Positions 1 to 40,355 of a DNA stretch of 40,355 nucleotides are shown here, piece by piece. The first letter of the stretch is position 1. Every line of letters starts with the position of its first letter. This DNA is from a virus, in IMG/VR virus record IMGVR_UViG_3300023112_000040, positions 1 through 40,355 of that record. The stretch is one strand, 5' to 3'. A program made the translations under genes and the position numbers. The notes below the pieces were generated by a model. It was given only the letters and a program-made list of their open reading frames with translations. It was not told where the DNA came from and ran no database searches.

Positions 1-141
1 AAAAAAAATGATATCATCACTGTTAATAGTGAGAAATTCAGAGTGCAAGAGAGGTATGATGTAGCAGGTGTGTTTGATAGTACTAGCACTGGTACTGTTT
101 ACGTATATACAGTCTGTAGTCTATTCTTTTATGATACTTAA
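1..141 (+). CDS. head-tail connector protein, C-terminal part (partial at left edge)
   Basis: Frame 1 is open from the first base to the TAA at 139-141 and reads KKNDIITVNSEKFRVQERYD and so on, a short beta-rich sequence of the kind found in small head-completion or head-tail adaptor proteins. Its last codons overlap the start of the next gene (ATG at 131), as is usual in this late operon. The beginning lies outside the window, or at the right edge if the genome is circular: the partial gene at 40,277 encodes a plausible N-terminus. Function is inferred mainly from position just before the gp10-like neck gene. Confidence 0.6.
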   Translation, partial: KKNDIITVNSEKFRVQERYDVAGVFDSTSTGTVYVYTVCSLFFYDT

Positions 142-598
142 GATTGACATGAAGGGTTTTAAAAAATCTCTTAACGAAGCTCTTTGGGGTATATCAATTG
201 ATATACAAGAAGCACTAAAAGATAAATTAAACTCAGGTGTTGACCCAACAGGAAAGACTTCTAGAAAAGGTAGGGGTGTATTTAATTCTCATTTGAAATC
301 CTCTATTAATGCAAAACCAGATGGTGAGTCTGTTGAAATAAGCATGTTGGAATATGGTAAATATTTAGAGTATGGAATGCCTCACGTTGTTGATGACTTT
401 GATGGATTAAAAGATTGGGTCAGACAGAAAGTATTAAATGATGAAAGAGCAAGTGATGCGAAAGTTGAAAGAATTGCTGAAAATATTAAAATCAAAATAC
501 AAACAGCTGGAATGATTCCATTCCCATTTATACGAATGACATTTCAAAATGAATTAATGGATATTATAAAGAAGAATCTTAAAAGTTCTTTTAAATAA
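131..598 (+). CDS. HK97 gp10-like neck / head-tail joining protein
   Basis: 155 residues from the ATG at 131 (MILKIDMKGFKK). The longer frame from 68 lies inside the preceding gene and starts with an unconvincing hydrophobic stretch. The pattern, an N-terminal amphipathic helix, then EYGKYLEYGMPH and near the end a PFIRMTF motif, is typical of HK97 gp10/tail-completion family proteins, which sit at the interface between head connector and tail. It lies between a connector gene and the tail terminator candidate, as expected. Family assignment is by pattern recognition only. Confidence 0.65.
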   Translation: MILKIDMKGFKKSLNEALWGISIDIQEALKDKLNSGVDPTGKTSRKGRGVFNSHLKSSINAKPDGESVEISMLEYGKYLEYGMPHVVDDFDGLKDWVRQKVLNDERASDAKVERIAENIKIKIQTAGMIPFPFIRMTFQNELMDIIKKNLKSSFK

Positions 599-601
599 AA
601 A

Positions 602-666
602 TGAACCCAAGCTGTCATGGCTAGGGTGAAGCAGCGACGAAACACCCCAATGGCTGCTCGAGTTCA
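602..666 (+). ncRNA. compact pseudoknotted RNA element
   Basis: This stretch between the neck gene and a gene on the other strand folds into interleaved helices. TGAAC (602-606) pairs with GTTCA (662-666). Inside, GGGTG (624-628) pairs with CACCC (643-647), and AGCAGC (630-635) pairs with GCTGCT (653-658). The two inner helices cross, so they form an H-type pseudoknot. A small AGC/GCT hairpin (610-622) is also possible. I do not recognise the class; no hammerhead or HDV-type core fits. It could be a late mRNA 3' end, a processing site or a ribozyme. Confidence 0.45.
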
Positions 667-671
667 CAAAT

Positions 672-851
672 TTAAATTTTGGTAAGTTTGTCAAGAATCT
701 TTAATTCCTTTGCATATCTTTTGAATAATATTTTTTCTGTTTTATTAACAGTAACACCTGGATTTACAAGATTCCTAAATTTATAGAAACGCTTCTCTTC
801 ATCAGATAATATTAGTGATTTAAGGAAACCTCTTTTAATATGTTTAACCAT
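672..851 (-). CDS. small basic protein on the opposite strand, unknown function
   Basis: 59 residues starting at the ATG at 851 (MVKHIKRGFLKSL). The frame can be extended to 914, but the 851 start lies about 25 bases downstream of a good minus-strand TATA box (873-880), which suggests a leaderless mRNA. The sequence is lysine-rich and probably helical. It is the only minus-strand gene within the late structural region and carries its own promoter, so it looks like a small independently expressed insertion (moron). I do not recognise a family. Confidence 0.5.
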   Translation of the reverse strand: MVKHIKRGFLKSLILSDEEKRFYKFRNLVNPGVTVNKTEKILFKRYAKELKILDKLTKI

Positions 852-872
852 ATATAGTCTACACACCACAGG

Positions 873-880
873 TATATAAA
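873..880 (-). promoter_or_regulatory. archaeal TATA box for the minus-strand gene
   Basis: On the minus strand this reads TTTATATA preceded by AAA. It lies about 25 bases upstream of the ATG at 851, the spacing expected for a leaderless archaeal transcript. Confidence 0.5.
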
Positions 881-884
881 TTTT

Positions 885-904
885 TTTAATATTAGTTTTA
901 TAAA
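885..904 (+). promoter_or_regulatory. late promoter element, copy 1 of 3
   Basis: The 20-base sequence TTTAATATTAGTTTTATAAA occurs here and, identically, at 30,126 and 37,759, each time upstream of a structural gene. The TTTATAAA part is a TATA box and the upstream part may be a BRE-like or virus-specific activator site. Transcription would start near 926, leaving a leader of about 38 bases with a GAGG ribosome binding site before the tail gene at 964. Confidence 0.6.
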
Positions 905-963
905 GTATAACCATATAGACTTACTATAGGTAGTCGAAAGATGCCGAAACTCCCTGAGGAATT

Positions 964-1617
964 ATGACTTACACAGATATATTTACAATAAAAACTGAAT
1001 TAGTAGTCTTTCTTAGAAATTCTGATATTATTCCTGTAGGAACTCGTGGTGTAACAACTACAACACAAGAGTTTAATGGTGATAATGTGGAAACACAATT
1101 TCAATTAACTAACACTAATGTTAAGAATGTTAGAAGTGTTACTGTTGGAGGAGTTGCAGTAGCGTATGGTTCTGGTTACACAGTTGATTATATAACAGCA
1201 CAAATTAATTTCACAACTGCACCAGTTGCAGGAACAAATAATGTAGATATTGAATACGATTATGGTACAACTGATAAAATATTCCCAGACTTTCCACAGG
1301 ATTCTTTAAATTTAATGGACTTCCCAAGAGTGGCTGTTGATGTTATATCAGCTACTACGACAGAACTGGAGTTGGGAGCAGGTAGTAATTTCACAGATTA
1401 CAATATCACAGTTGTTGCATACGACATAGACCAAGACAATGTAGAAGATATGGTTGCAACAATTAGATCAAGCTTAATGAGTAACAAGAAATCATTTTAT
1501 TACTTCCCTTTCGTTAAACCGACTGGGATGGGTCCTATAATGCGTAGTCCATTTGGAAAGAACAAAGTGTTTCAAAGAAACCAAGACTTCCAAATTAAGT
1601 ATGTATATGAGGACTAA
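964..1617 (+). CDS. probable tail terminator / tail completion protein
   Basis: 217 residues. The start ATG follows CTGAGGAATT, a fair ribosome binding site. The protein begins with a helical segment (TDIFTIKTELVVFLRN), then a beta-rich inserted region, and ends with a strand-rich part containing FQIKYVYED. It lies between the neck protein and the tail tube, the slot normally held by the tail terminator that stops tube growth and joins head to tail. The insertion (about residues 30-110) has an immunoglobulin-like or fibre-like beta repeat character. Function rests mainly on position. Confidence 0.45.
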   Translation: MTYTDIFTIKTELVVFLRNSDIIPVGTRGVTTTTQEFNGDNVETQFQLTNTNVKNVRSVTVGGVAVAYGSGYTVDYITAQINFTTAPVAGTNNVDIEYDYGTTDKIFPDFPQDSLNLMDFPRVAVDVISATTTELELGAGSNFTDYNITVVAYDIDQDNVEDMVATIRSSLMSNKKSFYYFPFVKPTGMGPIMRSPFGKNKVFQRNQDFQIKYVYED

Positions 1618-1630
1618 GGAGGAAGAAAAT

Positions 1631-1714
1631 ATGCCGAGTGAAAATTGGGGACGTCAACGTCCAACTAAAAAGAAGACAGTAAAGAAACAAGAGAAAAAGG
1701 AGATTAAAGAATAA
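1631..1714 (+). CDS. 27-residue basic peptide in the tail operon
   Basis: A strong AGGAGGAAG ribosome binding site lies 6-8 bases before the ATG. The product (MPSENWGRQRPTKKK and a lysine-rich end) is very basic. The stop overlaps the next start as TAATG, which suggests translational coupling to the tail tube gene. No family recognised. Confidence 0.6.
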   Translation: MPSENWGRQRPTKKKTVKKQEKKEIKE

Positions 1715-2745
1715 TGGCAACATCAATTTATAATGGAATTTCAACATACGTTGTTTACGCAGAAGATAGTGCTTTCGGTACAGCTGGAACACCTACTGGG
1801 TCAGACTTTGTTGATAAGGTAACATCCGTATCAGGTACAGTAACTAATAACTCAATTAGAAGCCAAGGTATTGGAGAAGGTAGAAACGCAACAGCAGCAG
1901 TGAATGGTATTTTAGATGTATCAGGTTCAATGGAATGGGAATTTACAGACCCAAGTTTTTTACAGTATTGTTTCATTGGAGCAAAGTCAGGAGCAGGTAG
2001 TGCAGCTGACCCATACGAAATCCAAGAAGCAGATCAATTAGGGTACTCAGCTGGACAAGTAAACACTTTAACTTTAGAAGTTGGACATGAACAAGGTGCT
2101 AACGATGATGTATTAACATACGATGGTGTGGCAGTAAACTCATTCACTTTTAATGCAAACATGGGTGAAATTGTTAAATGTACTGCAGATTGGATGGCAA
2201 GAACTGTTACAAGTTCAACAACTACTGTAACATACGCTGGACCTACAAACAGACCATTTACATTTATTGATGGTTCAATGACAGTTGGTTCCGATACAGT
2301 TGGAATATTACAATCATTTAGTTTAACATGTGCAAATAATATTCAAACATTTAGAGGATTAGGAAGTAGATTAATCAAACAACCTGTAGCAGGAATCAGA
2401 AGATATGATTTTACAGTTGCAGTTAAATTAGCATACGACGACACAGCAAGTGTTTTATCTGGTTTGGAAGCTAGAGGACTTGTATTTAGTGGAGTTACAA
2501 CTGCTACAACACCTTTAGATGGTGCAGAAAGCACAGCAGTAGCTGTTAGCTTTGATTTAATTGAAGGTGCAGTTGCAGGTGATAGAATTGTAAACTTTGA
2601 CTTTGAAAATGCGTATTTTGAAAGCTATTCAGAACCAGTAACTTTGGAAGATGGTTCAATTGAAATATCTATTAGTGGATTTGCATTAGCTGGTTTAACA
2701 GACGGAGCAGTTAAAGTACCATGTAGATGGTGGACATTAGCATAA
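1714..2745 (+). CDS. major tail tube protein
   Basis: 343 residues, rich in Ser, Thr, Gly and beta-strand patterns, as in phage tail tube proteins. The N-terminal part contains a GxGRNATAA segment (around residues 50-60) and alternating strand patterns. The C-terminal part repeats strand motifs (FDFENAYFESYSEPV). It directly precedes the two tail assembly chaperone genes and the tape measure gene, the standard position for the tube protein. Codon usage is regular and the gene is preceded by AAGGAG, features of a highly expressed late gene. Identification is by position and composition. Confidence 0.65.
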   Translation: MATSIYNGISTYVVYAEDSAFGTAGTPTGSDFVDKVTSVSGTVTNNSIRSQGIGEGRNATAAVNGILDVSGSMEWEFTDPSFLQYCFIGAKSGAGSAADPYEIQEADQLGYSAGQVNTLTLEVGHEQGANDDVLTYDGVAVNSFTFNANMGEIVKCTADWMARTVTSSTTTVTYAGPTNRPFTFIDGSMTVGSDTVGILQSFSLTCANNIQTFRGLGSRLIKQPVAGIRRYDFTVAVKLAYDDTASVLSGLEARGLVFSGVTTATTPLDGAESTAVAVSFDLIEGAVAGDRIVNFDFENAYFESYSEPVTLEDGSIEISISGFALAGLTDGAVKVPCRWWTLA

Positions 2746-2758
2746 GGAAATTAAAAAA

Positions 2759-3055
2759 ATGAACGAGAAAAAAATTGAAATATCAGCAGGTGAAATCATA
2801 TTGATTAAACCTAAAGCAGGAGTAAGAAACAAGGCACTAATGAAAGCAGAAGAAGTTGGAAAAGGAACACCAAGTCAGACTGCTTTCATAATTGAGCTTT
2901 TACCTAAGTGTATAAAGTCTCATCCATTCGGTACTACACCAGTTGGTCAAGCATTAGATAATCTAGATATACCTGAATACGATAAAGTATCACAGGCTTT
3001 AGGTGAATTAATGAAACCAAAGGAAGAAACTGAAAAAAAGTCCGAGCCGCAATAA
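2759..3055 (+). CDS. tail assembly chaperone (G-type), frameshift donor
   Basis: 98 residues when read in frame; small, acidic and lysine-rich at the end. It lies between tail tube and tape measure, the universal position of tail assembly chaperones that bind the tape measure protein. Codons 93-94 lie in the slippery heptamer A_AAA_AAG at 3034-3040. A -1 slip there enters an open frame that runs without a stop into the next gene, giving a G-GT-type fusion of about 169 residues. Normal termination is at the TAA at 3053-3055. Confidence 0.75.
   Translation: MNEKKIEISAGEIILIKPKAGVRNKALMKAEEVGKGTPSQTAFIIELLPKCIKSHPFGTTPVGQALDNLDIPEYDKVSQALGELMKPKEETEKKSEPQ
3034..3040 (+). promoter_or_regulatory. 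-1 ribosomal frameshift site with downstream stem
   Basis: The sequence A AAA AAG, in the phase of the upstream gene (gaA AAA AAG), is the classic efficient -1 slippery heptamer. After slipping, the frame reads GTC CGA GCC GCA and continues into the gene at 3067. Four bases downstream, AGCCGCAA (3045-3052) can pair with TTGCGGCT (3110-3117), an 8-bp stem that could act as the stimulator. This arrangement is conserved across tailed phages in function, though not in sequence. Confidence 0.7.
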
Positions 3056-3267
3056 GCAGTGGTAAGATGCCAAAGGGTGCCTACTTACGTGACAAATTCA
3101 TCAAACATTTTGCGGCTAAAGCTTTTAGATTTACACCACAAGATGTTGATGACATGGATGCTGAGGAACTTGACTGGTTGATATTTATTGAAAGTGAAAA
3201 TAATAAAAAAGAACAAAAAGAACGAGACAATGAATCAAGAAAATTAAGGAACAAAAATGGCAGATGA
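3040..3267 (+). CDS. tail assembly chaperone T-domain (frameshift product)
   Basis: The -1 frame is open from 3040 to the stop at 3267. An ATG at 3067 (MPKGAYLRDKF) could also be used alone, giving 66 residues. The sequence FRFTPQDVDDMDAEELDWLIFIE followed by a charged tail fits the T part of phage G-GT chaperones. The T domain recruits tail tube protein, while the G domain binds the tape measure. No strong ribosome binding site precedes 3067, which favours expression as a fusion. It overlaps the tape measure start by 11 bases. Confidence 0.7.
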   Translation, partial: VRAAISSGKMPKGAYLRDKFIKHFAAKAFRFTPQDVDDMDAEELDWLIFIESENNKKEQKERDNESRKLRNKNGR

Positions 3268-4603
3268 TATTATAAACGCAAAAATTGTATTCGATGACTC
3301 TTCACTGAAACAATCTATGAACATAGGTGGTGGAAAAGGTGGTAGTGGTGGTGGAGGAATTAGTGGTGCTATTTCTAAAACTGCTTTCGCACAAGATAGT
3401 CCTGTTTGGGGTGATATAATGGCTGGTGTTGGTGGTATGGTATTAGCATTAAATGCTTTGGTTGATATTGTTAAATGGGGATTCGGTAAGATAGTTGCTG
3501 CATCACCGCATTTACAAGCCACAATGGATTTATTGACCAAGACAGTTAAAGTTACCTTAAGACCTATTGGTGATGTTATATCATCATTGTTTAGACCTTT
3601 CTTAATTGGATGGCTTAGAGTTGTTTTACCTGTTTACAAAGCATGGAGACAATGGTTTGGTGAAGGTGGAGGACTTGAAGCTCGTATTGAAATATCTGAA
3701 GGATTCTCAGAAATCTGGGAAGGTATTAAGAATTGGGATTTTACTCAAGTAATGGATGGTGTAAAACAAGTATGGGATGGTTTTAAAGATTTGTTTAAAA
3801 GTTTTGGTTCTGAAGTTTTAGGACCACAAGTTGATGCGTTCTATGATTGGTGGGCTGAACGTCAAGAACAGTTTAACACATCAGGTATATTTGACACATT
3901 ATGGGAGATGTTTAAGTCTGCAGCAAGTGGTGTTATGACTTTTATTTGGGAACAAACATTTAAACCTGCATGGGATAAATTTATTGAATATTTAAAAGGA
4001 ACTACATGGGGTAATGCTCTTGTTAATTTTAGTGAAACTTTATGGGGTTTATGGACAGATTTCGGAACAAAACTTGAAAGTTATAGTTGGGCTGGACCAT
4101 TAGCACCATTCTTTGCAGCAATAGCAACAGGATGGGATGGGATAGTTGAACCAATGGTGAGTTCTTTAGTAGATAAACTAAGTGAGAAATTACCAGGATT
4201 TGCATCAGCAGTAGAATATTTGTTTGGTGATGATGAAGGTGAAGATGGTGGTGGATTCTTTGGTAGTATTTGGGAAGGTGCTAAAGGATTAATGAACTGG
4301 CTTACTGAAACATTTGGACCATATTGGGACGAATTGTTTATATTTATGACTGGTGGTATGGTTGGTTTAGTAACTTATATGAATACTGACATGAGTAAAA
4401 GTTTACAAGAAATGAATAAAGTTGGTGAGAAAGAAGTTGGTTCTGATAAAACTGGTTTGGTTAGTAAATTTAACGCAACATCAGAAAGTATGATAGAATC
4501 ACAAAACCAAACAACAAACTTAATTTCAAGGTTAAATGATATACCTAGAAATATAACAACAACACACACAATAAGGACTGTGCGTGTTTCGAGTGGTGAT
4601 TAA
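3257..4603 (+). CDS. tail tape measure protein (short)
   Basis: 448 residues. A glycine-rich stretch lies at about residues 24-36, followed by hydrophobic segments (DIMAGVGGMVLALNALVDI, and around residues 105-130) and then long tryptophan-rich amphipathic helices (WEGIKNWDF, VWDGFKDLF, WEMFKSA). The pattern of hydrophobic and helical segments right after the chaperones is that of a tape measure, which sets tail length. At the usual 1.5 angstroms per residue a tail of about 65 nm would be expected. It is shorter than most siphovirus tape measures. AAGGAACAAAA precedes the start. Confidence 0.65.
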   Translation: MADDIINAKIVFDDSSLKQSMNIGGGKGGSGGGGISGAISKTAFAQDSPVWGDIMAGVGGMVLALNALVDIVKWGFGKIVAASPHLQATMDLLTKTVKVTLRPIGDVISSLFRPFLIGWLRVVLPVYKAWRQWFGEGGGLEARIEISEGFSEIWEGIKNWDFTQVMDGVKQVWDGFKDLFKSFGSEVLGPQVDAFYDWWAERQEQFNTSGIFDTLWEMFKSAASGVMTFIWEQTFKPAWDKFIEYLKGTTWGNALVNFSETLWGLWTDFGTKLESYSWAGPLAPFFAAIATGWDGIVEPMVSSLVDKLSEKLPGFASAVEYLFGDDEGEDGGGFFGSIWEGAKGLMNWLTETFGPYWDELFIFMTGGMVGLVTYMNTDMSKSLQEMNKVGEKEVGSDKTGLVSKFNATSESMIESQNQTTNLISRLNDIPRNITTTHTIRTVRVSSGD

Positions 4604-4780
4604 ATGGCTGATGATACATTAGAATATTTAGATAATATGATTAAAAAGTTTAAGAAGTTGAACACTACAATAACAACTGAACTTGTAATAGATGAAGATA
4701 AAATGGCAGAGAAGGTAGCAGAGAAAATGAAAAGAAATATGTCAGGCAGAACGTCTGAAGGAATTGGTGGCTGGTCGTGA
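4604..4780 (+). CDS. 58-residue helical tail-region protein
   Basis: MADDTLEYLDNMIKKFKKL opens a mostly helical, lysine-rich protein ending in GIGGWS. The ATG lies just after the tape measure stop (TAAATG), and the stop overlaps the next start as GTGA. The start MADD matches that of the tape measure. Unknown function; by position a tail accessory protein. Confidence 0.6.
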   Translation: MADDTLEYLDNMIKKFKKLNTTITTELVIDEDKMAEKVAEKMKRNMSGRTSEGIGGWS

Positions 4781-5142
4781 CTACTCCAACACTTGGTGGA
4801 ATTAGTTTAACTAAGGTTACATCTATTGACCCAAGCAAAAAAGCAAATCTTTTAGCTTTGCCTATGCCTACTGGTGATTCAGATGAAACAGAAATATTTG
4901 ATATGCTTGGTGTAACTAAGTCTATTAATTTATCAGGTGATATTACAGAGTCTACTATTGCTGCAGTAAAAACTATCATTGATAGTCTTGAAGCTTTATG
5001 TGATGGAGACCAAGAGAACACAGTTAGTTTTGTTAGTGACCAAACTGGAACAATTAGTGTGAAGGTTGTTAGTGTTTCCACGTCGTGGACAATACCAGGT
5101 TTCACAGCAAGTTTTGACATTCAATTAATGCAAGGTGTATAG
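4777..5142 (+). CDS. tail protein, distal-tail or tube-like
   Basis: 121 residues starting with GTG coupled to the previous stop (GTGA). The sequence has a beta pattern typical of tube-fold proteins, with repeated strand segments (KSINLSGDITESTIAAVKT, SVKVVSVSTSWTIPGF). It lies between tape measure and hub protein, where a distal tail or LysM-like connector is often found. Assignment to a tube-fold paralogue is inference. Confidence 0.45.
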   Translation: MTTPTLGGISLTKVTSIDPSKKANLLALPMPTGDSDETEIFDMLGVTKSINLSGDITESTIAAVKTIIDSLEALCDGDQENTVSFVSDQTGTISVKVVSVSTSWTIPGFTASFDIQLMQGV

Positions 5143-6756
5143 ATGGCAATAATGAAAACAGAAGTAAAGGTAGCAGGAACAGACATCTCTAATAATGGTA
5201 CTGCTAGACTTCTGAAGTGGGTATTAAAAGAAGATTTTGGTGACGAGATTAGAGAAGCTGAAATTGTATGTACTAAAAATATTTTCACTGACATTCCAAC
5301 TTTAGAGAATGGAAATGCTGTAACTATTAAAAGGGGTTTCACAACTCCTACTGACCAGTTTGTATTTAATGGAATTATTGATAAAATTAAAAAGAAAGGT
5401 CCTACTATAAGTTTGTATTTAAAAGATGCAATGACTACACTAATTGGTAAGTCAGTTAATTATTCTTATGATGGAATTAATTTTCCTAGCACAGAATCTA
5501 AGGGTAGTGATATTGCAGAAAGTTTGATTGAAACACATGGTGGTATGACTGCTGTTGTTGTTGATACAGGCTCAGCTTTAACTATTGATAGATTCATTTG
5601 TAACAATACTGATATTTTTTCACGATTAAAAGTTTTAGCAGATATTTATGATTATATGATTTATTATGATTCAGATGATGACAGTGTGCATTTTGAACCA
5701 AAGGGTACTATTACAAGTTCAAATACTTTATACATTGGTAATTCAAATAACAACTGTTCTAATATTCCTGAATGGGTTTATGATAACGAGAATTGTATTA
5801 ACAAAATTACAGTACGTGGTGCTGCACAAGAAGTACAAGATGAAGAATACTTTAGTGGCACTGGAGCCGCAGACCAAAGTTTTGTATTAGCAAAGAAACC
5901 TATTGTAGTTCAAGTATGGCAAGATGCAACATTAAAAGCACCTGGTGTAGATAATTCAACAGAGGGTGATTACGATTATACAATTGATAAAGAGAATTTT
6001 ACTATTACTCCAACTGATAACTGGACACCTGGAGCAGGTAGTGATAACATTAAAATTGTTTATACTAATGCTATTCCAGCACCAGTTACTGTTGATGATG
6101 AAGAAAGTCAAGTTAAATATGGAACAAGAGAAGCAACAAGATACTTTGATGATGTGCAAACTGTTGAAGATAGTTTAAGTAGAGGTCAAGGTTGGTTGAC
6201 AAAATACTCAGAACCATTTGTATCAGCTACAATAATTCCTGTTTCTCTTATTGATTATGATCCTGGTCAAATTGTCCCAGTTATTGATGTTGTAAACGAT
6301 GAAGAGAGAGAAATTATGATTACTTCAATTCATAAATCATATCCTCACAGAGGAGATAAAATCATCGTTGGTGACAAGACAGTTAGACTTGCAGATTGGG
6401 GTGTGTTTACTTTAGAAAGAATCAGACGTTTAGAAGAAAAGAACGCAAGGGATTCAGATATTACAGTTACAGTTAAGAGTATTTCAACAGGACACAATTA
6501 CGATTACAGAAAAAGGTATAGTGATGTATATACTAAGGTAATAGATGGAACTGGTTTAATTTGGGGTCACCCTGTTCAAGGTATATGGTCAGAATCAGGT
6601 ATGGTATGGAGTGCTGATTCATTAGATTCAGAAGTTTTAATAAGAAGAAATCAAGGGAGAAATGTATATAAAGAATTATTTTATGATGAAGATTTCAAGA
6701 ATGGTAGTACGACTGCTACTTGGGATACATCAACTAGAGAATTAAGATTCACATAA
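5143..6756 (+). CDS. baseplate hub / tail tip protein (late control D-like)
   Basis: 537 residues. The first 190 residues have the layout of gpD/gp27-like hub proteins: WVLKEDFGDEIREAEI, then GNAVTIKRGF, FVFNGIIDKI and an internal SRLKVLADIYDYMIYYDSD segment. A middle part carries a beta insertion (FSGTGAADQSFVLAKKPI, a common phage tail domain) and the C-terminus is charged. Position after the tape measure supports a hub role, linking the tube to the fibres. It is not close enough to a named family by eye for a symbol. Confidence 0.6.
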   Translation: MAIMKTEVKVAGTDISNNGTARLLKWVLKEDFGDEIREAEIVCTKNIFTDIPTLENGNAVTIKRGFTTPTDQFVFNGIIDKIKKKGPTISLYLKDAMTTLIGKSVNYSYDGINFPSTESKGSDIAESLIETHGGMTAVVVDTGSALTIDRFICNNTDIFSRLKVLADIYDYMIYYDSDDDSVHFEPKGTITSSNTLYIGNSNNNCSNIPEWVYDNENCINKITVRGAAQEVQDEEYFSGTGAADQSFVLAKKPIVVQVWQDATLKAPGVDNSTEGDYDYTIDKENFTITPTDNWTPGAGSDNIKIVYTNAIPAPVTVDDEESQVKYGTREATRYFDDVQTVEDSLSRGQGWLTKYSEPFVSATIIPVSLIDYDPGQIVPVIDVVNDEEREIMITSIHKSYPHRGDKIIVGDKTVRLADWGVFTLERIRRLEEKNARDSDITVTVKSISTGHNYDYRKRYSDVYTKVIDGTGLIWGHPVQGIWSESGMVWSADSLDSEVLIRRNQGRNVYKELFYDEDFKNGSTTATWDTSTRELRFT

Positions 6757-6766
6757 GGAGATAAAA

Positions 6767-7654
6767 ATGGTAACTGGAATTTGCACAGATAAAGGGAGAA
6801 ACATTCTACTTGATAGAGGTTTCAATGCAAGTCCGACAAGGACACAAATTAGCGTATTTAAAGTAGGTACTGGAACAACAACTCCAACAGTTAGTGATAC
6901 TGATTTGGAAACACCAGTCCCGATTACTGGAACAGAACAGGTTGATGATTGTGAGGCTGCAGATTGGGTTGATTCAGCAGATATGCTTACAAGTTTAAAC
7001 ACTACTACATATAAACAAGGAACTAATAGTTTGAATCTTATTAAAGATGGAACCTCCTCAATTAATGCAGAAACAAATAAAGCTACTACGAGTTTAGATT
7101 TTACAGATAAGGAATTAAGTATTTGGATTTATATTGTTGATGCTGCGGCTTTGGCAAAATTAGAAACGTTAAATTGTTTAACTATTATTTTTGGTAGTGA
7201 TTCAAGTAATTATTATACATGGACAAAAGATAATGCTGATTTAACAGCTGGTGAATGGAATTTAATTGATGGTTTAACTGTAGCAACAGCAGATTCAACT
7301 ACTGGAACTCCTGTATTAACTACAATGGATTATACCTCTGTTCAATTAACTGCAACAGGTACAGCGATTGTTTGGATTGCTGGAGATTTTATGATGGATG
7401 ATATTAAATTAATTAGTGCAGATGATTATGTTAAGACTTTTGAAACAGATTATCCAACCATGGATTACACAGCTAATGAAGTTACTATTAGAACAAGACT
7501 TAATACATTGAATGCTAATGGTTATATGATTTCAGAAGTTGGTTTATTTAATGCAGATGGTACAAGGTTGATGGATAGTAGAGATACTTTCTCACCTTTT
7601 TCAAAAAGTACAAATGATGAAGTAATATTTATCACAAAAAACAGGATAGAATAA
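6767..7654 (+). CDS. tail fibre / appendage protein
   Basis: 295 residues preceded by AAGGAGATAAAA. The N-terminal part (GICTDKGRNILLDRGFNAS, then FKVGTGTTTPTVSDTDLETPV) is a recurrent module of phage fibre-attachment proteins. The middle (about residues 75-215) resembles a jelly-roll carbohydrate-binding domain, and the C-terminal part (TMDYTANEVTIRTRLNT, ISEVGLFNADGTRLM) returns to the attachment module. Most likely it attaches fibres to the tail tip and may bind surface sugars. The binding role is inference. Confidence 0.5.
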   Translation: MVTGICTDKGRNILLDRGFNASPTRTQISVFKVGTGTTTPTVSDTDLETPVPITGTEQVDDCEAADWVDSADMLTSLNTTTYKQGTNSLNLIKDGTSSINAETNKATTSLDFTDKELSIWIYIVDAAALAKLETLNCLTIIFGSDSSNYYTWTKDNADLTAGEWNLIDGLTVATADSTTGTPVLTTMDYTSVQLTATGTAIVWIAGDFMMDDIKLISADDYVKTFETDYPTMDYTANEVTIRTRLNTLNANGYMISEVGLFNADGTRLMDSRDTFSPFSKSTNDEVIFITKNRIE

Positions 7655-7655
7655 A

Positions 7656-8582
7656 ATGACTTTGAATGGAAATGATGATGAAATTAACGGATATAATTCC
7701 GTTGCTAAATTAGGAGAAAGCGGTAACATTAATTTACTGAAAGCAATGATGCCACCAATCGGTGTTATTATGCCTTGGTGTAAAACTTATGGTACTGCAG
7801 ATAGTGGTATTACAGATGGTACAACAACTGATAAGTTAGTAGACAGCACACAGAACTTTAGTGCAACAACAAATGTAACTATGATTATTCATAACACTAC
7901 TGATAGTACGTGGGCTTATATTACTGCAGTTGATGGTAATACAACTTTGAGTATTAGTTCAGATGTTATGGCTACTGGTGAAGATTATACAATTTACAAA
8001 ACACCAAATCTTCCTGATGGATATGTTGAGTGTAGTGGTCAAACTTTAAGTGATGCAAGTAGTCCTTATAATGGTGAGGTTATTCCTGATTTAAATGCAA
8101 CTATCCAATTTAGTGGAACTGCAACTGCTGGTGGAAATGATACTTTAACAGATAGTGGTAGTGGTTGGACACCTGATGAGTATATTGGTTATGAAGTAGA
8201 AATAACAAGTGGTACTGGTTCAGGTCAAACTGCAGTGGTTGAAAGCAACTCAACAGAAGTTATAACTATTGAAGGTAGTTGGGCTACAAATCCTGATGCA
8301 ACGAGTGTGTATAAAATTATTACTCCTCCAAGATTTTTAAGAGGTAATATAACTTCAGGAACTACTGGCGGTGAATCAAGTCACGAATTAACAACTGCAG
8401 AAATGCCTTCACATTATCATAGTTATACTAAGGTTGGTACTATGTCTAATAATTTTGGTCTTGGTAGTAAAGCAGGTGCAACATCATCATCAACATCAAA
8501 CACTGGAAGTGCAGGTAGTGGTGATTTCCACGAGAACAGACCTCCATTTTATGATATAGTATGGATTATGAGAGTTAAATAA
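7656..8582 (+). CDS. tail collar-type receptor-binding protein
   Basis: 308 residues. Residues 25-40 (MMPPIGVIMPW) and LPDGYVECSGQTL give the phage tail collar signature, and the C-terminal third contains RFLRG, EMPSHYHS and FHENRPPFYDIVWIMRV, the usual end of collar/gp12-like or microcystin-dependent-type proteins. The His residues (HYH) could bind metal at a trimer axis, as in T4 gp12. Two small beta insertions (TDKLVDSTQNFSATTNV, GNDTLTDSGSGW) are duplicates of a fibre repeat. Probable host recognition tip. Confidence 0.65.
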   Translation: MTLNGNDDEINGYNSVAKLGESGNINLLKAMMPPIGVIMPWCKTYGTADSGITDGTTTDKLVDSTQNFSATTNVTMIIHNTTDSTWAYITAVDGNTTLSISSDVMATGEDYTIYKTPNLPDGYVECSGQTLSDASSPYNGEVIPDLNATIQFSGTATAGGNDTLTDSGSGWTPDEYIGYEVEITSGTGSGQTAVVESNSTEVITIEGSWATNPDATSVYKIITPPRFLRGNITSGTTGGESSHELTTAEMPSHYHSYTKVGTMSNNFGLGSKAGATSSSTSNTGSAGSGDFHENRPPFYDIVWIMRVK

Positions 8583-8896
8583 TGGGACAAGAAGCAATAA
8601 CCAATACAATATATTATGATGCAAGTGATACTGTAAAGGTTGATAGAGTTAAACTTTCACTTACTGGTGCAACATTAACTGAAGCAGAATGTTTTGTTTC
8701 AACTGATGGTGGAAGTACATGGGAAGAGATTACTACTTTAGATGCTTGGCAAGATGTAATAAACGGAAATGATTTGCGACTTAAAATAGATAACGATACT
8801 TTAAATTTTAAATGGGGTGATCCATGGGGAACTCCTTGGACACAATCATCAACTTTCACATTAACAGAAGTACAATTAGAGTATGAATTGGTATAG
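8582..8896 (+). CDS. small virion-surface protein with fibre-like fold
   Basis: 104 residues. The start overlaps the previous stop (TAATGG). The sequence (KLSLTGATLTEAECFVSTDGGSTWEEIT) looks like a beta-sandwich module of the kind found in phage fibres that carry sugar-binding or immunoglobulin-like domains. It lies within the fibre cluster. No specific function can be given. Confidence 0.5.
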   Translation: MGQEAITNTIYYDASDTVKVDRVKLSLTGATLTEAECFVSTDGGSTWEEITTLDAWQDVINGNDLRLKIDNDTLNFKWGDPWGTPWTQSSTFTLTEVQLEYELV

Positions 8897-8909
8897 GAGA
8901 TAAAAAGAT

Positions 8910-9491
8910 ATGGCATTAATAAACTTAACATCAACAACGGGATTACTTGAAACAGACTGGGACCAGATTGTTTTACTAATAGATGGAGAAGATACTGGAG
9001 ACTTAACTGCAAACACTGCTCACAGAACAAGTGATGGTTCATCACACGCTGATGTAGTTACTAACAGTGCAAAGGTATCATACCCTGGTAGTGCGGATGC
9101 AGCAGAACTAAATATTTTAGATGGTGCAACATTGACAACAACAGAACTTAACTATGTAGATGGTGTAACAAGTTCAGTACAAGACCAATTAGATGCTAAA
9201 TCAGATTTAGATGTTAGTCTTTTATCTAAGAGTTCAACTTATGAAGTAGCAGCAGCAGATGCTGGAAAGGTAATAGAATGTGATGGAACGTTTACAGTTA
9301 CTTTCCCTGATAGTTTAGATACAGGATTTACAATTATTGTAGTTAATGTTGGTACAGGTACAATTACAATCGCGGCAGGTACAACTTTACATACTAAAGG
9401 TAGTGCAGTTACTTTACCAAATCAATATGGTGCAGCAACAGCTTATCATTCAGGTAGTGATGTGTGGACTGCTTTTGGAGATTTAGAATAA
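8910..9491 (+). CDS. tail fibre protein with trimerisation-type repeats
   Basis: 193 residues, with a strong AGGAGATAAAAAG ribosome binding site. Residues 65-95 carry the common fibre motif AAELNILDGATLTTTELNYV followed by a VQDQLDAK heptad, typical of trimeric phage fibres. The C-terminal half is a small beta domain (AGKVIECDGTFTVTFPD, then TIIVVNVGTGTITI) of the same kind as in the protein at 35,481. Probably a fibre shaft or tip. Confidence 0.6.
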   Translation: MALINLTSTTGLLETDWDQIVLLIDGEDTGDLTANTAHRTSDGSSHADVVTNSAKVSYPGSADAAELNILDGATLTTTELNYVDGVTSSVQDQLDAKSDLDVSLLSKSSTYEVAAADAGKVIECDGTFTVTFPDSLDTGFTIIVVNVGTGTITIAAGTTLHTKGSAVTLPNQYGAATAYHSGSDVWTAFGDLE

Positions 9492-9492
9492 A

Positions 9493-12400
9493 ATGTTTTG
9501 GAGGTACGCAGTTGGAACGAGTAATATGTTTGGTAGTGATGAGCCTATAACACCTGATTATGTATTTTCTTTAGATTTATCAGAAGATATAGTGGCTTAC
9601 TATACTGCTAACTTTGATGGTAGTTTTACTGATGAGACTGGTAGATTCAATGGTACTATTAATGGTAATCCAACTTATGTAACTGGTAAACTTGAAAAGG
9701 GTATTGATTTTGATGGTACTGGTGATTATGTTAATTGTGGTCGTTTAACACAAACAGAAAGTGCCTCTAAAGTTAGTGTTTCTTTTTGGATGAATCAAGA
9801 TACGTTAAATGTTTTTGATACTTTAGTAGGAAAAGATGTTGGTTCTGCAACAGATAATTTTAGTATTTTTACTTACACTGATGGTAATATGTATTTTGAA
9901 CCAATGGCTTCTGCCACAAGAGGTTATTTAGATTATTCTTTATATGTTACTGCTGGAACTTGGGCTCATATTGTTATGGTGTTTGATGGGACTGCTGTTG
10001 GTAATAGTGGAAGATTAAAAGTTTATATTGATGGTACTGAAAGAACTTTAACTTATGCTGGAACTATTGGTACAACAACCCTTGCAACTACTTATGATTT
10101 ATATCTGGGTGCTAATGTTGGTGCTAGTCAACCATACGCTGGTTTAATGGATGAGATTATAATATCAAATAGGGCTTTTAATCAAGCAGATGTTAATACA
10201 TTAAACAATTCAGGTGCTGGTATTAGAGCTAAGAACTTCTTTGAAGGTAGTCCTGAATTAACTGATAACTTAGTAGCTTACTATCCTTTAGATGGTACAA
10301 GCTGTGTAGATGAAGCTGGTGGTAGTGATGGAACAGTAAGTGGAAATCCAACTATTGTTTCAGGTGTAGTAAATAATGCTATTGATTTTGACGGTACTGG
10401 TGATTATATTGATGCAGGAACGATTTCTGAAATAGAGGGTGTAGGAGCATTTAGTATTTCATGTTGGATGTATCACGATAGCAACTCTGGTAATCAAGGT
10501 TTATGGTCAAAATCTCAAGGTGGAGGAGCAGGTGCGTTTACTTTCAGATATAATGATAGTGGTAATGAATGGGCTTTTGAAGTTGATGGTGCTTATGGTG
10601 CAGGTGATGCGGTTAAATATGATGACCCAGCTATCCCGACAGGACAATGGAACCATTTAGTGTTTGTTTTTGATGGCTCCTTAACTAACAACGATAGATT
10701 AAAATTATACGTAAATAGCACTTTAGCAACTGTTTCAGACCAAGGTGGTTCAATACCTACAACTACTGCTACACCAAGTAGTAATTTAATAATTGGTACA
10801 GGTTCTGGTGGTAGTTCAGGTGATTATTTTAATGGAAAGATACAAGATTTCGCAGTATTTACTAAAGCTTTAGCAAGTGAGGAAGTTACTACATTAAATA
10901 ATTCAGACGTACCTTTACGATTAACAGCTCCTTTCCAAGGTAGTAGTACATTAACTACTGGTTTAGAAGCATCTTATACATTTAGGAATGCAGCAACAGA
11001 TGACTATGGAGATAACGATGGTACTGTTTCTGGTGCAACTTATAACACTGATGGGAAAGTAGGAAATTGCTATACTTATGATGGGATAAATGATAATATA
11101 GATATAAGTGCAGGTTCTACAACTGATATATATGACATTGATGGTGGTGATGTTACAGTATCACAGTGGTTTAAAAGGGATTCAACTACTAATACTCAGG
11201 AATTTACTTTTATGAATAGAAATTTAGGTGCTGATTTTTGGTTTGGATGGGATGGTGCCATAGATTCAACTAATGAATTTAGTGTGTATATTGTTGTTAG
11301 TGGAACAAATATTAAATTATATGGTGGGGCTGGTATAGCTCTTGATACTGACTGGCATCATGTAGTTGTAATAATAAGTCCAACAGGCACTTCTAGTTTA
11401 TATATTGATGGTGTTTTAAGAGATAGTGATGCCACTTCATACACACCTAATTTGGCCGGTGATGCTGGTGTTAGTATTGGTGCTAATGCTAATAATGATA
11501 CTTATGAATGGGGTGGTGAGATTGGACAGACATTAATTTGGAATAGAAGTTTAACTTATGATGAAGTAATAGAATTATACAATAATAACTATGGTGATTT
11601 CTTTAGTGAGAACACAGAACTTTCAGAAGGTTTGTTATCTTACTATCCTTTAGATGGTACGAGTGCAGTTGATGAATTAGGAAATTATGATGGAACTATT
11701 GCTGGAACTCCTACAGTAGTTTCAGGTGTAGTAAACAACGCAATGGATTTTACTGGTGCTGGTACAGATAAAGTATTGACTGGTATTACCCCTGTTGGTG
11801 ATTATTCAGTTAGTGGTTGGGTTAAATGGGATTCTATAGGTTCCACTTCAACAAGTAATTGTTTTGCTACGTGGGGTGGTGTAAATGGTGGATGGTATAT
11901 GGGTTCTGATGGGGCTAATATTAAAATAAATTGTTATTATGACACTGCTTGGAAATTTGCTTATGCTGATACTTCAATAAGTACAGGTAATTGGTATCAT
12001 ATTGTTTTAACTTTTGATAGTGTAAATAAAGTTGTTAAATATTATAGAGATGGAAGTTATATTACTCAATCAAGTGCTATAACTACTTTTACTGATCCTG
12101 TTGATGAAATTTGTTTGGGAAATCAACCAGGTAGTTCTACTAGAAGTATTGATGGTCAAATGCAAGATGTTGCAATTTATGGTAAAGTTTTAACTACTGA
12201 TGAAGTTACTTTGTTAAGAAATGCTGGTAGTCCTTTAAGACGTGCAATACCTTTTGATGGGGACACAGATTTGGTTACTGATTTAGAAAGTGCTTATACT
12301 TTTGATAACTTAGCAGGTGATGATTATGGGGATAATAATGGAACTGTTAATGGTGCTACTTTAGTTCCTGATGCTCTTCCAATTGGTAATGCTTATAATT

Positions 12401-12909
12401 TTGATGCAATTAATGATTTTATTTCTTTAGGTAATACCTTACCAGTACAAACTAATATGAGTTTCTCTTATTGGATTGATTATTCCTCACCTGGTTTTAC
12501 AATAGTAAAGGGAGATAATGGTGTTCATTATGAATACGGGTTTTACTATGGTTCTGAAACTCTTTTTTATGTATGGGGTGTTTCAAATACTTTTCAAAGT
12601 TGGACAATATCAGACATTACTGGTGGTTATCATCATTTTGTTATTATTAAAACAGGAACTAATTGGGAGTTATTTATAGATAATGTTTCTCAAGGTTCAA
12701 AAACATTAACTGCAGCTACAGGGACAGGGTATGATACAAGAATTGGTTGCACTTCAGATGATAATAATCTTATAGGTGCAGATATTGCACAACCCTTAAT
12801 TTGGAATAAAGCTTTATCAGAAACAGAAGTAGAAACATTATTTAACAACGGCAGTGGATTAAGATTATACAAAGAAGTAACAGATGGTAGGGGTTTATAT
12901 TTCTACTAA
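9493..12909 (+). CDS. giant adhesin with five LamG (concanavalin-like) domains
   Basis: 1138 residues. Five repeats of about 220 residues begin near residues 29, 254, 483, 706 and 923. Each starts with a pattern like LVAYYPLDGTS, then DGTVSGNPT and FDGTGDYI, and ends with a strand pattern like DVAIYGKVLTTDEVT followed by a short linker. This is the LamG/concanavalin A-like lectin fold, which binds carbohydrates. The protein is probably displayed on the virion for binding to the host cell surface. Domains 1, 2 and 4 are closer to each other than to 3 and 5 (the latter pair have YGDNDGTV/YGDNNGTV), suggesting duplication of a two-domain unit. Confidence 0.8.
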   Translation: MFWRYAVGTSNMFGSDEPITPDYVFSLDLSEDIVAYYTANFDGSFTDETGRFNGTINGNPTYVTGKLEKGIDFDGTGDYVNCGRLTQTESASKVSVSFWMNQDTLNVFDTLVGKDVGSATDNFSIFTYTDGNMYFEPMASATRGYLDYSLYVTAGTWAHIVMVFDGTAVGNSGRLKVYIDGTERTLTYAGTIGTTTLATTYDLYLGANVGASQPYAGLMDEIIISNRAFNQADVNTLNNSGAGIRAKNFFEGSPELTDNLVAYYPLDGTSCVDEAGGSDGTVSGNPTIVSGVVNNAIDFDGTGDYIDAGTISEIEGVGAFSISCWMYHDSNSGNQGLWSKSQGGGAGAFTFRYNDSGNEWAFEVDGAYGAGDAVKYDDPAIPTGQWNHLVFVFDGSLTNNDRLKLYVNSTLATVSDQGGSIPTTTATPSSNLIIGTGSGGSSGDYFNGKIQDFAVFTKALASEEVTTLNNSDVPLRLTAPFQGSSTLTTGLEASYTFRNAATDDYGDNDGTVSGATYNTDGKVGNCYTYDGINDNIDISAGSTTDIYDIDGGDVTVSQWFKRDSTTNTQEFTFMNRNLGADFWFGWDGAIDSTNEFSVYIVVSGTNIKLYGGAGIALDTDWHHVVVIISPTGTSSLYIDGVLRDSDATSYTPNLAGDAGVSIGANANNDTYEWGGEIGQTLIWNRSLTYDEVIELYNNNYGDFFSENTELSEGLLSYYPLDGTSAVDELGNYDGTIAGTPTVVSGVVNNAMDFTGAGTDKVLTGITPVGDYSVSGWVKWDSIGSTSTSNCFATWGGVNGGWYMGSDGANIKINCYYDTAWKFAYADTSISTGNWYHIVLTFDSVNKVVKYYRDGSYITQSSAITTFTDPVDEICLGNQPGSSTRSIDGQMQDVAIYGKVLTTDEVTLLRNAGSPLRRAIPFDGDTDLVTDLESAYTFDNLAGDDYGDNNGTVNGATLVPDALPIGNAYNFDAINDFISLGNTLPVQTNMSFSYWIDYSSPGFTIVKGDNGVHYEYGFYYGSETLFYVWGVSNTFQSWTISDITGGYHHFVIIKTGTNWELFIDNVSQGSKTLTAATGTGYDTRIGCTSDDNNLIGADIAQPLIWNKALSETEVETLFNNGSGLRLYKEVTDGRGLYFY

Positions 12910-12922
12910 GGAGAAAATAAAA

Positions 12923-13303
12923 ATGACAATACAAAAACAATACCTAACATGGCAAAGGTGTTTTATAGGAAGTAGAGTTGGCACTGATGTTAGTGCAAAT
13001 ATTAACAACAATTGGAACTATGAAGGACGAGAAATCACTTGTACTGAGTTATCATTCGGTAATGTGGAAACAGATAAAAGACTTTTAGCAATAGTTCAAT
13101 ATGATGATGCTGATTATGAAGTTGAAGTTATCGATAAAATGTATGCAAGTACTGCACCTTGGTTAGGCACTAAAGTTACAGCTGATGAAGCATTAGTATT
13201 ATGTAATGATTGGTATCCAGCACCTGAAGGAGTTGAAGCATATTTTACTTTAGCAGCAGATGGATTTACATTGGTTGATGGAAGACCAGAGGAACCATTA
13301 TAA
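12923..13303 (+). CDS. small virion-associated protein, unknown
   Basis: 126 residues from the ATG at 12,923, which has a good AAGGAG site; the longer frame from 12,884 overlaps the LamG gene. The sequence opens MTIQKQYLTWQRCFIG and is acidic and mixed alpha/beta, ending in DGRPEEPL. It lies between the adhesin and the peptidase gene. No family recognised. Confidence 0.5.
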   Translation: MTIQKQYLTWQRCFIGSRVGTDVSANINNNWNYEGREITCTELSFGNVETDKRLLAIVQYDDADYEVEVIDKMYASTAPWLGTKVTADEALVLCNDWYPAPEGVEAYFTLAADGFTLVDGRPEEPL

Positions 13304-13304
13304 A

Positions 13305-13988
13305 ATGAGATTTAGTCTAAAAGCAGCAAAGAAATTCGAAGCAGATGGAATGTTCGATTATCTTTACAGTCGAAGCATTTTAGACCCAGTGTACTATATT
13401 ATTGACAGCAAATATAGAACATCAAAGTATTTGGTTAGTTGGATAAAACATCAAGTGGACAATCCATCTACTACATTAAAAGCTGTTTGTAGTAAAATTA
13501 AAACTACTAAGAACCCAGACTTACAAATCAAACATATTCAGAACTATGTTGTTAAAAGAATGCGTTATATTGGTGACACTAAGAAATGGGGTATACCTGA
13601 GTATTGGCAACCAGCAAACCAAACAGTGCGTGATTTTGAAGGTGACTGTGAAGATGGTGCTATTTTTATGTATGTTTTGGCTCGTATGAAAGGAATCCCT
13701 GCTAACAGATTAATGTTAATGGCTGGTAATGTATTTGCAAGAACTGCTGCTAAGACTGGTGGTCATGCTTGGTTGGCATATAAACCGTTTAGATATCCAC
13801 TAAATTGGACTATTATCGATTGGTGCTACGCACCCGACTTACAATCTATTGATGATTCAAATAAGTATATTATTCAAGGTAAAATGATTAAATCCTTAAT
13901 TAAAGAAATTCCATACACTTGGTATTATTATATATGGTTTGCCTTTAATGAGGAAGTATCATTTAGAGAATTACGAACTAAGAAATGA
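13305..13988 (+). CDS. transglutaminase-like cysteine peptidase
   Basis: 227 residues from the ATG at 13,305. The catalytic layout is clear: Cys in FEGDCEDGAIFMYVLARM (about residue 112), His in GGHAWLAYKP (about residue 147) and Asp in WTIIDWCY (about residue 163), the C-H-D triad of the transglutaminase/BTLCP fold. Phages carry such enzymes at the tail, where they may cleave cell-surface peptides during entry. Methanogen viruses use proteins of the same superfamily (PeiW/PeiP) against pseudomurein, but no binding repeats of that type are seen here. The substrate is unknown. Confidence 0.7.
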   Translation: MRFSLKAAKKFEADGMFDYLYSRSILDPVYYIIDSKYRTSKYLVSWIKHQVDNPSTTLKAVCSKIKTTKNPDLQIKHIQNYVVKRMRYIGDTKKWGIPEYWQPANQTVRDFEGDCEDGAIFMYVLARMKGIPANRLMLMAGNVFARTAAKTGGHAWLAYKPFRYPLNWTIIDWCYAPDLQSIDDSNKYIIQGKMIKSLIKEIPYTWYYYIWFAFNEEVSFRELRTKK

Positions 13989-14221
13989 CTGGACAGACAT
14001 TGTTTCCATTCATGGCTGATGTAAATTTAAAATGTTACATTAAGGCAGAGAATGAGGACATGAAGGATATGTATGATACTTTGTATCGATCAACTGGTAT
14101 GAGATATACACATTTTGTTATTAATATATATATCCCTAATTTTGCTAAACTATGGGCTGATGAGAATGAGCAAATATATTTTGACGAAAATGTAGTACGT
14201 CTAGAGGACTATTTGAAATGA
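13985..14221 (+). CDS. hypothetical 78-residue protein
   Basis: The ATGA overlap with the peptidase stop indicates coupling. Sequence (MTGQTLFPFMADVNLKCYI and NIYIPNFAKLWADENEQ) is mixed alpha/beta with no recognised motif. Its stop in turn overlaps the start of the DUF1353 gene as ATGA. Confidence 0.55.
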   Translation: MTGQTLFPFMADVNLKCYIKAENEDMKDMYDTLYRSTGMRYTHFVINIYIPNFAKLWADENEQIYFDENVVRLEDYLK

Positions 14222-14568
14222 TATATATCAAATCAGATTTAATAATAAAACCTGTTAGAGGGTCTTTAAAGTGGGAATTAGTAGAAGACTGGCACGTTTC
14301 AGTTGGTGGTACGGACTTAGTAGTTAATGGTGGTTTCCAAACAGATTTCGCAAGTGTACCTCGTTCCGCTTGGTTAATGTGTCCACCTGCTACTGGAAAG
14401 TACCGTCAACCTGCTGTGCTACATGATTGGATGTATGTTAATGCTTATGGCAATAAATTGTATGCGGATACAGTATTTCTAAATTTTATGCGAATTATGG
14501 GTGTAAATCCTGTGAAGCGTGAGTTAATGTACTATGCAGTAAGATTCTTTGGCAAAGGTAACTATTAA
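14218..14568 (+). CDS. DUF1353 family protein
   Basis: 116 residues. The conserved core is obvious: GGFQTDFASVPRSAWLM, GKYRQPAVLHDWMYV and a helical end. DUF1353 proteins are common in tailed phages near lysis or tail-fibre genes. The His-Asp pair in LHDW suggests a metal or catalytic site, but no activity is established. It is the last gene of the late tail operon. Confidence 0.8.
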   Translation: MIYIKSDLIIKPVRGSLKWELVEDWHVSVGGTDLVVNGGFQTDFASVPRSAWLMCPPATGKYRQPAVLHDWMYVNAYGNKLYADTVFLNFMRIMGVNPVKRELMYYAVRFFGKGNY

Positions 14569-14585
14569 TCTATATTCTGGAGTAG

Positions 14586-14602
14586 CGAAAGGTTTATATA
14601 CT
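14586..14602 (+). promoter_or_regulatory. strong archaeal promoter (BRE + TATA), early type
   Basis: CGAAAGGTTTATATACT combines a purine-rich BRE with a TTTATATA box. The ATG at 14,622 is about 26 bases downstream, so the transcript would be leaderless. The same AAGGTTTATATA form occurs at 23,397, and differs from the late element found three times elsewhere. Confidence 0.75.
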
Positions 14603-14621
14603 ATCACATTATAATGATATT

Positions 14622-14738
14622 ATGATATACACAAAAGATGCGATATGTAACTTGCTCTTAGCATTAAGAGATGGTGGTAAGTTGACTCAAAAAGACGTGC
14701 AAGACATAACAAACTTGTTGTATCAGAGGTTAAAATGA
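14622..14738 (+). CDS. 38-residue protein, first gene of an early-type cassette
   Basis: MIYTKDAICNLLLALRDGGK and so on, a short helical protein. It starts exactly where a leaderless mRNA from the 14,586 promoter would begin. The stop overlaps the next start (ATGA). Function unknown. Confidence 0.6.
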   Translation: MIYTKDAICNLLLALRDGGKLTQKDVQDITNLLYQRLK

Positions 14739-14914
14739 AAGAACTAAAAAAGGTGGTAATAAAGCTTTCAAAAAACTATAACAGTTACGAAAGCTCAGTT
14801 GAACGAGAAATTGAATACAACACACAAGAAGAACGAGATGGAATCGTTAATCAAATGTTTGCTGAGTGTAGAAGAGACATCAACAGACAAATGGATATGC
14901 CAAATGCCAATTGA
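14735..14914 (+). CDS. 59-residue charged helical protein
   Basis: MKELKKVVIKLSKNYNSYE, then a run of charged residues with ECRRDINRQMDM near the end. Coupled to its neighbours by short overlaps. It competes with a second frame that is open from 14,799; I prefer this reading for the first part because it starts at a coupled ATG. Confidence 0.5.
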   Translation: MKELKKVVIKLSKNYNSYESSVEREIEYNTQEERDGIVNQMFAECRRDINRQMDMPNAN

Positions 14915-15125
14915 TGATGCAACTGGACTTCCAATACACTGCTGTAGCAGATGTGGACTAGCAGAAATCATAGGATACATTGATGAGGAAGGAGATAACT
15001 TTTGTGATCAATGTGAAACCGAATTACAATGGGAATTTATTATTGAATTTCCAGATTATAACATACCGATTGAGGACAATGAAAGATTCCACGAGTGGAT
15101 CGAGAACGGAGAATGGAAAAAATGA
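14904..15125 (+). CDS. zinc-ribbon-like small protein
   Basis: 73 residues from the ATG at 14,904 (MPIDDATGLPIHCC), 11 bases before the end of the previous gene; the frame is open from 14,799. Cysteines in HCCSRCG and FCDQCE, about 20 residues apart, form a two-knuckle zinc ribbon. The C-terminus is acidic. A regulatory or nucleic-acid-binding role is possible but not shown. The start is uncertain. Confidence 0.5.
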   Translation: MPIDDATGLPIHCCSRCGLAEIIGYIDEEGDNFCDQCETELQWEFIIEFPDYNIPIEDNERFHEWIENGEWKK

Positions 15126-15229
15126 ATAACTTACAAATGATTAAATGGACTTTAGAATTAGCAAATCAAGAATATAGTGGAAACCTGCCAATACTTAATG
15201 CAAATATAAGAACTTTGCAATACTACTAA
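15122..15229 (+). CDS. 35-residue hypothetical protein
   Basis: MNNLQMIKWTLELANQEYSG continues to NIRTLQYY. It starts by overlapping the previous stop (AATGA) and ends just before the next ATG, consistent with the operon. No family recognised. Confidence 0.45.
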   Translation: MNNLQMIKWTLELANQEYSGNLPILNANIRTLQYY

Positions 15230-15230
15230 A

Positions 15231-15428
15231 ATGAATAATTTCAAATGGAAAAATGAAGATAATGCTGCATTTATATTCTTGGATAATAGTAATGTTACAG
15301 CAAGATTAGTAGATGTTGAAGAAACAAGAAAATTACTTTTAGAAGGGGAATATAGATTTATTAACTTAGGTGATGTTTTTATTAATCTTAACCACATCAA
15401 ACAAGTTTTATTTAAGGAGGGGCAATGA
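15231..15428 (+). CDS. 65-residue hypothetical protein
   Basis: MNNFKWKNEDNAAFIFLDNS begins a small alpha/beta protein; VEETRKLLLEGEYRFINLGD and the final IKQVLF suggest a compact domain. It begins one base after the preceding stop and shares the MNN start with its neighbour. AGGAGGGG near its end serves as the ribosome binding site of the next gene. Confidence 0.55.
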   Translation: MNNFKWKNEDNAAFIFLDNSNVTARLVDVEETRKLLLEGEYRFINLGDVFINLNHIKQVLFKEGQ

Positions 15429-15619
15429 GTTATTTAACTGAGCTTTACAGTAATAAAGAAACTGACCTTGAAAGATTAGAAGGTATATTGAAGATCAATG
15501 AGAAAAAGATATACAGTATGCCTGAATCACCTGAGAAATTAGAGATAGTGAAGGAAATAATAATTTATAGACAAGATTTTTATGACAGAACTGGTAAGAT
15601 TTATGGTGTAGATAATTGA
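15425..15619 (+). CDS. 64-residue helical protein
   Basis: A strong AAGGAGGGGC site precedes the ATG, which overlaps the previous stop. MSYLTELYSNKETDLERLEG is a predicted coiled coil with a second helix (ESPEKLEIVKEIII). Unknown function. Confidence 0.55.
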   Translation: MSYLTELYSNKETDLERLEGILKINEKKIYSMPESPEKLEIVKEIIIYRQDFYDRTGKIYGVDN

Positions 15620-15804
15620 GAGTACCAACACCATACAATCATTATGTGCAAACATATAGTAAGATGAAACGGTCACGTGATGAAATGATGGAAACATATA
15701 GAAGACGTGGTGGACCAGACAGGTGGAAACAAATCCAATTAAAGGATATGTTTTTAACTGTGATCAAATTCAAAATGAATGAAGTAAGAACGAGGTATAA
15801 ATAA
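15616..15804 (+). CDS. 62-residue basic protein
   Basis: TTG start coupled to the previous stop (TTGA). Arg- and Lys-rich (YSKMKRSRDEMMETYRRRGG), probably helical and possibly nucleic-acid-binding. The stop overlaps the next ATG (TAATG). No family recognised. Confidence 0.5.
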   Translation: MRVPTPYNHYVQTYSKMKRSRDEMMETYRRRGGPDRWKQIQLKDMFLTVIKFKMNEVRTRYK

Positions 15805-16646
15805 TGAACGAAATAATTAATGTTGTAATGCCAGATAATGTTGAGACAATCCCAGATAAAACATCTATCACTTTTGTTTATGATTATAAAACATGGAAAG
15901 AAAAAGATGAACGTATTAAAAAAACATATGAATGTGATCTCTCGTTTAAAGCAAAAAGACCATCAAAAATAAGAGAATATAATAAACATATTACAAACAA
16001 TAAAAATAGATATTTAAATGGTTTTATTGTGCAAATTGAAAAATATAATGAAATACAAATAATAAAAAAAAAGATTTTAAGAAGAATTATTCAAAACAAA
16101 AAATCTGATTATATTGAAAAAAGAAAAAAGAGAGAAGAAAAAGAAGGTTTTGAAAAAGAAGATTTAGAATTTTTTTATTCATTACCAGCAAGAAAAAGAT
16201 TTAAACAAGTCATTGAAAAATTACAACAAGAAGAAAAAAAATTAAACATGGAAATTGTTGGTTATAGTTACACATTTTCAGTTGATGATATAATAAAAAT
16301 ATGTAAAAAACACAAAATTCCATATAAAAAATATATTATTAAAAATAATAATGAAATAAAAATTAAACACCAAATATCATCGGTTGTTGATAATTTTTTA
16401 TATTCAAATAAAATACTATTTCGTAATGACGATTTTGATATTAGTAAATATGAATTTGCTCCAGAAGAAGGAGATATTATAAAAAGATTTTCTGATGTTA
16501 TAAAATGGATGTTTGATAAAATAGATACAACTGATATAAGACCATATAAAGAAAAGATGGATGATTATGTTAATTTCTTAGTGAAGATAAGTTCAAATGC
16601 TATGGAATATGATATAAAAAACGATACAATAACATCATTAATTTGA
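15804..16646 (+). CDS. 280-residue lysine/isoleucine/asparagine-rich protein, unknown
   Basis: The gene is much richer in A (AAA, ATA and AAT codons) than its neighbours, with long charged helices around residues 75-150 and a region KICKKHKIPYKKYIIKNNNE. No catalytic motif stands out. It ends two bases before the end of the convergent minus-strand operon. Its skewed composition suggests separate acquisition, or a gene kept for expression in an AT-rich host. Function not recognised. Confidence 0.6.
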   Translation: MNEIINVVMPDNVETIPDKTSITFVYDYKTWKEKDERIKKTYECDLSFKAKRPSKIREYNKHITNNKNRYLNGFIVQIEKYNEIQIIKKKILRRIIQNKKSDYIEKRKKREEKEGFEKEDLEFFYSLPARKRFKQVIEKLQQEEKKLNMEIVGYSYTFSVDDIIKICKKHKIPYKKYIIKNNNEIKIKHQISSVVDNFLYSNKILFRNDDFDISKYEFAPEEGDIIKRFSDVIKWMFDKIDTTDIRPYKEKMDDYVNFLVKISSNAMEYDIKNDTITSLI

Positions 16647-16648
16647 TT

Positions 16649-17116
16649 TTATTGCTGTCTCATATAAGCATCCATTAATTCTTTCATTATTTTCTTAGAT
16701 TCTAAACGACCATTGGTGAAGAATATGTTAATGCCATACTTGATGTGTAACGTAAATACAATTGCAGTCATTACATAACCTTTCATCTTTGAATACTTAG
16801 CACCTTCAAATTCTTTGTTCCTTACATTGGTGTAACTACCATCAATAATTATTGCGAAGTAATCTAAATCATCAGCACGTGCCAGTTCTTTCTTGAATCG
16901 TGCATGACCTTTTCCAAGTGTACCGAATAGATCTGCACAGCTCTTTCTTTCTAATGCGAATTTATCTTCATGTCCTTCAATAGAATAGTCACCAGTCTTC
17001 AAACCTTTTCGTTCAATGTTACCAGTTCTCCACAATGGTTCCTGTTCTCTAGAATCTACTATTATCTTGTAGTCAGTTTTAATCTTTCTCAACTCCTTTG
17101 GTCCTTGCTTCTGCAA
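16649..17116 (-). CDS. ERCC4/XPF-type nuclease
   Basis: About 155 residues. The nuclease core is visible: IVDSREQEP (residues 20-28), KTGDYSI, ALERKSCADLFGTL and GHARFKKEL, matching the GDxnERKxxxD signature of ERCC4 nucleases, which cut branched or flapped DNA. It probably processes replication or recombination intermediates, and it is last in the replication operon. The frame opens with a TTG at 17,116 inside the methyltransferase gene; a second TTG at 17,092 is possible. No HhH domain follows, so it is a minimal domain version. Confidence 0.8.
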   Translation of the reverse strand: MQKQGPKELRKIKTDYKIIVDSREQEPLWRTGNIERKGLKTGDYSIEGHEDKFALERKSCADLFGTLGKGHARFKKELARADDLDYFAIIIDGSYTNVRNKEFEGAKYSKMKGYVMTAIVFTLHIKYGINIFFTNGRLESKKIMKELMDAYMRQQ

Positions 17117-18473
17117 TCTTTACATATTCTTCTTCTCTTTCAAATCCTATAAAATTAAAATCTTCACTCTTTGCAGCCATTCCAGTTGTTCCGCTTCCGA
17201 TGAAAGGGTCAAGAACTATTCCGTTCTTTGGTGTTACTAATCTTACTAAATATCTCATTAGCTTTAATGGTTTTACAGTTGGATGCATGTTGGATTCAAC
17301 ACCAATATTCCTTTCTGCCTTGCTCGTCTTCGCACAATAGAAGAATCTGGAAGCACCACCAACATCATTATGTCCTCTTTCTGATTTATAATTCAAATCA
17401 CCAGTTCCATAAACTTCACTATCATCAAAGCCTCTTCCCATTTTAGATTTTTTAGATTTTGTAGTTCCACTCTGTTCATCTAGTAATCTTCCAGCTTCCT
17501 CGTCAAGGATTATGTTCGCAGGGAAACGACCTGTTGTTGATACACTCCCTGAAGGTCTCTTTAAATCAGTTCCATTAAAAACTTCTTCATCAGTTCTTCC
17601 TCTTCTAATAAAACCGGCTTGTGGATTTACTCTTTCTTCAGTTCCAATCCTACACGCATCGATATTAATACCGCCAGTACCAAACTTCAAAACATTACTA
17701 GCAACAGTCTTCTCACCTAAAGGTTTACGAGCAACAACGATAGGTTCGTGTGCTGGTTTAAGAGCAGTACCCCAACCATCCCACTTTTTTGCATTGTCAG
17801 TTTTTGGGATTGTAATATCCCATTCTTTTTGAATACCAATTCCGAATTTTGATTCTTTAGCATTTCTACCATCTTTACCAACAACATCTCTTTCTGATTC
17901 ATTTATCATATAATCATAATCGTCAGATATATTCAAAACCTTTTTTAATTTTTGCCACTCATCTTTTGACGGAATCTTATGTCCAGTTTCATAAAAAACA
18001 GTTCCACCGATATTATAATATTTATTCTCACATAATTCTCCCAGTTGCCTTAAATTTAAACCTTTTTTTAATCTATGTTCTTTTATTATTTTACCAATTT
18101 TTTTAAATGCCTCTAAAACTTCAGGTTTTTTATCAATCGCTTTCCCAATGTTCAACGATTTTGGGAATCCTGAACCGTACAACCACATTATCTGGTCACG
18201 AATTTCAAACCCGCTATCCTCAATATTAATCGCCATACGATGATAAGTACGACTTCCAGCAAAAGAAAGTAAATGTCCACCAGGTTTCAAAACCCTTAAA
18301 CACTCTTTCCAAATATCAACACTAGGAACGTCATAATCCCATTTCTTACCCATGAACGATAATCCGTAAGGTGGATCAGTAACTATACTATCAACGATGT
18401 TGTCTTCCAACTCTTTTAATCCGTCAAAACAATCCATGTTATGGACTTTATTTAATTCTAAATTCATCATCAT
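17079..18473 (-). CDS. site-specific DNA methyltransferase with inserted helix-turn-helix
   Basis: 464 residues. DPPYGLSFMGKKW (residues 33-45) is the catalytic DPPY motif and LDPFIGSGTTGMAA (421-434) is the SAM-binding motif near the C-terminus, the order of beta-class N4/N6 methylases. MHPTVKPLKLM precedes it. Residues about 122-185 (KKIGKIIKEHRLKKGLNLRQLG) look like an XRE-type helix-turn-helix inserted in the middle, interrupting IGKAIDKK and ERDVVGK, which are adjacent in relatives. No restriction nuclease is adjacent, so self-protection against host restriction is likely. Three ATGs in a row open the gene; the AGAGGA spacing favours the second or third (18,470 or 18,467). Confidence 0.85.
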   Translation of the reverse strand: MMMNLELNKVHNMDCFDGLKELEDNIVDSIVTDPPYGLSFMGKKWDYDVPSVDIWKECLRVLKPGGHLLSFAGSRTYHRMAINIEDSGFEIRDQIMWLYGSGFPKSLNIGKAIDKKPEVLEAFKKIGKIIKEHRLKKGLNLRQLGELCENKYYNIGGTVFYETGHKIPSKDEWQKLKKVLNISDDYDYMINESERDVVGKDGRNAKESKFGIGIQKEWDITIPKTDNAKKWDGWGTALKPAHEPIVVARKPLGEKTVASNVLKFGTGGINIDACRIGTEERVNPQAGFIRRGRTDEEVFNGTDLKRPSGSVSTTGRFPANIILDEEAGRLLDEQSGTTKSKKSKMGRGFDDSEVYGTGDLNYKSERGHNDVGGASRFFYCAKTSKAERNIGVESNMHPTVKPLKLMRYLVRLVTPKNGIVLDPFIGSGTTGMAAKSEDFNFIGFEREEEYVKIAEARTKGVEKD

Positions 18474-18518
18474 ATCCTCTTTTTAAAAATAAAGGGGAAT
18501 CTCACCCCAGCTATTGTT

Positions 18519-18878
18519 CTACTCTACTAACTCAACATCGTATGTTGTTGAACTACCTTCACCAAGTCTCTTAACACTTACTGTTATTTCCTTGTCTTGG
18601 TCAGTTCCTCTAAGCACTTGTTCCGCTGCTCTCAAAAACGGAACGCTACTTGTACTTAAAATTAAGTCAACAGGTTTTCCGTCTTGGTTAATTACTGGTG
18701 CTTCTAAGAAAGCTTTCATTTCAGTTTCTTCACTTTGGTATTTCTTGCCTTCTCTTGATACTAATTTCCAGCTCTTAAGAACAATCTTTGTTCTAACTCC
18801 AATCTCAAACTTGATGAAACTTCCACCTAGCTTTACTTCGTCCCAACTAATTACTTTTTCATTTTTTTCTTGTGTCAT
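18519..18878 (-). CDS. probable single-stranded DNA-binding protein
   Basis: 119 residues with an excellent AGGAGGTC site before the ATG at 18,878. The sequence (WDEVKLGGSFIKFEIGVRTK, then VLKSWKLVSREGKKY) has alternating strands compatible with an OB fold, and an acidic end (TTYDVELVE), as in many ssDNA-binding proteins. It lies between PolB and the methyltransferase. Its leader carries an elaborate RNA fold (18,932-19,028) that could control its translation, as T4 gp32 does through its own mRNA pseudoknot. The SSB call is inference. Confidence 0.45.
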   Translation of the reverse strand: MTQEKNEKVISWDEVKLGGSFIKFEIGVRTKIVLKSWKLVSREGKKYQSEETEMKAFLEAPVINQDGKPVDLILSTSSVPFLRAAEQVLRGTDQDKEITVSVKRLGEGSSTTYDVELVE

Positions 18879-18931
18879 ATTTTCGACCTCCTAGCCGCAG
18901 CTTTGTCTGATTTTTGACTGTGAATGTGAGT

Positions 18932-19028
18932 GGCGTGGAGACTCAAGGTTTTTGGGAACAAAGAGGGTCCTCCACGCCTATCAGTTGTGAGAGAGGTGAT
19001 GGGGTTGGATACCCAAAAAACTCACAAC
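18932..19028 (-). promoter_or_regulatory. two-hairpin kissing-loop leader RNA
   Basis: In the 157 bases between PolB and the next minus-strand gene, two perfect hairpins lie side by side: GTTGTGAG/CTCACAAC (984-991 with 19,021-19,028; 18,9xx numbering for the first) and GGCGTGGAG/CTCCACGCC (18,932-18,940 with 18,970-18,978). Each has a 29-base loop. TTTTTGGG (18,949-18,956) in one loop is fully complementary to CCCAAAAA (19,012-19,019) in the other. A small GGGT/ACCC hairpin competes. Reading on the minus strand, this sits about 55 bases before the start codon. Likely a translational control element or riboswitch-like fold; a DNA-level role is also possible. Confidence 0.6.
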
Positions 19029-19035
19029 ATGACTA

Positions 19036-20799
19036 TTAATCAATGAATGGTTCCAACTCCTTCATTGTTTTGTCAAGCACCAAATCATCGATGTCTAATT
19101 GCATTGCATCTTCTGCACTGCAATACTTCTTTCCTTTTCCGATGTTTCCAATCTTGGTGTTCTTTATCAAAAAGTGTGTACCCTCACCTAGCTCACTTGC
19201 TATTTGGTGTTGGATGCTTGTCTTACTTGCATAACTTTCTGGTGACTTGACATTGTATTCTCTTCCTATTACTGTGATGTCTTCTTCCAACTCTTCCTTT
19301 ATCATATCGTTGATAAATTCTAGTGGAAATTTTATTGATTGTCTATCAATTATCCTATCCTTAATTCGTTTAAATATCTTTTGGCTAAGCTTAGTTGAAT
19401 CGTGTTTGATTATTGAAAGTCCTTTTATAATTAATTTATCATCGTTGTTAATTCCAATGTAATGTTTCTTTTTGAACAACCATACTTTCTTGAACACATC
19501 ATCTATATCCAATTTGAAACTATCCATTGGGAATGGTACGTTGTCTAATATATTTTTTACAATGATATTACATATCTTCTTAAAATCTTCAAGTGTTTTA
19601 CCATCAGGTATTTGAACGAAACATGAATCAGTGTCTCCATAGATAACATTAAATCCAAGTACTTCAAAAGATTCCTTTGTGAAGTTCAACATTCTCCTCC
19701 CGATGATAGTGCAATCACCACTTGTTGTCAGGTTGAATACATTCTTGAATATTGGTGAACCAGATAATCCATAGATAGTATTGATTACAACTTTAAGACT
19801 CTGTTCTCTTGGGTCTCCTAACTTCTTGAACTCAACCCGCTTAGTGTATATTGTCTTAAGCACTTTCTCAATCACACCCATTTCATCATCCTTGTAGTTT
19901 GTTTGTAACAGACCTTTGAACATTTTTCCACCCTTCCAATTACCATCAGGTGATGGGTTAAACAAATTACACATCATCATAATGTGTGGGTATAGTGAAC
20001 TGAAATCTGCATATACTATCTGACCTTCTGCATAGGAAACCGTGGGGTCCAATACGAATCCACCATGATTAACTGGTTTGACTTCCTTTGCTTCCTCATC
20101 GTCTTCAAAGTCCAGGTTGAATCCTGCCAAGTGTGATAATACTGAGTAAGCGTAACTTCCGAAACTTGTCCTGATGTAATTAAGGTTCATAATATTCTTA
20201 TCATTCACGTACTCTTTATACGAATCAAAGTATTCAACATAGTATTCAAACAACTTACGTGTCAATAATATATCCTTGTATAGGTATTTGTATATTTCAT
20301 CCAATTCTTCCTTAGTCCATTCGTCCTTCTGGAATATTCTATAATCAATATCTCCTTTAGTAGTTTTGAATCCAAGAGCCTCGCAGACAGTTTTCAACTT
20401 CCTGTTAGGTAATGTAGCCATTGGTTTCCCATTAGGCATTTTAATATAAGCTTCACGATTAGGTCTCTTCCTCGCATGGTCATATAATACTTTCAAACCA
20501 TCGAAGCAGATTTTGTATTCCATCTCGTAGCCATTGTTCATCATAATTGGTGCATCGAAATCTTTGTTGTTAAATCCTATTAATATTCTATGTTCATCTA
20601 TCAGTTCTTGTATCTTATGATGTTCATCTTTGTGTAACAGGAAGTATTTTTCATGCAGGTATGAGTAGCATCCAAAGAATTTCATCTGTGCTGTTTCAAT
20701 ATTCAAACCATCTGTTTCAATATCAAATACCAAACAACTTCTTATGGCTGGTTGATTCAACACAACTTCATTATCCGTTTTGTATTCAGCTACTTTCAT
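19036..20799 (-). CDS. polB: family B DNA polymerase (compact)
   Basis: 587 residues with all key motifs. The 3'-5' exonuclease has VFDIETDG (residues 24-31, Exo I), GFNNKDFDAP (75-84, Exo II) and YLYKDILLT (172-180, Exo III). The polymerase has VYADFSSLYPHI (262-273, motif A), KVVINTIYGLSGS (336-348, motif B) and VIYGDTDSCF (385-394, motif C). Spacing between motifs A and B is too short for the large inserts of protein-primed enzymes. It is far shorter than cellular archaeal PolB (about 780 residues), with little N-terminal domain. It starts by a 4-base overlap with the helicase stop, in the same operon, and is the replicative polymerase. Confidence 0.95.
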   Translation of the reverse strand: MKVAEYKTDNEVVLNQPAIRSCLVFDIETDGLNIETAQMKFFGCYSYLHEKYFLLHKDEHHKIQELIDEHRILIGFNNKDFDAPIMMNNGYEMEYKICFDGLKVLYDHARKRPNREAYIKMPNGKPMATLPNRKLKTVCEALGFKTTKGDIDYRIFQKDEWTKEELDEIYKYLYKDILLTRKLFEYYVEYFDSYKEYVNDKNIMNLNYIRTSFGSYAYSVLSHLAGFNLDFEDDEEAKEVKPVNHGGFVLDPTVSYAEGQIVYADFSSLYPHIMMMCNLFNPSPDGNWKGGKMFKGLLQTNYKDDEMGVIEKVLKTIYTKRVEFKKLGDPREQSLKVVINTIYGLSGSPIFKNVFNLTTSGDCTIIGRRMLNFTKESFEVLGFNVIYGDTDSCFVQIPDGKTLEDFKKICNIIVKNILDNVPFPMDSFKLDIDDVFKKVWLFKKKHYIGINNDDKLIIKGLSIIKHDSTKLSQKIFKRIKDRIIDRQSIKFPLEFINDMIKEELEEDITVIGREYNVKSPESYASKTSIQHQIASELGEGTHFLIKNTKIGNIGKGKKYCSAEDAMQLDIDDLVLDKTMKELEPFID

Positions 20800-22946
20800 T
20801 CTTCTTCCACCTCAAACTTCTCTTCAACCACATCTTTCTTAAATTTAATACCAGTCCAAACTTTTGTCAACACACCACCATTACTTTTGACACTTTGATT
20901 GGACCCAATCTCCACCAATTTGGGGTTACGTTTCTGTGGACTCTCAGGTACACATTTATGTTCACGACAATACTCAGTGTATGCTCTGTTCAAATTATCA
21001 ACAGGTATATTATCAATACCTGAGTATTCAATTTCATCATCTAAGAACGCTGCGAAACTACTTGCCTTCCTTATCCAAGTCTTTCTCATTGTCTCATTAG
21101 TTGTACTAATACTGAATTTGTTGTTAGTTCTCAGTCTTTTCAATCCTTCCAATGCCCATGTCAACAGACCAGTCATTTCTTTTGATGTTGATATTGTGTC
21201 AAGTATTCTCTTATCTGCTTTCTTATCCATCTTATCGATTGGATTGTCAATGAATTGGTAAGGGAAGTCTATTAGTATCCATCGTTCCCAGAACCCAGGA
21301 CTCGTATCGTTCACGTATGGTAACTGGTTACATGCGAAAACCATTTTTGCATAGTTCTTGAACTCAATTGCTGTTAGGAATTTCCTGTCAGCTGTTAGAG
21401 TATCTTCACCAGTTACTTGTTTGAACATTCCTGTTTCTTTTAAATCTGAGTCACTCAAATCTCCAGATAGATTTGCCAGTTTGTTATGTAATTTTGATGT
21501 TATGAAGTTGTCAACTCCAATTTTCTGTAGAGGTATTGAACATGTGTTTACTTTTCCAATAAACATTTCCATTAGATTTAATGTCTTACCTTTTCCATTA
21601 CGTCCAGTTCCTAAGAACATGAATGCGTGTTGGTACTTGTAATCTCTTAATAATAAATATCCGAATAGTTCTTGTATTACTCTCTTGTCTTTCTCATCAA
21701 TTAATATACTATCAAAGAAATCCAATATCTTTTCTGGTTTAATCAATGGGTCGTACACGATTTGTATCTTGTTAAAGAATCTATACTTCGGTGTGAATGA
21801 TTCCAGTTCTAATTTTTCTAAATCTAACACACCATTTAATACTGGTATCTTGTTTATGTTTTCGTTGATAAAAAAGTCATCAGCATTTATCGCTGTGTCT
21901 GCCATTATCTTTTCTATTACTTGTTGAACGAATCCTATTTTATATAACTGTCCTAATATTTCTCTACAGAACTCTTTGATGTAACTCTTTCCTTCTGGTA
22001 CATATATTCCTTCTTTGTAGACCCATATTTCTTGTTTCTCATCGCTTCTTATTGTATAGATGTTGTGCATCTTTACCAATTCATGTGCTAATGATTCACT
22101 TGCCTCGTGCCTTGTCTTCATGTCACCATATTTAGTTAGCACGTCAATCTTATAATCATCTTTTAGACCTGCCATTTCTGCCAATGCTTTCTTTGATGTT
22201 GTGAAGCTACAATTGTTCATTTTCATGTGTAGTTGGAATAACCCACCGTGCTGTCCACAATGGAAGCAATTCCATACACTATCTGTATATGAGAAGCACT
22301 GTCCTCCTTCACTTGTGTGACCTAATGGACACATTCCAGGATTTTCTTTATGGTCTAATAAATCTCTGATGTCAATTTTCTCTTTTATTGCTCGGCATAC
22401 TTCATCTGTTTCGTATTCCAGAGCCTTTTTCTTCTTCCCATCTTCTCCTACTATTATAACATCGTCTTGTACATTCTTTAGAATTTCACATATCATGTTA
22501 TATGGTATTGTTGCAATTTCTCTTGGGTTTACTATTTTATAATCTCTTCCGTTATCCAATACTGTTCCAGGTCCAATTACTTGTGTCCCTTTCCCTTGGA
22601 AGTCAAATATACGTTCTCCTTTCTCATTATCTGCTCTGAATCCTTTTGGTGTGTCTACACCTGTCACGTGGAAGTAGAAGTGATACAGACCTTTTCCTGC
22701 AGTCTGTGTTGTAAATGTGTTAGTTACCTTTTCAATTTGTAGAAGTTTGTTTTGTATTTTTTCGTTATCGCAGTCGATAACCATTAGATTGTTGTTACCG
22801 CATAATACACCGTACTTTGTGATTCCTTTGGTTTTTATTTCATCGTAATCATAATTAGCAATTGATGTCCAACCTGTTTCTATTGGTCTTTTTTCATTGT
22901 TTACTATTATGAATCTCTCGTTCTTCAGTTGTTGTGGTATCTCCAT
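20796..22946 (-). CDS. primase-polymerase / D5-like SF3 helicase
   Basis: 716 residues. N-terminal prim-pol: YGVLCGNNNLMVIDCD (residues 45-60, catalytic acidic residues), TQTAGKGLYHFYF (80-92) and FDFQGKGTQVIGPGT (114-128). Next comes a CHC2-type zinc finger: C206, H210, C227, C230. The C-terminal SF3/D5 helicase has FLGTGRNGKGKT (Walker A, 444-455), LSGDLSDSDL (Walker B region, 493-502), and VFACNQLPYV with FWERWILIDFP (motif C and after). It both primes and unwinds. AGAGGAT precedes the ATG at 22,946, which lies inside the end of the regulator gene. Such a fusion is common in archaeal viruses and plasmids. Confidence 0.95.
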   Translation of the reverse strand: MEIPQQLKNERFIIVNNEKRPIETGWTSIANYDYDEIKTKGITKYGVLCGNNNLMVIDCDNEKIQNKLLQIEKVTNTFTTQTAGKGLYHFYFHVTGVDTPKGFRADNEKGERIFDFQGKGTQVIGPGTVLDNGRDYKIVNPREIATIPYNMICEILKNVQDDVIIVGEDGKKKKALEYETDEVCRAIKEKIDIRDLLDHKENPGMCPLGHTSEGGQCFSYTDSVWNCFHCGQHGGLFQLHMKMNNCSFTTSKKALAEMAGLKDDYKIDVLTKYGDMKTRHEASESLAHELVKMHNIYTIRSDEKQEIWVYKEGIYVPEGKSYIKEFCREILGQLYKIGFVQQVIEKIMADTAINADDFFINENINKIPVLNGVLDLEKLELESFTPKYRFFNKIQIVYDPLIKPEKILDFFDSILIDEKDKRVIQELFGYLLLRDYKYQHAFMFLGTGRNGKGKTLNLMEMFIGKVNTCSIPLQKIGVDNFITSKLHNKLANLSGDLSDSDLKETGMFKQVTGEDTLTADRKFLTAIEFKNYAKMVFACNQLPYVNDTSPGFWERWILIDFPYQFIDNPIDKMDKKADKRILDTISTSKEMTGLLTWALEGLKRLRTNNKFSISTTNETMRKTWIRKASSFAAFLDDEIEYSGIDNIPVDNLNRAYTEYCREHKCVPESPQKRNPKLVEIGSNQSVKSNGGVLTKVWTGIKFKKDVVEEKFEVEEE

Positions 22947-23169
22947 TTTTAGTATCCTCTTTTTTTAACTCATCACTTTTTGTTTCTTGGTTCCCTACCC
23001 AACCATTACTATTTCTTTCGGGATTTCCTTTCCACTTGTAAATTTTAATAAATCCATCTTCTTCAAAATATTCAAATATAATAGAATCAAACATTTGTAA
23101 ATTTAAATTGTCTATCATCTTCTTTGGAATGAATGTTGCTCCATCCCTTTTTGTCCTTGCTATCTTCAT
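22894..23169 (-). CDS. AbrB-like (swapped-hairpin) transcription regulator
   Basis: 91 residues from the ATG at 23,169; a TTG at 23,181 is less likely because the TATA box lies 26 bases before the ATG (leaderless). RTKRDGATFIPKKMIDNLNL followed by FDSIIFEYFEEDGFIKIYKW is the AbrB/SpoVT pattern: a strand, a PxxxxxxL turn and a hairpin. The remainder is a charged tail. As first gene of the replication operon it may repress its own promoter and the divergent one, for example through the inverted repeats at 23,220-23,327. Confidence 0.55.
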   Translation of the reverse strand: MKIARTKRDGATFIPKKMIDNLNLQMFDSIIFEYFEEDGFIKIYKWKGNPERNSNGWVGNQETKSDELKKEDTKNGDTTTTEEREIHNSKQ

Positions 23170-23190
23170 AATTCTATCCAAAACATTTTA

Positions 23191-23200
23191 GTTTATAAAC
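23191..23200 (-). promoter_or_regulatory. TATA box of the replication operon
   Basis: GTTTATAAAC is a perfect palindrome whose minus-strand reading lies about 26 bases upstream of the ATG at 23,169. Preceded by GAAAA on the minus strand (BRE-like). This is the only evident promoter for the operon running to 16,649. Confidence 0.6.
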
Positions 23201-23219
23201 TTTTCTAGTCTAGAGAATA

Positions 23220-23327
23220 CAAGACTTACCAAACTTACCAAATAACCCCTATATTATTTTAATACTAAGAAAAGTATAATATATAGTAGGAAAAAAATAA
23301 TGCCATTATTTGGTAAGTCTTGTAAGT
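23220..23327. repeat. inverted iteron-like repeats flanking an AT-rich dyad; candidate origin or operator
   Basis: ACTTACCAA is repeated twice in tandem (224-232 and 233-241 of 23,2xx) and appears inverted at 23,310-23,318 with a degenerate fourth copy at 23,320-23,327. CAAGACTTACC and AAATAA on the left match TTATTT and GGTAAGTCTTG on the right. Between them is an AT-rich stretch with its own dyad symmetry (ATACT at 23,262 with AGTAT at 23,273). It lies between the divergent promoters of the replication operon and the small-gene operon. It could be the replication origin, the binding site of the AbrB-like regulator, or both. Confidence 0.55.
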
Positions 23328-23396
23328 TATCGAGGACAGAAAATAAAGCATAGTCTGTAACATATATACCAAAATGATTTTAAGAGCAAAATAGGA

Positions 23397-23428
23397 AGGT
23401 TTATATAGTAGTATGCCTATTAATACTA
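23397..23428 (+). promoter_or_regulatory. archaeal promoter with start-site palindrome
   Basis: GAAGGTTTATATAG (TATA centred near 23,404) lies about 27 bases before the ATG at 23,431, fitting a leaderless mRNA. TAGTAT (23,409-23,414) and ATACTA (23,423-23,428) make a palindrome covering the expected start site, a likely operator, perhaps for the small ribbon-helix-helix-like protein encoded next. Confidence 0.65.
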
Positions 23429-23430
23429 TT

Positions 23431-23568
23431 ATGGTTAAAAAATTTAAATCAATCAATGTTAGTGAAGAGACTTATGCTAAATTATTGCAGAAAGGTTCTA
23501 TGGCTGATACATTCGATTCTTTAATATCTAAACTTCTGGAGGAAGATAATGAAAGCGATAAATTTTGA
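23431..23568 (+). CDS. VapB-like antitoxin / small ribbon-helix-helix protein
   Basis: 45 residues: MVKKFKSINVSEETYAKLLQ, then FDSLISKLLEEDN. A short strand with INVSEETYAKL and a following helix is the pattern of archaeal VapB-type antitoxins and related DNA-binding proteins. It is the first gene behind the 23,397 promoter, with a palindrome at the start site that it may bind. No toxin gene follows; the next gene is an HNH nuclease that it overlaps by 20 bases. Confidence 0.55.
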   Translation: MVKKFKSINVSEETYAKLLQKGSMADTFDSLISKLLEEDNESDKF

Positions 23569-23965
23569 AGGTAAGAAATTACCGTTATGTTATACTAAAA
23601 GAATTAGCAAGATAAAAATAATTAAATGTGTAGAAAGAGTGAAAAGAATAAAGATTGTTGAACAAAACAATACATGTGAGAAGTGTAATAAAAGATTTAC
23701 AAAAGGTTTGTTAGAAATAGACCATATATTTCCAATATCACTTGGTGGTTCAAATGATGTTGATAATTTACAAATACTTTGTAAAGGATGTCATTCAATC
23801 AAAACAAGAAAAGATTTTAAAATAATAAGTTTATCAAAACAGTCAGGTTTTGTAAGAAAAGGTGGTTGTTACTGGTTTTTATACATAACACCAATAGAAT
23901 CACTGCATTTTTATAATTATATGAGTGCTATGTTAGACAAAGTCAAAAGTGTAGAAGAGGTGTAG
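23549..23965 (+). CDS. HNH endonuclease
   Basis: 138 residues. CEKCNKRF (residues 48-55) and CKGCHSIKTRKD give the two zinc-binding pairs, and LEIDHIFPISLGGSNDVDN (about 62-80) is the HNH active site (DH, N and H in place). CTGGAGGAAG precedes the ATG. Virus HNH enzymes act either in packaging, next to terminase genes, or as homing nucleases. Here a possible small terminase subunit follows at once and TerL lies 3.7 kb downstream, so a packaging role is plausible. Confidence 0.85.
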   Translation: MKAINFEGKKLPLCYTKRISKIKIIKCVERVKRIKIVEQNNTCEKCNKRFTKGLLEIDHIFPISLGGSNDVDNLQILCKGCHSIKTRKDFKIISLSKQSGFVRKGGCYWFLYITPIESLHFYNYMSAMLDKVKSVEEV

Positions 23966-23968
23966 AAG

Positions 23969-24361
23969 GTGCATAAGCTAATTAGTGGAGCAAAAGCACA
24001 TAAATTAACACCAGCTGAGAAATTAAAAGGTGCTGTTCAGTCGACACAGAAGAAGAAAATGGCTGCACAGTTGAGAGAGCTTAAGAAAAAAGGTCTATCA
24101 GATGCAGTTGCCAAAGAAACTATCGAGATGATGTTGAATCCAGATTACTCAGCATTACAGATAATTCAAAGGATTCAAGCACTTGACCAATCAGTTGGTG
24201 ACACAAAAACATTTCAACAATCAGAACGATTAGTGAATATGATTTCCAACTTTCATAAATTGCATCATGGCGACAAGCAAATCAACACAGTTAATAACAC
24301 TCAAATTAATATACTTACTGACCAGGACATGTCAGAGATATTGGGAAGGTTGAAGAAATGA
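23969..24361 (+). CDS. possible terminase small subunit
   Basis: 130 residues from a GTG. Entirely helical: an N-terminal basic helix region (KLTPAEKLKGAVQSTQKKKM), a central coiled segment, and a C-terminal strand-rich end (NTVNNTQINILTDQDMSE). Many small terminase subunits have a similar helical body and end with repeats around INIL. It follows an HNH nuclease, as in many packaging modules, but TerL is more than 3 kb away. The assignment is tentative; a generic DNA-binding protein is the alternative. Confidence 0.35.
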   Translation: MHKLISGAKAHKLTPAEKLKGAVQSTQKKKMAAQLRELKKKGLSDAVAKETIEMMLNPDYSALQIIQRIQALDQSVGDTKTFQQSERLVNMISNFHKLHHGDKQINTVNNTQINILTDQDMSEILGRLKK

Positions 24362-24516
24362 GTGATGATAATGTTTTAACAATTGAGAGATTTGAAGAAG
24401 CATTTGAAGAATATAAAAAATATAATTATGATAAAAAACCTGTTGGTATAGATATTACTGGTAGATTTTATACTCAAAAAGAAATGGATGAAATAAGGGA
24501 TGGTGGGAAGAAATGA
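24358..24516 (+). CDS. 52-residue acidic protein
   Basis: MSDDNVLTIERFEEAFEEYK and so on, ending EMDEIRDGGKK. Overlaps both neighbours by 4 bases (ATGA). Probably helical; no family recognised. Confidence 0.5.
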   Translation: MSDDNVLTIERFEEAFEEYKKYNYDKKPVGIDITGRFYTQKEMDEIRDGGKK

Positions 24517-24635
24517 TATTAGATATATTACTTTGGATTTGTGTTATTATGTTAATTATTAGTAATCACATGCAAGGTAAATTTATGTTAGAGTTTTATA
24601 ATGAATTCAATTGGTTTAGGAATGAGAAAAAATGA
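24513..24635 (+). CDS. 40-residue single-pass membrane peptide
   Basis: MILDILLWICVIMLIISNHM is a hydrophobic segment at the N-terminus, followed by a charged tail (YNEFNWFRNEKK). Coupled by ATGA overlaps. Small membrane peptides in this operon could act in lysis or superinfection exclusion, but nothing shows this. Confidence 0.5.
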   Translation: MILDILLWICVIMLIISNHMQGKFMLEFYNEFNWFRNEKK

Positions 24636-24886
24636 ACGGATACAAAATATTTGGAATAGTAGTATTGATATGCCTCTTTTTTATTGGTGGATACATCACT
24701 GGCTGGATAGCTAACGAGGACACAAATAATTATATATGTGATACGAGCAATAATGTTAAGGTCGTGTATGATGTTAGCAAGTGTCCAGTAGCTGAGGAAT
24801 TGGATTTAAAGGGATGCTCAAGTATGTTGATTGATGCAAACGAGGCATTGAGGGATTATGATTATTACAAGGAGAATATCAGATGA
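24632..24886 (+). CDS. 84-residue membrane-anchored protein
   Basis: An N-terminal transmembrane segment (KIFGIVVLICLFFIGGYITG) is followed by an acidic, two-cysteine or three-cysteine domain (YICDTSN, SKCPVAEEL, KGCSS) that would face the outside. Possibly disulphide-stabilised. Coupled to neighbours. Unknown role, perhaps surface exclusion. Confidence 0.55.
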   Translation: MNGYKIFGIVVLICLFFIGGYITGWIANEDTNNYICDTSNNVKVVYDVSKCPVAEELDLKGCSSMLIDANEALRDYDYYKENIR

Positions 24887-25080
24887 CTGAGATGCCGAAA
24901 GCACGTCTTTTTGATGTACAAACAAAAAACAAAGTATTAACTATAGAAAAAGTATGTTGGAATCTTGACCGACTCGCACAGCTGAGGTGGATAAGAGAAC
25001 AAATTGGTGCAGATACTACATTAACAACAATAGGTAATGTATGCAAACAAATTGACGAAGAGCTGGAGGGTGGAAAATGA
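24883..25080 (+). CDS. MTEMPK-family small protein, member 1
   Basis: 65 residues. The start MTEMPKARLFDV, middle LDRLAQLRWIREQ and end IDEELEGGK are shared with the genes at 25,077 and 25,395. The variable parts between are strand-rich. The family is not one I recognise. The last codons (GAGCTGGAGGGTGGAAA) double as the ribosome binding site for the next gene. Confidence 0.6.
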   Translation: MTEMPKARLFDVQTKNKVLTIEKVCWNLDRLAQLRWIREQIGADTTLTTIGNVCKQIDEELEGGK

Positions 25081-25289
25081 CTGATATGCCGAAGATAGGG
25101 AAAATGCCATCTGATTTAAACTATAATGTCAAACTTAATTTAGATACTGACCGACTCTTACAGCTTAAATGGATAAGAGATAAATTAGCTAACCATTTTA
25201 ATCAATTTGAAAATGAAAGAAGTGATTTTCCTTTATTGGATATAGTAAAGGAACTTGACAAAGAGCTGGAGGGTGGAAAGAATGATTGA
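25077..25289 (+). CDS. MTEMPK-family small protein, member 2
   Basis: 70 residues. Start MTDMPKIGKM, middle TDRLLQLKWIRDKL, and end LDKELEGGKND. It is a diverged duplicate of members 1 and 3. It overlaps the preceding stop (ATGA) and the start of the next membrane peptide. Confidence 0.6.
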   Translation: MTDMPKIGKMPSDLNYNVKLNLDTDRLLQLKWIRDKLANHFNQFENERSDFPLLDIVKELDKELEGGKND

Positions 25290-25398
25290 ATTATTTTGGT
25301 TATTTATTGGTGCAGGATTAGTTACTAGAGATATAAGATTATCTTTTATCTGTACTCTATTTGCAGCTCTCTTTTTAGCAACTGAGGTGTTTTTATGA
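25282..25398 (+). CDS. 38-residue membrane peptide
   Basis: MIELFWLFIGAGLVTRDIRL then SFICTLFAALFLATEVFL: two short hydrophobic segments. Starts inside the end of the previous gene and ends by overlapping the next ATG. Function unknown. Confidence 0.5.
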   Translation: MIELFWLFIGAGLVTRDIRLSFICTLFAALFLATEVFL

Positions 25399-25622
25399 CT
25401 GAGATGCCAAAAGTAAATATTTTTAAGGTTGCTGGTGGAAAAGAGTTTTGTTTTGATTCAGTTTGCAAAAATGAAGACCGACTCGCACAGCTTAGACATA
25501 TAAGTGAAACAAGATTGGTAGATGTAATTGAGATTATGAAGGAAGGGTGTTTTAATGTTGCTATGAATGAATTGCTTTGTATAAAACAAGAGATTGACCA
25601 AGAGCTGGAGGGTGAAAAGTGA
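25395..25622 (+). CDS. MTEMPK-family small protein, member 3
   Basis: 75 residues. Start MTEMPKVNIFKV, middle EDRLAQLRHISE and end IDQELEGEK match members 1 and 2. The N-terminal block and DRLAQLR are nearly identical to member 1, so the duplication is fairly recent. A membrane peptide gene separates it from member 2. Confidence 0.6.
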   Translation: MTEMPKVNIFKVAGGKEFCFDSVCKNEDRLAQLRHISETRLVDVIEIMKEGCFNVAMNELLCIKQEIDQELEGEK

Positions 25623-25894
25623 ATATAATAAGAAAGTTTTGTGACGCTTGGAAATTATGTGGAACTAAACATGATTGGATTCAATGTAGGAAAAAACCAA
25701 TAACAATTAAAGCAATAAAAATGGATAAAAGTTTCACTGTCGGAACTAGAGAGGGTATGATGGATGGAAAAGCTGGTGATTATCTTCTTGAAGGTATTGA
25801 AGGTGAAGTATATCCATGTGATAAAGATATATTTTTGAATAGTTATCTTGATATTCGTAGAAGAAAAATAAAAGAGCTGGAGGGTGGAAATTGA
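25619..25894 (+). CDS. conserved phage protein (RKKPxxI...YPCxxDIF type)
   Basis: 91 residues, GTG start coupled to the previous stop. CRKKPITIKAIKM, GKAGDYLLEGIEGEVYPCDK and DIFLNSYLDI match a small protein found in very many tailed phages (usually RKKPV, GDYIIxGVxGExYPC). Its function is not established. The end KELEGGN comes from the repeated gene-end cassette. Confidence 0.7.
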   Translation: MNIIRKFCDAWKLCGTKHDWIQCRKKPITIKAIKMDKSFTVGTREGMMDGKAGDYLLEGIEGEVYPCDKDIFLNSYLDIRRRKIKELEGGN

Positions 25895-25992
25895 TTGACT
25901 TTGTTAAATTAAATAAACAACACGAAAAATGGTATCGTGAATCCTTGGAGATGTTACCTTACTGGGAAAGAGAAAAGCAGGAGGAAGAATGA
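25891..25992 (+). CDS. 33-residue acidic peptide
   Basis: TTG start overlapping the preceding stop (TTGA). LIDFVKLNKQHEKWYRESLE then PYWEREKQEEE; helical and charged. The CAGGAGGAAG at its end provides the ribosome binding site for the next frame. Confidence 0.4.
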   Translation: MIDFVKLNKQHEKWYRESLEMLPYWEREKQEEE

Positions 25993-26030
25993 AGATAATA
26001 GAATTAGAATTAGTGGATGGTGAAAAGTGA
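25989..26030 (+). CDS. 13-residue leader-like reading frame
   Basis: MKIIELELVDGEK, between ATGA and GTGA overlaps, behind a strong AGGAGGAA site. It may be a leader peptide for coupling, or a decayed copy of the gene-end cassette (ELVDGEK resembles ELEGGK). Confidence 0.3.
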   Translation: MKIIELELVDGEK

Positions 26031-26164
26031 AATTATCAGTTAGAATATTTTTATTAATAATTATAGTACCATTATATTTACTATCTTTGTTATTAACTCC
26101 TATTGTCTGGTTACACGGAAAGATAGAAGAGTTTGTTGTAGAACTTTATGAAGGTGCAAGATGA
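26027..26164 (+). CDS. 45-residue single-pass membrane protein
   Basis: GTG start coupled to the previous stop. KLSVRIFLLIIIVPLYLLSL then LLTPIVWL form one long hydrophobic segment, with an acidic cytoplasmic or external tail (GKIEEFVVELYEGAR). Unknown function. Confidence 0.55.
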   Translation: MKLSVRIFLLIIIVPLYLLSLLLTPIVWLHGKIEEFVVELYEGAR

Positions 26165-26241
26165 GTGAAGAATATGGAATTATTTTAATTTGGTACATAG
26201 CATTAGGTACTGGTTTTTTCATAAGGGGTTTATTTAAATGA
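26161..26241 (+). CDS. 26-residue membrane peptide
   Basis: MSEEYGIILIWYIALGTGFF, ending IRGLFK; one hydrophobic span. Coupled at both ends by ATGA overlaps. Real expression is likely from the arrangement, function unknown. Confidence 0.4.
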   Translation: MSEEYGIILIWYIALGTGFFIRGLFK

Positions 26242-26426
26242 CTTGTAAAAAGTGTAATGGAAAAGGAAGTTACATGTATGACGAACATCACATACAACCT
26301 TGCGAAGTATGTTGTAAACATGACGGAGGTTTCTGGTTATTAGAAGAACACTACGGAGAAAACAACGGAAAACTTTGTTGTAAACAAGGGTGTGGTTTTA
26401 CTAAAGAGCTGGAGGGCGAGAAGTGA
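26238..26426 (+). CDS. DnaJ-type zinc finger small protein
   Basis: 62 residues. CKKCNGKGSYMYD and CEVCCKHDGG, then CCKQGCGF, resemble CxxCxGxG zinc motifs of the DnaJ central domain. Ends with KELEGEK, the repeated cassette. Such small zinc proteins are frequent in phage early regions; role unknown. Confidence 0.6.
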   Translation: MTCKKCNGKGSYMYDEHHIQPCEVCCKHDGGFWLLEEHYGENNGKLCCKQGCGFTKELEGEK

Positions 26427-26698
26427 GCTGCCTAAAATGTGGCGAGTGCTGCAAGTGGCTGACATTCACAATACCTGGAGTATGCAGGAATAAAGTATTA
26501 AAAGAATATTACCTTAAACATGGCTGCAAGTTCAAAGGCAACCTATTATTAGTGCCAATGCGATGCCCACAATTAAATGAAGACAACACTTGTAAGATAT
26601 ACGAGGACCGACCATTATTGTGTAGGGCATTCAAAGGACAATCAAAGAGTAGCACGTCAGACTATTTTGTGCCTGACTGCTGTGGGTATAAGAAGTGA
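26423..26698 (+). CDS. YkgJ-family CxxCxxCC metal-binding protein
   Basis: 91 residues from a GTG coupled to the previous stop. CLKCGECCKWLTF is the CxxCxxCC signature, followed by CPQLNEDNTCKIYEDRPLLC and a final CCGY. The family (zinc/iron-chelating domain, formerly UPF0153) binds metal through these cysteines; its reaction is unknown. It is common in archaea and some viruses. The preceding ribosome binding site is the GGAGGG of the cassette. Confidence 0.8.
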   Translation: MSCLKCGECCKWLTFTIPGVCRNKVLKEYYLKHGCKFKGNLLLVPMRCPQLNEDNTCKIYEDRPLLCRAFKGQSKSSTSDYFVPDCCGYKK

Positions 26699-26835
26699 AA
26701 TACACATACAAACTAGAACAGGACGGACTTATTGTTGCAGAGGTTAGTGCAAACACTAAGGCTCAGGCAGATAAAGAGATTACTCATTACGCTATGATGT
26801 ACTCGCAAGATGGTCCTGTTAGAATAATCAAATGA
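26695..26835 (+). CDS. 46-residue hypothetical protein, last of the small-gene operon
   Basis: GTG start inside the YkgJ stop (GTGA). VKYTYKLEQDGLIVAEVSAN and then a helix ending GPVRIIK: a small strand-helix-strand fold. Ten bases after its stop the structured RNA region begins. Confidence 0.5.
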   Translation: MKYTYKLEQDGLIVAEVSANTKAQADKEITHYAMMYSQDGPVRIIK

Positions 26836-26844
26836 AATTCAGTG

Positions 26845-27138
26845 ACCCAACATCCTAAAGTGGTATGTAAAAGTGCCGTTGGGTTATTTATAATCACGAA
26901 ATGACACTTGTAAAACAATCGCATGACGGGTGTTGGAACATCCATCAAGTAAGGCGACCAGACTTTCACATTATATGCTAAAACCGCCGAGACAGTCTCC
27001 CTGAAAAGGGGATAAGGTCAAGAGGAAGCTGAGGCTAAGTAGTTGTCTGGTTGTGTCACGTGAATATCCGCGAGATATCGGTTTCCTGGAGAGGAAGTAA
27101 ACAATACTCAACTACTAATTTAGTACATATTAGTAGTT
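26845..27138 (+). ncRNA. large pseudoknotted non-coding RNA
   Basis: No credible gene on either strand. Many perfect helices: ACCCAAC/GTTGGGT (26,845-51 with 26,878-84) capping GGTA/TGCC; ACTTG/CAAGT (26,906-10 with 26,946-50) enclosing GGGTGT/ACATCC with a TGGA loop; ACCAGAC/GTCTGGT (26,957-63 with 27,045-51); AAACCG/CGGTTT (26,981-86 with 27,079-84), which crosses the former; CCCT/AGGG with a GAAA tetraloop (26,999-27,010); ATATC/GATAT (27,064-78); TTCCT/AGGAA (27,083-96, competing with CGGTTT); AGTAGTTG/CAACTACT (27,038-45 with 27,109-16); and AACTACTAAT/ATTAGTAGTT (27,110-19 with 27,129-38). Not a class I recognise. Its position beside tRNAs recalls the large phage RNAs GOLLD and ROOL, without sequence identity seen. 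Confidence 0.65.
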
Positions 27139-27148
27139 ATTAGTATTT

Positions 27149-27233
27149 GGACGTAAGGGCGGAATAGAAGCGTCGCCACACACCAGACAGAGTGTTGAAA
27201 AAGGAGATGTAGGTGCGAATCCTGCTGCGTTCA
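27149..27233 (+). ncRNA. tRNA-like cloverleaf with abnormal anticodon loop
   Basis: Acceptor GGACGTA (27,149-55) pairs fully with TGCGTTC (27,226-32), with A as discriminator. Two linker bases, then a D-like stem GGCG/CGCC (27,158-61 with 27,174-77). Anticodon stem ACAC/GTGT closes an 8-base loop CAGACAGA with no U33. The T-arm GTAGG TGCGAAT CCTGC (27,209-25) abuts the acceptor strand exactly as in tRNA, but position 55 is G. The geometry is tRNA, yet decoding looks impossible. It may be a degenerate tRNA, or a tRNA mimic for RNase P/Z cleavage. Confidence 0.6.
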
Positions 27234-27236
27234 TTA

Positions 27237-27298
27237 TCTCTTGGGAGAAGACTGGGTAGTCTGCGTACGAAGAAGGGTTCGAGTCCCTACCTTGAGAA
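27237..27298 (+). ncRNA. truncated tRNA-like element without anticodon arm
   Basis: TCTCTTGG (27,237-44) can pair with CCTTGAGA (27,290-97) apart from two central T-T mismatches. A D-like hairpin AGACT GGGT AGTCT (27,249-62) follows, then 11 bases in place of an anticodon arm, then a typical T-arm AGGG TTCGAGT CCCT (27,274-88). It ends just before tRNA-Gly. Degenerate tRNA or mini tRNA mimic. Confidence 0.5.
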
Positions 27299-27303
27299 CA
27301 TAC

Positions 27304-27374
27304 GCATTTTTGGTCTAGTGGTATGACGTGAGGCTTCCAACCTCGAGATAAGGGTTCGATTCCCTTAAGATGCA
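27304..27374 (+). tRNA. tRNA-Gly (anticodon TCC)
   Basis: Full cloverleaf: acceptor GCATTTT/AAGATGC, D-arm GTC..GAC with GTCTAGTGGTATGAC, anticodon stem TGAGG/CCTCG with loop CTTCCAA (TCC, reads GGA), T-arm AAGGG TTCGATT CCCTT. Discriminator A73 and the TGGTCTAGTGG D-region are typical of archaea and eukaryotes, not of bacterial tRNA-Gly (U73). CCA is not encoded. GGA-rich codon use in the virion genes may explain its retention. Confidence 0.95.
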
Positions 27375-27381
27375 TTGGTAG

Positions 27382-27463
27382 GGTATGCTGCCAACAAAAG
27401 GTACCGAAAGGTCAGTATTTTAATCCGGTATAATAGCTGGGCAATTAGTACTGGCCACATACC
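27382..27463 (+). ncRNA. pseudoknotted RNA between two tRNAs
   Basis: GGTATG (27,382-87) pairs with CATACC (27,458-63) as outer stem. Inside, TACCG (27,402-06) pairs with CGGTA (27,426-30), and GGTCAGTA (27,410-17) pairs with TACTGGCC (27,449-56; 8 bp with one G-U wobble). The order a, b, a', b' is an H-type pseudoknot closed by the outer stem. A small ACC GAAA GGT hairpin (27,403-12) competes. There is no T-arm, so it is not a tRNA. Class unknown; a small ribozyme or a domain of the upstream RNA are possible. Confidence 0.55.
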
Positions 27464-27467
27464 ATTT

Positions 27468-27539
27468 GGCATACTGGCTTAATGGCAGAGCAGTTGGTTT
27501 GTAACCAACAGGTTATGGGTTCAAATCCCATGTATGCCT
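27468..27539 (+). tRNA. tRNA-Thr (anticodon TGT)
   Basis: Acceptor GGCATAC/GTATGCC (7 bp), D-arm GCT..AGC with GCTTAATGGCAGAGC, anticodon stem GTTGG/CCAAC with loop TTTGTAA (TGT, reads ACA), T-arm ATGGG TTCAAAT CCCAT. Discriminator U73 as in many archaeal tRNA-Thr. CCA not encoded. ACA and ACT codons are very frequent in the fibre and adhesin genes, so an extra tRNA-Thr is useful to the virus. Confidence 0.95.
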
Positions 27540-27587
27540 TAGTAATAATGGGGGTTTCCTCTTGTATGGTACTCTAGGCAAGGAGGT

Positions 27588-27649
27588 CGCAATTGACTAA
27601 GTCGTACGACTTTGCAGTTGTGTAATGTCAAAAACAGGTCAAGCTGTTT
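27588..27649 (+). promoter_or_regulatory. hairpin-rich leader of the terminase gene
   Basis: CGCAATTG (27,588-95) pairs with CAGTTGTG (27,615-22) and encloses the perfect palindrome AAGTCGTACGACTT (27,599-27,612). A second hairpin, AAACAG/CTGTTT (27,632-37 with 27,644-49), follows at once. Both lie within 90 bases of the terminase start, between tRNA-Thr and TerL. They could act in processing of the tRNA transcript, in translation control, or as the 3' end of the RNA block. Confidence 0.5.
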
Positions 27650-27677
27650 ACCCTATTACGCTTACAAAAAAAAGAAG

Positions 27678-29210
27678 ATGGTGTTTAGTGAAAGGGTTGA
27701 TATAGGACAAGTGAGAGCCCTGATAGTACAATATCAAACTGACAGACCAAAGCTAATTGCAATACTACGTAAGGTATTTGAGAACCCAGAAAACATAGAC
27801 ACATTCGCATATTTCTTTTTCCCTGAAACAGTAACAAACACAATACCTGAATTCCACATGGAGTTATACAGAGAGTTATTCGATAAAGAGAACAACGCCT
27901 TTGCAGCACCAAGGGGACATGGTAAGTCATCACTAACAGGTATCGTATTCTTAATATTCTCAATACTAAACAAGATGGAGAAGTACATTGTATATATATC
28001 ACAGAATCACTCCAAGACAGTACAGTTCCTTGACCCTATTAGGTACGAGTTCAAGAATAACAAATTATTGAAATTCGTATATGGGGACCTTTCCATGAAG
28101 ACCAACAAAGACGAGGATGGTAGAGACAGAGAAGACTGTTTCGATGTTAATGGAATTAGGGTTGAGGCTGTATCCTTTGAGAAGAATCTTAGGGGTTTCA
28201 AGTACGGTAACATGCGACCTACATTAATTATTGGTGATGATATTGAAGATGATACACGTGTGCTTAATCCTGAGCTTAGGGTAAAGGACCAGAACAAGTT
28301 GAACAAGGTTATCATTCCATCACTAGACATAGATGGTCGGTTCAAGATGATTGGAACTATCCTGCACTATGATAGTTTATTAGTGAGCAAGATTAAACTG
28401 CATGGCGGTAAGATATTCTCAGCAATTAGTGATGGCAAAATACTATGGGAAGAACGATTCACAGAAGAAAAGCTTGACAAGATTAAACATAACATTGGTA
28501 GCATAGCATTCCAGCAGGAGTATCTCAACGACCCAATTGATAATACATCAGCACTAATTAAACGTGAGTGGATTGAGGAATGTTTAGATAAAGATTTAAG
28601 TTATAGGGAAGCTCAGCAATTGGAGTACGATTTAAAGTTCCAGGGTACTGACTTCGCATTTAGTGACAGGGTTACTGCAGACAGTAGTGCCTTTGTATCA
28701 GTTGGTCAACAGGGAGATAGCATTATAGTATTTGATGTGCAGACAAAACAGGGCATGTCAATATTCGAGCAGATGACATTTCTTAGGGAAGACCTACACG
28801 CCAAGTATCAGTACGATAGCTTAGGGTTAGAAGAAAACAGTATCAAATCAATATCCAAGGACATAGACCAGTGGGATATGCCAGTGACATTGTTCTGGAC
28901 TGGTGCTACTGACCCAGCTAACAAACGAATACCTGGTAAAGATTACGATTTTTTAGGCAAGAGGCATACAGTCGGTAAGATTGCTTTAATCATGCGACTT
29001 GGCACTGCCTTTGAAAACAATAGATTTAGAATACCATATAAAACAGAGGAGGATAGAAGAATCACAGACAAATTAATATCCGAGTGTATTTCATACGCAT
29101 TAGCAGAGGGTAAATTAGTAGAAGCTGGAGTCCATCCAGATATTCCAATAGGATTGGGCTACGCATTAGAACTAATAAATAATTACAACGCTGTGATAAT
29201 AGATTTTTAA
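27678..29210 (+). CDS. terL: terminase large subunit
   Basis: 510 residues from the ATG at 27,678 (MVFSERVDIG). An earlier TTG at 27,612 would run through the leader hairpins and is unlikely. ATPase motifs: Walker A RGHGKS (residues 79-84) and Walker B TLIIGDDIEDD (182-192). The RNase H-like nuclease begins at GTDFAFSDRVTADSSAF (about 323-339, first catalytic Asp), with LGLEENSIKS and later residues of the fold. It cuts and pumps viral DNA into the prohead through the portal. An overlapping 26-codon frame from ATG 27,625 shares the A8 run at 27,666 and might feed in by -1 slippage. Confidence 0.9.
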   Translation: MVFSERVDIGQVRALIVQYQTDRPKLIAILRKVFENPENIDTFAYFFFPETVTNTIPEFHMELYRELFDKENNAFAAPRGHGKSSLTGIVFLIFSILNKMEKYIVYISQNHSKTVQFLDPIRYEFKNNKLLKFVYGDLSMKTNKDEDGRDREDCFDVNGIRVEAVSFEKNLRGFKYGNMRPTLIIGDDIEDDTRVLNPELRVKDQNKLNKVIIPSLDIDGRFKMIGTILHYDSLLVSKIKLHGGKIFSAISDGKILWEERFTEEKLDKIKHNIGSIAFQQEYLNDPIDNTSALIKREWIEECLDKDLSYREAQQLEYDLKFQGTDFAFSDRVTADSSAFVSVGQQGDSIIVFDVQTKQGMSIFEQMTFLREDLHAKYQYDSLGLEENSIKSISKDIDQWDMPVTLFWTGATDPANKRIPGKDYDFLGKRHTVGKIALIMRLGTAFENNRFRIPYKTEEDRRITDKLISECISYALAEGKLVEAGVHPDIPIGLGYALELINNYNAVIIDF

Positions 29211-29455
29211 TGGCAGGAGATATGACCTTTATGGATTGTCCATATTGTGAGAGAAACGTGGTGAATTACAAACCCACAGGAAAGTACAAAGTAAAGTCAA
29301 CAGCCAGAAACGTAATGATAATACAATGTCAGAAATGTTCTGGAGTATTTAGGGTAACATACAAGGGTAGACCTTTGTTATGGGACGATATGACAAGAGA
29401 CGAGAAAAGAAGTTTTACGGTTAAAGCGTGGAACGAGGAGCGAATGAAAAAATGA
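29210..29455 (+). CDS. zinc-ribbon protein next to terminase
   Basis: 81 residues. CPYC (residues 8-11) and CQKC (about 43-46) form a zinc ribbon; the rest is basic (YKVKSTARN, VTYKGRPLLW). The ATG overlaps the terminase stop (TAATGG); a second ATG at 29,222 has the nearby AGGAG. It is probably a DNA-binding accessory to packaging or a transcription factor. Not a named family. Confidence 0.6.
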   Translation: MAGDMTFMDCPYCERNVVNYKPTGKYKVKSTARNVMIIQCQKCSGVFRVTYKGRPLLWDDMTRDEKRSFTVKAWNEERMKK

Positions 29456-29583
29456 AATTAACAATAAATGTTAGAGAACATGAGAGTTTTGTCCTTGAAG
29501 GGACACCAGTAGAAATATTTATACTTTTTTGTAGTATGGCAAAAGAAGATTATAAAACAAGTAAACGAGGAAAAAGAAAATGA
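29452..29583 (+). CDS. 43-residue basic protein
   Basis: MKLTINVREHESFVLEGTPV ends in a lysine/arginine-rich stretch (YKTSKRGKRK). Coupled to the preceding and following genes by ATGA overlaps. A TATA-like ATTTATAC at 29,517 precedes an internal ATG (29,536) that would give only 15 residues. Unknown. Confidence 0.5.
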   Translation: MKLTINVREHESFVLEGTPVEIFILFCSMAKEDYKTSKRGKRK

Positions 29584-29738
29584 AAGCAAAAGAATTGGAA
29601 ACTTTAAAGAAAATGTTGAATAAATACAGCACACCTGAATTGTACTACATCAAAGAGTATTGTGGTACATTAAGAATGTTAAGATGTAAAGAAAACGAAT
29701 TAACAAAACAAGCAGCAAGAGAAGAGGAAAAGAAATGA
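29580..29738 (+). CDS. 52-residue helical protein
   Basis: MKAKELETLKKMLNKYSTPE and then CRKENELTKQAAREEEKK: a charged helix pair. Coupled on both sides (ATGA). Unknown function. Confidence 0.5.
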   Translation: MKAKELETLKKMLNKYSTPELYYIKEYCGTLRMLRCKENELTKQAAREEEKK

Positions 29739-30130
29739 AAGCACACGAATTTGAATGGAATGCAGAGACAAAAGAACTCTCTGAAGTAAGACGAGGCAGT
29801 GAACTAATTGACCAAAAACAACAGAAAGTAGAAGGGTCATTTATTAACAGAACAACATATCCAGAACACACAGCAAGGAACTTAATAGCAGAACTTACTA
29901 GACAAGTTAGAGATGCAGACGTACAAATTAAGGCAATGGAAAACACTAACAAGCAACTGGAAAAAGATTTGAAACCATTGGACAAAGCATTCTTTGAGAA
30001 GTTCAAAACTTGTATGGCACGTATGGGAATTGATAAAAATGAAGAAGGAATGCAAAATAGTAAAGAGCAACATGCGGACTTAACAAGACAACTTGCAGAA
30101 CTAAAAGAAGCAATGGGTGGGGATTTTTAA
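29735..30130 (+). CDS. coiled-coil protein upstream of portal
   Basis: 131 residues. N-terminal strand region (HEFEWNAETKELSEVRRG), then a coiled coil from about residue 48 (NLIAELTRQVRDADVQIKAM) to the end (LTRQLAELKEAMGG). It ends at the promoter upstream of the portal gene. By position a scaffold-like or packaging accessory protein; unproven. Confidence 0.55.
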   Translation: MKAHEFEWNAETKELSEVRRGSELIDQKQQKVEGSFINRTTYPEHTARNLIAELTRQVRDADVQIKAMENTNKQLEKDLKPLDKAFFEKFKTCMARMGIDKNEEGMQNSKEQHADLTRQLAELKEAMGGDF

Positions 30131-30145
30131 TATTAGTTTTATAAA
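30126..30145 (+). promoter_or_regulatory. late promoter element, copy 2 of 3
   Basis: Exact copy of TTTAATATTAGTTTTATAAA. The TATA part lies about 40 bases before the portal ATG at 30,182, so transcription from about 30,168 would leave a leader of about a dozen bases without a ribosome binding site. Confidence 0.6.
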
Positions 30146-30181
30146 CTAAAACAACATTTACCTTAATATCCCTTTACATTT

Positions 30182-31903
30182 ATGAATATTTTCCAAAAAG
30201 CAATGAGCAAGATTGGTATGAAGTCAGAGCCAATATTAGATAGTGACAACACTAACCAAGTAATGCCTTCAGACACAATGGCTTTCTTGAACATGAAGTC
30301 TGATTCATCAGAAGGAGATATATTCAAGGCATACATTCCGAATTTCTTATATAAACCCCCATACGGAATGCCTCGTAAAGTGGATACCCCAGGTCTTAAG
30401 CGGTTATCACGTAACCCTTACATTTTTTCTGTTATTAAAACATTGTCAGATGGTGCAGCAACAACACCATGGTCAATCAAAGTTAAAGACGAATTCCAAG
30501 AAGATGGTACAGACCATGAGGAAAATATTGACACAGTAACTAAATTCTTTAGAAACCCTAACGGAAATGAGGAGAGCATGGGTCATTTACTTAGAGCATT
30601 AGTGACTGATATTTGTGAATGTGATAGTGGAGTTATAGTTAAGATTTTTAACAGAGCTGGAGAGTTCAAACAATTATTTGTGCGTGATGGAAGTTTATTC
30701 TTAAAGAATCCAGACATTTATGGTTACATGGGTGACAAGGCAGATTTCATGGAGCCATTACCAGATGGATTTAATGATTTAACTGTTAAGTTCCAAGACG
30801 GAAAAGCAGTAGCAACTAACAGGTCTCAACAAGAAACAGTAAACAAATATAACGAATTATACAGATACGATGCAGCATACTTCCAATATGGATGGACAGC
30901 TGGTTCAATGCCTGTACCATTCGGTAAAAGGGAGTTAGTTTATATTATGCAGAACCCTCGTGGTGATTCAATCTATGGTAGAAGTCCAATTGAAATGCTA
31001 GACGAGATTATTAGAAATTTATTGTACGGTGTTCAGTTAGGTCTTGACCTATACGAGAGCAACAACATACCAGATGGTATTATTACATTACTTGGTGCTA
31101 ACGCTGGACAGATTAAACAGTACAGAGAAAACATGGAGAACAAATTCAGATTCACAGATGAGTTTGGTAAGAACCGTAAGAAGTTTAATTCCATACCTGT
31201 AACATCTGTACCAACAGAGTTTACACCATTCCAGATTTCCTCAAAGGATATGGAAATGATTCAATCACAGCAATGGTTCACTAAAGTATTATGGATGTGC
31301 TTCGGAGTTACAGCAGATGATATGGGATTCACTGAAGATTCAAGTAAGAATGTTAGTGAAGGACAAATCAGTAATGCTAAGCGTAAGGCACTTAAACCAA
31401 TCCTAGAAACAATTGCATATCACATTAACACACAAATTATACCAGAATTCTTTGCTACTGGCAGAGAAGTTCCAGACTTCGGTGATACACCACTAGAGTT
31501 CTGTTTTGACCAATATGACTTCGGTGAAGACAAGCAGAAACACGATATACTAGAACAAGAAATTCGTATGCAAATCAAAACACCATTAATGGCAGCAGAA
31601 GAAATGGGAATAAACATTGATGAACTTAAAGAAGGACAAGCAGAATTAATGGAACAAGAAGTTGATAAGTTTGAACGTATGCAACCTCCTCAACAGCCTG
31701 GTGCTAGTAATTTCCCACCAAAGAAAGGTGGAGATAAAAAGGGACCTGAAAAGGAAGTTAAGAAACCTGACAAGGGTAAACCAGAACCTAAGAAGGAAGC
31801 AGAAGAGAAATCTTTAGAAGATGATGCTATTAAGAAAATTGATAAATATATTGATGGAGTTGAAGATGCTTTACTTCAAGCAATAGATAAAAATGCACAA
31901 TGA
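30182..31903 (+). CDS. portal protein
   Basis: 573 residues. LKRLSRNPYIFSVIKTLSDG and SIYGRSPIEMLDEIIRNLLY are the conserved portal helices, and the middle carries the IPDGIITLLG and IQSQQWFTKVLWM segments. It forms the dodecameric ring through which DNA is packaged. The C-terminal 80 residues (PPQQPGASNFPPKKGGDKKG onward) are a Pro/Lys/Glu-rich low-complexity tail not usual in portals. It is preceded by the late promoter element and followed directly by the MuF gene, as in many phages. Confidence 0.9.
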   Translation: MNIFQKAMSKIGMKSEPILDSDNTNQVMPSDTMAFLNMKSDSSEGDIFKAYIPNFLYKPPYGMPRKVDTPGLKRLSRNPYIFSVIKTLSDGAATTPWSIKVKDEFQEDGTDHEENIDTVTKFFRNPNGNEESMGHLLRALVTDICECDSGVIVKIFNRAGEFKQLFVRDGSLFLKNPDIYGYMGDKADFMEPLPDGFNDLTVKFQDGKAVATNRSQQETVNKYNELYRYDAAYFQYGWTAGSMPVPFGKRELVYIMQNPRGDSIYGRSPIEMLDEIIRNLLYGVQLGLDLYESNNIPDGIITLLGANAGQIKQYRENMENKFRFTDEFGKNRKKFNSIPVTSVPTEFTPFQISSKDMEMIQSQQWFTKVLWMCFGVTADDMGFTEDSSKNVSEGQISNAKRKALKPILETIAYHINTQIIPEFFATGREVPDFGDTPLEFCFDQYDFGEDKQKHDILEQEIRMQIKTPLMAAEEMGINIDELKEGQAELMEQEVDKFERMQPPQQPGASNFPPKKGGDKKGPEKEVKKPDKGKPEPKKEAEEKSLEDDAIKKIDKYIDGVEDALLQAIDKNAQ

Positions 31904-32532
31904 ACGAATTAGAACTAAAGGGTATAATCGAGTGGATAACAGAGCAGATAGATAATATACTAAACCTCGAATCACTTGCACCTGAACTTGATGCATTGAC
32001 AACTTCTAAATACCAAGATGGAATGGAAAAACTTGGTGTTAAATTAGACATGAATTTTATACCTCAAGAGGATAATCTTAGGTTACTACAAGAAACTATG
32101 GTTGATAATATAAAGAATCAAGGCATGGAAATCACTCATAACATCAAAGGTGAACTGAAACGATGGAAGCTTAATGATGAAAGTGTTGCACAAGCTAAGA
32201 CAAGGATAAGGGAAGCTATGAAGAAAGGCAAATGGAGTCACAAGGTTAAACGTGTAGTGCGTACTGAAACTCAACGTGCTAATAACATGGGTACTCTTGA
32301 TGGTGCTAAACAATCAGGGTTAGATTTAAAGAAATGGATTGATATTACTGATGATAAACGTACATCAAATATTTGTAAGAAAGAACACGCTAAGTATGGT
32401 AGCAAAGAAAATGCTATTGCGTTAGATAAAGAATTTATCGTTAAGGTAGATAACAAAACATACAGAGCTCAGGCTCCACCATTTCATCCTAACTGCAGGT
32501 CAGTGTTACGGATAGTGAGGGTTGAGGAATGA
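31900..32532 (+). CDS. MuF-like capsid minor protein
   Basis: 210 residues. The C-terminal half is the Mu F-like domain: VVRTETQRANNMGTLDGAKQ, KKWIDITDDKRTSNIC and PPFHPNCRSVLRI, with the conserved Thr, Trp, Asp, Cys and His. These proteins are packaged in the capsid and aid head assembly or DNA entry. The ATGA overlap with the portal gene is typical of the portal-MuF pair. The N-terminal half is helical. Confidence 0.85.
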   Translation: MNELELKGIIEWITEQIDNILNLESLAPELDALTTSKYQDGMEKLGVKLDMNFIPQEDNLRLLQETMVDNIKNQGMEITHNIKGELKRWKLNDESVAQAKTRIREAMKKGKWSHKVKRVVRTETQRANNMGTLDGAKQSGLDLKKWIDITDDKRTSNICKKEHAKYGSKENAIALDKEFIVKVDNKTYRAQAPPFHPNCRSVLRIVRVEE

Positions 32533-32612
32533 GACCAATATTATTTAACTTTGAAATTGGTAATGCAACACCAATAAACTGGAAGGATAATATGATAGAG
32601 GTGAACGAATGA
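32529..32612 (+). CDS. 27-residue reading frame
   Basis: MRPILFNFEIGNATPINWKD, ending MIEVNE. ATGA overlaps on both sides make translation likely. Unknown; possibly only a coupling frame. Confidence 0.35.
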   Translation: MRPILFNFEIGNATPINWKDNMIEVNE

Positions 32613-32929
32613 TAGTAACAATCTCATGGGATTTATTCCATTTAAAATATTTCAATCAGAACACAATATTCTTTAAAGAGGATGAATACTCTTGGTTCTT
32701 CTATACATCAGATGACAGGTTTGTAATCAAATGTGTTGTTAATAAGTTTGAATCACAAGAGGAAAACATTATGTTTATTGATAGATTCTTAAGAGGTGGA
32801 CAGAACATTACACCTGCACTAGATATTGATGAACAAACAAAAGAAGTTATTGATAGTAATGAAGAAGCATCTGAAGTCGTTGAACCATTAGAAGAAAATG
32901 GAGGTACAGATGACGAAACAGAACTTTGA
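32609..32929 (+). CDS. 106-residue acidic-tailed protein
   Basis: MIVTISWDLFHLKYFNQNTI then FFYTSDDRFVIKCVVNKF form a beta-rich head region; the last 45 residues are very acidic (EEASEVVEPLEENGGTDDET). Position between MuF and the virion surface genes suggests a head-associated or assembly protein. The gene end carries the AATGGAGGTACAG ribosome binding site for the next. Confidence 0.5.
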   Translation: MIVTISWDLFHLKYFNQNTIFFKEDEYSWFFYTSDDRFVIKCVVNKFESQEENIMFIDRFLRGGQNITPALDIDEQTKEVIDSNEEASEVVEPLEENGGTDDETEL

Positions 32930-33119
32930 TATTAAAGTTGATGCTGCAAGTGCAACTATTACTTATATTGGTAAGGCTGCAAGAGGTTCTGCTGCAAGTG
33001 CTAGTGTATGGCAAATCAAACGAGTAGATACTGGTACTTTAGCTGCAGATATTACTTGGGCTGATGATATTGATAAGTTTGAAAAGGTTTGGAATGATAG
33101 GGCGGGGTATTCGTACTAA
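32910..33119 (+). CDS. small head-region protein (69 residues)
   Basis: Starts at the ATG at 32,910 behind GGAGGTACAG; the frame also opens at 32,898. MTKQNFDIKVDAASATITYI then GSAASASVWQIKRVDTGTLA look like the fibre-type module often used to describe surface attachment. Overlaps the next start (TAATGG). Unknown role. Confidence 0.5.
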   Translation: MTKQNFDIKVDAASATITYIGKAARGSAASASVWQIKRVDTGTLAADITWADDIDKFEKVWNDRAGYSY

Positions 33120-34279
33120 TGGCACTCCAAGTTAAATATGATAAGATTCTTGATGAAGTACGTGAAGATGATTTAGGTGGTTTAACTAATCCATTACAAT
33201 TTAAAGGAGCAATAAATGTTAATTCTGATTTCCCAACATCTGCAGAAGTAGAGAATGGTTGGTTTTATACTATAGGTACTGATGTTACTGATGATGATGC
33301 TAGTAAAACTAATACTGGTGATTCTTTCTTAAAGTATGACGAGATTGCTTGGAATGGTACTGACTGGACTTTAATGGGTAATAACTTTGATACTTCTATA
33401 TTAGCTAAGGTAGATTATATATTTGAAGATGTTTCAGAGAGAGATACTTTTTTTACTGCTAATCCTCATTTATTAATACAAGACGCAACAATCAGGATTA
33501 AAGATATTACTCCACCCTCTGTATTAGATGTTTATACAAATGCTTGGGGTGCATACTCTCTTAGAAAATTAAAGAGTGGAATTACTGACGTTGTAGAAGT
33601 ACGACGTGATGGTAGTTCACCTGCAACAGAAAGTTTTACTCCTACTGAAATTAATGATGGGACATTACTTGCTTGGGTTACTACTGATGGTGGTACTGAA
33701 GGTTTTGTTTCTAAACTCTATGACCAAAGTGGTAATGGATATGATGTTACACAAGGTACTGCTGGATATCAAGGCAATATAGTTATTTCAAGTGCCATAG
33801 TTACATTAAATGGAGAACCTGCAATTAAATTTGTACAAGCTGCAGCGACATTGAGTAGGGCTGGAATACCGGCAACTGATGTGACAACATCTTCAATATA
33901 CTCAGTATTTGGTTGGGATAGTGTTGAAGCTTATGAAGCAGCATTTAGATTCTATGGTAGTCCTAAAGTATGGATGATTAGAAGAAATGCTACAAATGCA
34001 ACAATTCAATGGTATTTATCAGGACTTGCTAATGGTATAATAAATGTAAGTGCTCAGAATTTAATAGATGCACACGCAAACCCAACTGGAATAGATTGTA
34101 ATTTAAATAATTCAACTGATGCTACTATAACTACAGCTACTAATGGTACTGGTACAAACCAAATAACTGTAATGGGTGCTTTAGGATATTGGCAAGAACT
34201 GATAATATATGCAAATGATAAGGCATCTGTTAAAGCTTTAATACGAGCAGATTTAAATTCACACTATGGAGTTTACTAA
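33119..34279 (+). CDS. virion surface protein with AbfB/concanavalin-like domain, copy 1
   Basis: 386 residues. N-terminal part (LQFKGAINVNSDFPTSAEVE, then GWFYTIGTDV) is a fibre module; the rest has the LRKLKSGITDVVEVRRDGSS ... LYDQSGNGYDVTQGTAG pattern of arabinofuranosidase B-type or LamG-like domains. Catalytic residues of the enzyme cannot be confirmed by eye, so sugar binding is the safer reading. The next gene is a clear paralogue. Confidence 0.6.
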   Translation: MALQVKYDKILDEVREDDLGGLTNPLQFKGAINVNSDFPTSAEVENGWFYTIGTDVTDDDASKTNTGDSFLKYDEIAWNGTDWTLMGNNFDTSILAKVDYIFEDVSERDTFFTANPHLLIQDATIRIKDITPPSVLDVYTNAWGAYSLRKLKSGITDVVEVRRDGSSPATESFTPTEINDGTLLAWVTTDGGTEGFVSKLYDQSGNGYDVTQGTAGYQGNIVISSAIVTLNGEPAIKFVQAAATLSRAGIPATDVTTSSIYSVFGWDSVEAYEAAFRFYGSPKVWMIRRNATNATIQWYLSGLANGIINVSAQNLIDAHANPTGIDCNLNNSTDATITTATNGTGTNQITVMGALGYWQELIIYANDKASVKALIRADLNSHYGVY

Positions 34280-34280
34280 G

Positions 34281-35465
34281 ATGGGCGATTTCTATACTCA
34301 AAGATATAATTTAGCTGGACTTGCTTGGGTTACTATATCTCCAATCATGGACCATAATGATACTGACAGTAAACAAGGTGGAACTACTGACCAATATTAT
34401 CACATGACTTTAGCAGAAGATACTTGGTTAAATACTGTATCAACAGAAGTTGCTGCAGCAAATGTATTAGATAAAACTGCAACAGAAAGTATTACTGCAA
34501 CTTATACTATTGAAACTGGCAACGATTTAATAATTACTGATGCACCAACAGCAGACACTCATGCTGTTAATAAGGCATACTCAGACCCTCACGCTAAACT
34601 TACTTATATATTTGAAGGTATTGTTGAAAGAGATACTTTTTTTACTACTAATCCACATTTATTAGTTACTGATGCATTAATAGCAGTTAAAGACCTTACA
34701 CCTCCACCTGGATTAGTATTAGATGATTTCCCTGGTGCAGAGTTTGGTTTTGCATTAATACAATTAAGATATGGTGTAACTAATGTTGTCAGAGTAAGAC
34801 GTTCTTCTGATAATGCTGAAGAAGATTTTACACCTGATGAAATTACAGATGGAACTTTAACTACATTTACTGGTGCTGGTGATGGCTTCGTTGTAACTTG
34901 GTATGACCAATCAACGAATGGAAATGATGCTACTAATGCAGTTGCAGATAGACAACCACAAATAGTTGATACTGGTGCTTTAATATTAAATAGTAAAGGT
35001 TCAGCAGGACTTTTATTCAGACCTAGTGCTTTAGTAATGTCAGGAATTTCACCATGGACTGATAACACAGTTACTGCAATGGTTGAAGCAAACCAAAGTG
35101 ACCCAGGATATTATTTCACTACTGAACTTAGTGTTGTAACTGGTGTAGCAACTAGAATACAAACAGTATCACCAAGATTTTATCAAGGTGGTGCTACTTT
35201 CTTCGCAATACATGATATAACTGTTGATGTTAGTGAACAAATTACTTCAGCTTCAATATCAGCATCAACTTCAGCATATATTGAAGGTAGTTTTGATTCT
35301 TCAAATGCAGGTAATCAACCAACTGCAGGTTCTTTTGATTCTCCTACAATAGGTGGTACAAGTACTACTGGAGATTTTGATGGAATAATAACTAATATAA
35401 TCGCATGGCCTGATGGGAAAGATGCAGGAGACGTTGCTACAATTACGACAGCACTTGCTCCGTAA
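34281..35465 (+). CDS. virion surface protein with AbfB/concanavalin-like domain, copy 2
   Basis: 394 residues from the ATG at 34,281 (GGAG nine bases upstream); a longer frame from 34,266 overlaps copy 1. YIFEGIVERDTFFTTNPHLL and FALIQLRYGVTNVVRVRRSS ... VTWYDQSTNGNDATNAVADR match copy 1 along most of the length, with the N-terminal module (residues 1-100) different. Thus a duplicated, diversifying surface protein pair. Confidence 0.6.
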   Translation: MGDFYTQRYNLAGLAWVTISPIMDHNDTDSKQGGTTDQYYHMTLAEDTWLNTVSTEVAAANVLDKTATESITATYTIETGNDLIITDAPTADTHAVNKAYSDPHAKLTYIFEGIVERDTFFTTNPHLLVTDALIAVKDLTPPPGLVLDDFPGAEFGFALIQLRYGVTNVVRVRRSSDNAEEDFTPDEITDGTLTTFTGAGDGFVVTWYDQSTNGNDATNAVADRQPQIVDTGALILNSKGSAGLLFRPSALVMSGISPWTDNTVTAMVEANQSDPGYYFTTELSVVTGVATRIQTVSPRFYQGGATFFAIHDITVDVSEQITSASISASTSAYIEGSFDSSNAGNQPTAGSFDSPTIGGTSTTGDFDGIITNIIAWPDGKDAGDVATITTALAP

Positions 35466-35480
35466 GTAGAGGATTTTAAG

Positions 35481-35825
35481 ATGGCAGATTTAATATTTCA
35501 AAGGTATGACGGAGCAGCGTGGGAAACCATATTTGCAAAAAGAGGTAAAATAAATTCAGTATCAGTTAAGACTGCAGATTATACTTTAATAGAAACTGAT
35601 TATACAATAGTTGCAGATGGTACAAGTAACACAGTAGATATTACTTTACCAGCAAGTCCAAACACTGGACAGATATTTAATGTTAAATGTAAGAATAGTA
35701 CGTTCACAGTTACAGTAGCAAGGAATAGTAAAAACATTGATGGAGATGCTAGTGATGTAACTCTAATTGAAGATGAAAGTGTAACACTACAGTACGATGG
35801 TGTTGACTCTTGGTGGATATTATAA
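35481..35825 (+). CDS. small fibre/knob protein
   Basis: 114 residues. MADLIFQRYDGAAWETIFAK is a common start of phage fibre-associated proteins; SNTVDITLPASPNTGQIFNV and the end VTLQYDGVDSWWIL form a small beta domain also found at the end of the protein encoded at 8,910. Function as a virion surface knob is inference. Confidence 0.55.
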   Translation: MADLIFQRYDGAAWETIFAKRGKINSVSVKTADYTLIETDYTIVADGTSNTVDITLPASPNTGQIFNVKCKNSTFTVTVARNSKNIDGDASDVTLIEDESVTLQYDGVDSWWIL

Positions 35826-35835
35826 GGAGAAAAAT

Positions 35836-37056
35836 ATGACGGAATTACGAAAATTAACTTTATACGATAGTAGTGGGAATGAAATAGGTTCACATTTACA
35901 AACAGATGGTGATTATCATTTAGGTACTACTATAACACAATCAGTAGATGAAGACACAAACAATTCAAGTACCACAAATTTAACAGCTGGTAACTCATAT
36001 ACATTTACTGGAACAGGAACAAGTACATTAGGTGTTGTAGGACTACAATGGAATTTAAAGACCGACCAAAACGCAACTGTTTATATTGAACAATCAGATG
36101 ATAATACTAATTGGGATATATCGGATGCTTTTAATTATAAAGTTGGTCATTCATCAGGTGGAAATACTGTTCAAGCAGTAACTGCTTATTGGAGGATTAG
36201 GGTAGTGTTAGTAAACAGAATTGATACAACATATTTTAGATTAGCAGGAGTACTATGTCCTATTGCTGAACCATTACCAAGAGCATTAAGTCGCGATGAA
36301 AGATTAAAAACGGAAAGTTCTATAGTTGGTGCTGAAAACACAGATAGACACGCATGGGTAAGTCCAACAAGTACCTTAGCAGTTAATCCACAGGTAAGAC
36401 TTGTAGGTCATAGTTTTAGTGGTTCAACTAAAGATACAAATTTCTGGACGGAAACAGTTACTAATGGTGGTACAGTAGACCAAGTTCCTGGCGAAGTAAA
36501 AATAACAACTAATACCACAGCTAATGGAACTGCCAGATACCAGTCAGTTCATAAAGGTAGATTTGTTGCAGGACACCCTAATTTATTTACTTGTGGTGTA
36601 AGTTTTAAGACTGCTCTTACTGCTAACAATATAAGACGTATTGGTGCTTATGATGGAACTGAAGGGGTAGATGGTGATGGATATTATATTGAATTAGATG
36701 GCTCTACTTTTAGTATTGGAACAAGAAAAGCAGGAACAGATACTAGGGTTTCAAGTGGAAGTTTTAATGGTGCTTTAGGTTTAACTTGGACACCAACTGC
36801 AGATACTTATTACAAAATAGATATAGAGATGACACCAATGAGTACTTTTTGGTATGTTAATAAAAAACTATTACATACTTCGGCAGGTGGACACCAAACT
36901 GGAACAATGACACTTCCAGTTACAATGGAATGTAATAATGATAATGATGCAACGGCAGATATAGAATTACACTGCATTGGTGCATTAATACTAAGGGAAG
37001 CAGAACTAAAAACTGAAGCAGTGTTTAATATATTGCAGGTGCTTCAACTAATGTGA
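35836..37056 (+). CDS. virion surface protein, beta-rich, probably truncated by a frame break
   Basis: 406 residues from the ATG at 35,836 behind AAGGAGAAAAAT. Residues about 20-130 are a jelly-roll-like domain (TYTFTGTGTSTLGVVGLQWN), then a middle part (RALSRDERLKTESSIVGAEN) and a LamG-like part (YYIELDGSTFSIGTRKAGTD). The last 10 codons leave the sequence pattern; in the -1 frame the text YIAGASTNVIKYG continues straight into the next gene, so the original protein was likely longer. Confidence 0.6.
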   Translation: MTELRKLTLYDSSGNEIGSHLQTDGDYHLGTTITQSVDEDTNNSSTTNLTAGNSYTFTGTGTSTLGVVGLQWNLKTDQNATVYIEQSDDNTNWDISDAFNYKVGHSSGGNTVQAVTAYWRIRVVLVNRIDTTYFRLAGVLCPIAEPLPRALSRDERLKTESSIVGAENTDRHAWVSPTSTLAVNPQVRLVGHSFSGSTKDTNFWTETVTNGGTVDQVPGEVKITTNTTANGTARYQSVHKGRFVAGHPNLFTCGVSFKTALTANNIRRIGAYDGTEGVDGDGYYIELDGSTFSIGTRKAGTDTRVSSGSFNGALGLTWTPTADTYYKIDIEMTPMSTFWYVNKKLLHTSAGGHQTGTMTLPVTMECNNDNDATADIELHCIGALILREAELKTEAVFNILQVLQLM

Positions 37057-37271
37057 TAAAGTATGGAGCAGGTACTTTACATACTATAGTGAACAACGAT
37101 AATTCAGGTTCTGTTATTGTTTATGATAATACTGCAGGAAGTGGGACAATAATTGCAAGTATAGATTTAGCAAAAGTATTAGGGACATTAACATTCAATG
37201 CTCCTTTTAGTAATGGATTAACAATAGTAACAACAGGAGCAGGTGCAAAGATAACTGTTACCTATGAATGA
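37053..37271 (+). CDS. C-terminal knob domain, separated from the preceding gene by a frame shift
   Basis: 72 residues from a GTG overlapping the preceding TGA, but the coding pattern begins upstream at 37,029 (YIAGASTNVIKYGAGTLHTI). The domain NSGSVIVYDNTAGSGTIIAS and GLTIVTTGAGAKITVTYE is a common phage C-terminal module, usually fused to a larger fibre protein. It may be made by translational coupling, by a -1 shift at GTTTAAT, or the two frames may be split by a sequencing error. Confidence 0.55.
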   Translation: MIKYGAGTLHTIVNNDNSGSVIVYDNTAGSGTIIASIDLAKVLGTLTFNAPFSNGLTIVTTGAGAKITVTYE

Positions 37272-37495
37272 AGATGAAAATAATAGAATATAACACAGAA
37301 GAAGAAGCTTTAGCAAGAAGCAAAGTAGAAGCGTACAAGAATGGTTGTGATGCAACAACTACTACTCAATACTGGTGGGCTGTTCAAGAAGGCACTAACA
37401 GTAAATGGGGTTTAAGGGTTGGAGACACAGAAGTAGCTGAAGATACTATTGAAGTTAGTGAAGAGTGGTTTAAACAAGAAGAAATAGAAGAGTAA
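37268..37495 (+). CDS. 75-residue acidic protein
   Basis: MKMKIIEYNTEEEALARSKV then YWWAVQEGTNSKWGLRVGDT and an acidic end. The pattern resembles small conserved phage proteins with a TTTxYWWAV segment. Coupled to the previous stop. Unknown function. Confidence 0.55.
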   Translation: MKMKIIEYNTEEEALARSKVEAYKNGCDATTTTQYWWAVQEGTNSKWGLRVGDTEVAEDTIEVSEEWFKQEEIEE

Positions 37496-37505
37496 GGAAA
37501 AACAC

Positions 37506-37763
37506 ATGGTAGAGAATTTAACGATAGAATTAACAGCAAAGGATATAATGGGACACTTCGATAGAATTCACAAGAAGCAAGATGAAATTCACGACGAAGT
37601 AAAGAAAACAAATGGACGAGTAACAAGAATAGAAGCAAAAAGCGTTGGTGTATGGATTGCAGCAAACCCTTTTAAGTTCACATTTTACACATTAATGACT
37701 TTAGTGTTGTTAGTTAGTGACACACGAGGACCAATATTATCAGCCATTGCAGGACTGTTTTAA
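37506..37763 (+). CDS. holin-like or accessory membrane protein (XhlA-type layout)
   Basis: 85 residues. An amphipathic helix (ENLTIELTAKDIMGHFDRIH, with KKQDEIHDEVKKTNGRVTRI coiled coil) followed by a hydrophobic span (FTFYTLMTLVLLVSD). This is the layout of XhlA-type phage proteins, which aid host-cell lysis. No lysin was found next to it. Ends just at the late promoter element. Confidence 0.5.
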   Translation: MVENLTIELTAKDIMGHFDRIHKKQDEIHDEVKKTNGRVTRIEAKSVGVWIAANPFKFTFYTLMTLVLLVSDTRGPILSAIAGLF

Positions 37764-37778
37764 TATTAGTTTTATAAA
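37759..37778 (+). promoter_or_regulatory. late promoter element, copy 3 of 3
   Basis: Exact copy of TTTAATATTAGTTTTATAAA, overlapping the end of the previous gene. The TATA part is about 27 bases before the ATG at 37,801, so the protease-capsid mRNA would be leaderless or nearly so. Confidence 0.65.
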
Positions 37779-37800
37779 GATAAAAAACAATTGGTGATAT

Positions 37801-38766
37801 ATGGTAGACAAAAAAGACATTTTAGATGCGAATAATTCTTATGAATTTAATACGGACACTATTTCTTTTGCAACTGTAGAAGTTAAAGGGCAGAAGAAAC
37901 ATTACGTGACTGGATATATCTCAACACCAGATATTGACCTATATAATGATTTGATTACTGAAAAAGGATTGAAATCAATGTTACGTCAAATCGAAGCTGG
38001 AAACATTACATTAGATTATGAACACGAGGCTTGGAGAGATGATAATACAATTTTACCAGTAGGAAGAATCACAGAGGCTAAAATAGACTCGAAAGGGCTT
38101 TGGGTTAAAGCGGAAGTGAATAAACACTCGCCGAAATTTAAAAGCCTATGGGGCAGTATTAAAGATGGATTCATTAATGCGTTCTCAATAGCGTTCAAGG
38201 CTACACAGACAGTAACTAAAGTAATCGGAGATGCAGAAGTACGTATGATTGAAGATTTGGAATTGTTGAATGTTGCAATGACTGGTACACCAGTTAATAA
38301 CGCAGCAACAATGACAGGATTTTCATTTAAGTCAGCGATGACTAAAGCATTAAACGATATGGATACAATTGAAGGTGGCGAGGATAAAGAAACAATTGTA
38401 ATATCCAAATCAGACTTCAATAATTTAACGGAGGAAAAAATGACAGATAAAATAGAAAAGAAAGATGAAGCTCAACCTGAAGTTCAGCCTGAAGTTAAGG
38501 AAGAAGTAAAGGAAGAAGTGACAGAGGAATCTAAGGAAGAAGAATCCAAAGAGGAACCGAAAGAAGAAGTAAAAGAAGAAGAGGTAAAAGAAGAAGTTGA
38601 AGAAAAATCAACAGAAGCTTTACTAAGTGAATTAAAATCTCTAAGAGAAGAATTCAAGACAATAAAAGAAAATTTAGTGTTCAAATCAAAGGTTGAAGAA
38701 CCAGAAGAAAAAGACGTTAAAGAAGAAGTAAAAGAAGAAGCAAGAGACATATTAAGCTCTTTATAA
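37801..38766 (+). CDS. HK97-type prohead protease fused to a scaffold domain
   Basis: 321 residues. VTGYISTPDIDLYNDLITEK, the catalytic His in ITLDYEHEAW (about residue 75) and Ser in INAFSIAFK (about residue 129) match the S78 prohead protease fold. From about residue 205 the protein turns into a Glu/Lys-rich coiled coil (PEVKEEVKEEVTEESKEEE), the likely scaffold (delta-like) domain that guides capsid assembly and is then cleaved away. The major capsid protein follows directly. Confidence 0.9.
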   Translation: MVDKKDILDANNSYEFNTDTISFATVEVKGQKKHYVTGYISTPDIDLYNDLITEKGLKSMLRQIEAGNITLDYEHEAWRDDNTILPVGRITEAKIDSKGLWVKAEVNKHSPKFKSLWGSIKDGFINAFSIAFKATQTVTKVIGDAEVRMIEDLELLNVAMTGTPVNNAATMTGFSFKSAMTKALNDMDTIEGGEDKETIVISKSDFNNLTEEKMTDKIEKKDEAQPEVQPEVKEEVKEEVTEESKEEESKEEPKEEVKEEEVKEEVEEKSTEALLSELKSLREEFKTIKENLVFKSKVEEPEEKDVKEEVKEEARDILSSL

Positions 38767-38782
38767 ATCGGAGGAAAAAAAC

Positions 38783-39910
38783 ATGGCAGAAACAAATTCA
38801 ATGGGTAATATTAACGTAGGTGGAGCTTACGCATCATCATTCGGTAATATGCCAAACGGTACAATGTACCAAAAAGTAGATATGAAAAGTCTTAAATCTG
38901 GTAAACCAACTTACGAAGTTGACGCAAGAGAAGGATTAAATAGTGCAGTTAAAATTGGTTTAAAAGCATTAAATACACAAACAGGTGGAGCAGGAACAGC
39001 AGGATATGCAATGGTTCCTATTTACGTAGACCCAAGAGTTGTAGATACAACTAGAAAATACACACCATTTGTAGAATTAGTGCCTAGAGTATCAAACCAA
39101 GGTATGACTGCTGATTACAACAAAATCACAGCAAAAGGTGGAGCAGTAACTGCAGCAGAAGATGCAGCATTAACTGAAACAAACACTACAACTGATAGAG
39201 CATCAACTGCTATCAAATACATTTACGCAGTTGGAAGAGTAACTGGACCTGCAATCGCATCTTACCCAAGTTACGTTTTAGAAGGTTTAAATCCACAAGG
39301 TGGAGCAACTGGACCTTTCCAAGACCAAAGTGCATTAAATGCAAAACAATTTGAAGTATTAGTTAAAACTAGAGAAATCAGAGAAAAAGAAGAAAGTCTT
39401 TTAATCAATGGTAACGCTGGTTCTGATGCAACACAATTTAGTGGAATCGTTACTTTAATGAGTACTACTAATACTGTAGCAAAAGGTACAACTGCTTTAG
39501 CTTTAGCAGATATTAATACTGCAGTTAAAAACGCATTCGATGATGGTGGAAGACCTAATTTAGCAATCTGTTCAAGTGGTGTTTACACTGACTTAATGGA
39601 ATTATTAAATGCTAAAATTGGTTACATGCAATCAACTCAGCAAGTATTCTGGGGTTTCTCAGCTATTACTTTACATACAATGGTAGGTGACGTAACTGTT
39701 ATTCCATCAATGTATATGAGTAATGTATCTGGAAGCAAAGCAATTTACTTCTTAGACATGAGTGTAGTAGAAATGAGAGTTCTTCAAGACTTAACTTACG
39801 AAGACTTAGCAAAAACTAATGATAGTGAAAAATTCATGTTAAAAATATATGAAACATTCATCATTAAAAACACTTCATTCTGTAGTTCAATTACAGCAAT
39901 AAGTGCATAA
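38783..39910 (+). CDS. major capsid protein (HK97 fold)
   Basis: 375 residues behind GGAGGAAAAAAAC. Helix and strand pattern of the HK97 fold: an N-terminal arm (residues 1-60), then VPIYVDPRVVDTTRKYTPFV, spine-helix regions (about 190-215) and an A-domain near TVIPSMYMSNVSGSKAIYFL. MCP position after protease is standard. Codon usage is highly regular (TTA, GCA, AAA), as expected for the most abundant virion protein. Confidence 0.85.
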   Translation: MAETNSMGNINVGGAYASSFGNMPNGTMYQKVDMKSLKSGKPTYEVDAREGLNSAVKIGLKALNTQTGGAGTAGYAMVPIYVDPRVVDTTRKYTPFVELVPRVSNQGMTADYNKITAKGGAVTAAEDAALTETNTTTDRASTAIKYIYAVGRVTGPAIASYPSYVLEGLNPQGGATGPFQDQSALNAKQFEVLVKTREIREKEESLLINGNAGSDATQFSGIVTLMSTTNTVAKGTTALALADINTAVKNAFDDGGRPNLAICSSGVYTDLMELLNAKIGYMQSTQQVFWGFSAITLHTMVGDVTVIPSMYMSNVSGSKAIYFLDMSVVEMRVLQDLTYEDLAKTNDSEKFMLKIYETFIIKNTSFCSSITAISA

Positions 39911-39923
39911 GGAGGATAGATAA

Positions 39924-40205
39924 ATGGCAGCAGCAGAAATGACAGCTAGTATAGCTGGAGCAACAATAGGAGCAGGTGCATCAACAACTACAAGTGGGTG
40001 TGTTGAAGGTGTTTACACTGTAACTATTACAACTACTTTAGATTGGATTATTTTTAGTGATTTTAGTACAGTACATTATGTACACGCTTTAACAGATGCA
40101 GATGGTGTAGATGCAGAAGCATATATTGATGGTACAACTAAAAACAAAGTGTTTGTTACTGGTACAGGAGCAACTACTTTAATCGTTAAAGGAACACCAG
40201 CATAA
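39924..40205 (+). CDS. head-decoration-like small protein
   Basis: 93 residues, AGGAGGATAG ribosome binding site. MAAAEMTASIAGATIGAGAS then beta-rich sequence (YTVTITTTLDWIIFSDFSTV) ending VKGTPA. It follows the capsid gene as decoration or capsid-stabilising proteins often do. A terminator follows at once, so it is the end of a transcript. Role unproven. Confidence 0.5.
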   Translation: MAAAEMTASIAGATIGAGASTTTSGCVEGVYTVTITTTLDWIIFSDFSTVHYVHALTDADGVDAEAYIDGTTKNKVFVTGTGATTLIVKGTPA

Positions 40206-40207
40206 TT

Positions 40208-40250
40208 GGGGTAACACCCTTTTATTTTATTTTTTTTTTTTTTTATTTTA
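40208..40250 (+). terminator. hairpin plus long poly-T terminator
   Basis: GGGT AAC ACCC (40,209-40,219) is followed by a T-rich tract with a run of 15 T. Archaeal RNA polymerase ends at T-runs even without a hairpin, and the tract is the longest in the window. Confidence 0.8.
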
Positions 40251-40276
40251 ATACATAAACAAACGGAGGAAAAAAG

Positions 40277-40355
40277 ATGACAAATGCAAACGTAACAGTA
40301 GAAAGACTATCAGAAAACGGATTAGTCTCAAGTAGTGGATATAAAATTGGTGTAA
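40277..40355 (+). CDS. partial gene, N-terminus of a small connector protein
   Basis: ATG behind CGGAGGAAAAAAG. 26 residues are visible (MTNANVTVERLSENGLVSSS then GYKIGV) before the window ends in GTAA. If the ends of the window join, the frame continues as K-K-N-D-I-I after one base less in the A-run and would make a protein of about 73 residues with the piece at 1-141. Confidence 0.55.
   Translation, partial: MTNANVTVERLSENGLVSSSGYKIGV

Follow-up and report, generated by a model that had tools for sequence, protein, structure and literature searches.

A covarying three-way-junction RNA beside tRNA genes in a tailed virus, most likely of an archaeon

Positions 26895-27062 of the virus genome studied here encode a conserved structured RNA, a three-way junction whose closing stem has kept its pairing through compensating changes in two homologues; we hold this with high confidence. 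The window, that is, the whole stretch of DNA analysed, is the 40,355-nt IMG/VR record IMGVR_UViG_3300023112_000040, one entire virus record. A sequence-only reading had placed a large RNA of about 300 nt at 26845-27138. A structured RNA does lie there, but the conserved unit is restricted to 26895-27062; at 168 nt this core is far below GOLLD and ROOL in size and hardly "large". Where at least ten helices had been read, only four (23 bp) are common to the homologues and can count as a conserved set. The core is composed of P1 (4 + 4 bp with a 3-nt 5' bulge), P2, a 3-nt joint and P3, and RNAalifold returned a single three-way junction for the three sequences:

26895-27062, plus strand: conserved core, three-way junction, 168 nt (homologues, covariance model R1)
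26895-26898, plus strand: P1b 5' strand CACG, partner CGTG at 27059-27062; two of four pairs changed on both sides
26899-26901, plus strand: P1 bulge AAA, 3 nt, kept in all three sequences (alignment)
26902-26905, plus strand: P1a 5' strand TGAC, partner GTCA at 27055-27058; four of four pairs changed on both sides
26906-26910, plus strand: P2 5' strand ACTTG, partner CAAGT at 26946-26950; letters invariant (RNAalifold)
26951-26953, plus strand: J2/3 joint AAG, AAA in the homologues (alignment)
26954-26963, plus strand: P3 5' strand GCGACCAGAC, partner GTCTGGTTGT at 27045-27054; 10 bp in all three sequences
26964-27044, plus strand: variable domain within P3, with a GAAA-type hairpin in the window (alignment)

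One homologue, G004 (IMGVR_UViG_3300035698_008659, core at 3519-3672), was found without any pattern, by blastn of 47 related virus records, through three collinear matches; its MCP is 71% identical to that of the window. The other, G048 (IMGVR_UViG_3300023219_000098, core at 10783-10949), was found with a motif built from the window and G004 sequences, which matched 17 contigs, the rest being chance matches or the same record. By its sequence, G048 is not a close relative of the window virus: its terminase matches that of the window over a short stretch only, and the phage record nearest to this terminase belongs to an archaeal virus, Halogranum tailed virus 1 (E=8e-61, 32% identity).

In each of the three sequences the 23 core pairs are without exception standard (69 of 69 cells pair), and P1 shows changes on both sides in six of its eight pairs. 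Given in the order window, G004, G048, P1b reads CACG/CGTG, CGCC/GGCG and CACU/GGUG, P1a reads TGAC/GTCA, CAGC/GCTG and CAGT/ACTG, and the intervening bulge reads AAA, TCA and AAA. None of 500 shuffles reached six double changes, and slid partners gave zero. When the same number of 3'-arm changes was placed at random, P1 stayed intact in 0 of 200,000 trials for G004 and 9 of 200,000 for G048. The related viruses thus bear out the earlier claim of a conserved structured RNA rather than chance, their P1 stems carrying six compensating double changes. The G048 version of P1 is weak in silico, its pair probability being ~0.2.

The evidence from P1 is independent of the search, since G048 was found with a pattern limited to the P2 3' strand, J2/3 and the P3 5' strand. 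The invariance of these three segments in G048 is therefore partly forced, while that of the P2 5' strand, the P3 3' strand and the UAAA after P2 is unforced. This tetranucleotide (TAAA in the DNA) directly follows the P2 5' strand and is invariant in all three sequences. P2 is ACUUG/CAAGU throughout and so gives no covariation either way. P3 pairs GCGACCAGAC with GUCUGGUUGU in the window and can be written GCRACCAGAC/GUCUGGUUGU across all three, with one A-U to G-U change and the remainder invariant. As both helices barely vary, energy and conservation are what support their pairing. P3 includes ACCAGAC (26957) and GTCTGGT (27045), which are present as first read; this long-range helix dominates the minimum-energy fold, with pair probabilities of 0.85-1.0. 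The loops of P2 and P3 are not conserved, and the variable domain measures 81 nt in the window, 56 in G004 and 64 in G048.

Outside the core, the window carries hairpins of its own:

26841-26889, plus strand: 5' hairpin GTGACCCAAC/GTTGGGTTAT, window only (z=-3.96, 0 of 200 shuffles)
27063-27146, plus strand: 3' hairpins including CGGTTT (27079), window only (z=-2.38); no conserved partner

No counterpart of the 5' hairpin was seen in G004 or G048. A 303-nt segment folds more stably than 100 of 100 dinucleotide shuffles (z=-2.44) and contains eight perfect 7-nt inverted repeats where 2.4 are expected (a count of eight is reached by 10 of 500 shuffles) and 17 perfect 6-mer inverted repeats against 10.4 expected. 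GC content is higher than in the surroundings, as had been noted, if modestly (0.43-0.46 vs 0.36-0.40 nearby), and we considered whether the region might simply be a GC-richer intergenic stretch that folds by chance. Single 150-nt windows across the core do have modest fold z-scores (-1.1 to -1.8), and the pseudoknot proposed between AAACCG (26981) and CGGTTT (27079) is at chance level: chance alone predicts ~10 six-base repeats, of which this is one, and it is not conserved, the pairing between P3 loop and 3' flank amounting to at most 5 bp in G004 or G048, with no pseudoknot counterpart. Two homologues with six double compensations argue the other way and leave chance folding scarcely credible for the locus; it is refuted for the core and is still the best account of the AAACCG/CGGTTT pseudoknot.

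The window encodes the hallmarks of a tailed virus, namely a terminase, portal, head protease, tape measure, family B DNA polymerase and primase. Of the baits used for related loci, the terminase returned one distant locus and the portal none; the MCP worked, identifying relatives in 47 IMG/VR contigs and in five genome bins, three of them assigned to Woesearchaeota or Nanoarchaeota, one to an archaeon and one to WOR-3, the last possibly through a misplaced contig. Because MCP relatives sit in Woesearchaeota and Nanoarchaeota bins, the host is most likely a DPANN archaeon. This archaeal character had escaped the sequence-only reading, as had the array of several RNAs, one of them near the skipping-rope family, in which the core lies.

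As first read, the region is free of genes. A small ORF ends at ~26836 and the terminase ATG is at 27678, which leaves a gene-free array of ~845 nt, and no frame is consistently open through the core in all three homologous sequences; a coding explanation was rejected on this ground. On the plus strand, the core comes first and is followed by a skipping-rope-like RNA, a tRNA-like element, tRNA-Gly, a spacer, tRNA-Thr and a last stretch; the adjoining viral tRNAs of the earlier account are thus in the same gene-free stretch:

27148-27233, plus strand: skipping-rope-like RNA (RF02924), cloverleaf-like (35.0 bits vs a gathering score of 36.7)
27237-27300, plus strand: tRNA-like element with D-like and T-like arms and no room for an anticodon arm (sequence reading; weak)
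27304-27374, plus strand: tRNA-Gly(UCC), no encoded CCA (ARAGORN; Rfam 67.8 bits)
27375-27467, plus strand: structured 93-nt spacer exactly filling the space between both tRNAs (z=-3.08, 0 of 200 shuffles; no Rfam match)
27468-27539, plus strand: tRNA-Thr(UGU), no encoded CCA (ARAGORN; Rfam 69.7 bits)
27678-29210, plus strand: terminase large subunit, closing the noncoding array (phrog_38, E=2.4e-58)

The match to RF02924 extends over 80 of 80 model positions and leaves no pair broken (E=3.1e-6 over the 1 kb searched). Skipping-rope RNA is known from phage sequences (PMC8501573). Here it shares the array with the RNA under study and lies directly 3' of it, but it is a separate 80-nt element, and the core has no match to RF02924. 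The second hairpin of this element repeats, at 27182, the ACCAGAC 7-mer of the P3 5' strand and so could pair with 27045-27051. The element at 27237-27300 has two mismatches in its acceptor and a free-energy fold no better than shuffles; it may be a tRNA in decay or a mimic of one. Another unusually stable plus-strand fold was seen at 25150-25299 (z=-3.08), mostly within a small ORF.

Comparison of the three viruses revealed different surroundings. In the window the core is followed by the skipping-rope-like RNA, in G004 and G048 by small ORFs that differ from each other. With the downstream feature differing in all three, there is no commonly regulated gene, which argues against regulation in cis by a leader or riboswitch whose junction would bind a ligand or protein and control the gene following it in the transcript. 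The first ORF after the RNA in the window is that of the terminase, 616 nt off and beyond two tRNAs, and the G004 ORF (3696-4064) has no PHROG match. The proximity of ORFs in the other two viruses, ~24 nt downstream of the RNA in G004 and ~105 nt in G048, would suit a leader, as would the architecture of the core: aptamers typically show a covarying closing stem with fixed joint letters. Among them, three-way-junction aptamers as a general class combine a covarying closing stem with fixed joint letters, and the RNA studied here resembles them in both respects, but it has neither an Rfam riboswitch match nor a common downstream gene. Taken together, we regard a cis-acting element as unlikely.

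The array abuts the terminase in the window, and in G048 the RNA lies 1.9 kb before this gene, an arrangement that could point to a packaging or DNA-level signal such as a pRNA-like RNA or a pac site. In G004, however, the terminase is ~8.1 kb downstream, past the DNA polymerase gene, compared with 0.6 kb in the window; the distance is not conserved, which disfavors a packaging signal. Moreover, the covariation is of the single-stranded-RNA type, whereas a pac site needs no such pairing, and relatives with 63-65% identical terminases do not have the RNA where the locus is visible. We therefore consider a role in packaging improbable.

The core has no match in Rfam 15 at E<=10 (cmscan of 26700-27700), and at permissive thresholds it has none in the G004 and G048 regions either. 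Group I/II intron, RNase P, tmRNA and riboswitch models gave no match at E<=10 in 26700-27700, and likewise in the G004 region. The Infernal comparison with Rfam proposed at the outset, including GOLLD, ROOL, RNase P and group I, thus returned nothing for the core at E<=10, and we found no earlier description of the core RNA in Rfam 15 or in the literature searched. Its patchy distribution, long-range helices and tRNA neighbourhood would also fit what is left of a mobile element, be it a ribozyme, an intron or a guide RNA (group I/II intron, TnpB/IscB omegaRNA, retron or tracrRNA). Such families gave no Rfam match at E<=10, those window proteins that were searched gave no match to a reverse transcriptase or RuvC family, and neither a group I/II core motif nor a K-turn was seen by eye. 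This origin appears very improbable.

The explanation that we favor, and consider probable, is a structured noncoding RNA of tailed archaeal viruses that acts in trans and is made together with tRNAs. P1 would serve as the closing stem, its sequence free to change as long as pairing holds. P2, the AAR joint and P3, where both fold and letters are kept, are for that reason the probable recognition site for a putative partner. The array may be a single transcript that is cut apart by tRNA-end nucleases; there are hardly any spare bases between the elements from 27148 to 27539, which suggests release by tRNA-end processing. Once released, the RNA might work with translation or the tRNAs within the viral programme, or be a factor in taking over the host. 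The analysis establishes the conserved fold, the lack of coding, the occurrence in viruses, the tRNA neighbours and the differing downstream genes; transcription, processing, action in trans, partner and function are inferred.

ROOL forms a homo-oligomeric RNA nanocage. GOLLD, an RNA of head-tail viruses and prophages, and ROOL, of phages and prophages, both often lie near tRNA islands, and their function is unknown (PMC12286853). The RNA described here resembles GOLLD in its gene-free viral locus on the tRNA strand, with tRNA-Gly and tRNA-Thr in the same stretch, and ROOL in being a tRNA-adjoining viral RNA. GOLLD members, however, are often >800 nt, have a conserved 3' region and are bacterial, in contrast to a 168-nt core in an archaeal virus, and ROOL is far larger, with several pseudoknots; neither covariance model matches here at E<=10. 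We group the RNA loosely with GOLLD and ROOL, as a new family and a member of neither. It is conceivable, and we propose it tentatively, that it represents an unrelated, trans-acting new RNA class of archaeal tailed viruses, the archaeal-virus counterpart in the niche of GOLLD and ROOL; a punctuated array made up of tRNAs, tRNA-like RNAs and structured spacers would then be its source.

In bacterial phages, structured noncoding RNAs recur next to tRNAs without explanation, as with GOLLD and ROOL, and a family backed by covariation in viruses that infect DPANN and probably other archaea would carry the phenomenon into another domain. The 168-nt core is small enough for structure solution and testing, and the array is a compact case in which tRNAs, a skipping-rope-like RNA and unassigned RNAs are packed almost end to end.

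To survey the distribution of the RNA we used R1, the covariance model built from the window, G004 and G048, which scores its three members at 145-165 bits and gives at most 14.4 bits elsewhere in 1.0 Mb of related virus DNA. Five versions of the motif, scanned against IMG/VR, matched from 7 to at least 119 stretches each; after structural filtering, model scoring or flank reading, only G004 and G048 were real among the matches listed, and with the window they make three known members. With strict filters and limited sensitivity, R1 reached at most 26 bits, with broken pairs, in 371 genomes of one DPANN phylum, and found nothing in 353 genomes of one DPANN order and 34 of another phylum. A pattern applied to 353 DPANN genomes, also with limited sensitivity, found none, and blastn in phages and plasmids, limited likewise, returned only tRNA or chance matches. 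The RNA is absent from most related virus contigs and is therefore accessory.

tRNAs differ among the three loci, with two in the window array, a tRNA-Ser 0.8 kb upstream of the RNA in G048, and no certain tRNA adjoining the RNA in G004, where only a tRNA-like element was read by eye. This cloverleaf-like element (L063, 3398-3482) lies directly 5' of the core and was not called as a tRNA. It has a 5-bp anticodon-type stem, a 20-nt loop and a T-arm, and over 34 nt the half containing its T-arm shares 74% identity with the corresponding half of the window's skipping-rope element. In G048 (L242), the tRNA-Ser lies inside a longer gene-free stretch (9815-10098) whose ends can pair as TGGCCCC/GGGGCCA; it looks as if a larger RNA enclosed the tRNA, with a fold z of only -0.94 and no Rfam match besides the tRNA. 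A related virus, G038 (L069), has a 172-base tRNA match on the minus strand (18410-18581), hence a tRNA gene with ~100 inserted bases, possibly an intron. Finally, hairpins with T-rich inner strands, for example GCGAGGTTTTTTGTC...CTTTTTTCCTCGCCC, occur in noncoding DNA of L071, L073, L063 (3330-3400) and L112 (4480-4560), and in L071 and L073 they lie just upstream of the terminase gene.
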